Part shown: one piece after another, positions 1 through 64,000 of the stretch | Layout of the letters: each line of letters starts with the position of its first letter | Position numbering within the stretch: position 1 is the stretch's first letter | Made by a program: the position numbers and the translations under genes | The notes under the pieces: model-generated | Told to the model about the DNA's origin: nothing | The model's input: the letters and a program-made list of their open reading frames with translations, nothing else | Databases searched by the model: none | NCBI GenBank assembly: GCA_010093485.1 | Contig: MU001496.1 | Span: forward strand, 820,252-884,251 | Direction of reading: 5' to 3' | From: Karstenula rhodostoma CBS 690.94 | Lineage: Eukaryota > Ascomycota > Dothideomycetes > Pleosporales > Didymosphaeriaceae | Length of the DNA: 64,000 nt

Positions 1-399
1 GACTACTTGGGAATGTGCCATTCATAGGTAGGCCTTCGTATCCAGGGAAGTCAGCGGTGAGATCGGTGTGGGAATCCAGACCGCTGTCTCCAAAAGGCGG
101 CATGGTCAAGCCGTCGATGGTGGGGCTGGGCTCAGGCTGGCTTTCTTGAGCGTCTCTGGGTGGTACATCTTCTCGCCTTCGTTTCCTGGGCCGCCCCATT
201 GGTTTTTGGAGAGAATAGACACATGCTATCTTTTCTCGCTCGCAGCGACTGCATGCGAGAAAAGCGTCGCCCGAGCATTTCAGCTTTCTCGTACCTGCAC
301 TGGCACTTTAGCCTGGGGTTGAAACAAACGGCAAGAGTTGTACCACTTACGGCACTCGTCACAAGCCGCGTGCAACTTTCCAGCTTGCATTTCCACCAT
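1..399 (-). CDS. Zn2Cys6 transcription factor, N-terminal part (truncated by window edge)
   Basis: Predicted nuclear DNA-binding regulator. On the minus strand an ATG at 397-399 opens exon 1 (351-399). A 56 nt intron (295-350, gtaagt...cag) follows and exon 2 runs off the window at base 1. The spliced product contains a fungal binuclear zinc cluster: CDECRTRKLKC, then CSRC and EREKIAC, spacing C-X2-C-X6-C-X7-C-X2-C-X6-C. All six cysteines are present, and the intron lies inside the cluster, between the second and third cysteine. A basic AT-hook-like tract (GRPRKRRRE) follows directly. The regulatory and activation regions lie outside the window, so target genes cannot be guessed. The splice choice rests on restoring the exact cysteine spacing. 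Confidence 0.82.
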
Positions 400-649
400 A
401 ACCTTTGTACTCTGTCGCGACAAACAAAGCCAAGGCTACGTAGGCAGGTATCCTGGCGTACGCGCAAAAGGCGGAGACAGTGAAGGCCTGTTAGATGACC
501 ACAGTAAAAGGAATACTGGGACAGAATGGTAGCAAGCAGCGGCGCGCGTCTCGCGTCTTTACCTTCATCAGCCCTACGGCTACGCCTCACGCGGCCTTAT
601 CTCACTGGTCAGCCACACCTCGCACAGACCACCTTCGCCAGCAGTGCTT

Positions 650-917
650 GCGCGTCTAAGGGACTATTATAATAAGTAAAAAAGTTTAATTCTTTTAATA
701 CTATACTTTATTACTTCGCACACTTTTAAGGAATTTAAAAGATAAATTTTTTTTATTAATAAAATACTAATAAAGGGCTAGAATATATAAAGAAGTTAGA
801 ATAATAAAAAGTTATATAGTTATTATAATAAAAGTAGAAAAACGCTCTCTTTTTTTTTTTTTTTAACTTTAAGATTAATTTTACACTAAAATAGCTATAA
901 TATTCCCTTAGACGCGC
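650..917. mobile_element. MITE-like element with terminal inverted repeats, AT-rich interior
   Basis: The two ends are inverted copies of GCGCGTCTAAGGGA followed by (C/A)TATTATA, about 22 bp with one mismatch. The interior (roughly 664-904) is strongly A/T with almost no C or G, in sharp contrast to its flanks. If the outer GCGC is counted as target duplication, the element is 654-913. It encodes nothing. The design is that of a non-autonomous DNA transposon whose interior has been eroded by RIP-like mutation. Confidence 0.7.
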
Positions 918-2043
918 GCAGAGTCATTTGTGGCTAACCTAGTGGCCTATGCGCGGGTGATTGATGAGATAAACGCGGCCATGCATTCTACACCGATATG
1001 TCAGCAAGCTACCAACCGAGATGGCGCCGGAGCTACTGTGGCGCTTGGGCCCGCGATCGTTGTGACCCAAGTCAACTTGATTGTTCGGGCTGCCCACTCA
1101 AACGATGGCGGCTTCTACTAGCAGTATGTTCTCGATGGCGCTGCACAGACACAGCGCGCTCATCGAGGCTGCGGATTCCGCGGCCGGAGCTTACGGGTGC
1201 CTTGGGACGACACCATTCCAAGAACTGTCGAATCATCACCCTTTTAATCCGAGAAGGGTAGTGCCGCTTATCGGCGTTATAGAAGAATGGTATGCGTATC
1301 ATGCGAGTTGAAGAGTGTGATCGCGGGTAAGCTATTGTGTTGTGATTGATTGCAGTGGTACCCTTCAACTTTATGGGACTTCCAAGAGAACTCGGAGATG
1401 GGGTCTACGACTATGTGATAGACTCTGAATACATATTTTGAACTGAAAATGTATCGAGATGCTTAAACTGGACGTCGCGATCAAGTTGGGCTTAGGCGGA
1501 ACACTAGGCGTTATCCCTTAGATTATAATATGTCGCTATTACGGGTTTCTAGACACATTGACTAAGAAGCTACGAAACACGTTTACCGCAACGGCGAGTT
1601 TAAGTTCAGAAACAGCAACACTCTGATCACCTTTGTTTGTTCACTTACAATGCTTTATTTTGTGTTACTTTTGGGCTCGCGCATGATCCGCGCGACCTGT
1701 TTGTCACGGCTTGTTGTTGCGCAGAAGGCGGGGATGAGGATGATGTTCTGCGAACACGCGGAGTCGGCGCGCGGACGTGGAGATTCGCGTCGCCGAGGGG
1801 TCACGTGACCTCCTGGGTGCAGGTGGGCGGCAGGCGCAGCAAGTCGTGCTCAGTGTGCAGCAGCAAAAAGGGCGTCCGTTTGTGCCGTTTGCTGTGTACC
1901 ACCGCCCTCTTTTGCCGTCGGCGTTGCGGTCGTTATTCCGCAGCGCGCACGCACGGGTTTCGCGGGTCGTAAGCAGGTCCGCAGCAGCAACAGCAGCTAG
2001 GGTGCGCCGGCGTCTGATTCGCGCCCTACTTGTCGAAGAGTTG

Positions 2044-2534
2044 ATGCCTGATGTTGGCACGGCACGCTGGCTGGCTGGCTGGCGACGCTTTGTGCTGCCC
2101 GCTGCCTTGCCCTGCACCGCGCAACGGGCACTGGGCGAGAGAAGGCAGCGGTTGCGCCCTGTGGTTGCTGCTGGTGCTGCTGTTGCTGCGCTGCACGGGA
2201 TTCTACTGTGCAGCTGCTCGCTGCGTCTCACGATGACATGAGTCGGTCGCCGTCAGACGGCGCAACCACTAAGCCACTTCCGGCAAGGGCGCGGGCGCGG
2301 GCGCGGCGGACGGCGCTGGTTGGCTGCCTGCGGCGGGCGGTGCGAGACATCCATGCCGCAGCTCGCGTCTCTTGCGCGGCGGTGACTCATATCGTTAGCG
2401 CCGATAGTCGCTGGCTGGCGCACACAAAAAGACCAGTGCCCCGCGTCAGGCACCCGTTTCTCTTCTTCCTCCCCATCCACCACCACTTCACACAATAACA
2501 CCCACAGGCAACCAACATCATGGCTGCCTCTTAG
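2044..2534 (+). promoter_or_regulatory. Upstream ORFs in the cpcA leader
   Basis: ATG-initiated upstream frames lie before the main cpcA frame. They run 2044-2241 (65 codons), 2051-2236 (61 codons), 2238-2498 (86 codons) and 2520-2534 (four codons, M-A-A-S then stop, 38 nt before the putative main start). Which are transcribed depends on the unknown transcription start. GCN4/cpc-1/cpcA genes of other fungi are translationally controlled by upstream ORFs that let the main frame be read when eIF2 is phosphorylated. These frames are in the right place for that role, but function is inferred. Confidence 0.5.
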
Positions 2535-2572
2535 CTCTGTTCCCAGCTCCCAGTCGACGCACAGCCGGCACC

Positions 2573-3838
2573 TTGGATTCCTCAATCATTCACCACCTCC
2601 CCACTCAACCCACAACCTCAGAGCCTTCCTTTTTGGAACCTCTGAACTACAGCCCCGCCCAGTGCAGCTCTAGTTCGCCGTCACCTTCCAACTCCCGGTT
2701 CGACTTTACGTCGTCCATCACGGCTTCTCACCAGTCAACATGGCTTCCCTCACCAGCTCCCCACGCCTCGCGGCAACCAACCAATACGTCCCATACCGAC
2801 TTCGCCCCTCTACACAACGACTTCGTGCTCTACGACCAGCCGGCTCCAGCCCCTCATCGGCCGCTTCGTGCTCCGAGCGCTCCGCAACCTGGGCCTCTGT
2901 TTAACGCAACCCCGCCCTTCTACGCAAACTCAGCGCCTACATCAACCTTAGCTTTTCCACAGCCCCAGTCACAACAACATCGCCCACCGGTCCCCTTGTT
3001 CAACAGTTCCATCAACAGCATTCCCCAGATCCACCAGAACAGCAACGTCGCAGCCATGGCAGGTAGGACTCACGCTGTTCTTGCGCACGAGAGGCTCAAG
3101 CTCACGCTCAGACCAGACTTGAACAGCAGCAACTCGTTCGACTCTGGGGCCAGCCTCTTTGCTGGCCTCCAGCAGGATGTCTCTTGGGAGGCGCCCCCGA
3201 ACGCTTTCACCGCCATCAACCCCCACTCGGTGTCGAGCTCTACGCGCACAGTGTCTCCCAAGGACATCTTTGCGGACCCGTTCCAGTCTGCGCCACCTTC
3301 TACGACCTTCACAAACATGACTTCCCCAGACATTGACCAGTCGCCCTTCATCACCGACAGCTTCGAGACCTCGCCCATGTTCCAGGGCGACTCGTACATG
3401 CCCGCCGACAACTGGTTCTCTCTCTTCCCAGAGGAGGACAACAAGGGTGCCGCGCCAGCCGTTGCTGCTCCTCTGGTCGCTCCCGCTCTCGAGCGCACTG
3501 TCAGCAGCAACACGACCAAGTCCAGCGGCTCCAGCGTCAACTCTCCTATTGTCCTGTCTGCCAACTCTCACCGAAGGAAGTCATCTGTCAACGGCTCACC
3601 CGTCACGAATGCATCAATAACCAAGCCCCGTCGCCGGAAAGGGCCTCTTCCCACCATCATGGTGGATCCCCATGACAAGGTGGCCTTGAAGCGAGCTCGC
3701 AATACGCTTGCAGCTCGTGACTCGCGTCAACGGAAGTTCGACCACGTTAGCACTTTGGAAAAGCGCAATGCAGACCTCGAGGCGGAAGTGGAGAAGTGGA
3801 AGCAGATCGCCTATGCTCAGGGTTATTCCGGATCATGA
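2573..3838 (+). CDS. cpcA: Cross-pathway control bZIP transcription factor CpcA/Gcn4
   Basis: Master activator of amino-acid biosynthesis genes under starvation, acting in the nucleus. The C-terminus is a complete bZIP: basic region KRARNTLAARDSRQRKFD followed by a leucine-zipper heptad tract (LEKRNADLEAEVEKWKQIA). Upstream are the acidic, Phe/Trp-rich blocks expected of an activation domain (TVSPKDIFADPF, WFSLFPEED). A 54 nt intron is likely at 3063-3116 (GTAGGA, branch CTCAC, CAG). It is a multiple of three without stops, so both forms stay in frame; the spliced form is 403 aa. The open frame has no AUG before 3056. Translation starts either at TTG 2573 in strong context (GGCACCTTGG), in an unseen upstream exon, or at ATG 3056, giving about 242 aa spliced and close to the usual size of this family. 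Coordinates follow the long form because 2573-3055 reads like coding sequence. Confidence 0.85.
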   Translation: MDSSIIHHLPTQPTTSEPSFLEPLNYSPAQCSSSSPSPSNSRFDFTSSITASHQSTWLPSPAPHASRQPTNTSHTDFAPLHNDFVLYDQPAPAPHRPLRAPSAPQPGPLFNATPPFYANSAPTSTLAFPQPQSQQHRPPVPLFNSSINSIPQIHQNSNVAAMAGRTHAVLAHERLKLTLRPDLNSSNSFDSGASLFAGLQQDVSWEAPPNAFTAINPHSVSSSTRTVSPKDIFADPFQSAPPSTTFTNMTSPDIDQSPFITDSFETSPMFQGDSYMPADNWFSLFPEEDNKGAAPAVAAPLVAPALERTVSSNTTKSSGSSVNSPIVLSANSHRRKSSVNGSPVTNASITKPRRRKGPLPTIMVDPHDKVALKRARNTLAARDSRQRKFDHVSTLEKRNADLEAEVEKWKQIAYAQGYSGS

Positions 3839-4997
3839 ATCTTTGCGCACCCCCGGAGTCGGTCCGGATCAGTATCGGTGGTCCTGCGGAGCTGGTGAGG
3901 ACAGCCTCCCCATCCCGACCTCGACCAAAAGTTTTCCTTTTTTCAGTCATGACTGGTGTCCAGCCCGTTGTCGTTGGCGGCGTGGCTACTGACCTTTTCT
4001 TTAATGTCTCTACTTGTTTTCTTCCGGCCGGAGCGTAGTCTCCCTTGGGTTGATCGACTCCTCCTGGTAACGGTTGCGGTGGTTTCTGTCGGCACATCGT
4101 CGACTGCGCGAGTGTTTACTGTCCTTTATTCCAGTACTTCAGTTGAAGAATGGCTGCCTTTCGGCTCAAGCCTTGTAGTCTTTCATAATATATTCGCTTT
4201 CAACCTATCATGACTCCGCTGCTGTGACTCCTGCTCCGAACCAAACCGCTTGTGTGACTGGTCTCATGGTGACTGTTTATGAGTGCTCCCAAGTCATACT
4301 TAGTTTACGTTTCTTTAACATTGCCCTCCACGTATCGTTGCCTAGGTCTCGCGGGTCCTTGTCATAGCCTGCGTGACTCACCCATTTGCAACTGGTTTCC
4401 TTGGACTCATGTCATACCCGTGATGCCCACCCTTTCAGTATGCAGTCAGCTGCGGACAATACTATGCCTGCGTGTTTACATGTATGCTGGCCAAGCATCA
4501 GGGCAAGTGTACTGGCATAGTTAGGTAGTCCCAACTCCAACAAGCACTTGTGATACTCTCGTTCCCGCCACGAACGTCCAGCCTCCTTCGCTTCTCATTG
4601 TCGCGCCTTCGGATGAGGGATATTGCTGCGGGTTGAATTTAGATGGAAGATTTGATGATGTTTGACTTCAAGTACGTCCTAAACCTGATGGTCGTAGACG
4701 TGAGCACGATTGCCTTGTCTGTAATCGAACGCGTAACGGCACGAGGTACGTTCACCACAATAGCTCGACTGCATCCACGCTGCACAGCAGGAGATCCGAC
4801 CACATAACAAATAGATATTACGTTATGCTCCAGACGCGCCCACTGCACTGTCCTTGTGATCGCCATCGCTGAATAGAACATGAGACGCGAAGATCAGGGT
4901 ATCGGAATGCCGTTCCCATGCACTTCAGTATGCAAACAAGTGAGAAACTATAGACAAGAAGAGAAGACCCCGATGCAAACTCTGATGCATGCGGTAT
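3839..4997. other. Intergenic region between convergent genes
   Basis: About 1.16 kb between the 3' ends of cpcA and the VRL1-type gene. It should carry both 3' UTRs. Open frames are short and unrecognisable, and no RNA gene or repeat is evident. Confidence 0.5.
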
Positions 4998-7900
4998 TCA
5001 GTCCGCCTCAGGTCGAGGCGCCAGCAATTGTTCCCCTTCCTCGCTCGTCTCCGGTACGCCGTTTATATCGCCTTCTATTTCTAGTGGTGATGCGGGTGGA
5101 AGCAGGGGCTCATCTTCTGATGCGTCGACATCGCCATTGACCATACCCTGCTCGTGATTCGCAGCCAGCGCGCCGTCCACCTCATCTGTCACATCTTCAA
5201 TGCTGCCTCTCCTCTCGAGCATTGCAGTATCGAGACTCATATCCGGATGTGACCCGTTCACTTCATCAACAGCTACACCATTGCTGTCTGCCTGGGATTT
5301 CGATGCACCAATTCCCAGCTCCCTCACAGCGCGCCTCATGCTCTCTAGCCTGGCTCGTTCAGTCACCACCATCTTACGTGCAAACTCCTTCAGTGCTCTC
5401 CTGCCCATGTCCACGCGGTTCTCCTGCCAACTGGCAAGTTCTTGCGCGACAATCTGTTGGGTATATCGCAATTCTTTACCCAAACCGGAGAGTTCTTCTG
5501 TGGCGCGCTCCATCTTTTCCTGCGCATCGCGTTGCATACGCGAACGAGCATCATCCAGCAGACCAAGAGGCCAGCGGTCAGATCGGCGCATGGAAAGAGA
5601 GTGACGATCGACGGCCTTTTGGGTTGCAGACATGGAATTGATGAGCGTGGAGGGCCGGTTCAGAGCGGTGAGTATGGCGTTAATGGTACTAGCAATTGCG
5701 TGGACATTGTAGTAGAAACCAGCTAAGGGGCTCGCTTCACTCTGGGTCAGAGTCTTGGTGTACCGGTCCACAGCTCTCAAGTGGGGCTCCGGCAAGAATT
5801 TCAGAGTGTGAATAGCAGTGTTGGCTAATTTTGCTGCGTCAGCAAGATCTGTAGATGTTGTGCGCATTTTGTTCGTGCGACGTAGAACCGATTTCGATGC
5901 ATGGTGTAGAGAGCGAACAGATTCACGGGCATGTTGCACGAATAGTTCCACTTCGCGAACATCGTAAACGGGAGTGAATTCCTCCCGAATTCGTTCAACA
6001 AGCAGCTCAGCTTTGCGAGAAGATCTTTCTGCGAGCATCGTTATATCGATGTCTGGGACGAGGAAGAACTCCCAGACCATTTCATGGGTTGCGAATGTGG
6101 GATGCTTCAGAAGGATCTTGAGAAATGCGTCAAGTCGAAGCTGTATATCCCGAAGGACAGAACGCGACGGCCGTGAGGGGATAAGAAATGGTGACGCAAG
6201 ATTGTTGATGACCGGAAGCCAGGAAGCCGGATGTTCCTGGGCTAGCCATTTGGCCAAATTCTCGAAGTCGTGAAGGGACCGTCGACAGGTCGTAACGGTG
6301 ATTGTGGCATTCGAATTGGGGGCGCCTGATTTGAGAACAAGTCGGATGCTTCCGTCTTCAACAAAGAATGATCTCACGACAGTGGTTGTGCGACCGTCAG
6401 GACCAGGTTCATTTGACAGCAAGACCATGTCGTCAATTCTGTTGCGCACTTCGTCGTCCTTGGCGAGCTCGACAGCGGTGAGCCCTCTGACGTCTTTGAC
6501 AGACAGATCGACCCTTGGATCTTGGAACAGAACGCGAACAAGTTCAGTGCGACCGTATTTGCTGGCCACCATGAGCGGCGTGAAATGCTTGTCGTTCGGA
6601 GCGTTCACGTCCGAATCGCACCGATACAGCAGCCTGATTGCGATCTGTGAATCTGCAACGATGTGCAGCAAGCTGTTGCCTTTGTTGTCAATGTGTTCAT
6701 CTAAATGGAATGGCTGACCATCGTGTTGGGCTAGCGTAGCGGCATGGAGCGCTCTATCGATCATGTCACGATATTCATCGTGGTCGTAAGATCGACAAAG
6801 AGCAAACATGGGAGTCTGCCCGTTCTTGTCCTTCAGGCGCCAAGGTACCAGGTGGCCAATTCTGTCAATGAGCAGTGGCTGATTGAAGAGGTAGTGCGCC
6901 ACACATCGGCCTTTGGAATCTTGTTTTGCCAGGTACGCTCGTAAGACGTCCTCCACTGGTCTTATCTTGAGAATCCAATCAAGGAGAACGTCGGTAGTCT
7001 TTGCGTTACCGCTCTGTACGGCCGCGCTGAGTAGGGTCGTGCCTTCGTTGTTGCAGTCATCAAGAATGAAATCAGGCGAGTAAAACTCGGACAGACCGAG
7101 CAAGTATTGCAGCGCCTTGTCTTGTCTATTTTCTACAGCCATCATCAAGACGGAATCGCCCTCTGAGCCCTGCGTCTTGGACAATTTCTCTATCGACGTA
7201 TCGCCTTCAAGGCCCGTACCGCGGGAGCCTAGTGTAGTATGCGACCGGAAAGAGACTGCCGAGGAGCTAGACATGCTTCTTGTGTCCATTGAAACCCTCT
7301 TCTTAGGTTTTGGTCGATGGGGAAGCTCTGGTATTGGAGGCGTTGGAGCTCGTTGAAAGGGAAATATATGAGCCAGAGGGCCATCCTCGTCTTTGTGTCG
7401 AAGTCGAGATAGTCTGCCGGGCCTGTACGAAAATCCGGCGTCACCAAGGACTGTTGGTTCAGCTGACGCCAGAAGCTCTGATGCGCTTGGTGCGAACCTC
7501 ACAGGTAGACCATTTTCGCGGATGTCTTCGTCCTCGTCCGAACCAGCCCAAGCGTCTTCGTGAAAAGACTTCTCAGGTTCAAGCACACCCTGTAGGGTTG
7601 CGAGGTCGCCCGTCCTGGTTGCTTGCCACAAAGTTCTGTTGCGCCGACTGGCTTTGCGCAACCCCCCTGAATCCCTGACTAGATAGGAGAGTACGGCCTC
7701 AAATGTGCTCAATGCATAACCCATCTCGCCACTCTCTACATCGTCTATGAAAATGAAATGCCGCATGTAAGACAGACGCGCTTGTAGGTTTTTTATCGGA
7801 GATCGTATAACAACGATAAGCAGAAGAGACACCAGCGTGTCTGCATTGATGGTGAGCAGGTGGTCGTTTTTTTCCGAGTCGGACTGGCCATTTGGAAGAG

Positions 7901-9222
7901 GTTTCGCAGTAGTCGAAGAAGCCTCAGGCATTGTTATGTTCTTTTGCACAGCAAGAAGCATTTCCACCATCTCTTGCGGACTGCCAGCTACGCCCATCTT
8001 CTTGAATATTTCGACTGCCTTGGACAAGCGCACTGAAAGTTCATTCTTGCCTTTCCGGCCATGGCCTATGTCGATGCCCACTTGCGAAATGTCGATATCT
8101 ACCATTTGCCGCATCCGCATCTCGAGCTCGGCATCATCCGACTTTCGAATATGCTGCAGACGAGGGAACATGGATGCATGCAGCTGTTCGGTGATGTACT
8201 TCTCGATCATGCGCTCCACGACGGGTCCCGTCAAATCGGTCGTTGCACCCAGCAAAGAGAGCTGTTGCTTGTCGACCCCCTGAAATAGATCTATCGCCGC
8301 AATTACCGCCGTCTCCAACGACCTTCGCATCAGATCCTCCTCATCGTCAATCTCCAACGTCGAGACGAATCCATTGGGACCTGAGATGCTGCTGTGTAAC
8401 GACAAAGGTGCGCTTTCTGCAGAAGACACGGACCCCCTTCTTCGCGAGGTCAGTGAAGACGCCCGAGACTGGCTTGAAGGCGTGGGCGGAAGCGGCTTCT
8501 CCAACTCTTTCCCAAATTCGGCGAAGAGCCTGTCGAGGCCCGGCTGCATCTGGCGCGCAATCATGGGGAAATGGTTCAACAGGTCCCCAAAGGATTTGAC
8601 GTCCTTCTTCCGCGGCATCGACGCCGATGGGCCACTGTTCGACGGGCCGACGGCGGCATGTTTCGGCGCGCGCTCCTTGGTAGGGTCTGGCAGAGAGGCA
8701 GGGATGATGGGGGCCGCATCGTATGTTCCGATGAGCGGCCGCGAGATGAAGTAAATCAGCCACGGCTGCGGCTCGAACGTGTCCGGGAAGAAGATGACGT
8801 CGTGCAGCAGCTGGGCCTGGTTCAGTGTCTTGAAGCCCTTGTTGCTGTAGACGAAGGCATCCTTGATGATGACGGTCCTCCCGTTCGCTGTCGAGTACTG
8901 CTTTGCCTTGCCACGGCTCTCTCTGAAAGTGGAGCCATCCTTGACGTGGTTGTTGGGGCCCACGCCGCCCGGGACGCGCAGGACATGGCTGGCCAGGAAC
9001 TCTTCGGAGCCGCTTAGGTCGGCGTACGAGGCATTCGTGTCGCGGTCGCGGGAGGTGAGAAGGACCTCGGTGGTGGGGACGAGGAGGACCTTTGCTGCGT
9101 GTTAGCGGGGGGTCGAGTAGGGCGACGGTCGGGGTGCTTACGTGGTGCTGGACGGGAGAGCACTGGCTGGGGAGAGTGCTACGGAAGAAGGCCCGCAGAA
9201 AGGGATTCAGGACCGGAGGCAT
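4998..9222 (-). CDS. VRL1: VPS9-ankyrin-PX domain protein (VRL1/VARP-like Rab5-family GEF)
   Basis: Predicted endosomal guanine-nucleotide exchange factor for Rab5-type GTPases with membrane-binding modules. Exon 1 (9142-9222) starts at ATG 9220-9222. A 52 nt intron (9090-9141) is removed and exon 2 runs to 4998, giving 1390 aa. Approximate layout: conserved N-terminal region 1-180; VPS9 domain about 320-500, with the catalytic-type block ADTLVSLLLIVVI and the downstream GYALSTFEAVLSYL; low-complexity linker; ankyrin repeats about 670-915 (NEGTTLLSAAVQSGN, HFTPLMVASKYGRTELVRVL); PX domain about 930-1040; and a long helical C-terminus (about 1050-1320) that could be BAR-like. This order matches yeast Vrl1, which acts with a sorting-nexin partner in endosome-to-plasma-membrane recycling. 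The Vrl1 assignment is family inference; the VPS9, ankyrin and PX calls are firm. Confidence 0.85.
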
Positions 9223-9745
9223 TCAATCGACAGGGCAAGGACTCGCAGCGCATTCGTCGATCGCGGACCATGGGTCCTCGCAGGGCGGACCGCGCCGCGC
9301 GCGCTGTCGACTGTCGACTGGCGACTGGCGACTGGCGCAACGGGTGCCTGCCTGCCTGCCTGCTTGTCCGGTACTGGGGCGGGCCGGGAAGCGAGTGCGG
9401 GTGCGGGTGCGGGTGCCGAGAGCGGATGGGCTGCGACTGCAGAGGGCGCGCAAGCTAGCGAGGCAGGAGCAGATGCGCCGGTGAAGGGTGGGGTGAGGGG
9501 TGAGGGGTGAGTTGGAGCGGTGCGCGATACGCGATGCGCGATGCGAAGCTGTTGCGGAGCGCACGTCGGTGTTCCTCCTTGCGCTTGTGAACCGTGCACA
9601 TCACTTTAGGGCAGAGCATGTGAACATGGGCATATCACGTTTCACTCCAGCAACCGAACCTGTTCACTGGCTCGGGATTGGCACCATCATTGCGAGCTTG
9701 GGCTGTCTATCCCAGAAGGCGTGCAACTATCGTGGGCAAAGACGC
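9223..9745. other. Intergenic, upstream region of the VRL1-type gene
   Basis: About 520 bp, GC-rich, with low-complexity stretches (GCGGGTGCGGGTGCGG near 9395). No gene-like frame is supported. It should hold the promoter of the VRL1-type gene and the 3' flank of the decayed oxidase. Confidence 0.4.
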
Positions 9746-11618
9746 TCACGCTGCCTTCTTGCAAAGCTTCGTTCCTTGGTCAAGGACATCCCAGTCCTCG
9801 GTCCCAGGCGTCGTCTTGGTGTACAAGACCCCCTTCGGATCCCACTTGTTTCGAATCTTCAAAAGCCTAGGATACTTGTCGCCCCAAAAATACTGTTGCC
9901 AATTGGGCTCGTTGAGTCACCTTCATTCACATACGTCGCCCCGTCAGGCCCAGCATCCCTAAACCGCTTTCCAATGACGTTTGTCTGCACGTCCTCGAGC
10001 TGCTTCTTTTCTTCCCACGACTCCAGGCCACTCATGATCACGTTCGTGATGACGAAGCTGCTCGACTTGCGCCACTTGTCGTTGATGGCATTGTCTGCAT
10101 ACGGCACGCCGTGGCCAGGATCAACAATGTGTCCAACCGAGAAGCCGATCCGGTCCTTGGTAGGGTTGCTGCTGGCAAAGATGATCGCATCCGCTACCTC
10201 GTCAGCATCGTCGTTCATGTCCTTGCGCGTAAAGAGTCGCCCGCCTACGATTGAGTTTTGATTTGGCTGTTCATCTTCAAACATTTCAACTCAAAGAAGC
10301 TGGGAAAGGCTCGAGTGTGTCTGTCGTGGGGGATCTTGGCTGCATCCAACTGGTCGAACAGGGGCTTCAGCACTTCGTTGAGCTTCCTTTCATCCATTTT
10401 CGGGCCAACTAGAGGAGCGATGTGCAGTCTTCCTGGTCCAGGTCCTACCTCAAAAGTAGACGAACATGCCGTTGTCCACGTAATGGTTCGCCAGACTGTG
10501 GAAGATATGGAATCATTTATTAAACACAGCCGAATCATTGGTGTGGGTATTGTTGATATTAATTATAGTCCCGGCAGTTGGAATCTCGGGGAAGGTCTTT
10601 ACTGTGATGGACACAACAACTGCAAAGGTCGATGGACCACCACCCTTTAGGGCCCAGAAAAGATCTGGGTTCTCCTTCGCATCGGCGGTGACGTATTCAC
10701 CGTCCACAGTTACGGCTTCGAAAGACAATACGCTGTCAGCACCCATGCCGTAAATCGATGTCAGTGGACCATGTCCACCTCCTTGGATGTACCCTCCAGC
10801 CCATCCGACAGTCTCTTTCAGTGTTAGTAGATGACTCCGCATTGGTCTAAAATCTGCTTACCGGGCACTCCCCACCAACAATGACAACTGGTGGCTTCTG
10901 TGCAAAAGCCTGTCGGAAAAGCTCACGTCCTTGTACTCCGGCACCTACGACTGCAGCGCTACCAGTCCAGTTTCCAGGTCCGCTATACGTCTTGAGGAAC
11001 TTCACATCCTTGAAGCTGTGGGTGTTGATGATGAGCGATCCAAAGCCTGTGGAGCGGCCCATAAAATCGTGACCAGTGTTTCAGATGATCAGACGCAGGT
11101 TCCGTTCGCGTGCAAAGTCAATGCCAGCCTTGATGTGCTCCCTTGTCTTCGCCAAGATGACATACCTACCATAAAATCCCCGAGTACACGGAGTGCTGGG
11201 TCATCATCTGGCAGGCAGGTATTGTCGGTATACAGCGGCCACAGACTCGCAATCGGATGATCGGTCCTGCCATCTCTCAGTTTCCATCGTTGTGGCCAGA
11301 GCTTTTCACTTACAGCCACTGCTCATTTAACCAACTCGCCTTAATCTCAGCACACGCCGCCTCACTGTACAAGTTGACTGTCGAGTTCTCAGAGCTCGTA
11401 TGGCAAGGTGCGCCAAGAGGGATGGCCACCTGCAAAGCACCGCCCACGGTCTTGTTCAACGGAATCCAGTCCGCATTGGTTGGCCAGCATGAGTTATCCG
11501 AATAACATTTGCACTGATACGTAGCGCCATCAACCTTCTTCACCTCGCCTTTCCATGGCGCCGCAACGGCATAATTGACAGCAGCAAAGAGCGTAGTAAA
11601 TAGAGATATGCGAGTCAT
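9746..11618 (-). pseudogene. Decayed FAD-linked oxidase (PCMH/berberine-bridge type) with six lesions
   Basis: The intact ancestor would have been a secreted flavoprotein oxidase. The ATG at 11616-11618 opens a signal peptide (MTRISLFTTLFAAVNYAVAA). The conserved FAD-binding signature NTGHDFMGRSTG, with its flavin-linking His, and GGECPTVGWAGGY, with the second linking Cys, can both be read. So can the C-terminal BBE block NWQQYFWGDKYPRLLKIRNK before the stop at 9746-9748. Two introns are still recognisable (11267-11313 and 10813-10861). The frame is broken by in-frame TGA codons at 11081-11083 and 10513-10515. It is also broken by one-base shifts near 11198-11200 (base lost), 10452-10455 (base gained), 10284-10286 (base lost) and 9915-9917 (base lost). 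All the shifts lie in short homopolymers. Protein similarity continues in the correct order across every lesion. The original substrate is unknown. Confidence 0.85.
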
Positions 11619-13397
11619 TTGTCCGAGGGCTCGTAGTTTGCGGAGCCAAAGATACTGGTAGCCCTCCCACCAGTTTGCCAGCACAAGCGCTATTTAAAGT
11701 CCGCATACTTTGCTCATGCAATATACCAGAGCTGTACCTTGCATAGGCTAAGCATCGAAGACTCGAAACCGCAAGCTCGCCCTAGAGTAAGCATAGTAGG
11801 ATTAATAGCCGTACTTTGCAGGTATATTTCCTACCTAGGGCTGCAGCAAACGTGCATCCGCGTACGTGATGAGCCATCGGGGTCATACCTCCAGCGCAGA
11901 CGACAGCCACAAGCGGTATGGACCTGTGGGTTGCATGCAATCGCGTCCATTGTGCTGATCTACAGCGTTCAAGTCCTGCTCCGGTTAAATGTATGCGGCA
12001 ATTAAACAGGGGATACCTCTGCTACGCACCATAGACAGGAGTTGTAATGGCAGACGCTTATGCGTGTCAGATTTTCCAGAGGAAGACTCACGGGGCGTAG
12101 AGTCTAGATCTGTGTGTAATATCTAGAGGCATTGAAAGCGTTGTCGCTTATGCGCGCGTTTGATATTCAGTCTTTGCGTGGAGCATAACCAGTAAAAGAG
12201 GTACTTTGGAAACTCGAATGAATGACCTTCGCTTAGTATTGTTAAATAGTTCCGGTAAGCTTCATATGAATCGCCAATCTGGACGATCAGGGCACGGCTG
12301 GTTAAAGAATGGTATGAAAAGCCTATGGAGTACGGTGCACCGAAGATCAGGACCAGGGCACAGGATGGCTCAATCTAGCGATAGCTCGTCCACTATGGGG
12401 CCTAGGACACGTAGCTCGTCGATAGCCTCTATCATTGATCAACATTAAAATGGCGTCGAGCGATGAGTGACATTATCTGACTGATATCAGCTATTTAATT
12501 ACACCTAGGACGCTGTGCCAGTTGCGGGTATGTTGGGGTTTTGGCAATGCGAGTTTACACTACGCTCAATTGCACTCCTGCAACCCTCCTTTATGAGCTC
12601 TTCTCCACCTTCGTTTATTGCACGATACAGAGCAACTTCAAATACAATGATCACGAATGGCGAACCTTGCGATTAGACATCGAGGGCTTGAATTTGGTAG
12701 GGAATGATGTCCTTACTCCACGGTGACGGACAGCAACAGGCTGAGGAATAGGCTTTGGCGTCAGTGTGTAAGAAGCGGAGATAGTGCGAGGATATAAGTG
12801 TGCACACTGAGAGGATCCCCTCGACCAACCTGGGAAGATAATTCATCACGTCTAGTTTCTTGTGAATGCCTGCCGAGCACGTGCACCTATTTCTTCCAAG
12901 GTTCCCACCATCTTTTCGGCAATGGTGGTGAAGAGAGGAGTGCGAAGCGCGACATGGGCCATGTCAACCCGGGTTCACTGCATTGGAAGGTGCTAGATCG
13001 TCGCTGCATCATTGGGAAGGCACGCATCGTGAGCGTTGCTATCTTCTACTTCGCTGTCCACGTGCATCCTGCATGTATCTCTCTCAACCAGATCCTAATT
13101 CGCTGTCTGCTAACGATTACTGCCCGCTACCGTCGTCGCGCTTCTTAACTCATATGCTTCCTATTATCTACTACTTCCCCTAAACTAGTTGGGCTCAGCC
13201 ACTAAAATATAATTTATAGTAGTTAGATCGCCGCCAAGCAGTAACTTCATCATCGGTTACCCGCGCACCCCTCCACTCGAAGCTCTCCAACAGCCCCATC
13301 GCACGGCCCCCTGCGTAAACAAGCTTGCTTTCGCTGCAGCCATCCTCAAGTCAGAAGGCAACTGCGTAACGCACCCGAACAACCTCAACCTGCCGCC
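11619..13397. other. Intergenic region, no recognised gene
   Basis: About 1.8 kb between the start of the decayed oxidase (minus) and sgt2 (plus). Open frames are all below about 120 codons and none shows a known motif or codon pattern like the neighbours. No RNA gene or repeat is evident. The last 200 bp, pyrimidine-rich with a CCGCC stretch before the ATG, look like the sgt2 promoter and leader. Confidence 0.45.
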
Positions 13398-14652
13398 ATG
13401 GTGAGTTGCACTCGCCCCGCCACGAGTTAATGGTCGCTGTAGCATGTAGCTAAGAAGATGCAGGCATCACCCGCGCAGTCAAAGAAGCGCCTCGCACTCG
13501 CAATCCTCGACTTCCTCCAGACCTCACAAACCGACGGCTCTGTCGCAGCCGAAGACGCCGAGCAGCTCGAGGTTGCCGCCAACTGCATCAGCGACGCTTT
13601 CAAAGTCGATCTCTCAGACAGCGGTGCGGTCAAGGACGCCCTCGGCGACCAGAACCTCCTGGCGATATTCAACGTGTATGAAAGACTAAAGGGCAAGACG
13701 ACGGCTACCACGGTAGGCTCCTCCTCGGCTTCGGAAGCACGCCCTGCGACGCCGCAGACGTCGTCATCCGAGAACGTGAAAACTGGACCTGGCGGCGTGA
13801 ACAAGGATGAGGCAGAGCGACTCAAGGGGTTAGGGAACGAGGCCATGAAGAAGAAGGACCACGCCTCTGCGGTCAAGCACTACACTGCCGCTCTTGAAAT
13901 CGTCCCACTCAACCCCATATATCTATCGAACCGCGCGGCCGCACACTCGGGCGCCGGCAACCACGCCGACGCGAAAAGTGATGCCGAGATGGCCGTCGCT
14001 GCGGATCCCAGCTACTCGAAGGCATACTCCCGACTCGGTTTCGCCAATTTCGCGCTTGGCGATGCAAAGGGTGCCATGGAGGCGTACAAGTCTGGCATGG
14101 ATGCCGAAGGTGGCGGATCAGATGTCATGCGCCGTGGATACGAAACGGCGAAGAAGAAGTACGAAGAGGAGGGCGGCGACGTTGGCGCTGTCGAGTCCGA
14201 GGCATCACGCGGTGCACCCGGTGCAGGTGCAGGTGGAATGCCCGATCTCGCCTCGCTCGCAAGCATGCTAGGCGGAGGAGGTGGGGGTGAGGGAGGTGGC
14301 ATGGGCGGCCTTGCAGGTTTGATGAACAACCCGATGATTCAGCAGGCGATGCAGAGTCCTATGGTCCAGCAGATGATGCAGGACCCTAGCACCATGGCTA
14401 ATCTAATGAACAACCCACAAATGAGGCAAATGGCTGAGCGGTTTGGCGGCAGCGGCGGCGGCGGTGCAGGAGGAGGTGGCGGCATGCCCGATCTTTCATC
14501 TATGATGAACGACCCTAACATTGCGGAGATGTAAGTCTCGACCATCTGTTACCCAATGCGGAAAACAACTAACGCGGCTCAACAGGGCACGGAACTTCAT
14601 GGGTGGTGCCGGGCGAGGTGGTGCTGGCCGGGGAGCTGGTGGCTCATCATGA
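13398..14652 (+). CDS. sgt2: Small glutamine-rich TPR co-chaperone Sgt2 (SGTA homologue)
   Basis: Cytosolic co-chaperone that hands tail-anchored membrane proteins to the Get4/Get5-Get3 pathway and binds Hsp70/Hsp90. The frame is 13398-13400, 13464-14530 and 14586-14652, 378 aa. Exon 1 is only the ATG (context GCCGCCATGG), followed directly by a gtgagt intron. A second acceptor at 13478 would remove five more residues. Intron 2 (14531-14585) has a CTAAC branch site. Domains: N-terminal dimerisation helix bundle, about 1-70 (SKKRLALAILDFLQ, NCISDAF); three TPR motifs, about 110-225 (LKGLGNEAMKKKDHASAVKH, NPIYLSNRAAAHSGAGNHAD, SYSKAYSRLGFANFALGDAK); and a Gly/Met/Gln-rich C-terminus with NNPM repeats that binds hydrophobic clients. 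Length and order match the family. Confidence 0.93.
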
Positions 14653-15081
14653 TCTGGTACTTGTCGAAATTAGTTGTGAAAGCGATTCGGTCGAGCAAAT
14701 GCTTGAAAGAATTTGAATGATAGTATCACAACATGGTTAGACGATAATATTTATGATACCAATTGATGCTCAAGCGAATCGCCTTGCTAACTGTGCTCTC
14801 TGTGTGAAGAGCCTATGCTTGGCATCGGCACAGGATGACTCTTGGAGGAGTATGAAGAGTCCTCGTACAGTATGAGACATGAAGATGGACGACGCACGCG
14901 TTCTTCATCTCATTCAAAACAAACTCAACGGACTGTACTTTGAAGTCTCCAGATCCTGGTAGCAGCCACCATCCGAAGAATGACCGCCTTTGATATGCAA
15001 ACCGTACGCTTCTCCTCCAAACCTTGCTTTGGTATATCTAGCATCTCACCGAGTATAACTTGCCTCGCATCCATACCGTCA
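14653..15081. other. Intergenic between convergent sgt2 and tma20
   Basis: About 430 bp holding the 3' UTRs of sgt2 (plus) and tma20 (minus). AT-richer than the genes, with no supported frame or RNA. Confidence 0.45.
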
Positions 15082-15796
15082 TTATAACGAAAGGGTCCAC
15101 AGTCCATCTCCCAGATAATGCCCCGCCTCACAAGCTTGGCCCTTCTTCGTCTTCTTCATCTCCGCCGTGCCAACCTTCAGCACGCCCACCATGCACGCCG
15201 TCTCTTTGCCCTCGGCCTCGATCACGACCGGTGTACCTGCTTCCAGTTCTTCCTTGCCATATATTCCTTCGGTGTCTTCTGGATCGCCGGGTAAACGACC
15301 GCCTGGCGAAGTTAGGCCTGGCGCCATGAGGGTCGCGCCGGAGAGCACGAAGCGAATGGCGCCGCGGTCAATGCGCAGCCGGGGGAAGCAATTTGGATAG
15401 CGGTGGACGATAGCGAGGTGTGGCAGGATGGTGTCGTCCATGTGTTGGAAGAAGAGCGGAGTCGATTGCAGAGTGTAGAGGGATACGCGATCTGGTCTAA
15501 GTATGTCTGTTAGCAACGCTGTTATAAATGAAGCATCAGAGACTCGAAGAGGAGGAGGGAGCGAGAAATGGGCAGGCAAGAAGTCATACAGCTTCACGAG
15601 GTCGAGTTGCTCTTTCTTGGGCATAAGATCCTCGATATACGGCTCGAGGAGCGGATATGTGTCCAACACTTTCTGGCGGATGGTGCGCTGCACTGAAGAC
15701 TTTACCTTCGACTTCGCGCCGGAGGTTATGCTGTTGCCGTTAGCATGATTGTTCGGAGGACAGGCAGCCAGTGGAGATGTACTCTTTCTTGAACAT
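15082..15796 (-). CDS. tma20: Translation machinery-associated protein Tma20 (MCT-1 homologue, PUA domain)
   Basis: Ribosome-associated factor that works with Tma22 (DENR) in recycling 40S subunits and in re-initiation. Exons on the minus strand: 15783-15796 (14 nt), 15590-15730 and 15082-15496, giving 189 aa, close to yeast Tma20 (181 aa). The start spells MFKKDITSGAKSKVKSSVQR, the typical family opening. Intron 1 (52 nt) and intron 2 (93 nt, 15497-15589) both have GCTAAC branch sites. Intron 2 is a multiple of three without stops, so an unspliced frame also stays open. The spliced junction LVKLPDRVSLYTLQ fits the family better. The PUA region carries IDRGAIRFVLSGATLMAPGL and ends GHYLGDGLWTLSL. 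The family link to re-initiation is of interest beside a gene with upstream ORFs (cpcA), but this is only proximity. Confidence 0.93.
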
Positions 15797-16727
15797 GGTG
15801 GCAATTTGAGAAGATTAGGAAGCGGAGGGAGTGTTCGGCGAGAGAGCGCGTTGAAGATGCTGCGCGTTGATGAGGGGCAGCTGCGAGTTTGGCGGGGTAG
15901 TGGCGTGGGCTAGTGGCGCGTGCGTGCGTGCTTCCCCTCCGAGTTGCTGATTTATCCTCGCTCGACAGATGCAGACAGGTCAAAAACACGAAGCCAACCG
16001 CAAAGTACAGTACATGCATCCTCGTATAGTATTTGTAAATACTACTTAGGGACTGGAAACAAACATCAAGGATGGCCTTTTCCCCATCTCAAACAGGAAA
16101 AGGTGGGTTGAAAAACCGCTCGCGGTTGGAGACTGTGTCACATTCACCCACAGTGCCTGTAGCACTATCCAAGTGTACGTAGAATCCATAGCTCAGGGGT
16201 ACCAAGCGATGCACTTATGTGTTACGGACCCAAGTGTAACGTGGCCCCTGGCATTCGCTGGTAGTCTACCACGAGCATCTGTTGGTCTATAGTAGCGGGC
16301 AAAGAAAGATTGCTTGCTCTCAGCAGACCTTGACATTTCCCGAAGTGACGTGCTGTGCTGATCTGGACTTTCTCTACGAAGTACAGCATATTTGAGTTGG
16401 TTGTAGTTGTGTAGCTGCTTGCAAAGTATCGCCTCACAAGTGCAACGTCAACACGGACTGGAGGATCTCTACTTCAACTGTTTATACGAACTTCCAGGTT
16501 TCCTCAACTTTCTAAAGAGTTGTCTTCATGCTGGCGGCTGTTCGGCAACATCCACCGGGTGTTCGTGACGTGTGGTTGGGAGTTTGGACTAGGACGCGTG
16601 AGGCAAGCGTGTTTGGCGACACTCGACGCGTCCATCAACTCGCAACCACCTCTTTCTGTACATGCACATCTGCCACTCAAACTTCTTGTTCATCTCGTAA
16701 TTCAGTCGCTGGATTCAACCGCCTGGA
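15797..16727. other. Divergent intergenic region, tma20 and AT-hook gene
   Basis: About 930 bp that should contain both promoters. No supported coding frame, RNA or repeat was seen. Confidence 0.45.
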
Positions 16728-17537
16728 ATGTCTACCGCTCGAGCTTCAGCAAAGCGGCCGTTGGAAGATCGCGACGCGCCTCCAGCTAAACGTCCACGTG
16801 GTCGTCCTAGGAAAGACTCAAGCGTACATACCGCCACGTCACAACCTCCTCAAGCTGCGACTCGGAGGAAAACTGCTGTTGCAACTTCTGAAGTGCCAAA
16901 GGCCGGCCGGGGTCGCCCCAAGGGCTCGACGTCTGCTGCTAGAAGCCCCGAGACCGTAAAACGTGGGAGAGGGCGCCCAAAAAATACTGGAAGCAAGACT
17001 ACTCCCGACGAAAGCCTCACTGCATCCAGTCGTGGTAGGGGTATACTGAAGAATATCGCCGCTTCGAAGGTATCCACGCTGATTCCAGGAACGCCTGCCC
17101 GGGGTAGAGGACGCCCAAAGAAGGATGCGACTACAGCTGCGAGCTCGAAGGCCACTGGAGGCGCAAGAGGTCGTCCCAAGAAGGACCTCGCTTCAAGCGC
17201 AACTACGATTGCATCTGGAACATCTGGCCGAGGACGACCGAAAAAAGATAATACAACAGCGGCAAGCTCCGAAACTGTCGTACGCGGGAGAGGCCGCCCG
17301 AAGAAAGACAAGAGCGCAGCACACACTCAATCCAGCACCCCTAAGTCCGGTCGAGGTAGGGGTCGCCCGAAGAAAGCCACTGATGCTTTGACTGTGGCAG
17401 CTGCACCCGCAACCCCTGCCCACCTTATCATCACTTCCGATGTCGAGGAGGAAGAGGAAGATGCGGCAGTATCAGACGATCTGAGGGACGCACCTATCGA
17501 TACCCGCAGCCCTGATGTCCATCAGTTTGAGCTATAA
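16728..17537 (+). CDS. Multi-AT-hook DNA-binding protein
   Basis: Single exon, 269 aa, ATG 16728. Eight canonical AT-hook cores (GRP flanked by K/R) are spaced through residues about 20-225: PRGRPRKD, GRGRPKGS, RGRGRPKN, RGRGRPKKD, ARGRPKKD, GRGRPKKD, RGRGRPKKD and GRGRGRPKK. A ninth is degenerate (SRGRGILKN). The linkers are Ser/Thr/Ala-rich and no other domain is visible. The C-terminus carries an acidic run (DVEEEEEDAAVSDD). AT-hooks bind the minor groove of AT-rich DNA, so a chromatin or nuclear-architecture role is likely. Similar HMGA-like repeats evolve fast, so orthology cannot be called by eye. A role on the AT-rich compartments of this genome is inference only. Confidence 0.85.
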   Translation: MSTARASAKRPLEDRDAPPAKRPRGRPRKDSSVHTATSQPPQAATRRKTAVATSEVPKAGRGRPKGSTSAARSPETVKRGRGRPKNTGSKTTPDESLTASSRGRGILKNIAASKVSTLIPGTPARGRGRPKKDATTAASSKATGGARGRPKKDLASSATTIASGTSGRGRPKKDNTTAASSETVVRGRGRPKKDKSAAHTQSSTPKSGRGRGRPKKATDALTVAAAPATPAHLIITSDVEEEEEDAAVSDDLRDAPIDTRSPDVHQFEL

Positions 17538-18239
17538 GGACAGCATCATTCTACCTCCCCGGTTTTGTGGCTGTTGGAAGCGCAACAAGATTACGTGATG
17601 TGTTGGATCACGACGACTGTGCGTCTGACTTCTCGGACTAACGGCGTAAACCGGTTGTGAACAAGGGGAGAGGGAGATTGTGCGTTACAGATGTTGGCAG
17701 GAGACTCAAGTGTTGTGCCGCATATCAACTTGCGCCGATGCCCCGAGTTCATAGATATTCTCAATCAGGTAGCGCTTCTAAATCGAAGTACGTTTAAAGA
17801 AGACAGGCTAGAGTCTCATCGGCTTAGAAAATGGAAAGGAACAGATAACTTGGTTCATTGTTCTAGTAATCCAGTGCGTGCGAGTGGAGCAAGTCCACCA
17901 ATCTCACCCTCACTTGTCAGAATACCTCTCTTTCTAGATCTCGTCGTGGCTGTCCCCGATTCGGTCAACGTAGCGAGAGTTCATAGATTCGATGTTGCTG
18001 CTTTGCGAGTTCACCATCCGAAAGTTACGGTAGCCGAGTGGAACGGCTAAGTGGAGCCCCGAAGTTCCACATGCCAATCAAATCCGCACCGATTACATCG
18101 ACAAGCAGCCCTACCGCACGGAGCGAAGAGGAGTGTCGGTCTGGTTCGCCACCAACGCTCTATGTGACCCGGTATATTTATATTCTTTTTGCTGAGCTGT
18201 TCATCAATCAGGTGATTGCGACTCACCAACAAATACCAC
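17538..18239. other. Intergenic, AT-hook gene to tRNA-His
   Basis: About 700 bp. An open frame at 17691-18050 has no recognisable motif and no start context, so it is not called. Nothing else is seen. Confidence 0.4.
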
Positions 18240-18392
18240 GGTGGTATGGTCTAGTGGTATGACGTCGCGTTGTGGAAACACATGATAATTCCGCGCCAGC
18301 CTGGGGTAGGTTGGCCCTCTCTTTGAGAGGATCTTATCAACGCATGCAACAAAGTACTGACTGTAGTAACAGTTCGATTCCCAGTACCGCCA
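18240..18392 (+). tRNA. tRNA-His (GUG), interrupted twice
   Basis: The mature parts are 18240-18275, 18291-18305 and 18373-18392, 71 nt in all. The acceptor stem GGTGGTA pairs with TACCGCC (one G-U) and the discriminator is A. The A box is TGGTCTAGTGG. The anticodon loop TTGTGGC has GTG at 18272-18274. The anticodon stem CGCG/CGCG is paired except for an outer T-C mismatch (18265/18296). The first interruption (18276-18290, 15 nt) sits one base 3' of the anticodon, the canonical eukaryotic tRNA intron position, and its CAC can pair with the anticodon. The second (18306-18372) splits the T-arm at the stem/loop junction. Without it CTGGG-TTCGATT-CCCAG forms perfectly; with it the T-stem cannot form locally. 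Mature sequence resembles yeast tRNA-His. Identity is firm; whether it is expressed and processed is open. Confidence 0.85.
18306..18372 (+). other. 67 nt GT-AG intron-like insertion in the tRNA-His T-arm
   Basis: Starts GTAGGT, carries TACTGAC at 18355-18361 and ends AACAG, with the branch A 12 nt before the last base. These are the donor, branch site and acceptor of a fungal spliceosomal intron, and the length is typical of introns in this window. Excision joins G53 to T54 of the tRNA exactly and recreates the B box GGTTCGATTCC. In the genomic form the B box reads AGTTCGATTCC, one base off. A small hairpin (CCTCT/AGAGG) lies inside. No target duplication is visible. Confidence 0.75.
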
Positions 18393-18409
18393 GCAGCTGT
18401 GAAGCTTTC

Positions 18410-18415
18410 TTTTTT
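18410..18415 (+). terminator. Pol III T-run terminator
   Basis: Six T residues lie 17 nt after the tRNA discriminator base, the expected RNA polymerase III stop. This suggests the tRNA transcription unit is still complete. Confidence 0.7.
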
Positions 18416-18616
18416 GCCGACTTTCCTGATTAAATCAAGTGAGAAATCTTTTCTCTGGGTGTGGGGTTCGGCGGATCGCTAGCGGAGCGAGCGCTATTTA
18501 GGACCATCGGGAGACGGTGAAAGCGGCATCGGGCCGATGTGATTCCGTCTCCGCGTCTAACTTTTTGTCGCGCCGACCAAGACGAGTTTGTATTCATCAC
18601 TGCGCGTGCAAACAAC

Positions 18617-20003
18617 ATGGCTGAATCCGACGCGAAAGCGTCGCAAGCCGCCAATGCATCGCAGAAAGCTGCGAAACCGCCAAAGCCTCCGAATCCTGTG
18701 TGGAGGATGATGGGTGCGCCTCTGTCTTGCTATTCATGGCTGCCTCCCCTTGCTAATCAGTCTAGGTCTGCCCAATTTCCGATGGAAGCTTCCCTCCCGG
18801 AACTGGATGATATTCCTCTCTATCACCGGCTCGTGGACGGCCGCCGTTGTCTACGACCGTCGCGAAAAGAAACGCATACAACACAAATGGACAAAGGTGG
18901 TCGAACACATCGCGAAAGAATCGGTGAACGAGCGCCAGATGCCGCGCAAGCTTACTGTGTATCTCTCTGCACCGCCGGCTGATGGACTAGTAGCCGCGCG
19001 CGACCACTTCAACGAGTACGTGAAGCCAATACTGGTCGCGGCGGCACTGGACTGGGATGCGGTGGAGGGAAGAAGGGAGGGCGATGTTAGAGCAGGACTG
19101 GCGGAAAGGATACGAAGATTGAGGTGGAAGAGAGGGGAGAGCGTGAAGGAGGAGCCCGAGCTCGACACAAAGGACATTATAGAAGATTTGAGGCTAAGGG
19201 CTGGCGTTCCAGAGTGGGGTGGGCCGGCGGGTGATATAGTGATTGGGAGACATACCTGGAAAGAGTATGTTAGAGGGATGCATGAGGGATGGCTCGGGCC
19301 TTTAGATCCCCCAGCTTCTTTGGATCTGTACGAACCTGCACCGCCAGCGCCTGAAGCTCCGCCAGCTGCGCCACCCACAACAACCCAAGAAGAGTTGACG
19401 CCGTTGGCTCCGGCCGACGATGCTTCCCCTACCACTGTCCACGAAACACCAGTACCCTCCGAAGCCGGAAACCCCACAGAAGAGGCAAAGCCGAAGAAAA
19501 AGAAGCAGCCTCCGCCGTTTATCACAACCGCCGAATATTCACAGGTGCAACTCACGTCGACCTGCCCGCAAGCCCTCGGCCCTAGTGCGACTGTCGCTCT
19601 CCCACATCTGCTTGGTTTCTTTAATTTCCCAGTCCGAATGTATCGATTTCTCAATCGACGAAAAGTTGCCGACGATGCTGGACGAGCTTTGGCAGCTGTC
19701 GCGCTTGGTTCATACAGACCGTATGATAGCGGGGAACAGCAGCAGTTGCTTACACATGAAGAGCCTGAGTGGCACAAGACAATAAGGGAAAGAAAAGAGG
19801 GCGAAGGAGAGAGGGTCTGGTTAGATGATATGGTCATCGATCCGAGAATCGGAGAACGAATGAGAAAGTTCGAACTCGGCGCGGACGAAGAAGACAAGGC
19901 GAACAACATGCCTGTTGGAAAAGAAGCGGGTTCATGGTTTACCAGGCTGTGGCCGAAGAAAGAGAAACAGCTGTGGGAGGGACTGCAGGATGATTCCGAC
20001 TAA
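18617..20003 (+). CDS. tim54: Mitochondrial inner-membrane translocase subunit Tim54
   Basis: Subunit of the TIM22 complex that inserts carrier proteins into the mitochondrial inner membrane. Exon 1 is 18617-18713, the intron 18714-18765 (52 nt, branch GCTAAT) and exon 2 18766-20003, giving 444 aa. The splice restores the family signature NPVWRMMGLPNFRWKLPSRN, followed by the single membrane segment (WMIFLSITGSWTAAVVY) and the basic stop-transfer YDRREKKRI. The middle has a Pro/Ala-rich acidic linker (about 220-290), then FITTAEYSQV and the conserved IGHRTM-like GSWFTRLWPKKE tail. Start codon, membrane segment and length match fungal Tim54. The upstream tRNA-His lies about 220 bp away on the same strand. 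Confidence 0.92.
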
Positions 20004-20852
20004 GCGAGAACCGTGCTGAGAGCGAAGCGCGTTGTAGATATCATCGGCTTCTTATTTGTGTTAATGTGTCTTGTATGAGTATGATTGTAGCATAGCACGA
20101 TAGAGCATAGGCATGGCGCAACATTGTATACAGTGTATTAGCTACCTGAGGATCAGCGCAACTTGATGTAGGTACACAAACAAGGCCGGTGAATAAGGCA
20201 TTGCACTCGTCAGAAATGTTACCTCAGACTGGGCAAGGCAGTACCCAAAGGTCTGCCCTCCACTGCATTCGTAAAGAAAGGCATTTGGAGCGTGACAACG
20301 GGTCGATTGGTGTCATGCCTTTGGCTAGCGGGCCCTAGGGCAGCACCTGAGTCTGTGTTTGCCCAGGTGAGGTCCCGAGGCTCAAAAGGTACGATATTCC
20401 AACCTTTTTACTTTGAACCTGAAGCAACGCAAAGGGCACCAACGAAACGAGCACCGTTCTCTCTTGTTGCAATGTAGGTCGTCGCGCAGCTGACAAAGCG
20501 TGAGCAAGTCAGGTATAGGTTGTGACAGTCACGATTGACTGGCCGAGCTGGAGCTGATCCGCTTAATCTGAAACGCCAGCGCAGCCCGAAATACGACAGG
20601 ACTGGCGCGCATGCTCATTCCAAGTCCCCAAAACGAGACAGATTGCTTCATTGGGCCGCAGAGGGATCGCCGGCGTTCGCGTAGATCAACTACCGGTATG
20701 CGAGTGGCAGGCGGTGATGGCGTGGCACCGTGAAGGGGCTCAGCGCAAGCACGCAAGATGCTATGCAGGCGTGCACTGTACCTACTCTGCACTTTGTCGC
20801 TCTATCCTTTCCGATCTTTCTATCCCTTCTTTTCCCGGCCGCTGCCAACGCC
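20004..20852. other. Intergenic, tim54 to CFEM gene
   Basis: About 850 bp. Short overlapping frames only; the last 100 bp contain an upstream in-frame ATG (20763) that could extend the CFEM protein with a second hydrophobic stretch. No RNA gene or repeat is evident. Confidence 0.4.
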
Positions 20853-21682
20853 ATGTGGTCCGTACTGGTGGTGGTCAATTTGGTTGTGGAAGCTGTCGCG
20901 CACGGCCGTGGCGGGTGGGACTGGGTCCATGGGCTACCAAGCTGTTGGGAGGAATGTCTAGACAACAGTGGATGCGACTCCAAGAGCTGTCCGTCCCTTT
21001 CGATCGTTCTTTTCATACACGTACTGATGCGATCCTAGGTATATGCGAGTCTAGCCAAGATGGCGCTTACCTGACCAGTGCGGTCGAATGCGCTGTGCAG
21101 TCCTGCAGCGCAGACGGATTGAATGTCGCCCTAAGCTTCCTTGCGCCTCTGCAGATGTACTGCAAGGCCGCTCGAGACGACATCCCCGACGAGATCATGA
21201 GCAGCGCGTACTCGTGCGCAACTGCCACGTCAGCGACTCCGTCCCCCACGCGCAGGGTCGGACATTCCACGCAAGCTTCCAAAACCTTGAAGGACGCGAG
21301 CAACGGACTGGATAGCACCATAACGAGCACTGTAACGTTGACAACGACCAACGAGAGCGGGAGCACGCTACAAATACTTATTCCGATTGTCATGGGCCCC
21401 AGCACCATGTCTACGGGAGAGATGATAACTTCAACGCTTGACAGCAAGCCGACCGCCAGTCCCGCTGCGACCTCGAATGCTGAGGCCGCGGGATCGACCG
21501 CCGCGGCGCCGGCGCTGTCGCAACCGCAGGAATCACCCGCTTCTTCTGCCACAGCACGGGCAACAAACATCGGTAACGGGAGCCCCTTCGATCTCTCTGC
21601 GCAGGGCGGATCAGCGCGTTGGAGTTTTTCGGCAGCATTCGTCGGGATTGGCATGCTGTTTGGAGCTCTTGCCAGGTTATAG
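20853..21682 (+). CDS. CFEM-domain GPI-anchored surface protein
   Basis: Predicted secreted, wall- or membrane-anchored protein. Exons are 20853-20988 and 21039-21682, 259 aa. The 50 nt intron starts with an unusual donor, GTCCGT, but the join restores the CFEM cysteine array. The start ATG 20853 gives a compact signal peptide (MWSVLVVVNLVVEAVAHG). An ATG at 20763 would add 30 residues. CFEM block: LPSCWEECLDNSGCDSKSC then ICESS, VECAVQSC and a last Cys near LQMYC, eight cysteines. A long Ser/Thr/Ala-rich region follows, and the C-terminus is hydrophobic (FSAAFVGIGMLFGALARL), typical of a GPI attachment signal. CFEM proteins serve in haem/iron capture, adhesion or host interaction; which applies here cannot be told. 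Confidence 0.85.
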
Positions 21683-22374
21683 AAGCTTGCGAGACGCGCC
21701 TGTACATGTGTATAATATGATAATGGGGGGGGGGGGACTACTCTGCGCAATGATACCACATGAATAAAGGCTCTAGGCCGCCAGATAGATGAACCGACGT
21801 CCGAAACATAAAACCAATACATGCGCGGAAGTAATGCCACAACTACACAATACACAGATCCCGCACAAGCAGTCGATTCTTTCACATGTTCACACCTTGT
21901 CGCATGAGCCAAGGCTCTTCAAGGAGAACATGTCTTGGCGCTGTCTATCTTGCTCAAACAAGAACACTTTGCGACACGCTCGGCCGAGCTATGCGACCGT
22001 CTTTCGCGACCTATGCTCGCGGTCGCCTGCATGCGGCTCTGCGCCGAGGCAGAGAGCTAAGTCAAGGCACTAGGCCAATCACAGTAGGCAATTGCAACTT
22101 ACACCGAGGCATGTCACGCTTCATCATCGTTTCAACAAAGCCGACCATTTCGGAGTCGGCGAAGTGGCTCAACCATCTCTGCTTCTACGCAATCGTGCAT
22201 TGCGTGCTTGGTTTTGCGAAAAGGGGAGCATGGGGTCATTGTGGATGGGGACGCCTCGTATTACACTATAAAAACACACTAACCCCGCCACCATTTTGAG
22301 GAGCACACCTTGACGAGCACATTGCAACACTCTTCACCACTACACAGCCTGGGCGACAGCGAATTCATACAATA
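21683..22374. other. Intergenic, CFEM gene to CYP505 gene
   Basis: About 690 bp. A run of 12 G (about 21725-21736) lies shortly after the CFEM stop. The frame at 21886-22299 has no recognisable protein. The distal part is the CYP505 promoter. Confidence 0.45.
22267..22273 (+). promoter_or_regulatory. TATA box of the CYP505 gene
   Basis: TATAAAA lies 102 bp before the ATG of the P450 fusion gene, in a plausible core-promoter position. Confidence 0.5.
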
Positions 22375-25300
22375 ATGGAACCGATACCAGGTCCACCAGG
22401 TTTGCCCTTCCTCGGCAACCTGGGAGATATCTCTGCCGAAAATCCTATGCAAAGCTTCGTAAGAAATTCCGACATTTTTGGTTCGTCGTTGACGCCGCTA
22501 TGTCGCATCGTGCGCGAGTACTCATCTTTTTGCAGGACCGATCTGGAAATTTCACTTAGCTGGCGAACGCATCGTCATAGCGTCGCAGGCCCTCATGGAT
22601 GAGGTCAGCGATGAAGAGCGATTTTCTAAGATTATAGCTGCTTCTCTCAATGAGGTCCGGAACGGAACTCATGATGGGCTATTCACGGCCAGAGGACCTG
22701 AGGAGAAGAACTGGGGAATCGCTCACCGAGTCCTCCTCCCTGCGCTTGGTCCCTTAGCGATCAAGAATATGTTCGATGAGATGCACGATATTGCAAGCCA
22801 ACTCGTCATGAAATGGGCGCGCCAGGGACCAGAGCAACTGATACAGGTGACGGATGATTTTACTCGGCTCACGCTTGGTAAGTTCACCAGGTACAGAGTC
22901 GATGTGTTCATATAGTAAAGCGAAAGGGAGACCTCTTATCAACATGCCTAAGACATTAGAGGAGCGTCTTTTATTCGCTTAATCAAGGCATGAGCGAAGT
23001 ATTACCCTTAGCCTTGTAAGCATACACTGACTTGGCACATCCGCGTTTGGCAGACACGATCGCACTTTGTGCTATGGATTACCGCTTCAACTCCTACTAC
23101 TCGGAGCACATGCACCCCTTCATCCAAGCTATGACTGATTTCCTGAAAGTCAGCGGAGATCGTGCTCGTCGCGATCCCATAACCCAAATGTTCTACCGCT
23201 CTGAGACCGCGCAGTATTGGGATAATGTTCAGTTACTTCGGAAAGTAAGCCAAGAAGTCATAAACAAGCGGAAGCAGAACCCGACCCAAAAGAAGGATCT
23301 ACTGAACGGCATGCTGAATGGTGTCGATCCAAAAACGGGCGAAACGATGAACGAAGAAAGCATCATCGATAACATGATTACATTCCTTATAGTACATATC
23401 CCCCGCACCCCCATCCGGTACAAAGTCGTCGCTTTGTACATGAACCCACTTTCGTGACTCAGCTGACTTTGTACCCGCGAGTATAGGCAGGTCATGAAAC
23501 AACATCTGGTCTGCTATCGTTCACCTTCTACTACTTGCTGAAGAGCCCAAGCGCCTATGAGAAAGCGCAAAAAGAGGTCGATGAGGTCATTGGGAAGGAT
23601 CCTATCACAGTCGATCACCTCACAAAACTGCCGTATCTGAATGCTATACTCCGCGAATCGATCCGACTGCAACCTACAGCCCCGGCAATCGGTCTCCAAG
23701 CCAAGGAAGACACAACCTTGGGTGGCAAGTACGAGTGTAAGAAGGGCGTTCCAATTGTTGCAGTTTTACCGAAGGTGCACCGTGATCCCTTGGTGTGGGG
23801 AGAAGACGCTGAGGAGTTCCGCCCAGAGCGAATGTTGGACGAAGAATTCGAGCGCCGCAACAACAAGTTTCCTAATTGCTGGAAGCCTTTTGGAAACGGG
23901 ATGAGAGCATGTATCGGACGGCCCTTCGCATGGCAGGAAGCTCTACTGGTGCTGGCGATACTTCTACAAAACTTCAACTTCACTATGGAAGATCCCTCGT
24001 ACCAACTCGAGATAAAGCAGACACTGACAATCAAGGTAAGATATCTGCCCGTATAAAGACATGCATGCTCATCTGATGGGGTTGTATTCATGCTAACAGA
24101 ATTCACAACAAAGCCGAAAGGTTTCTACATGCGAGCGCATCTGCGCAACCACATGAGTCCTACCACGCTGGAGCGTGCTCTTGCGTCGACGTCGATCAGC
24201 GAGCACGCAGGTGAAAAGAAGGCCCAGGGCACTAAGAAGAAGGCGGCTCAGGGCAAGCCAATAGCCGTGTACTACGGTTCAAATACCGGGACGTGTGAGG
24301 CATTGGCAACCCGCCTTGCTAGCGACGCTCCAAATCATGGATTCAGCGCGGTAGTCGATACGCTGGACGCCGTGAAAGAGAATATGCCAAAAGACAGACC
24401 AATTGCCATCATCACGGCGTCTTACGAAGGGCAACCCGCAGATAACGCCGCTCACTTTGTCACCTGGCTCAATAGCCTGACCGGCTCGGAGCTCACTGAT
24501 GTTCAATACACTGTTTTTGGCTGTGGTCATCGGGATTGGGCGGCCACATTTCACAAGGTGCCGAAAGCCGTAGACAGAACCATTGAAGAGCGCGGCGGAA
24601 CGAGAATTGCTGACATTGGGACCGCCGACACTTCAAAGGGCGATATTTTCACCGAGTTTGAGGCATGGGAAGAGAAGGTCTTCTGGCCAGCCGTAAAAGA
24701 TCGCTACGGCGCCTCAGACTCTTCCGAGTTCACTCCATTCGAGGCCAACCTTGAAATTGAGGTATCCACCCCACGATCATCAATGCTGCGCCAAGACGTC
24801 CGAGAAGCACGAGTTGAGGCGGTAGAAGTGCTCAGTGCACCCAATACACCCGAAAAGCGACACATCGAGATCAGCTTGCCCTCTGGAACGAGCTACTCTG
24901 CAGGAGACTATCTTACTATTTTGCCGATGAACCCTAAAGAGAATATCGCTCGCGCGATGAGATACTTCGGATTGGCATGGGACAGTATGCTGACCATTAC
25001 CTCGTCGAGTCCTACCACACTACTGCCAGTCGGTGTACCTATCTCAGCAACTGACATCTTCGGAACTTATATAGAGCTTAGTCTCCCTGCAACGAAACGC
25101 GACATCACCGCCCTGGTTGAGGTTGCTTCCGACAAAGCCGCAAAGAACGAACTTATACGCCTTGCTACAGACACGTTCAACACTGAGATAACAGAGAAGC
25201 GCGTATCCGTGCTTGATCTGCTTGAACGCTTCCCTTCGGTGTGCTTGCCACTTGGCCCTTTCCTGAAGATGCTGCCTCCTATGCGTGTGCGACAGTATTC

Positions 25301-26030
25301 GATATCATCAAGTCCACTTTGGAATCCTACCAACGTCACTCTTACGTACGGAGTAGTCGACGAGCTCGCGTACAGTGGCCAGGGACGTTTTGTAGGTGTT
25401 GCGTCAAACTACCTCTCCAGCTTAGCTGTGGGGGATAAACTCCATGTCGCAGTGAGGAGCTCGCACCAGGCATTCCATTTGCCAAAGGATGCAAAGAATG
25501 TGCCAGTTATTATGATTGCCGCAGGAACTGGTGAGTCCAATCAAATTACAGTGTGGTGAAGCATATACTAATATCTCTGTCTAGGCCTCGCTCCTTTCAG
25601 AGGTTTTATTCAAGAGCGCGCCGCACAAATTGCCGCCGGTCGCACCCTTGCACCCGCTCTTCTCTTCTATGGCTGTCGCGACCCCAGCAACGATCTTCTC
25701 TATTCCGATCTACTCTCACGCTGGGAGAAGCTTGGCGCTGTCTCATTGCGCTACGCATTCTCTCGTGCTCCCTCCTCCTCGGAAGGCTGCAAGTATGTCC
25801 AGGATCGCATTTACCACGACTGCGAAGAGGTTGTTAAGCTTTTTGATGCTGGGGCAAAACTGTTCGTGTGCGGGAGCTCCGAAGTCGGCAAAGGCGTGAA
25901 GGACGTCTGTCTGAAGATTGCGAGGGAGGAGAGGGTGAAGAAGATGGGCGGAGATGTAGACGAAGGACGGCTGACAGAATGGTTTGAAGGTCTGAGAAAT
26001 GAGAGGTTTGCTACTGACGTTTTCACGTAG
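22375..26030 (+). CDS. CYP505: CYP505-type self-sufficient P450-reductase fusion (P450foxy-like fatty-acid hydroxylase)
   Basis: Catalyses subterminal hydroxylation of fatty acids with NADPH and O2, with haem and reductase domains in one chain. Six exons: 22375-22480, 22536-22877, 23054-23391, 23487-24035, 24114-25530 and 25585-26030, giving 1065 aa, the length expected of P450foxy. Haem domain: proline-rich start [15 protein letters not shown]-helix AGHETTSG (restored across an intron), ESIR for ExxR, PERM, and haem loop [10 protein letters not shown] with the Cys ligand. Linker near 480-510. FMN domain [16 protein letters not shown] domain [13 protein letters not shown]-binding [12 protein letters not shown] (restored across the last intron) and the C-terminus. 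All catalytic motifs are intact. Intron 2 is long (176 nt). A membrane anchor is absent, as in this family. Confidence 0.95.
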
Positions 26031-26638
26031 GCAGGCCCCGGATATGCATCATTAGTTTCGTAATGAACACAAGAGGCGTGCACCCTTTATGATGACCTCC
26101 AAGATGGACTGGATTACCAATGCGGAGCTTACTGTAGCAACGATCATGATCCGAATGTTAACATATCATAGAACAACGATGGATCGGAGCTTGCTAGAGT
26201 CATCGAACGAAATGCCCCTTGAAATGGGATTCTCGTCCCCTGAACGTCTGTCCACAAAGCCGTTTTCGCGTTTGCTCCCATGTCATAGATCCCCCACAGA
26301 GATATTAAATAGGTTCCGTGAGCTATTATCTCATCTCTATTCAACCATACTATACGAACAACGCAGATAGCAACGTCTTCGGACCTACGCGCTCTATGTC
26401 CCACGTTTAAGTCATGGAGAGCAGCAGCTCCACGCCTGTTTGCACGTGTGAGACTTCACGTCCACGAACGGCACAACGTGCACAAATTGATTCACGTTGT
26501 GGCGCAACGGGCTCCTCTCTATGCGAAGCTTAGATATCATCTACGAACCACCTGGCCGTCATCTAGATCTTGACGTTGACGCGCAAGCCTTGTCCGTACA
26601 GGTACGCGACCGCAGGCCAACAGATATTAGGATTGGCT

Positions 26639-27001
26639 TTATCCCGACCGCATTTGCCGCAAGAATATCAGCCGTGATCGCCTGGTGGCGTTGAAGGCCC
26701 TGTTCATATAAGATTGGCGGATATCGTCTCGTTCTTTCCACGAATCATTGAAGGCTGGGGCGGGTAGATACCGTGACCGGATAACAGAGCTTGCGTGTAG
26801 GACACCACTGCCCACGATCATACGCTCAAGGTAACTCCAGTGTTCCAGTATCTTGCGACCCCAGCGAGGGAGGCCTTCCTCGATCGTCTTGTAGCCAGCC
26901 TTCCAAGACACTGGTGGGTCACCAGATGCCCGCCCAATAACAATTACACGTGTAGGTCCTGCATCATCCGCCGTTAGGTTGAAGCGAGAGTGGCGGGAGG
27001 T
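26639..27001 (-). other. Unassigned exon-like open frame, possible gene remnant
   Basis: About 120 codons open on the minus strand, ending at a stop at 26639 and preceded by a plausible acceptor (CACCTAG, about 27002). The peptide reads like real protein: RFNLTADDAGPTRVIVIG, then VSWKAGYKTIEEGLPRWGRK, then LERMIVGSGVLHASSVIRSR. No family was recognised, no start or 5' exon was found, and the upstream 200 bp are AT-richer. It may be the last exon of a decayed gene. Confidence 0.3.
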
Positions 27002-27182
27002 CTAGGTGAGACTAGGAGTCTTGGAATAATCACGTTGGAGCCTAGTAAGCGTGTTGGGATATGCGTAATGTTTTCTATACTGGAGTACGCACTGCTATGG
27101 CCCGCGGGTATCTTGTACGTGTATCTTTATGTAATATCTTACTGACAGGATACTGCCGTGCACTGCGGTATATCTAATATAT

Positions 27183-27336
27183 TGGCGCTACGCCCTTTTT
27201 GGTTAGCCTGTGCACAGACGCTGGGCGCGCCTTAGCCGCTTTTTTGGTCCCCCTTTGTTCGTGCATTGGCAAAGCACAACGCGCCTTTTTGTCCCCCTAC
27301 TTCATTGAGTCACCCTCATAGTGAATCTCTACAATA
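27183..27336 (+). repeat. Dispersed MITE-like repeat, least mutated copy
   Basis: Runs from GGCGCTACGCCC to GTGAATCTCTACAATA and is flanked by A/T. Related copies lie in the AT-rich half at 35423-35655, 42811-42924, 49163-49316, 52212-52406 and 53653-53752, some inverted. This copy keeps many CpG and CpA sites lost in the others. It shares with them TTTTTGGTTAGCCTG, the GCGCGCCTTAGCCGC block and the end motif. Confidence 0.65.
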
Positions 27337-28663
27337 TATCTAATATGTTTATACTACGGATATAGGACGCTCTGGGGGTCAGGCACTGGATATTTGCTAA
27401 AATATTTACTAGCCCCCTGGTACATTGCGAACATTGCTCTACACTTCTTATAATATAGTATCTTCTTTGTGCTATTTGGTGTTGGGGAGTCTGGATTAAC
27501 GACTTTGCCGCGGTGGAACTTTTTGCAGTGCGCTGACAGACTAAAGTCTTTCTCAAACTCCGTCTAGCGGCCATGGAAAAGGCAGATGAGAGGTCCCGTT
27601 ACTGGGATGATGTATGTCTGTCATGCTTGTGTCAGTCTGATGTCCACATATCTATGCATGAATTCAAGCTATCCTCAAGGACGAAAATTGCCGAAAACGA
27701 GGACTTAATACAGTTACACACCCTTTATGTCAGCTGCGAGTATCTCAGATAATGATGGTACTAGTTTCTACGATCCATTCTGAAAAAAAAGCCCATATTT
27801 GCGGCGTCTGGGCCTCGCAGGACACACCTGGTCAGTTTCCCAGGCATCCAACGCGCGGTTGAATGGTCCCACCAACTCCGTCCGAAAGCAATGTATATGA
27901 GAAGTCGTCATTCAAAGTGCGAAGCTGTATCTTCAATCTTCTTCTCCTATCAACATGATTATAGACGTCAAGTGTCTTAAACATTTATTCTCTAGCAGTG
28001 TATCGGTGAGCCTGTCAGCAATAAAAGGTATGATATCACCTCTAGAGCACTTCGCGCTAACTACGTTAAGTTATACCGGGTAGGTAACCTTGATCTTTTT
28101 AGTGTTATTGTTTTCCTCTAGATAACTCAAAACAGTTTATTACTGGGCTGTAATTAGCGAAGTAAAACATTAATATAGTGAGCGGTTCAAACATTGAAAT
28201 GTTCGAACCAAGATTGAACTCAGATCTTGATCGTATTTACCTCGCTATTCTTTCTTCTTACCGTATGTTGATGAAATGGCGTAATCGCGCCGCCACAGAC
28301 AGGTTGGACTCGATCAACCCGTACCCGCATCAAGTCGGTCTGGTCGGACCCTTCTCCGCTCGTTCGCCAACTGCGCCACTAGCCTGCCCCAAACAGCCAC
28401 TTCGCCCCCGCGCAAACCCTAACGTATAGTACAGGCCTAGGTGGTCTGGTGCGAGCCCCACATGGTTAGTTTCCAACTATCAATCTATGACAGATTAAAA
28501 TGGGAAATAACGGTGTCTTGCTCGGATTGTTGCCAGGTTCATTCCTGTCCTTGACATCCATTTTTCATTCGCATTTTGTATCTACACATACGCAAAGACA
28601 ATTTGATCGGACGGCCACTTCTGGTTCAAATGCTATTGGTGGCACCATTGAGCCCACCAGGTA

Positions 28664-30117
28664 ATGGTAGCTGTATTCAGTGATGCGGCATCGCTGCCGC
28701 CGTCCCTATCGGGAGACACGCAAGGAACGTTGGGTCACTTCCCGCGCCGTGCAGATAATCGTACGATGTACGCAGGAGAGCCGCCTCGGGACCGGACCAT
28801 ATTTACCGTACTGTCTCTTTTCTGCATCATGGTTTTATCACTACTGCTGGGTATGTTGCTACGTTGATGTATCCTACGACTCACCTGGCTGATGATTTAC
28901 AGGTTCCCGGTTCAGTCGGCTACAGCGCAATGCCGTATGGAAACGGAACCTCACATCCATACTCGTCCTGGTTATGTACATTGCTGTCTTTTCCTTCATT
29001 GTCTGCTCTGCAGTGATGGTGGCTGGACAAGGATTGTACAATTACCGGTTGTGTTTCGGTGCCACATGGATTTGCTTGATTTTGTACACCGTTGCAAAAT
29101 TTGTCATGTCAGTGCATTGCAGTATTTCATCGTCAAAAGCCTGTGTGTATTACTCATCCAGGAGTGGTACTGTATACCGAAGCTTTTGATGAGAAGATTC
29201 CGCTTTTAACGAGTTGCCTGATGCTGACAGTTTCAGATATGTTTTCCTTGTCGAGCGCATCCATGTCGTCCGCGCCCCTTTCGTCCGTCGTAGTCGCGAT
29301 TGGTTGTACCTGTCGTGTTTGGTCTTGATGTCGGTATCTTTCTTAGCCGTGGCCGTGAATGCGTATTTGTCACCGATCATTATAATGGAAGCCGACGATG
29401 GACGCTGCCACATGGGTATACCTGGAAAAGCCTCCATTCCATTCATGTCAGTGGATATTGTTGTTGATGTCGTATTGACAAGCGTCTTCATCTACCTTTT
29501 ACGCCCAGTCGTCAAGATGCATGGACTCAACAAAACTCATGTGGTCAGAGTACCCAAGTCACCAATTCTCGGGAGAGAGGAAGAAGTGCATGGCACTGCC
29601 ATGCGGAAGAGCATCAGGAAACTGCTGTGGAAGAGTCTCATCGGGAGCTTGCTCATCATGATACCAACAATCGCTAACATGATCCAATTCTATATCATGC
29701 AGGGACGGGAGTTGGCGCTGATATGCCTAACGCTATGCACCCTAGATGGTAAGTGCGATTGTCTCTCTGTGTATACAAACACCTGGCAGGTACTGACGAT
29801 TTGAAGTCAGTTGGGATGCAGTGGTCATCCACTGGCTTACATTTGGGTCTGCTGAGCAGGAGAGAAGCTTGTCCCGGGCTACACAATCCTCGGACTTTCC
29901 TTTGCAGAACAGGGCAACGCCAGACCCAGAGGAGCGTTGCCCCGGCTGTCAAGTCAATCACGTCACACTAGCAGGTGCAGTCATTTCGACGGCCGCAACA
30001 CCTCTTGAAGAGCCAGGAACTGTTCGTCTCACACCAACCACCCCTCACAGACTGTCATTCGACGATCAGCGAAGAACCGCGTCCAGCGACGGTATACTAC
30101 CTGAACGGCATGGCTGA
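28664..30117 (+). CDS. Seven-transmembrane fungal protein of unknown function
   Basis: Exons 28664-28850, 28903-29107, 29237-29748 and 29807-30117, giving 404 aa. All joins are GT-AG, and introns 2 and 3 have CTGAC-type branch sites (TACTGAC in intron 3). About seven hydrophobic helices can be read: FTVLSLFCIMVLSLLLG; ILVLVMYIAVFSFIVCSAVM; a third in LCFGATWICLILYTVAKFVI; LYLSCLVLMSVSFLAVAVNA; SVDIVVDVVLTSVFIYLL; LLWKSLIGSLLIMIPTIAN; and ALICLTLCTLDVSWDAVVIH. A Ser/Thr/Pro-rich tail of about 100 residues follows, probably cytoplasmic. The layout (short N-terminus, seven helices, polar tail) resembles orphan GPCR-like membrane proteins of filamentous fungi, but no receptor class signature is seen. 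Confidence 0.8.
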
Positions 30118-30730
30118 GCTATTGCAGCGATTGCAGAGGAAGAGGCAGCAGTTGGATTTGAGTCGAAGTGGGTAGCAGGCTCCGGCGCAAACGTGAATAC
30201 CGGCCACGCATTATGGAGGCACTCCTGCGGCGTGGTTATGGCCCAAGTCAACCTAGGATGTATGACTACCCAATCAACTTCCACTGGGACACGAGAGGCA
30301 AGGACATGGGTTTCGAGAAGCCAGCGTAGACGGCGATCTGCAACAAGTGGAACTCAAGGCAGGTTCATGTTCAATACGTTGATCCCTTTCCAACCTGGAC
30401 CAAGGCCGAAACAAAGGTCGAAGGTCGGGGGCTTGTTGAGAGTGCTAGCAGCAGTACAGTTCGACTGGCGCGTGCTAGTGTGCACCGGGACGAGTTGGAG
30501 GGCCGCACGGGCCGCACGAAGACGTCACGCTGGTGTGTGCCAAGCCGGGCCGCGAGGAGGGCGAGGGGCCCAAGCTCCGGCCAGCAACAATGACGAGTGA
30601 CTGTCAAGACGGTATCTGCACCACCTCTGGCCGGGCAGAGTAAGACGGTGGACAGAACGAGCCAGCAGGAGAGGAGAGCAAGGATGTGCATGCCGTCGCG
30701 CCAGAAGGTGGAAAAGGAAAGCAAAGGACC
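30118..30730. other. Intergenic, membrane protein gene to npr3
   Basis: About 610 bp. Short frames on both strands without protein character. It should contain the npr3 promoter; the last 150 bp are GC-rich. Confidence 0.4.
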
Positions 30731-33292
30731 ATGGCGCTGCCGCTGCCGCCCAACTCGCACCTGCAGGCGGTGCTCCTGGTGACCAAGTCGCGGTCGCTGG
30801 GCCCGCGGCTCGTCTTCCACTACCCGCCCATCTCGCCGTCGGCAGCGGCGCTGCTGGCGACCAAGGCGCCCGCGTGGTTTGGCAACGACACGACCACGGC
30901 CAGCATCGACGAGTCGACGGCGTCGAGCAGCGACTGGGACAGCAGCACCGAGGCCGACGGCGCCGACGACGACTACGAGGCCGGCAGCAGGACCAGCGCG
31001 GGGCGCGCATCTGGGCGGACGGGCGCGAGCGTGACGGCGAGCCACCGCGACCGCGACAAGGAGAAGGCGCGACCGCCTGCGGGCGCCTGGGGCCGCCAGG
31101 AGCTGGACGACGACGACGATGGCAACCAGCCGCCCGCCGCCGGCAGCGTGCAGCCCGACCAGGCCGGCGGGCACGCGGGCGGCGACGGCGACTGGGACAC
31201 GGTGCTGGGCTTCAAGGTCGACGCCCTCGAGAAGATGCTGTGCCCGACCAAGGCCTTCAACAAGCGCCGCTTCGAGCTCGGCGTCGAGAGCGTCGTCTTC
31301 GTCGGCGCCCCCATGTTCGTGCGCGACGACGGCCTGTGGAAGAAGCGCAAGAGGCGCCGCCAGCGCTCGCCCGACGACAGCCTGCACGAGGGCGACATGC
31401 TGGCCCACCTCGCCGCCGGTGCCTCGCACCACCGCCCGGACGCGAAGCCAGACAAGGAGGACGTCTTTGTGCTCCCCCCGGGCTTCGAGGCCGGCTATGG
31501 CCACGACCCGGACTCTGCAGTGCCCTCGCCCGCCGCCTCCGACGTCGGCTCCGACGTCAAGAGCGACTCCACCACCAACAACACGCCCGACATGTCCATG
31601 TTCAACGTCGTCTTTGTGCTCAACCCGCCGGCTTTGGAACACCAGATGCGCGTCAAGGACATGTACGACAACGTGTCCAAAAAGTACGCAAAGGCGCTCA
31701 AGTACGAACAAGCACGCTTTCAGTACGTGTGGAAAGAGTCGAAGCGCATCATCGACTTCAAACAGCGCGCAAAGGAAAACGGCCACTCGTTGACGGCCAC
31801 GTGGAGGAACATTGTTAGCACCTCGCCCTTGGCAAAGTCCCTCGCCACCATGTTCGACGCCATTTCGTCCGACAAGATTGCCCACATCCACTTTGACGCC
31901 AGTTTCAACACGTCCTTCCAAATCCCGCAAGCAGACTCGACGCCGTACCTGCCCAATGCAATGGAACCGCAGATGCCCGGTCTTTGGCTCACCACCTCAA
32001 ACGTCGTGGTCGACGACGACCACGACGCCCCCATGACCCAGCATGCCGCCCTGTTGCTCCTGCAGGATCCCGAGGTCATCCTTAAAGACCTCCAGGGTGA
32101 GAAGGCCAACGCTGCAGCGCTCTCCTTCTACATCCGCACCATTGTGCCCACCAAGTCTCTGCTAAAAATCTCAATCAAACACAATATCCTCGCGCAGGAT
32201 ATGGAATACATAGCCAGCCACTTGGTATACTGGCGTCGCGCAAGACTGATAACCCCCCTGCACCCCCGAGACACGTACATCGTCTCTCCCAACGCTGACT
32301 TGTCCAATTTGCAAGCCGCCATGGTGGCTTATGCGCAACGCTTCCCAACTCTCCCTAGCTTACCAAAAATGCTCAGCTTGTTGTCTCAAAAGCCTAAAGA
32401 GTATCGATACTTGATACCCACAGCTGAGCATCGGGATGCGTACATGGATATCCTCGCATGGCTTATGCGCGGCGGTTGGGTTACGCAGCTTCGTACCTTT
32501 GCCTGGGTGCGTGTCAGCCCTGACATCAAAGCCCAAGTCGCAGCCGACATGGAGCGCGAGGAACGCCTGAAGAAAGACCACCAGGACAATGAATCTCTCG
32601 CAGGCTCACTGCGCTCGGACAAACGGTCAAGCTTTCTATCGGCTGGTACAGTGGTTGGAGGGCCCCGACCGGGAACACCTCTTCGAAGGACCCGTCGCGA
32701 CAGAGAGGGGGATGAAGAGATGGACGCCAGTACGATCCTTAGTCCGCGTATGGCAGCCACCAGCAGCGGCTCAGGCTGGAGAGGTAGCCCTGCCCGCGCA
32801 TCCAGCGACGCTGGGAGCACTAGCTCTGCGCGTACAACCATACCCTATAATGCGATCGGCCGTCCTACGTCCCCGTTGCAGCTTTCTTCTCCCCTCCCGT
32901 CATCGACCACAAAACCACCGCATCGACCATCTCCTCTGCATCTGAAGTCGCCCTCGCCTTCGCGTCCGCCACCCTTTTCGCCGACTTCGCCGACGCACGT
33001 CACCAACCAGTCTCCTTCATCTCCACCCCCCTTGCCAGAGCACTTCACAGCCTCTTTGATCCTCAGTCCGCAGCGGGCAAACGCCGTAGAGGCAAGATGG
33101 TTAGAAGCTATTGGTAAGAGTATCACAGATGCAGATCTGAGGGCGCACTGGAGCACACTCTTGAAATACTTCGACGGGAAGCATGCCATCGAGGATATCA
33201 GCCCGAGGGAGGGCTTCAAGAGAAAGAGGGTAGGTGCGATGGTGCAGGGAATTCGGGAAGGCGGTTGGCTACTTGTTGTGCGACATTGGTAG
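30731..33292 (+). CDS. npr3: Nitrogen permease regulator 3 (SEACIT/GATOR1 subunit Npr3)
   Basis: Subunit of the SEACIT (GATOR1) complex, which restrains TORC1 at the vacuole when amino acids or nitrogen are scarce. Single exon, ATG 30731 (ACCATGG), 853 aa. N-terminus LQAVLLVTKSRSLGPRLVFH YPP is the family's longin-like start, followed by a low-complexity Asp/Ser-rich insert (about 50-150). Conserved blocks: ALEKMLCPTKAFNKRRFEL, then MFNVVFVLNPPALEHQMRVK, then KDMYDNVSKKYAKALKYEQA; a central region around SLLKISIKHNILAQDMEYIA; winged-helix-like AYMDILAWLMRGGWVTQLRT; and the C-terminal YFDGKHAIEDISPREGFKRK. A long Ser/Pro-rich stretch (about 625-775) separates the last two. High third-position GC makes other frames appear open. 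Confidence 0.92.
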   Translation: MALPLPPNSHLQAVLLVTKSRSLGPRLVFHYPPISPSAAALLATKAPAWFGNDTTTASIDESTASSSDWDSSTEADGADDDYEAGSRTSAGRASGRTGASVTASHRDRDKEKARPPAGAWGRQELDDDDDGNQPPAAGSVQPDQAGGHAGGDGDWDTVLGFKVDALEKMLCPTKAFNKRRFELGVESVVFVGAPMFVRDDGLWKKRKRRRQRSPDDSLHEGDMLAHLAAGASHHRPDAKPDKEDVFVLPPGFEAGYGHDPDSAVPSPAASDVGSDVKSDSTTNNTPDMSMFNVVFVLNPPALEHQMRVKDMYDNVSKKYAKALKYEQARFQYVWKESKRIIDFKQRAKENGHSLTATWRNIVSTSPLAKSLATMFDAISSDKIAHIHFDASFNTSFQIPQADSTPYLPNAMEPQMPGLWLTTSNVVVDDDHDAPMTQHAALLLLQDPEVILKDLQGEKANAAALSFYIRTIVPTKSLLKISIKHNILAQDMEYIASHLVYWRRARLITPLHPRDTYIVSPNADLSNLQAAMVAYAQRFPTLPSLPKMLSLLSQKPKEYRYLIPTAEHRDAYMDILAWLMRGGWVTQLRTFAWVRVSPDIKAQVAADMEREERLKKDHQDNESLAGSLRSDKRSSFLSAGTVVGGPRPGTPLRRTRRDREGDEEMDASTILSPRMAATSSGSGWRGSPARASSDAGSTSSARTTIPYNAIGRPTSPLQLSSPLPSSTTKPPHRPSPLHLKSPSPSRPPPFSPTSPTHVTNQSPSSPPPLPEHFTASLILSPQRANAVEARWLEAIGKSITDADLRAHWSTLLKYFDGKHAIEDISPREGFKRKRVGAMVQGIREGGWLLVVRHW

Positions 33293-33649
33293 GCTATGCT
33301 GGCCAAATCTTCATTCAGTCCAAATACCCGTATTTCCTGCTGTTGGTCTTGTGTTATTGCGTCGTTGATAGTTGCGAAATGATGAAGGAGAGCAAGATAG
33401 CCAGTGAGAATAGCCTCGGTACATGATTGCTATCGCGCCTTGTCAGGCTAAGCCTCGCTTGAAAACACAACTATCTTACAAATCAAAGTGTTGCAAAGCA
33501 GCGCCTGCCAGTACACTCTCATACTTGCCACCGGGCTCTTCGTGTTCGATTTGGTACATTGTCTTAGTGCCCTCGAGAGACACTCACTGTACGACGAACC
33601 CAACGGCTGTGCGCTCTTCGAACTCAGGGTCCCTCAACACAACCCCACC
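33293..33649. other. Intergenic, npr3 to OYE gene
   Basis: About 360 bp with no supported frame, taken as the npr3 3' flank and OYE promoter. Confidence 0.4.
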
Positions 33650-35137
33650 ATGTCCTTTACACGCGACAATCACAACAACCCTGGCGTGAAGGGCCTTCCG
33701 TACTTCACGCCCCAACACGCCGTGTCACCTGGTATGTATTTTCGCGAAATTACGCTAGAGTGAATAACTCAGCCAGAACTTTCGACGCAATGTATCTCTG
33801 AGCTGACATCGTACTCCGGTACAGGTACACCGAACGCAAAGAACACGGCTCCAGTACCAACACTCTTCAAGCCTCTGTCCATCCGCGGATCCACTTTGCG
33901 AAACCGCATCTTGGTCGCGCCCATGTGCCAGTATTCAACCGCCGCCTTTGGACCAGAGACGGGGAGTCTTACCGACTATCATATCGCCACACTTGGGCAT
34001 TACGCTTTGAAAGGCGCGGCCCTCGTCTTTATCGAAGCTACAGGTGTTCAGCCTAGTGGTCGCATCTCCCCCAATTGCCCAGGGTTGTGGTCTGATGCGC
34101 AAATCCCTGCATTGAGGAGGGTAAGCGACTTCATTAATAGCCAAGGTGCGCTGAGTGGTATCCAACTCGCACATGCAGGCCGCAAGGGGAGTACAGCCGC
34201 GCCCTGGACCACCTCCTCCAAGCCTGGTTCTAAGATTAGCGCAAGAGCTGGAGCGGACGTCGGAGGATGGCCTGAGGACGTCGTGGGACCTATGGGTGGG
34301 GAAGAATGGACATGGGATGGGAAATCGAGCACGGATCCGTCGGGTGGATTCTGGGCGCCACGAGGATTGACCGAGGAGGATATCTCACAGCTGGTAGAGG
34401 ACTGGGCGAGCGCGGCAGAAAGAGCTGTCAAAGCTGGAGTCAAGGTTATCGAGATACACGGTGCACATGGATATCTCATACACCAATTCCTATCTCCGAT
34501 CTCGAACCGAAGAAGGGACAAGTACGGAGGTGGCTTTGAGGGCAGGACGCGACTACTGATTGAAATAATCACAGCGATAAGGAAGGTCATTCCAGAAACC
34601 ATGCCACTCTTCCTCCGAATAAGCTCTACCGAGTGGCAGGAAACTAGCAAACTGGGTAGCTGGGACGTGGAAAGCTCCATTCGCCTTGCGAAATTGCTTC
34701 CTGACCTCGGGGTGGATCTTCTAGACGTCAGCAGTGGAGGCAACAATCCGCAAGCGAAAATCCCTATGCACAACAACTACCAGGTGGCAATTGCGGACCG
34801 TATTCGCGCTGCTGTCAAGGCTGACGGCAAGGAGCTTCTCATCGGTGCAGTCGGTCTCATCACTGAAGCTGAGCAAGCTCGCGATATCCTTGAAGAGGGC
34901 GGTGCTACTCGCACCGGCAATGGAACTGATGGAGTAGAGGCGGATATCGATAAAGAGACAAAAGCTGTGGTTCAAATGACGGAGACCAAAGATGGAGGAG
35001 CCCCTCAAGCTGATGTGGTCTTGGTTGCCAGGCAATTTATGCGTGAGCCCGAGTGGGTGTTCAGAGTGGCGTATAAGCTTGGATTGGACATCGGCTGGCC
35101 GAGCCAGTTCCTTCGTGTGAGCTTTCAAAAGCTCTAA
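33650..35137 (+). CDS. Old Yellow Enzyme-family FMN oxidoreductase (YqjM-like)
   Basis: NAD(P)H-dependent ene-reductase that reduces activated C=C bonds. Exons 33650-33731 and 33825-35137 with a 93 nt intron, giving 464 aa. The TIM-barrel opens with FKPLSIRGSTLRNRILVAPM, then CQYSTAAFGPETGSLTDYHI. QLAHAGRKGS carries the substrate-binding site and IHGAHGYLIHQFLSPISNRR the active-site stretch with the conserved Asn/Arg of the family. DVSSGGNNPQ and the phosphate-binding C-terminal region follow. An insert (about 395-420, TGNGTDGVEADIDKETKAVV) precedes the final ADVVLVARQFMREPEWVFR. The thiol-containing MCQYS segment suggests the thermophilic-like YqjM class rather than classical yeast OYE. The physiological substrate is unknown. 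The stop codon is about 130 bp from the AT-rich block. Confidence 0.9.
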
Positions 35138-35422
35138 TGCTTTTTTTTAGCCTATAGCTTTCTCTACCCTATAGTGTGGCGGGCGATAGTCTGGCCCGAT
35201 GCTCGCGCTTTCCCGCTTTCAGCTTCAATCCTGAACGCCGTTAAAGGTGAATGCATTCCTAAGTGCCTAAAATATGAAAAAAAAAGTATAAACAATATAG
35301 GGCTTACTAAGTTATTAGTCCGGTCTATTAGGCTGTATTATAGGCGCTATAGGTTTAAGTGTATTAGTAGAAAAAAACTAAGAAGAAAGAGGTCGTATAT
35401 AGTAAGTAATATTACATCTATA

Positions 35423-35655
35423 TATTATAGAGATTCACTATAAGGTAGAGTAACTTAATAAAGTAGAGGGGATAAAAAGGTATATTAATATAAAATACAT
35501 AACCTACGTGTTAAAAAAAAAAAGCGCATAGACGCTAGGCGCGCCTTAGCTACTTTTTTAGTCCCCCTTTATTTATATATTGGTAAAGCACAACGCGCCT
35601 TTTTATCCCCCCTACTTTATTAAGTCACTCTACCTTATAGTGAATCTCTATAATA
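35423..35655. repeat. MITE-like element with about 60 bp terminal inverted repeats at the compartment border
   Basis: The left arm starts TATTATAGAGATTCACTATA and the right arm ends in its reverse complement; the inverted match extends about 60 bp through GGGGATAAAAAGG. TA lies on both sides, as with Tc1/mariner-type insertion. The middle keeps a GC-richer core (GACGCTAGGCGCGCCTTAG). Confidence 0.65.
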
Positions 35656-37194
35656 TAAAGGTATATTATACTTTACTAATATATAAATAAAAAGTAACTA
35701 AAAAGATAACTAAGATATATCTAGTATTTATATATAAACTAATTAAAAAGGGTATAGTACTAAGCTAGCTAAAATAAAACTAGTAATATACTCTATAAGT
35801 AAACTAGCCACCTAGGTAAGCTAGCTACTCTACTAAGATTCTACTAAAGTCTATACTATATATAATAGTATATAACTATTATAAATAATTATTAAAAATT
35901 ATAATAGACTAATCTATTTAGAATTTATATTTATAAATTTTTAGTAAGTTATTTTATTATACTTAGACTTACTATAGTTTCTATACTACTATTAGGTTAA
36001 TTTACCTCTTTTAATATATACTTTTATATTTACCTTTTTACTATTATTATATACCCTAAACTTCTATAAAATAGCTAGTTACTAGTTATTTTTAGTTATA
36101 AATACTTTTTTATACTATATATACTTTCTTTTATATAATTTATATTATATAGAGGCTTTATTTATTATTTAAAGCTTAGTAATTTATTTTTATATTAATA
36201 CTAACTTATATACTACTACTACTATACTTTTAACTATATTTTTAAAGACCTTAATTATTAAAATTAAAAAGTTATTTATATATCTCTAAATTCTTTATTT
36301 TACTAGTATTAATTATAACCCTAGTTCTAGGGTATTTTTTAGTATTTATAACTACTAATTACTATAATTTATAGTAATTAGTAGTAAAGTTTATAACTTA
36401 ATATTAAGTTTTAATATTATAGCCTATAGATTTAATAGAACTAGTCTAGTATCTTAAAAGCCTTTCTAGATATTAGGTTCTATAATTAAAGCCTTAAAAG
36501 TTATAATAAAGTAAAGTAAGAATTTAGTTTTAGTAATATAAATAATATAATTATATATTAAATTTTTAACTTAGTATCTATATATATTTTTTAGTAGTAT
36601 AAAATACCCTATATTAAATAATTATAAAAGATATAATAAGTATAGAAGTATATAGAAAATAATAATTTTATTATCCTTATAATACTATTAGAAGTTAAGT
36701 AAGTTATAGTTCTAATAGCTATTAATAATAAGTAAATATATTTTACTAATAATATACCTTTTTATATACTTATTAAAGTACTTTAACTACTATAAATTAA
36801 GTTTATTTATTATTTAGTTATTTTTAGAAACTATAATAATTTAGTTATAAAATAGATTCTCCTTTTTATATTATTAGAAAAGTAGTACTTACCTATAAAA
36901 ATAATAAAGGGTAGAATTAGCTAGTTTATTATATTAATATTTTAGATAATTATTATTTATTTTTAGTTATTCTATTAAATACTCTTTAGCTATTCTTAAT
37001 ACTTAGAGTCTATAATTACTACCTTAGTAGATATTATACTTATTATAAAGTTAAATTTATTAAAATTATAAATATTTTTATTTTAAATACTATACTTAGT
37101 TTTAGTTTTTACTATAAATTAGAACTAGTTTTAGATAACTTTTAGATTTTTATAGAGGGCTTTTTTATAATTATATTTTTAATTAAACTTTATT

Positions 37195-38417
37195 ATAAGC
37201 TTTAGCTACTAGCCTAAATCCTAATCTAGACCTATAGAACTATATAGTATACTTATAATAGAAGAGAGCTTTTTATTCTTTTTTAATACTTATTTTATAT
37301 ATTTTTATACTTTTTTAATTATTAGTATAATACTAACTAATAGTTATTTAATACTAACTCTCCTTATTTATATTTACTAATATTCTTAACTTTTATTTAT
37401 AGCTTATAGCTTATAGTTTATAGCTTATAGCTTAGTATATTACCCTATTACTATTATTATTATTATTAATACTACCTATTTATTATTACTATTAATATTA
37501 CCTACTTATTATTATTATTAATATTACTTATTATTTTTTTATATATTCTATAAAGTTACTACTACCTACTCTATATTTATTAATTATATAGATTATTTTA
37601 ACTTAATTATAATTACTTTTACTATAAAGTCTAGCTCCTTTTAATCTTTAAGAACTATTATAATTAGTTTTTACTATTTACTAGTAAAATCCCTATTCTT
37701 AGTTAACTACTATAGAGGTAATTTTACCCTAGATTAGTAATACTATATATAAGTATATATATAAGAAACTTACTAATAAACTCTATAATTATATAATTTA
37801 TAGTTATAACTTATAGTATTTATATACTAAATTAATTATTATATTAATAGAGGTTAATTTATTAGATAATATATTAGATTTTATAATATATATAATTAGA
37901 TATATTTAGATTACTAATAGACTTACTACTAGTATATACTATATTATATTTATTACTAAGGATTAGTTACTTATTATTATTAGCTATTTTAATAGAGTAG
38001 AATATAGTATAGGTCTCTTTCTATAAGAGTTAGCCTTTATATATAATACTATAAGTTACTTATTACTAGTAAGTAACTTCTCTTTTATATTTCTTTTTAA
38101 ATTATAATATTATTAATATTTTATAATATCTTTAATATTTTATAACTTCTCTATAATTATATATTAGGTATTAGTAAATAAGAAGTATATTACCTTATTA
38201 GTATTATATAGTATTATAGTATTATAGTATTACTATATTATATAATATATATAAATAGGTTATTACTTAGTTAATTAAGTCTAGTACTATAGGCGCCCTT
38301 CTTTCTCTTTTATTATAAATAGTACTATTCTTTAGAGCTATTTAATAGAACTATATAGTACTTCTAAATATTTCCTTATTACTAGATAGTTATAATAGTA
38401 ACTTTATATTAAAAAAA
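37195..38417 (+). repeat. Poly(A)-ended repeat R, copy 1
   Basis: Starts near CTAATCTAGACCTATAG, contains TTATAGCTTATAG runs and an ATT-type microsatellite, and ends TAACTTTATATT followed by A, where it meets the 300 bp gap. The same order recurs at 41155-42361 and, inverted, elsewhere. The poly(A) end suggests a non-LTR retroelement. Confidence 0.55.
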
Positions 38418-38717
38418 NNNNNNNNNNNNNNNNNNNNNNNNNNNNNNNNNNNNNNNNNNNNNNNNNNNNNNNNNNNNNNNNNNNNNNNNNNNNNNNNNNN
38501 NNNNNNNNNNNNNNNNNNNNNNNNNNNNNNNNNNNNNNNNNNNNNNNNNNNNNNNNNNNNNNNNNNNNNNNNNNNNNNNNNNNNNNNNNNNNNNNNNNNN
38601 NNNNNNNNNNNNNNNNNNNNNNNNNNNNNNNNNNNNNNNNNNNNNNNNNNNNNNNNNNNNNNNNNNNNNNNNNNNNNNNNNNNNNNNNNNNNNNNNNNNN
38701 NNNNNNNNNNNNNNNNN
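38418..38717. other. Assembly gap (300 N)
   Basis: Exactly 300 undetermined bases, at the poly(A) end of repeat R copy 1 and before copy 2. The true length is unknown. Confidence 0.99.
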
Positions 38718-39955
38718 CTAGATTAGTAATATTATATTAGCGATACTATATATATATATAAAAAACTTACTAATAGACTCTATAATTATATAGTCTATAG
38801 CTATAACTTATAGTAATTTTTTTTTTTTTTTTTTTAAAAATAAACCCCTAGGAGGAGCTATCTAGTATTAAGGAAATATCTAGATATCCTATATAATTCT
38901 ATTACTAGCTCTATAATTATTCTTTTTTAATATATTACCTATTTAGGCCTAGTTCCTTCCTATTTTAGGCCTAGTTTTATTCCTATTTAGGACTAGTTCG
39001 CCACGCTAGCCTATTTAGGGATTAAACTATTTCTAATTAAATAGTTTCTAGCCTATTTAGATTAACTTTCCCTATTTTTCCCTTTTAGATATTTATTTAT
39101 AAGTTATCTCTAATTTAATTAGGAATTTTTCGTCCCCTAATAAAGACTAGTATAAATTAAAGTAATATTTTACTTTTTTAAAACTTTTAAAGTTATATTT
39201 AATAGACTAACTTTAATAGAATTTAATACCTCCTTATTAGGGTAATCTTGTCCCCTACCCTACTACTAAACCGCCATTTTAGTGCTTAGGTTAGATCTAG
39301 TGTCCGCGAAACACGAAGTTACTTTTTCTAGGGAGTTTAATCTTATAGTATTTATATACTAGATTAATTATATTAATAAAGGTTAATTTACTAAAGAATA
39401 TATTTAACCTTATAAAGATTTATATTATTTAGATTTATACTATATATAAAATTAGTAGTATATATAAAATTATATTTATTACTAATAGTTAATTACTTAT
39501 TATTAGCTATTTTAATAGAAATATTCTAGTATAAGTCTTTTTTTATAAGAGCTAGCCTTTATATATAGTATTATAAGTTATTTACTATTAGTAAATAACC
39601 TTTTTTATATATTCTTTTTTAAATTATAATATTATTAATATATAATATTTTTAATATTTTATAACTTCTCTATAATTATATATTAGGTATTAGTAAATAA
39701 GAAGTATACTACCCTACTAGTATTATATAGTATTATAGTATTATAGTATTATAGTATCGCTATATTATATAATATATATAGATAGATTAATACTTAGTTA
39801 ATTAAGTCTAGTACTATAGGCACCCTTTTCTTTTATTATAAATAGTACTATTCTTTAGAGCCTTTTAGTAGATCTATATAGTATCTCTAGATATTTCCTT
39901 ATTACTAGATAGTTATAATAGTAGCTTTATATTAAAAAAAAAAAAAAAAAAAAGT
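38718..39955 (+). repeat. Repeat R, copy 2, interrupted by a younger insertion
   Basis: Follows the internal and 3' parts of repeat R to a poly(A) at about 39935-39954. It is split at 38816-39341 by an opposite-strand poly(A) element. Confidence 0.6.
38816..39341 (-). mobile_element. Poly(A)-tailed retroposon (SINE/LINE-like) with target duplication
   Basis: On the minus strand it ends in about 19 A and is bounded by the 9 bp duplication CTTATAGTA (38807-38815 and 39342-39350), the mark of target-primed reverse transcription. The 5' part keeps GC-rich words (GTTTCGCGGACACTAG, ATGGCGGTTTAG) absent from its surroundings. Its last 60 bp before the tail match the 3' end of repeat R (CTAGATATTTCCTTA, ACTAGATAG). 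No coding capacity is seen. Confidence 0.7.
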
Positions 39956-40205
39956 ATTAATAAAGAGAATTAGTATTAAATAACTATTAATTAGTATTAT
40001 ACTAATAATAAAAAAAGTATAAAAATATATAAAATAAGTATTAAAAAAGGATATAAAGTTCTCTCCTATTATAAGTATACTATATAGTCCTATAGGCCTG
40101 GATTAGAATCTAGACTAGTATATTCTAGTTATTAATAGTATATATATTATAAGTATAAAGGCCTATAATATAATATTAGTAGAAAATAATATAATAGAGG
40201 AAACT

Positions 40206-41135
40206 TTTTTTTTTTTTTTTAATATAAAGTTACTATTATAACTATCTAGTAATAAAAAAATATCTAAAAGTACTATATAGTTCTATTAAATAGCTCTAAA
40301 AAATAATACTATTTATAATAAAAGAGAAAGAAGGGTATCTATAGTACTAGACTTAATTAACTAAATATTAACCTATTTATATATATTATATAATATATTA
40401 ATACTATAATATAATAATACTAATAGAGTAGTATACTTTTTATTTACTAATACCTAATATATAATTATTAAGAAGCTATAAAATATTAAAAATATTATAA
40501 TTTAAAAAAGAATATAAAAAAAAAGTTACCTACTAGTAGTAAATAACTTATAGTACTATATATAAAGGCTAGCTCTTATAAAAAGAAATCTATACTAGAA
40601 TATTTTTATTAAAATAGCTAATAATAAGTAACTAATTATTAGTAATAAATATAACCTTATATATACTATTAATTTTATATATAGTATAAATCTAAATAAT
40701 ATAGATCTTTATAAGGTTAAGTATATTCTCTAGTAAGTTAACCTCTATTAATATAATTAGTCTAGTATATAAATACTATAAGTTATAGTTATAAACTATA
40801 TAATTATAAAGTCTATTAGTAAGTTACTTATATATATATATAGTATTATAATTATAATATTACTAACCTAAAATAGAATTACCTTTATAGTAGTTAACTA
40901 GAAATAGAAACTTTACTACTAAGTAGTAAGAGATAATTATAATAGTTCTTAAAGACTAAAAGGAGTTAGACTTTATAATAAAAGTAATTATAATTAAAAT
41001 AAAATAACTTATATAGTTAATAAATATAGAGTAGATAATAGTTACTCTATAGTAATAGATAAAATAAGAAGTAATAGGTAATATTAATAGTAATAATAAG
41101 TAGGTAATAATAGGTAGATAATATTAATAGTTATA
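40206..41135 (-). repeat. Repeat R, copy 3 (inverted, 5'-incomplete)
   Basis: Begins with the poly(T) complement of the tail, then AATATAAAGTTACTATTATA, and runs to the microsatellite part. The 5' segment is missing. A separate inverted 5' segment lies at 39955-40120. Confidence 0.5.
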
Positions 41136-41154
41136 ATAGGTAAGTCTAGTCTAG

Positions 41155-41673
41155 ATTCTAATCTAGGCCTATAGGACTATATAGTATACTTATAATAAGA
41201 GAGACCTTTTTATTCTTTTTTAATACTTATTTTATATATTTTTATACTTTTTTAATTATTAGTATAATACTAACTAATAGTTATTTAATACTAACTCTTT
41301 TTATTTATACTTATTAATATTTTTAACTTTTACTTATAGCTTATAGCTTATAGCTTACCCTATTACTATTACTATTACTATTACTATTACTATTACTAGT
41401 AATACTATCTACCTATTATTACTATTAATATTATCTACTTATTATTACTATTAATATTACCTACTACTTCCTTATATATTCTATAAGGCTACTACTATCT
41501 ATTTTATATTTATTAACTATATAGGTTATTCTAACTTAATTATAATTATTTTTATTATAAAGTCTAACTCTTCTTAATTTTTAAAAATTATTATAATTAA
41601 CTTTTACTACTTACTAGTAAAGTCCCTATTCTTAGTTAACTACTATAAAGGTAATCCTACCCTAGATTAGTAA

Positions 41674-41710
<37 letters not shown>

Positions 41711-42361
41711 AAACTTACTAATAGACTCTATAATTATATAGTTTATAGCTATAACTTATAGTATTTATATATTAGGTTAATTATTATACTAATAAAGATT
41801 AACTTATTAGATAATATATTAGATCTTATAATATATATAGTTAAATATATCTAAGTTACTAATAAATTTACTACTAATATATACTATATTATATTTATTA
41901 TTAAGGATTAGTTACTTATTATTATTAGCTATTTTAATAGAGATATAGTATAGGTCTCTTTTTATAAAAGCTAGTCTTTATATATAATACTATAAATTAC
42001 TTATTACTAGTAGGTAACTTTTTTTTTATATTCTTTTTTAAATTATAATATTATTAATATTTTATAATATTTTTAATATTTTATAACTTCTCTATAATTA
42101 TATATTAGGTATTAGTAAATAAAAAGTATACTACCCTACTAGTATTATATAATATTATAGTATTATTATATTATATAATATATATAGGTAAGTTAATATT
42201 TAGTTAATTAAGTCTAGTACTATAGGCGCCCTTCTTTCTCTCTTATTATAAATAGTACTATCTTTTAGAGCTATTTAATAAAATTATATAGTACTTTTAG
42301 ATATTTCTTTATTACTAGATAGTTATAATAGTAACTTTATATTAAAAAAAAAAAAAAAAAA
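41155..42361 (+). repeat. Repeat R, copy 4 (nearly complete)
   Basis: About 1.2 kb from GTCTAGATTCTAATCTAGGCC to a poly(A) of about 19 at 42343-42361. It is the best single view of the family: 5' TATAGGACTATATAGTATAC, microsatellite of ATTACT, TA-rich centre, GTACTATAGGCGCCCTTCTT, then the shared tail. An inverted 5' segment of another copy follows at 42362-42655. Confidence 0.6.
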
Positions 42362-42810
42362 ATAGGTAAGTAAAATTTATAGTAATAGGATAATATACTA
42401 AGCTATAAGCTATAAGCTATAGATAAAAGTTAAGGCTATTAGTAAATATAAGTAAAAAAAGTTAGTATTTAAATAACTATTAGTTAGTATTATACTAATA
42501 ATTAAAAAAGTATAAAAATATATAAAAAAAGGTCTAAATCGTATAAATAAAGGTCTAAAAATAAGTAAATAAGTATTAAAAAAGAATAAAAAGATCTCTC
42601 TTTTATATAAGTATACTATATAGTTCTATAGGCCTGGATTAGAATCTAGGCCGGATATAAATAGTTAGAATATTTATATAATAAAAGGCTATAATAATAT
42701 ATTTTATATATAGTAAATTTATAATTTAGATTTAGTATTATTATATAATTAAATAGGTATCTATATTTACCTCTTATTTTTATTAAAATAGTAAATAAGT
42801 TAGGTATATA

Positions 42811-42924
42811 AGCCTTAGCCACTTTTTTAGTCCCCCTTTATTTATATATTAGTAAAGTATAATATACCTTTTTATCCCCCCTACTTTATTAAGTTACCCT
42901 ACCTTATAGTAAATCTCTATAATA
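42811..42924 (+). repeat. MITE-like repeat, truncated copy
   Basis: Contains CCTTAGCCACTTTTTTAG and ends AAATCTCTATAATA, as at 27183-27336, with C to T changes throughout. Confidence 0.55.
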
Positions 42925-43453
42925 TATAGGTTAGGTATATCTATACTTAGATATAGATTAGATTAGAATTATATAAACCTTAAGTAGGGGTTAGAGTAGA
43001 AGTAGTTAAAGTATAAATAGGAATAGAATTAGTATATTTATTTAAGTTATTTATATAATATAGTAATAAAATTATTCTTTTAATAAATATTATATAATAA
43101 ATAGGTATAAATTAAGATTTTATTTTTATTACCTATAATTAATTTTAGATTTTATAATTTATATATATATTTATTATAATTATTTATTTTAGTAATAACT
43201 ACTCTAGATACTACTATAGTTTTTAGTATTTTTATAATAAGGTAGCTATTCTTTCCCCTTAACTACTTAGTATAATTTTTTATTTAAAAATATTTTAATT
43301 TTTTTCCTTTTTATATTTTTTATTTCTTACCTATTTATACTAATAGCTTAGACTTATATATATTACTTAGAAACTTATATAAGCTTTTAAACTAATTACT
43401 ATCTTTATTAATTTTATTTTTAATTTTAAAGTTTAAGTTATTTTTTATATTAT

Positions 43454-43743
43454 TTTTTTTTAATATAAAGCTGCTATTATAACTATCTAGTAATAAAGAA
43501 AGATCTAGAGGTACTATATAATTCTATTAAATAGCTCTAAAGAATAATACTATTTATAATAAAAGAGAAAAAAGGGTACCTATAGTACTAGACTTAATTA
43601 ACTAAGTATTAACCTACTTATATATATTATATAATATAGTAACGCTATAATACTATAATACTATATAATACTAGTAAGGTAGTATACTCCTTATTTACTA
43701 ATACTTAATATATAATTATAGAGAAGTTATAAAATATTAAGAA
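43454..43743 (-). repeat. Repeat R, copy 5, 3' part before the Gypsy insertion
   Basis: Inverted copy starting with the tail complement (AATATAAAGCTGCTATTATA). It stops at the AAGAA target site where the Gypsy element begins and resumes at 52090. Confidence 0.6.
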
Positions 43744-43989
43744 TATAAGGCTAGAATATAACTAAATAGGGTAAATACTTTTAGAATTAGATAGATAGAA
43801 GAAACTATATAAATTAAAACTAAACTTAAGATACTAAAATAGAGAGGGTCCTAGAGAGGGACTCTCTATATATTAGATATTTAAGATCTACTAACTAATC
43901 TATATATAGGCTACTAGATAAGGCCTAAGCTTAAAGGTAGATAAATATTTTATAAAAGGATTTAATTTTAAGTTAAATTAACCCTTATA
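43744..43989 (-). repeat. 3' LTR of Gypsy element 1
   Basis: 246 bp, starts TATAAGG and ends CCTTATA (TG...CA ends changed by RIP). It matches 51844-52089 along its length. The adjoining internal base run CTATCCCCCTTTA is a polypurine tract on the minus strand. Confidence 0.85.
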
Positions 43990-46900
43990 CTATCCCCCTT
44001 TAAGCGCGATCTAGAGTCTTAATAGTCCCTAAGGACTATAAGAATACCTATATCTATAAAAAGAAAGAAAAGAATAAATTAATTTAAAAAGAAAAAAAAT
44101 AAAAATAAAAAAAATATCCTCTATACCCTTAAAAAATTTCTTATTAAATTTATATAATTATAGACTAGATTAGAATATTCTACTCTAGTATAATTATATA
44201 GGGCTCTATAATTTCCTATATAAAAATACCTTTACTTAGAATTTTTTTAAGTAGTTAGCTATACACTATTATATATATATTATATAGGGTTCCCTAATTC
44301 TATAAGGAGAGGTTAAGATCTAGTTTAAAATCTTAAATTCTTTATTATAATTAAAGGCTTAAAGTATTTAATATATAAAGCTTAATCCTTTATAATACTA
44401 AAAAGTATAAGGTAAATATACCTTATAAATACTAAATAGGCTATTTAGATTAAGCTACTATACTAACTAGCCTATTTTTAGGTAACCCTTTATTAACTAT
44501 TTACCTTAATAGGTATATTATCTTTAGAATTACTATCTAAAAATACTTTATTAAGGGTAGCTTTCTTCTAAGTATCTAGGCGCTTAGGGAGCCTAGTTAC
44601 TTAAGGATTAGTATTATAAAAGTTACCTACTAACTTTAAAATATTTTTAAAGTTAGATACTAGATATTATATATTATCTAGGTTATAGCCTTACTATACT
44701 ACTTAGTATTAAAGTTTTCTCTAATTTAGTTAGCTATTATAAATAAGTAATACCTTTTATTTAAGGATATTATTAACTTTAGTTAGTAGTTTCTATAATT
44801 AGTATTATCTAAAAAGTAGGTTATTAGGTACTTTTTAAAAATAGTCTATATAAAATACTAAGTAAACTTTTATATATAATAATAATTTAAGTTTATAGGA
44901 TAATCTTTTTATCCTTATAATATAGTATAGACTATATATTTACTTATTAAATTTAATAGAGGAATATAATATTAAAAAGTTTTTTAGAGTAATATAGATA
45001 AAATTACTAATAATAAAATTAGATAGTTAGTAGTATTTATTAGCTTATTTTACTATTAAATTTTATACTATAATAAGATTCTAATAGGCTTAGTTATAGA
45101 TCTAAGTAATAGTTTTAAAATAAGTAGTAATAAACTTATAGGCTTACTTAGAGCTAATATTATTAAGGGAGTTCTTAGGTAATCTAACTTTATCCTTTTA
45201 GTCCTAAAAGACTTTAATTTTATAGCTAAACTTAATTTTATATAAAGAGAAATTAATAGATTTATTAAATAAAGAGGCTTATACCTAGTCTATTAAAGGA
45301 AGTAGATCTAACTAGTTATTCTAAAATTTATTAATAAATAGGTAGAAATACTAGTTAATATACTTATTATATATCTTAGTTTAGCTATCTATTTAAGTAT
45401 AATCTATAAATATAAGTTTTTATTATATACTTATAAAGTAATATAGTTTATTAGTAAAATTAGAAGTAAACTATAGCCCTTAATCTAATATAATAGATTT
45501 AGAGATACTAAAGATCCTCTAGATATACTAGTAATAAAGAAAGGTAGCTTATTCTATAATAATTATTTTATAGTATAGTAGTAAAAAGGTATATTTACTT
45601 AGATAATATATATAAACTATAATATTATTAAAACCCTTTTAGTTTAGTAAAAAGTTTTTAAAGTTTATAGAAATATTTTATTATATAGTCTCTAGAATAG
45701 ATAGTAACTAAAGTAGGCTTAGTTTTTTATTATAAGAGGGCTTAGTCTAGTAGTAGATCTTATAATTTTATATAAACTATTTAATATCTATATATATATA
45801 GCTCTAATAGTATAATTTCTAAATAAGTTTATAGATTTTTTTAGTACTAGGGTATATAATTATCTAGTAGGAGTAAACTATATTAATAAGAATTATTTAA
45901 AACTAACTAGTTTTAGGGATAACTAGATAGTCTTAATATAAAAGAAGTTTAGAAAGTATCTTATTATATTTACTATTTAGTTTAGAGGTAGTCTTTTAAA
46001 GTAGTTCTAAAGTTAGGTTAGTATAATTTACTTTAAATAGATAGTTTACTAGTATAATAGGAGAATTTTATAATTTAGCCTTTTTATTCTACTAGTTTAA
46101 CTTAGTAATAGTAATTAATACTATTATTTTATAGTTTTTATTATTAGTATTATTATTAGTAATATTTTATTATTAGGGAAAGAAATATATTATATAGGCT
46201 AATTTAGCTTTTACCTTTTATATAACTAGTTCTTCCTATTTCTATAATAGTATATTAGCTATAATATTTATAGATCTAAGGTAAAATATAATTATATAGT
46301 TATACTAGAATAATACTTCTAACTAATAAGTCTAGTAGGGTATAAGTTTTTACTTTATAGAGAAGTATTTAAATATATAATAGTTTATAATAATAGTAAA
46401 TAGCTTTTCTAACTATAGACTAATAAGTTAGGTATATTATATATATAACCTATCTATAATAGTAAGTATTTCTTTATTATAAATATTATAATTTATCTCT
46501 ACTAGTTTTATTTTATATAAGTAGAAACTAAAAAGTTTCTAGATTTTATTATCTTATATTTATAAGATAGCTCCTATAATAATACTATTACTAATATTAG
46601 TCTTTATTTATATTTTATAGTAGGGGGAGTACTATATAATAAGATTATCTAAATAGAGAAGGTTTTTTATAGCTTAAAAAGTAGTATATTTCTTATTTTT
46701 AAACTTATACTAGATACCTTTTTTAATTAGCTTAATAAGGGGTTAAATAATATATCTATAGTTTTTAAGGTAGGCCTAATAGTAGTTATAGAATTTTAAA
46801 AAGGATTAGAGGGTATAGAGACTAATAGACTCTTTTTAATCCTATACTATAATTTCCTTTTTAGAATTCTTATAGATCCTGTTAGTAGTAATAATAAAGC

Positions 46901-49162
46901 CTAGAAATTTAATTTTTTAAATAATAAATTTACTTTTTTTAATATTATAATAGAGGTAGTATTCTTTTAGCTATTTAATAACTTTAGATATATAAGCCTT
47001 ATACTCTAGGGGGTCCTTAGAGTAGATAAGGATATTATTAATATAAACTATATAAATTAAGTTAATTATATTAGCTAGAATTATATTAATAAAGTATTAG
47101 AATAATACTAGTCTATTAGTTATACTAAAAGGAAGAATATTATACTTAAAGTTACTATATTAAGTTTAAAATATAAAGAGGTTAAAAGTATATTTAATAA
47201 GTTATATATAGTAAAAGACTTATTATAGGTCTAGTTTAATAAATATATATACTCTAAATAGGTATATAAGAGTTTTCTTTAATAGTAGTATAAAAGTAAT
47301 ATCCTTTTTAGTAATACTATTAAGCCTTTTATAATTAATATAAAAATACTACCCCCTTTTAAGCTTCTTTATATATAAAATAGAGGAGGTAAAGCTAGTA
47401 TTACTAAAAAAGATAAACCCTTTTTTTACTATATTTTAAATATATAGGTATAGTAATTTTAACTTATTAAAGGATATAGAATATAGTAGGGAGGTCTTTA
47501 AAGTACTAATATTTTTAGTAAGGATAATATTATAGTTAATACCTTTTTATTATAGGGGTAAGGTATTTATCTTTTATTTACTAAAATAAAAAATATCTAT
47601 TCCTACCTATCTATAATAGAGAAGCTTAGCTTTAAATTTTATTAATAGTTATTTTTAAAACTTTTTTAGAAAGTTAGCTATAGCTTTCTTCTTATAATAC
47701 TTAGCTTTTATAAGTTTAAATAATTTATATTAATTAATAGAGCTAATCTCTATACCTTATATACTAACTATAAATACTATAGTAGAGATAGTTAAAATAT
47801 TAATACTAACTTTAAGGAGCTATTCCCTTATTAGTATTTAATACTTAAGGGGTTTCTTTAGGGGTAGTAGCTTTAGATTAGATAGTATTTTATTTATTTT
47901 ATATAAATTTTCCTTATATTAAAGCTATTCTATAGGGTAGAAGGTAGTAATAATTTAGTCTTTTAGATAGTTTTTTAGTTTAATTCTTAGCTCTTATAAG
48001 AGTTTCTTAGTAGCTTATTTACTAGGGTTTTTAATAGGATTAGGCTTAATAAAGGTAGTTAATTCCCCTAGTAATAATTTATTATTATATAGTAACTTAT
48101 TATTATATTTATATACTAGGGTATTATCCTTAATATTAGACTTAGCTAATTACTAATTCTTATTTTTAGGCTTTAGTAGTTTAGCTTTATTACTATCCTT
48201 ATCTAAAAATATATAATATATTATAATAAAATTCTTATCTAGGATAGACTCTACTAAAGATAGTTAATAATTACTATAGTTTTAGGGAATAGCCTATACT
48301 AAAGAGATAAATAATATTATAAATTTTATAAAGATTTTAAACTCCTTTATAGGGGAGTATTCCTTATAGAGTAATTATACTTATTAAAATTAAATATCCT
48401 CCTTCTTAAAGTTAGTATTCTATTAGTTAGTATTAAACTAGTATTCTTTATTAACTAGTAGGAGTAGGTAGTATAGTACTATAAGTAGAGTAATAATTTA
48501 TAATAATATATTATTTAGCTATATTAAGTACTAGTTATAATAATTAATTAGTATTTTAATATCCTTAAAGAATTTTTATCCTATAATAAGGTTATAGTCT
48601 CCTATTTTATATAGGATAAACTATATAGTTATAGGGTATTTATTAATATTAAGTACTATTTAAAAATAGTAATTAACTAAGGTAGCTTTCTTACTAGTAA
48701 AACTCTTAAGAGGGATTAGATATTTAAGCTATATTAACTTAATACTAAGTTAGTACCTTAGTACTTTCTCTAGCTATAAGGTAATAAAATTATATATAAA
48801 TATTCTAGAATTAATAAGGCTATATATATAAACCTTATATCTATTATTTTAGAATATTATAGAAAGTATAAAAGGTATTCCCCTAAATAAATTAAAAATT
48901 TAAATATTTTTAGAGTTAGTATAATACTTCTTAGAATAGAATACTAGCTTCTATAAGTTAATTAGTTCTATACCTACTACTTCTATTAGAGGTACTAGTC
49001 TAGAGTTAACTAGTATCTTTAGTTTTTTAATTTAAAGTCTAACTTAGAGTCTTTATTAGAGGTATATTTATTACTAGATTCTAGAAAAAAGTAAGTCTTA
49101 TTCTCTTTTTAAATCTTTATAATAGTAGTAATAGTATACCTATTATAGAGTTTAATAGGGTA

Positions 49163-49316
49163 TATTATAGAGATTTACTATAAGGTAGGGTAACTCAATA
49201 AAGTAGGGGGGATAAAAAGGTGCGTTGTGCTTTACCAATACACGAATAAAGGGGGACTAAAAAAGCGGCTAAGGCTTACCCAGCGTCTATACGCAGGCTA
49301 ACCAAAAAGGGCGTAG
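49163..49316 (-). repeat. MITE-like repeat nested in Gypsy element 1
   Basis: Inverse copy of the 27183-27336 unit, from TATTATAGAGATTTAC to AAAAAGGGCGTAG. Its middle (GTGCGTTGTGCTTTACC, AAAGCGGCTAAGGCTTACC) is far less AT-rich than the Gypsy around it. Confidence 0.65.
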
Positions 49317-51525
49317 TTAATAGGGTAATTATAGTAAATATAGTCCTTAAAGAGGTAATTATAATATACCTAATTTTTATAATACTACTTTCTAGAGTAC
49401 TTATATCTAAGGTTAGTAGATTAGTACTTTAGAGCTAATTCTACTATAGTATCTTTAGATAGTCCTATAGTATAATAAGGGACTAAAGTAACTATTTATA
49501 ATAAAAACTCCTTATAATAGTATAGGGTAAAGGAAGTAAATTAGTTATAATTAGTTTAATAGTTATACTTAAAGGCTTTATATAGTTTATAGATAATAGT
49601 ATAAAATTTATTATAATTTATAGTAGGGTTAATAGTATTTTAAGTAAGCTAGTTAGTAAACTTTATATAGAGCTTCTTATAGAGTATCTCTTTAGAATTA
49701 TTAGGATAAAACCTAGTTTAGTTTATAAATATATTATATTATATAATAAATAAATTTATATCTTCTTTAAATAGAAGTATTATTTTCTAGAGATTAGTAT
49801 AGGTATTAATATTCTAATTTAGTAGTATAAATATAGCTTAGAGGTAGTTATATAGACCTATAAGAGATATAGTTAATTATTATTATTTCTAGGTATTAAA
49901 AATTTTAAAAATATAACCTTCTAGCTATATATTAATATAATTAGTAATAGCTATAATATATTCTTTAGAAATATCTTACTAAAAATAGTTTATATTAGAT
50001 TTAATCTTAACCTCTAGTAAATAGAATTATAGCTTAAATTAAGTTTTATTACTATTAAACTTATTAGGGTCTAGAACCTTAGGGGATAGATATTTACTCT
50101 AGTAAGTTTAATACTTTATATAGTAAAGGTTTAATACTTTATAGAAAAGTTTACTAGAGATATTTACTCTTAAAATATATTAACTTATAGTAGAATAGTC
50201 TATACCTTACTAATTATCTATTTTTAAAGTAACTAGTTTAGTATTATATTTAATAGTAGGTACTAGCTTAATAGGGGAAGTACTAAACTAGTAAGGTAAT
50301 TTAAAGCTATTATTATTATTTAAGTTACTAATTATTATTTATATTAATTAATTCTTAACCTTAGTAGTTTTCTTTAATTCTATAATTTTAATTTATAGAT
50401 AACTATTTTCTTTTTAAGTCTATATCTAGGAGTCTATTATAATATTAATTTTATTATTTAAATTAGTATTTTACTAGACTAGCTTTTATTACTAGTCCTA
50501 TACTTTATATATATAATAGGATAAGGCTATAAATTATAGCTTTATAGTAAATAGGGCTATATTAGCCTTAATATAGCCTATATATATATTAGAAGTAGTA
50601 GTAAACTCTAGACCTTAGTAGTTTAAGATCTCTAGATCCTTTCTATTTAAAGTAATTAGGTCTAGAATAATTATATTAATATTAGTAAAGGCTATATATA
50701 GTTTAAATACTTTTTTTAACTTTTATAGCCTAACTATCTATAGACTAGTCTTAAAGTTATCTTCTTCCTCTTTATAATTTCTAGTTTTAGAATTCTAATA
50801 GAGGCCTAATTCTTTTTTAACCTTACTAATATTAGCTAGGTATTCTTTAGTACCTTTAGGTAGTTAGATACCTAGTTTTAGTAGGAAAAATTTAATTTAG
50901 GGGGGTAGATTTTCTAACTTATAAGGAGGTTATATACTAGAGGCTTTAACTACTAATACTTATTCTTATATTAGAATAGATAAGTAACTTTAGGGTAGTA
51001 TATATAGTATCTTACTTATAGTTATACTATAATAGGGGTTATTTATTTTTAAAATATTATTAAGGTCTTTTTTATTAAAATTAAAAGTTATTATTACTTT
51101 AGTAGTATAACTTATAGAATAAGTTCTAGTATAATTTTAAGAAAAAGATATTAAATCCCTATTAATAAACTATCTAAATACTAGAGGTTTTATTTTTATA
51201 TACTTAATTATAGGTAGTAGTATAGTAGGTATAGAGCTATTTAGAAATAAAGTAGATAAAGAGAAAAGGCTATCTAAAATAGAGATATTATATAAATTAA
51301 TATTTACTATAAGAATAAAAGGTAGGTTTAGGTAAATAAGGTATAAGTAATAAATAAGTAGTTAGTTATATTTTAAGCCTATTTACTAAGGGTATATATA
51401 TTATTTTTAGTATACCTATAATAGGTATATACTTTTATTTAAAAGGGATTTAACCTTTATAGTAGTTAATTCTACTAAAAGTACCTAATATTAGTAGGTT
51501 TTTAAAGGAGTTTAAAAAATCTAGA

Positions 51526-51738
51526 AGAATATTCTAGTACTTTAATAGCTAGCTTTTAATAAAGACTTTAGAGGATATTTTAGTATCTTAATAGCTAGCC
51601 TTTAATAAGAACTTTAGAAGATATTCTAATACCTTAATAGCTAGCTTTTAATAAGGACTTTAGAGGATATTCTAGTACTTTAATAGCTAGCCTTTAATAA
51701 GGACTTTAGAGGATATTCTAGTACCTTAATAGTTAATC
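51526..51738. repeat. 46 bp tandem repeat, about 4.5 copies
   Basis: Unit begins GATATTCTAGTACTTTAATA and ends with a CTTTAGAG word. It lies in the 5' internal part of Gypsy element 1, between the 5' LTR and gag-like sequence. Copies differ by a few transitions. Confidence 0.75.
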
Positions 51739-51843
51739 TAAAGAAAAATTTTAGAATTTTAGTAGATCTTTTTATATCTAAAGAGCTAAAGGTAAATATT
51801 ATAGTTACTAATTTCTAGTTAAAAAAAGGGGTCTTAAGTTTAA

Positions 51844-52089
51844 TATAAAACTAGGATATAACTAAATAAAATAAATACTCTTAGAATTAAATAAATAGAA
51901 AAAACTATATAAATTAAAACTAAATTTAAGATACTAAGATAGAGAAGGTTCTAGAGAGGGACTCTTTATATACTAGGTATTTAAAATCTACTAACTAATC
52001 TATATATAGGCTACTAGATAAGGCCTAAACTTAAAGGTAGATAAATATCCTATAAGGGGATTTAACCTTAGGTTAAATTAACCCTTATA
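51844..52089 (-). repeat. 5' LTR of Gypsy element 1
   Basis: 246 bp counterpart of the LTR at 43744-43989, with the same terminal TATAA and CCTTATA. Differences between the two are mostly A/G and C/T. Confidence 0.85.
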
Positions 52090-52211
52090 AAGAATATTAT
52101 AAAATATTAATAATATTATAATTTAAAAAAGAATATAAAAGAGAGATTACTTATTAATAATAAGTAATTTATAGTATTATATTTAATTCTCTATAGTTAG
52201 ATTTCTTATAT

Positions 52212-52406
52212 ATTAGCGGGCACGCGCTAATCCTATTTTAGTTAGCTTGGCGCTACGCCCTTTTTAGTTAGCCTATATATAGATACTAGGTATACCTTAG
52301 CCGCTTTTTTAGTCCCCCTTTATTTATATATTAGTAAAGTATAACGCGCCTTTTTATCCCCCCTACTTTATTAAGTTACCCTACCTTATAGTAAATCTCT
52401 ATAATA
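52212..52406 (+). repeat. MITE-like repeat, longest single copy
   Basis: Carries extra 5' sequence (GGGCACGCGCTAATCC, GTTAGCTTGGCGCTACGCCC) before the common part and ends AAATCTCTATAATA. It sits inside repeat R copy 5. Confidence 0.6.
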
Positions 52407-52965
52407 TATAGTATTATATATAAAGACTAGTTTTTATAGAAAAAGACCTATACTATATTTTTATTAAAATAGCTAATAATAGTAAGCGACTAATTCTTAA
52501 TAATAAATATAATCTAGTATATACTAGTAGTAAATCTATTAGTAATCTAGATATATCTAACTATATATATTATAAAATCTAATATATTATCTAGTAAATT
52601 AACCTCTATTAGTATAATAATTAATCTAGTATATAAATACTATAAGTTATAGTTATAGACTATATAATTATAAAGTCTATTAGTAAGTTTCTTATATATA
52701 TATATATATAGTATTATTAACCTAAGACTTACTAGAATTACCTTTATAGTAGTTAATTAGGAATAGGGACTTTACTAGTAAGTAGTAAAAGCTAATTATA
52801 ATAGTTCTTAAAGGTTAAAAAGAGCTAGACTTTATAGTAAAGATAATTATAATTAAGTTAGAGTAACTTATATAGTTAATAAATATAGAATAGATAGTAG
52901 TAGCTTTATAAAATATATAAGGAAGTAGTAGGTAATATTAATAGTAATAATAGGTAGGTAGTGTT

Positions 52966-53164
52966 AATAGTAATAGTAATAGTAATAGTAATAATAATAG
53001 TAATAGTAATAGTAATAGTAATAGTAATAGTAATAGTAATAGTAATAGTAATAGTAATANNNNNNNNNNAATAGTAATAGTAATAGTAATAGTAATAGTA
53101 ATAGTAATAGTAATAGTAATAATAATAGTAATAGTAATAGTAATAGTAATAGTAATAGTAATAG
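52966..53164. repeat. (TAATAG)n microsatellite containing a 10 N gap
   Basis: About 200 bp of the hexamer TAATAG, nearly perfect, broken by 10 N at 53060-53069. Shorter ATTACT/ATT runs occupy the same place in the other repeat R copies, so this is an expansion within the element. Confidence 0.9.
53060..53069. other. Assembly gap (10 N)
   Basis: Ten undetermined bases inside the hexamer microsatellite, probably a join of uncertain length. Confidence 0.99.
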
Positions 53165-53652
53165 GGTAAGCTATAAGCTATAAGCTATAGATAAAAGTTA
53201 AGAATATTAGTAAGTATAGGTAAGAAGAGTTAGTATTAAATAACTATTAGTTAGTATTATACTAATAATTAAAAAAGTATAAAAATATATAAAATAAGTA
53301 TTAAAGAAGGATAAAAAGCTCTCTCCTATTATAAATATACTATATAGTTCTATAGACCTAGATTAGAATCTAGACTAAAACTTTTACTTATATTTATTAT
53401 TTAGTATATATATAGGCCTATACTAATAGGCTATATAATATAATAAGTTATAGGTCTTAATATAACTACCCTACTAGAAATATTATATATTAGTAAAATA
53501 AACTTAATTAGATAGTTTATATTTTTTAATTAGGTAGATTTTACTAACTCTATTATTTTATTACTACCTAACTAAACTAATACTTATAGACTCCCTTACC
53601 TAGCTACTTATAGGGCTATAGTATCTATAAGTTTTTATTTACTATAAGTATA

Positions 53653-53752
53653 TATTATAGAGATTCACTATAAGGTAGGGTAACTTAATAAAGTAGGGGG
53701 GATAAAAAGGCACGTTATACTTTACTAATATATAAATAATAGGGGACTAAAA
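53653..53752 (-). repeat. MITE-like repeat, truncated copy
   Basis: TATTATAGAGATTCACTATA through AAGTAGGGGGGATAAAAAGG, then a decayed middle ending near AGGGGACTAAAAA. Confidence 0.55.
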
Positions 53753-55300
53753 ATTATAAATATTTTCTAATTAATTAGGCTTTAAATAGTATTATCTAGT
53801 ACTAACTAGTATAAGTAGAACTAATCTAATCCCTATTAGTTTCTATTAGTAATAATCTTTAATACTTAACTTTTTTTAATAGTATTTAACTTTATTTAAT
53901 ATTATTTAGACCTATTTAGTACTATTAGACTATACTAGAATTTATTTAACTATATCTTCCCTTACTATATATACTATAGCTTATATAGATAATAAGACTA
54001 ATAATACTCTCTTAATATATATAGGCTATATAATATATATAATTAAAGAAATAGATAATAGAGTAAATATAGAGACTTTACTTCTAACTTATTACTTTTT
54101 AATTTCTAGTACTAACTAGCTAAAGTTCTACTATACTAATTAAGTAAGAAATAAATACTAAATAGTCTATAAATACTACTTTATAAAGAACTAGAAGAAT
54201 TACTATTTAGTATATTCCCTTTTTAGTAGTTTTAATCTAATAAGTACTACTTAGCTTTATTTAGTATAGACTAACCTTTTTTAGACCTAATAGACTCTAG
54301 TTTAGTCTAGTAAAAGAGGATATACTTAAATAAGTATATAAGGCCTATATCTAGCTTAATTAGGTATTATTAGTTATTTCTATAACTAAAGAATCCCTAT
54401 ATTATAAGAATATATAGGTTATAACTATAGATAGTATAAATATTAACTTTTATAATATATCTTAGGCCTAGCTAATTATTATTTATAATAATAATAAGTA
54501 TTAGAATTTATATAACTAGTATAGGTACTTATTAGATATCTAGAATTATACTAAAACTAAGATAGTTCTAACTAATTTACTAGTTAACTTAGCTAAATAT
54601 ACTTAAATTATTATTAAGAAAAATAGTTATACTAAATACTTTTAACTTTATAGTAGAACTATAACCCTAGCTAATTATTATATATAATTTAGTATTACTA
54701 AATATAAGTAGGACTATTTTAATAATAAAGTATATTATAAGGAAAAGATTTATAATATCTATTACTTCTTTAGTACTAGTAATTCCTTAAAAAAGGTAAT
54801 ATATCCCTTTAGGATTAAAAAGTTTTAAACTAGACCTATTAGGTACTAATTAGTATAAATTTTTAAAGAGATTTACTAGAATATACTAACTAATTTTAAG
54901 AAGCTTTACTAAGTTTTAACTAGTATTATTTAGTCTATTTAGGACCTATTAGTCTATACTTTAATTACTCTATTATATTCTATAAAAAATATTTATAAGG
55001 CTAAGTTAAAAACTAAGCTTAAAGAAATTATAGATAAATATCCCTTAATTTATAAGGGTAATCTCTATACTTATATTACTAAAAAGAATAAGTATTACTC
55101 TAATACTTATTAATAGATTATTAAGTAGTTATTTAAGGAATTAAATATATACTACTATACCTATTATTATTTTAAAATTAAATATAATATTACTTAGATA
55201 AAGCTAAACTAATATTAGGTATATACTAATATTATTAAGGCTAAGAAAATCCTTACTAGTAAAAACTAGTATAAAAAGGTCTAATTAGCCCTACTTATTA
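53753..55300. other. Unclassified degenerated repeat sequence
   Basis: About 1.5 kb of AT-rich sequence between the truncated MITE-like copy and Gypsy fragment 2. Stops occur in every frame and no motif could be named. It may be the decayed 3' part of the neighbouring element or a separate one. Confidence 0.35.
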
Positions 55301-58300
55301 CTATTAGGTTCTATTTAGGTCTAATAGCCTAAAGATAGATTTAATATAGTAAAGATATAATAAATATATAGTAATTTTTTTAGTTAATTTCTTTTTATAG
55401 TTTTTATACTAGTTTTTTTTAGTCTTTTATTATAATTTTTATAGAAATAATATTTACTTCTATATACTTAATACTAATAGGAGCTATTTAGTATAAAGTA
55501 GTTTAAATTAGTTCTATTATTCTCTCTTTAGAAGTTAGTAATATAAATAAAACTAATTATCCTATATCTCTTTATTCTACTATAACTTATTTTTAATAGG
55601 TAGAAAATTCTATACTTAGAGATTTTTTATAACTTATCCCCTACTAAAATACCCTTACTTAGTAAGGTATTATCTACTACTAAACTCCTAGTAGGAGATA
55701 TATAAAAACTTTAAAAGAATAAAAAGGTAAATAGCCCTATTATAGATTATATATATTTATTTTCTAAATAATATACTTTATTAGTACTAGAACTAATTAA
55801 AAAGGGTTAATTTAGACTAACTAAGTTTAAATAGGGCTAAATAGGATTTTATCTTTATTTATCTCCCCTCTTCTTTAGAGGTTATTCTTAACTTTACTTA
55901 GTTTATAGTTTAATTATTAATATAAATCTTTTTAAAGAAATTTTTAATTTCTTCTAATACTCTTTTAATATATTACTACTTATTAAAATACTTAGTTTCT
56001 AAAAGTTCTCTTTATTATTATATTCTAACTATTTAATTAGATATTCTTATTATTTATTTACTTTTTATTACCTATTAACTATTTAGTTAATATTATAAAT
56101 ATTATCTCTAAAATAGTATAAAGTATCCTTAATTAGACCTTATAGGTATAGATTATCTATATAGGGTTAGTATAACTTTAATAAAAATAGATAGAATACT
56201 AAATAAACTTTATTAAACTATAATAAGTTAATTTAGTAAGTAATTAGTAGTAAGCTAATATATTTCTTAACTACTCTAGATTCTAAAAACTTTTAATTTA
56301 GTTTTTTATTTAGTTTTATTAACTTTATATATTAATTTAATATCTATACTTTATTATTTACTATTAGTTCTAACTTAAGCCTTTTCTTATTTTAAAAAGC
56401 TTTTTAGTATTTTTAAATAGTTTCTAGCTTTTACTATATATTTATATAAATCTAGAGGAGCTTTAAGGTAATTATAAACCCTTTAGAATTTTTACTCTTA
56501 TTTAGTAGTTATTTAGGCTAATTAAGGTTAGATAGGTTATACCTAAAATAAACTTAATAAGGAGTATATCTAGTAGATATATATTTACTATTATTATATA
56601 TAAACTCTACTAAAAAGATCTATATAATCTAATTATTCTATTCTAAGAAATAAAAGATTTAAAGATATTATTCTAGTATTTAGTTTTATTACTTAGTCTA
56701 CTTATCTATCTATAGGTAGAAAGCTAATATTAAAATATATTAAGAGTTTAGATAGTAGTAAAAAGTATTCTAATACTTTAATTTTATTACTAAACCTCTA
56801 TTTAATAGTATAGTCTTTAAATTTCTATAGAGTCTAATTACTTTATAAATTTAAGCTTAAACTAGATTAGTACTATCCTAGTCTATTCTTATAGGTATAT
56901 AATAAGCTATCTTTAAAAAATAGTTAATAATAATTAAGATTATATTATATATAAGCCTAGTAAAGTAACTTAGAAATAGATTAATAATAAAATCTATTAT
57001 AATATACTACTATAGTTAATTTAAGATAAGTAGAGGCCTAAAAAAGCTATATAATTTATATTTTTTTAAATTTATCTACTAATAGTACTTATAGTTATAG
57101 ATATAGTTAGATATATTCTTAATTATCCTAGTTTAGTAATACTTTTACTATATATACTTTAAAGTATAAGATATACTAAAGTATCTAAAAAGTAAACTAT
57201 TATAATAGCTTTTAATTATACCTATCTACTTTAGGGGTATCTTAAGCTATATAGGGCTAGACTACTTTAAGTAGGGCTAATTTAGACTACTTTATACCTA
57301 CTTATTTTTATTATTATTTAATAAGTCTAAATATTTTACTTTAAGCTCTTTTTAATTCTTAAATAGTAGAGATTTACTTAGAGTTTCCTTATCTATTTTA
57401 TAGAAGTATTAAATTTAAGCCTTTAGCTCTTAATTCTACTCTTAGTTACTATATATATAAGTAGTAATTACTAAAATAAGTAGCTTATTAATATCTTACT
57501 TAGATAATACTTTAGTAAGTAATTTAATAAAGGCTTTATTATTCTTATACTTTAGTTCTTAAGTTATAAGTATATAATCTATATAATAGGATAGCCTATT
57601 TACTAGATTAGTTAATCTAGTTTAATATATTATTATAAAATTATACTTAAAAAAGGTTAAATAAGACTAAATATAATATACTATAAATATTCTAGTCTTT
57701 ATAAACTATTATAGGTTATAGTAGTCTATTAGGACTTTAAAATATTAACCTTAAAGATACTAGTACTAATATTTAACTACTTCTATAATTATAAGTAGTT
57801 CCTTATTATATATATTATAATAATACTATATTATATTTAACTTTTATAAAAAGAAGTTAATAGGCTACTATAAGCTTTTTCTATTCCTATCTAGAATAAG
57901 TTAGCTATAAATAATACTAATTATCCTTTTTAAAGTATTAGTTTTAAAATATATCTATCTTTTATTCTTATAATATATAAGGATAAGTACTATAAAAAAT
58001 ATATTTTTAAACTCTTAGAATACTTTATAACTTTTTAGTTCTAAGTCTAATATTATACTCTTCTCCCTTCTTATTATTAGGCCCTATTTAGCGCTATCTA
58101 GACCCTTTTTAGTTAAAGTAGTTAATAGTAAAGCTAAGTAGAAGAAATTAGTAATAAATCTTTTATAATAGTTTATAAAGCTAATAAAAATATAGATATT
58201 ATATTAAGAATATAAATAATACTTAGTAATATTAGGGTTTCTAGAGCTCTAATTAGCTATAATAAGGGGTACCTTAACCTAAGTACTAAACTAATTTAGG

Positions 58301-58800
58301 ATAAATATAGTATATAACTAGCCTTTATAGTAATCTTTTTTTATATAGTAATCTAATTAATTTACTTCTTAAATAAAAGGGATATTTAAGCTCTTTTTCT
58401 CTACTATAGTTATAAGTCTAGTACTTAAAATATAGAATAATTTTTCCTATATACTTTACTACTTAAATATACCCTCTTAAGTATTTCTATTATACTAAAA
58501 GCCTTTATTTAATAAAGCTATAAGTAATCTAATTATTCTAGTTACTTAGATCTAGCTTATTAATTAAATAAGCTAGCTTTATTAGTTTATAGGCTTATAT
58601 TTTTAAGTAAACTCTAAAGGTATTTAATCTAAAATTAATTTAGATAGTCTAATAGTCCCCTTAATTAAGGATAATTACTCTATTTAACTAGTTATTCTAG
58701 AGGAACTATATTAACTAGTTACTTTAAATAACCTTAAAAATTATAAGTAGAAGCTTAAATTATATAAGAAAGATAAAAAAAGCTATATTTTAAAAATTAT
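55300..58800 (-). mobile_element. Ty3/Gypsy-type pol fragment 2, RIP-inactivated
   Basis: Read on the minus strand through stops, about 57870-57710 shows the RT-linked RNase H block: PINFF, a KLN, YNIYNKELLIIIEVVKY and VLIDYYNL, against the Gypsy pattern PVxFYSRKL...DKELLAIVEALKxWRHYLEG...TDHKNL. Near 58180-58080 a block resembles FLGFxNFYRRFI...LTKKG. LTRs were not found, so the ends are approximate. Confidence 0.6.
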
Positions 58801-61800
58801 AGAATATTATACTATAGTCTCTAACTAGTAGATATACTATTCTAAGCTATAAAATCTCTAGAATTAAGTTTATACTATTATCTCCTAAGATCTCCTTACT
58901 CTAGTAATAATTAATATAGTTAAAGATAATAAATCTATTTTATAATATCTACTTTATATACTAAAGAATAATCTAGTACCTACTAATAAAGTAACTAAGA
59001 ATTTTATTTAAGTATAGTATTATACTTACTTTAATAAAGTAAAGAGTAAATAGTAAAATTTAAAAACTTAGTTTAAAGAATAGTAACTCTTCTACTATAA
59101 AGTAATTATATACTTAGTTAAAGAAATTAAAAGAGTACTTACTACCTATAATTCTTTTAAAGTTTTAGGTAAGAAGATTACCCCTAAGTAGTCCTATTTA
59201 ATTAAGTAGTAAATTCTACTTAATAAAATATTTAAAAGGCCTATAATAATACTTTTTAAAATTAAAAAGATATTTTTAGTACTAATTTAGAAATAATTAC
59301 TTTACCCTAATTATAAAAGAACTAGTATCTATATAATATTTAGTAGTTAAACTACTAAATCTAGTAGTGAATTATCTAATAATATATAGAATAATAATTA
59401 TTTTAGCTACCCCTATAAGAATATCTAATATAAATAGTAACTAATTAAATACTAATACTTATAGATAGCTATTACTAGTACTTTAATTAATAGATTTTAA
59501 GTATTTAACCTTTCTAATAAAGAGTATAATAAGATTTTAAGCTATTTAAAGTTTCTATAATAATTAAAGTTATAAACTAGGATTAATAGTACTAATTAGA
59601 AAATAAGTAATAAGAAGTAATTTACTATTAACTATTTTAGTAGTATTATAGTAGCTCTTATTAATCTAATTAACTTTCTAAGTAAAGTTTCTAAGAATAG
59701 AATCTATAATATAATATAGAATTTTTACCTACTTTTTAGGAGTATAATTCTAGATAGTATAGCTACTATTTATCTTATTAATAATTAAAACCTTTTAGTT
59801 ACTAGTTCTTTTAAGAAAGTAACTATAAAAGACTAAATTAAAATAGAAATATAAGCTTTACTTATTTTAGAAATAAGGAATTATTTAATTAAGAATATTC
59901 TTTATAGCAAGAATAGAAAATAATTAGAGAATCTACTACTTAAAAATATTAAGGTAGTTAAGAATTTTTATATAAATATTATTTTAGAAACTTAATTTAA
60001 AAAAGTTAGTATTTAGTATTTTAGTTTAAATAATACTCTAAGGATTAGAATAATTAAATAAAGTATTATAATAGTAGACCTATAGTATAAGTATAACTTT
60101 ACTTTTTTAGAATATAAGCCTATATACTCGTATCCTACTATTATAAATATAATTTAATTATCTAAGCTATTAAGAGAGAATATCTCCTACTTAAATAGTA
60201 AAAAACTATAGTATAAGTAATTAGATTATAGCGTCGCTATATCACGTAACGCGTATAGGCAGGTTAATACTTAGTTAATTAAGCCTAGTGCTATAGGTGC
60301 CCTTCTTTCTCTCTTATTATAAATAGTACTATCCTTTAGAGCTATTTAATAGAACTATATAGTACCTCTAGATATTTCCTTATTACTAGGTAGTTATAAT
60401 AGTAACTTTATATTAAAAAAAAAAAAAAAAAAAAGTAATTAGAATACCTTAGAAAAAAGGCTTTATAAGCTTTAGTATCTAGTATATATAGTGTATTAAT
60501 TAAAGGAATATAATAATAAGAATATAAGTACTATATAGTTATATATATAAGTAAAATAATTTTATAATAACTATATAAATATTTACTATATCTATTCTAC
60601 TATATTATATAGAATCTATTTAATATAAAGTAAGGATAAATACTTAAATTTTAAATTCTTATAATAAAGAAAGAATTTAGTAGGAAGTTCTATAATTTTA
60701 ATTTATAAGGAAAAACACTTTTAGAGATTCTATAATTAATAAAATACCTATTAACTTTTATAAAGAATAAGTACTAGCTTAAAATTATATAAATTTAATA
60801 GGATAATAATATAGTAATACTCCTATAGTAAGGGATATTATAATATAAAAAATAGGTAATTAAAGAAGAAATTATAATTAACCCTTTACTACTTTATATA
60901 TATAAAACTAATAGTTTAGTAAAGTAAGCTAGAAAAGAGCTAATTAAATAAATAGTAAAAATAAAGTTTAAAGTAAATTTACTAAAAAAGCTATAACTAG
61001 AGATTATAAATATAGTAGTTTAGCTATATAATATAAGTCTAAGTATAGTATATACCTTCTAATTACTAAATAAAATATTAAATAGCTAGTTCTAATAGTA
61101 CTTTTAGTATTATAAGCCTATAATTATATAATATATAATAGTAGATTTCTATCTAGACTAGAGTAGAATTTATACTTATAGATATTAAGTATATTCTCTA
61201 ATAAAGAACTATAAAGCTAGGTATAATAAAAAGAAATTTAAAATAAATTTAAGAGCTTATATTAGGTATTTAGTAAGCTATTAAGCTTCTAATATCTATA
61301 AAATATAGATTCCTATACTTAATTAAGTAATTATAACTAGAAATATTATATTTAATAAAATAATCTTCTACTAGGGAGTATATAAAATTAAGCTCCTAAA
61401 AATAGTAATTCTAAAAATTATAGAAAGTATTTATAAGGATAAAATTAATAATTTAGAAAATATATTTAATATAATTAATCTTACTTCTAGCTTAAATAAG
61501 TACGCGAGTACTATAAGAATTAAGAATATTAAGTAATTATTTAAAGGTAAAGAATTAGAGTAGATAAATTCTAAAAATAGCTAGCTAAGAAATTAGAAAG
61601 TAATAATACTAACTACTATATAAGTTATAAGTATAACTAGCTAGTAGCTAGGAATTTATATAGGCTAAAATTTAAATATAGAACTTATAACTCTAAATAT
61701 AATACTATAGCTAGATATTATAGAGACTAATTAGTATAATTAAAAGGATACTAAAAGCTACTAGAATTAGAATTTAACTAGAAGAGCTAGTAAACTAGAG

Positions 61801-63900
61801 TTTTAAAATAATACTTCTTTAGAATAGAAGCTCTAAAACCCTATTACTACTTTTTAACTTAGTAAAATTAACTCTATAATACTAAATAAAATAGGAAATC
61901 TACTAATAAGTTAAAAGTAATAGTATATCTTTCCTATAGTAAGTAAAATAAGTAAATAACTTAAAAAAAAAATATTTAAAATTAACTAATTAATAAGTAT
62001 ATATTTACTAGTTTAAAAGTTAAAATAATAAGATATAGATTATAATAATTAATTAGAAAGTAAATTAAATTTTAATATATATATATTAATAATAGATCTA
62101 TCTTTAAAAGATAGTTTCTAGATTAACTTTATATATATATATATACTAGGAGTAGATAAAACCTAGGATAAGTATAAAGGTTATAAAATACTAAATATAG
62201 TAGTTATAATAATTATATTTAAGAAATTAAAACTAGTAATATTACTAACTTATTTATATAAAAATAAGCTACTAATAAAACTAATATTCTAGAAATATCT
62301 ACTTTCCTATTCTTTAAAAAAGCTATTTAAGTAGGCTATAATTAAAGAGATTACTACCTTATAGTAGAAAAGAACTTAAATAAAGCTACTCTAATTATAA
62401 GTAATAAGATACCTACTCTTATTAAAATAGGTATTTATATATAAGCTTAATTAGAATAGTTAGTTTAAGAACTATAAAGCTTATATTATAATTAAAAGGG
62501 ACTTTTAACTAAAAGATACCTTATATTTAACCTATACTACTATACTTATAGTAAGGTTATTCTAAGTAGTAATAGTAATTACTATAGAGTTTAATTTTAA
62601 AATTAAATAATATAATATTATAGAAGTATTTCTAAATACTATAATTATAGTAGATAACCTTATAATTTATAAACTTCTAAATAGATTTAAGACACTAAAA
62701 ATATATATAAAATTAAATTAAGTTTTTTATAATTTAAAAGACTTACTACTTCTTTAGTATAAAGAGTTTTCCCACTTACTTAGAGCTAAAGGGCTTAAAG
62801 TTTTAAAGGAAGAGCTTTATTTATTTCTTTTTAGAGATTAGAAAATCTTAGTACTATTCTATATAAATAATATACTACTTCTATATTATAATAATTATAA
62901 AGAGTAAGCTTAAATACTATAAAATAAGGTTATAAATAAATATAAAATTAAAAATAAAAAACTAGTTAAGTAATTTCTTAAAGTATAAGTAATTAGAAAT
63001 TAAGATAATTAAATAATTATACTTATATATAATATATATATTAATAAGATTATAAAAAGATTTAAATTTTATAAAGCTAATAGCTTCCTACCTACTCCTC
63101 TCTTAATTAATAAGTTTAAAAAGAGTAAAAGCGAAGTATTACTATAATAGATTAAAAGTTATTAAAAAAAGATTAGATTAGTATTATATATAGTAATTAT
63201 ACTATAACTAAATATTATATTTACTATATTAAAGCTATCCTTTTTCTTTACTAATCTAAGTATAAAGTATAAAATAGTAGTTAATTAAGTAATTCTATAC
63301 CTTTATAAAATATACTAGAAAGTAATTTAGTTTAATAGATATAATAGTCTAGACTTATTTATTTATAGAGATATATCTTTTATAAATAATCTACTAATAA
63401 GATAATTATTTTATAAGTATATTATTTTACTATTTAGTAGTACTATTCTATAGAAAATAGCTTACTAAAGTATAATTATAACTTTAATTATAGAAGTAGA
63501 GCTTTTTACTCTAGAGTATATTAGTAAAGAAGTAATAACTTTAAAGTACTTCTTTACTAAGCTTATACTAGATTTAGGATTACTTTAGTAAATCTACTAT
63601 AATAACTAGTAGATAATTAGACTAGTAATTAGAAAAAATAAGTAGATTACTATATATTTTTACTATATTAATATCTAGAATATATAGCTAAAATAAAAGT
63701 ATATAAAGGGATTATTTAAGGTTTTATATTTTAAAATAAGTAAAATACCTATAAATAGTTTAATAAAGGTACTATTAAAGTAGTAGTTTACTAGATTTAT
63801 ATAGCTACTTAACCTTTAATATATAAGTTTTATAATTATAGATATAGAAGAAGTAAAGTAAGTAGAGATTTATTAGATTTAATTATAAAAAGTACTTTTT
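58800..63900 (+). mobile_element. Ty1/Copia retrotransposon, RIP-inactivated
   Basis: Plus strand. Near 60450 a GAG-pre-integrase block reads KRLYKL for the usual WHRRLGHLS. Around 62710-62880 the RT core reads FYNLKDLLLL, YKEFSHLLRAKGLKVLKEE and ILVLFYINNILL, against the Copia LYGLKQxPRxWYKxFSxxL...FYVDDILL pattern, with both aspartates changed to Asn. An RNase H-side block near 63170-63240 resembles LLYLAVxTRPDI. The order gag, integrase, RT, RNase H is that of Copia. LTRs could not be located; the right end may lie beyond the window. Confidence 0.7.
60226..60433 (+). mobile_element. 5'-truncated repeat R copy inserted in the Copia element
   Basis: 208 bp of the 3' end of repeat R with a poly(A), flanked by the 10 bp duplication AGTAATTAGA (60216-60225 and 60434-60443). 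The 5' part keeps CpG-rich words (GCGTCGCTATATCACG, TAACGCGTATAGGCAGG), unlike all other copies. Confidence 0.75.
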
Positions 63901-63910
63901 AACTAAAAAA

Positions 63911-64000
63911 TAAAAGAAAAATAAAAGAAAAATAAAAGAAAAATAAAAGAAAAATAAAAGAAAAATAAAAGAAAAATAAAAGAAAAATAAAAGAAAAATA
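63911..64000. repeat. 11 bp tandem repeat AAAAATAAAAG, continues past the window
   Basis: About eight near-perfect copies up to the last base. It lies after the Copia RNase H-like region. Confidence 0.85.

Follow-up and report, generated by a model that had tools for sequence, protein, structure and literature searches.

The window analyzed in this study, a 64,000-nucleotide stretch of contig MU001496.1 of Karstenula rhodostoma CBS 690.94, contains a tRNA-His(GUG) gene that adjoins the Tim54 gene and is interrupted twice, once in the anticodon loop and once in the T-arm. The neighboring Tim54 protein shows 99% identity, over 97% of the query, to that of Karstenula rhodostoma CBS 690.94, an ascomycete of the Pleosporales (Didymosphaeriaceae). 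The features of the tRNA gene are given below, numbered from the first letter of the window.

18240..18392, + strand: tRNA-His(GUG) gene, split into three exons by two introns (sequence; cmscan; aragorn after GT-AG removal)
18240..18275, + strand: exon 1, with acceptor 5′ strand, D-arm, and anticodon GTG (18272-18274), to position 37
18247..18257, + strand: A box, TGGTCTAGTGG (pattern match G000:C5:838498-838508)
18276..18290, + strand: anticodon-loop intron (37/38), 15 nt, ordinary, not GT-AG (sequence; aragorn i(37,15))
18291..18305, + strand: exon 2, with position 38, anticodon stem 3′ strand, variable loop, and T-stem 5′ strand CTGGG
18306..18372, + strand: GT-AG intron of spliceosomal type, 67 nt, between positions 53 and 54
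18306..18311, + strand: 5′ splice site GTAGGT of this insert, common to all three tRNA-His copies
18355..18361, + strand: branch site TACTGAC, branch A at 18360, common to all three copies
18370..18372, + strand: 3′ splice site CAG (insert end AACAG), common to all three copies
18371..18381, + strand: putative B box, AGTTCGATTCC, spanning the 3′ splice junction (from sequence)
18373..18392, + strand: exon 3, with T-loop TTCGATT, T-stem CCCAG, acceptor 3′ strand, and A73
18410..18415, + strand: T6 run, presumed Pol III terminator

Direct reading bears out the first-pass annotation as to the insert at 53/54, with its GTAGGT start, its TACTGAC whose branch A lies 12 nt from the intron end, and its CAG terminus, and likewise as to the anticodon-loop intron, the A box, and the T-run. 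The acceptor stem, previously described as perfect, consists of six Watson–Crick pairs and one T3.G70 wobble; the cloverleaf, read by eye, also has mismatched pairs at T13.T22 and T27.C43. The T-arm junction is fixed only to within 1 nt, since the 5′ exon and the insert both end in G. The terminal AG of the intron and the adjoining TTCGATTCC together preserve 10 of 11 B-box positions when scored against GGTTCGANNCC, which we take to be the B-box consensus.

In its genomic form the gene was missed in the window both by aragorn and by Rfam at the gathering threshold. The tRNA model (RF00005) aligned by cmscan to 18240-18392 scores 26.9 bits, below the gathering score of 29, and leaves the T-loop and the insert, 73 bases together, unmodelled between the two strands of the T-stem. 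Removal of the GT-AG insert restores a gene that aragorn recognizes only in this spliced form, as tRNA-His(gtg) with a 15-nt intron. The joined T-arm is predicted to read CCTGGG followed at the junction by TTCGATTCCC, and the GTG anticodon, A73, and cloverleaf expected of a functional tRNA-His(GUG) are all present after intron removal.

A DNA search of the assembly (44.3 Mb, 29 contigs) recovered three tRNA-His loci only, the two outside the window being as follows.

G000:C9:789849-789999: further tRNA-His gene, insert-bearing
G000:C16:1265737-1265903: further tRNA-His gene, insert-bearing

The insert occupies the same place in all three genes, with lengths of 67, 62, and 55 nt. The tRNA exons are identical (36 bases of exon 1, the last 14 bases of exon 2, and the 20 bases of exon 3), as are GTAGGT, TACTGAC, and AACAG. 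A CCTCTC/GAGAGG hairpin within the insert was considered as conserved structure and not favored, since by eye its length drops from copy to copy with no compensatory change. No intact tRNA-His gene was found in the assembly, either by the whole-assembly DNA search or with a spliced-gene query that did find intact genes of other types; a separate T-arm pattern scan does not bear on this result, since the pattern contained five insert bases and an intact T-arm, differing from it at four places, is undetectable by it. It had been proposed that a recently landed intron killed the gene, with intact copies doing its work elsewhere; zero intact copies, an insert in three of three, and identical exons speak against that proposal. 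An 18S rRNA pattern (up to three mismatches) had no match in the whole assembly, which is therefore incomplete; its rDNA may be absent, and an intact tRNA-His gene could be missing. Within the assembly, this essential tRNA can come only from interrupted genes, given the insert in all three copies found and their identical exons. As histidine codons are, to our knowledge, readable by tRNA-His(GUG) only, some route must remove the insert if no intact gene exists beyond the assembled sequence. The tRNA-His(GUG) described here is presumably expressed, charged, and used in translation, given that no other tRNA-His gene was found.

A hand survey directed at tRNA genes missed or misread by the tRNA model identified GT-AG inserts in at least 16 tRNA genes, at nine sites extending from the acceptor stem to the T-arm. 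Position numbers reflect our own reading of the cloverleaf.

His(GTG), three copies: insert at 53/54
Ala(CGC), two copies (L064, L074): insert at 26/27
Gly(GCC), three copies (L072, L075, L168): insert at 60/61
Initiator Met (L063): insert at 38/39
Initiator Met, another copy (L119): insert in the variable loop
Glu(TTC) (L071): insert at 13/14
Arg(CCG) (L073): insert at 3/4 (hand-assigned anticodon; called Gly(ccc) by aragorn)
Pro(AGG), two copies (L102, L104): insert in the D-loop
Pro(TGG) (L103): insert in the D-loop
Val(TAC) (L098): insert after 15

The interrupted genes are 16 of about 90 tRNA genes recovered (54 + 36 more), a rough fraction in which 16 is a lower bound, because the survey was made by hand and several isoacceptors were not recovered, and in which interrupted genes may be over-represented, because they were looked for. 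The total of about 90 omits the doubtful L079, L096, and L101, and includes three Asp-type B-box matches (C6, C12, C13) counted from pattern rows alone; the tRNA pattern scans are represented by about 100 listed among 108, 113, and 108 matches. The hand survey recovered no gene for Phe, elongator Met, Leu(AAG/TAA/CAG), Val(AAC), Ile(TAT), or Thr(CGT), and we do not claim that these are absent. A Leu/Ser A-box pattern occurred at 34 places versus 15 in a backward control; aragorn reported no tRNA in 30 of the loci, and among nine matches listed several fell to the wrong side of it. A query made up of six fungal tRNAs gave no match, an uninformative outcome, and pattern scans of prokaryote genomes and viral contigs yielded no further copies.

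Fourteen of the interrupted genes also contain an anticodon-loop intron, the exceptions being the two initiator Met genes, and a run of at least five T lies within 40 nt downstream of every one of the 16. Given the genomic form, aragorn returns nothing for nine of the 16 and assigns five of the other seven a different identity from that of the spliced form, implying that tRNA finders can miss essential genes. Two of the interrupted Gly(GCC) genes (L072 and L075) are followed by an orphan second tRNA 3′ end, GTTCGATTCCCGGCCGATGCA in one form and degenerate in the other, which is a trace of duplication or recombination. Separately, some tRNA-like elements (L084, L105, and pattern rows at G000:C9:1051740-1054207) contain long inserts close to the anticodon, and several of them share a single cluster; perhaps they are SINE-like or belong to a Pol III gene family.

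Inserts in the 16 genes range from 49 to 67 nt and share a single set of signals. All 16 start with GTNNG, contain CTRAY with its A at a fungal distance of 9–12 nt from the end, and terminate in AG; the 5′ splice sites are GTRNGT-like, with GT and a G at position 5 throughout and a T at position 3 in the Val insert. Shuffles of the same inserts satisfy this description in 5 of 400,000 cases, a figure to be read in the knowledge that the 9–12 nt branch window was chosen after the inserts were seen. With 16 of 16 inserts on one side and 5/400,000 shuffles on the other, a chance origin of the GT-AG pattern was rejected. The two further tRNA-His genes with an insert at the same place and the 13 other tRNA genes with similar inserts likewise indicate more than chance. 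The two Ala(CGC) inserts share only 28 of 56 aligned positions and retain all splice signals.

The ordinary anticodon introns are of a different make. Across 49 genes (from 79 aragorn records, after removal of 18 named interrupted or doubtful loci, intron-less genes, and duplicate sequences) they are confined to 37/38, measure 6–38 nt, and lack the pattern of GT-AG ends with a branch site seen in the inserts. GT...AG ends occur in two of the 49 as annotated, neither with a branch site, and in four of the 49 if shifts of up to 4 nt are allowed. The six Lys(CTT) genes L030-L035 have anticodon introns of 33–34 nt, five with a CTAAT-type motif; these are not GT-AG introns.

Three mRNA introns in the window, placed by homologous proteins, were available for comparison. 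The intron of Tim54 is 52 nt long and conforms fully to the pattern of the tRNA inserts (GTGCGC at the start, CTAAT whose A lies 9 nt from the end, and a terminal AG). Two introns of a cytochrome P450/reductase gene have similar signals at longer spacing, one of 176 nt with GTAAGT and CTGAC at 23 nt and the other of 95 nt with GTACAT and CTGAC at 20 nt, so that likeness to mRNA introns is judged here from a small sample of mixed character. The latter gene, at window positions 22595-25544, encodes a fused cytochrome P450 and NADPH-P450 reductase. A non-coding counterpart is found in the U6 snRNA gene (L100:78-226, G000:C3; 74.8 bits to RF00026), which is interrupted at L100:157-210 by a 54-nt intron of the same make as the tRNA inserts, GTGAGT...TACTAAT...CAG. 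This U6 intron contains a B-box-like GTTCGAGTCC; the U6 intron of fission yeast likewise contains a B box.

Intact paralogues in the same genome serve as natural controls for the junctions. The initiator Met gene L063, minus its GT-AG sequence, is identical at 72 of 72 positions to the intact L020, whose A38 fixes the insertion site at 38/39. Anticodon introns aside, the exons of the three Gly(GCC) genes are identical to those of the intact L055, those of both Pro(AGG) genes to L106, those of Pro(TGG) to L114, and those of Glu(TTC) to L109; the intact Val(TAC) gene L118 is 79% identical to its interrupted counterpart. For three types the assembly yielded interrupted genes and no intact one: His (three interrupted), Ala(CGC) (two), and Arg(CCG) (one). 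Junctions are unambiguous in Gly, the first Met gene, Glu, Arg, and Pro, where the boundaries coincide with GT and AG, and ambiguous by 1–2 nt in His, Ala, Val, and the second Met gene. Removal of the GT-AG sequence leaves a tRNA recognizable by aragorn in all 16 cases. The program often accepts excisions shifted by 3 nt as well, and further shifts for Ala, Glu, Pro, and Val, so that its verdict favors a need for removal without placing the junction precisely; where paralogues exist, these fix it. The availability of intact paralogues for several types also means that the interrupted copies of those types need not be used.

It is very likely, judging from these sequence features, that the tRNA-His gene is a working one whose insert, a U2-type spliceosomal intron, is removed by the spliceosome, that the same is true of at least 16 tRNA genes, and that such introns were gained repeatedly. 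Of the three explanations offered by the first-pass annotation, action of the spliceosome on the transcript is thus the best supported, with its signals present in 16 of 16 inserts. Pol III, whose involvement is suggested by the A and B boxes and the T-runs, would transcribe the whole tRNA-His gene, introns included. The spliceosome would then recognize GTAGGT, the TACTGAC branch site, and CAG in the transcript, release the 67 nt as a lariat, and join T-stem position 53 to T-loop position 54, while the tRNA endonuclease and ligase would remove the separate anticodon-loop intron; the two processing steps are presented here in a presumptive order. For Arg(CCG), in which exon 1 provides only three bases of the mature tRNA, splicing would need to precede leader removal by RNase P. 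New introns have probably entered tRNA genes on several occasions and at different positions, reverse splicing or a comparable copy-in mechanism being the likeliest route, with intron-bearing tRNA genes being duplicated afterwards. The inserts of two initiator Met copies lie at different sites, and another copy has none; together with short junction repeats and the lack of a repeat family, these differing sites fit repeated gain better than an introner family.

Removal of the inserts by the tRNA splicing endonuclease or a relative, with the GT-AG appearance being incidental, would have parallels, as PMC3978253 describes ectopic tRNA introns in Cyanidioschyzon and archaea, the latter represented by Crenarchaeota, that lie at many places in the cloverleaf, sometimes several to a gene, and are cut by a BHB-recognizing endonuclease, and reports many ectopic tRNA introns without a defined BHB in the Guillardia nucleomorph. 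Ordinary introns are moreover abundant in the tRNAs of this genome, and two Gly inserts reach a pairing score of 6 of 7. Nevertheless, in contrast to the BHB introns of Cyanidioschyzon and Crenarchaeota, none of the 16 inserts forms a strict BHB and all have full spliceosomal signals. The h+H pairing scores of the inserts, 2–6 of 7, are near those of random junction pairs; scores of 6 or 7 are reached by 16 of 45 anticodon introns, those under 10 nt having been dropped from this test, which has only moderate power. None of the nine insertion sites falls at 37/38, the nearest being 38/39 in initiator Met, and an endonuclease would leave the GT, branch site, and AG of all 16 inserts unexplained. 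The second endonuclease route raised by the first-pass annotation is accordingly quite improbable. The interrupted copies might instead be dead genes that caught introns while intact genes do the work, as would suit initiator Met, Gly(GCC), Pro(AGG), Pro(TGG), Glu(TTC), and, at 79% identity, Val(TAC), all of which have intact paralogues, as well as the two Gly genes with a second tRNA 3′ end downstream. Set against this are the lack of any intact gene found for His, Ala(CGC), and Arg(CCG), the intact tRNA exons, the retention of splice signals between diverged paralogues, and the T-run following each of the 16 genes; we regard general gene death as highly improbable.

An alternative concerning origin alone, and compatible with spliceosomal removal, is that introner-like mobile elements, which are near-identical and often accompanied by target-site duplications, landed in tRNA genes. 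Such elements have been reported in Dothideomycetes (PMC4457414), and nine separate insertion sites would be in keeping with them; repeated intron gain is common to both. The inserts do not, however, behave as a repeated element. Used as query, the tRNA-His insert of the window matched the three tRNA-His genes only, and a pooled search with 12 introns (11 of the 16 tRNA inserts plus that of U6) matched nothing but tRNA and U6 loci at E values up to 10, so that no copy was detected as an mRNA intron. The 14 places found comprise the 12 introns' own loci, the second Pro(AGG) gene, and a new Gly gene, L168; the search was seed-based and can miss diverged copies. Unrelated sites carry unrelated insert sequences, and in the 15 genes tested (the third Gly gene, L168, lies outside that set) the longest junction repeats are 2–5 nt, which is unlike a target-site duplication. 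The introner suggestion is therefore hardly probable, although old elements could have decayed past recognition.

Nuclear tRNA introns are generally described as lying beside the anticodon and as being cut by a protein endonuclease. Two accounts place them at 37/38 outside certain algae (PMC3978253) and limit eukaryotic tRNA genes to one intron (PMC8450103). No report of spliceosomal introns in nuclear tRNA genes was found among the titles and abstract openings listed in searches of open-access literature. Precedents for spliceosomal introns outside mRNA are lichen nuclear rDNA and U6. As described in PMC8527467, the yeast spliceosome excises a 57-bp spliceosomal intron of Cladonia grayi from rRNA made by Pol I; like the tRNA inserts, the lichen introns are short spliceosomal introns in a non-mRNA gene, but they reside in rRNA transcribed by Pol I, whereas here the host is a folded tRNA of roughly 75 nt with introns partly within the internal promoter. 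The U6 gene of fission yeast contains an mRNA-type intron thought to derive from reverse splicing (PMC10484740), and thus, like the U6 gene of the present genome, offers a spliceosomal intron in a Pol III transcript, as proposed here for tRNA. U6 differs from tRNAs in working in the active site of the spliceosome. That location is also the usual explanation for the U6 intron. As far as could be seen, the extension of spliceosomal introns to tRNA is new.

Taken at face value, the genes suggest that essential tRNAs are produced in this cell with the help of the machinery that splices mRNA. All His decoding, and probably much GCG and CGG decoding, would likely be spliceosome-dependent, and tRNA genes would be repeated landing sites for introns at positions throughout the cloverleaf. 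Should splicing proceed as proposed, a filamentous fungus would have breached the divide between mRNA and tRNA splicing, the supply of an essential tRNA would hinge on the spliceosome, and the spliceosome would be a routine tRNA-maturation enzyme in this organism. A consideration against this is that Pol III tRNA transcripts are uncapped and fold fast. It is interesting to consider how the spliceosome would find such uncapped transcripts, and how splicing would compete with folding and with RNase P, questions for which this genome provides a natural system. The presence of intact and interrupted paralogues together in one genome makes it equally suited to studying the origin of new introns. 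Elsewhere in the window, the gene-bearing part at 49–56% G+C adjoins a 28-kb block (36001-64000) at 16–22% G+C, which perhaps results from repeat-induced point mutation or represents a centromere-like region.
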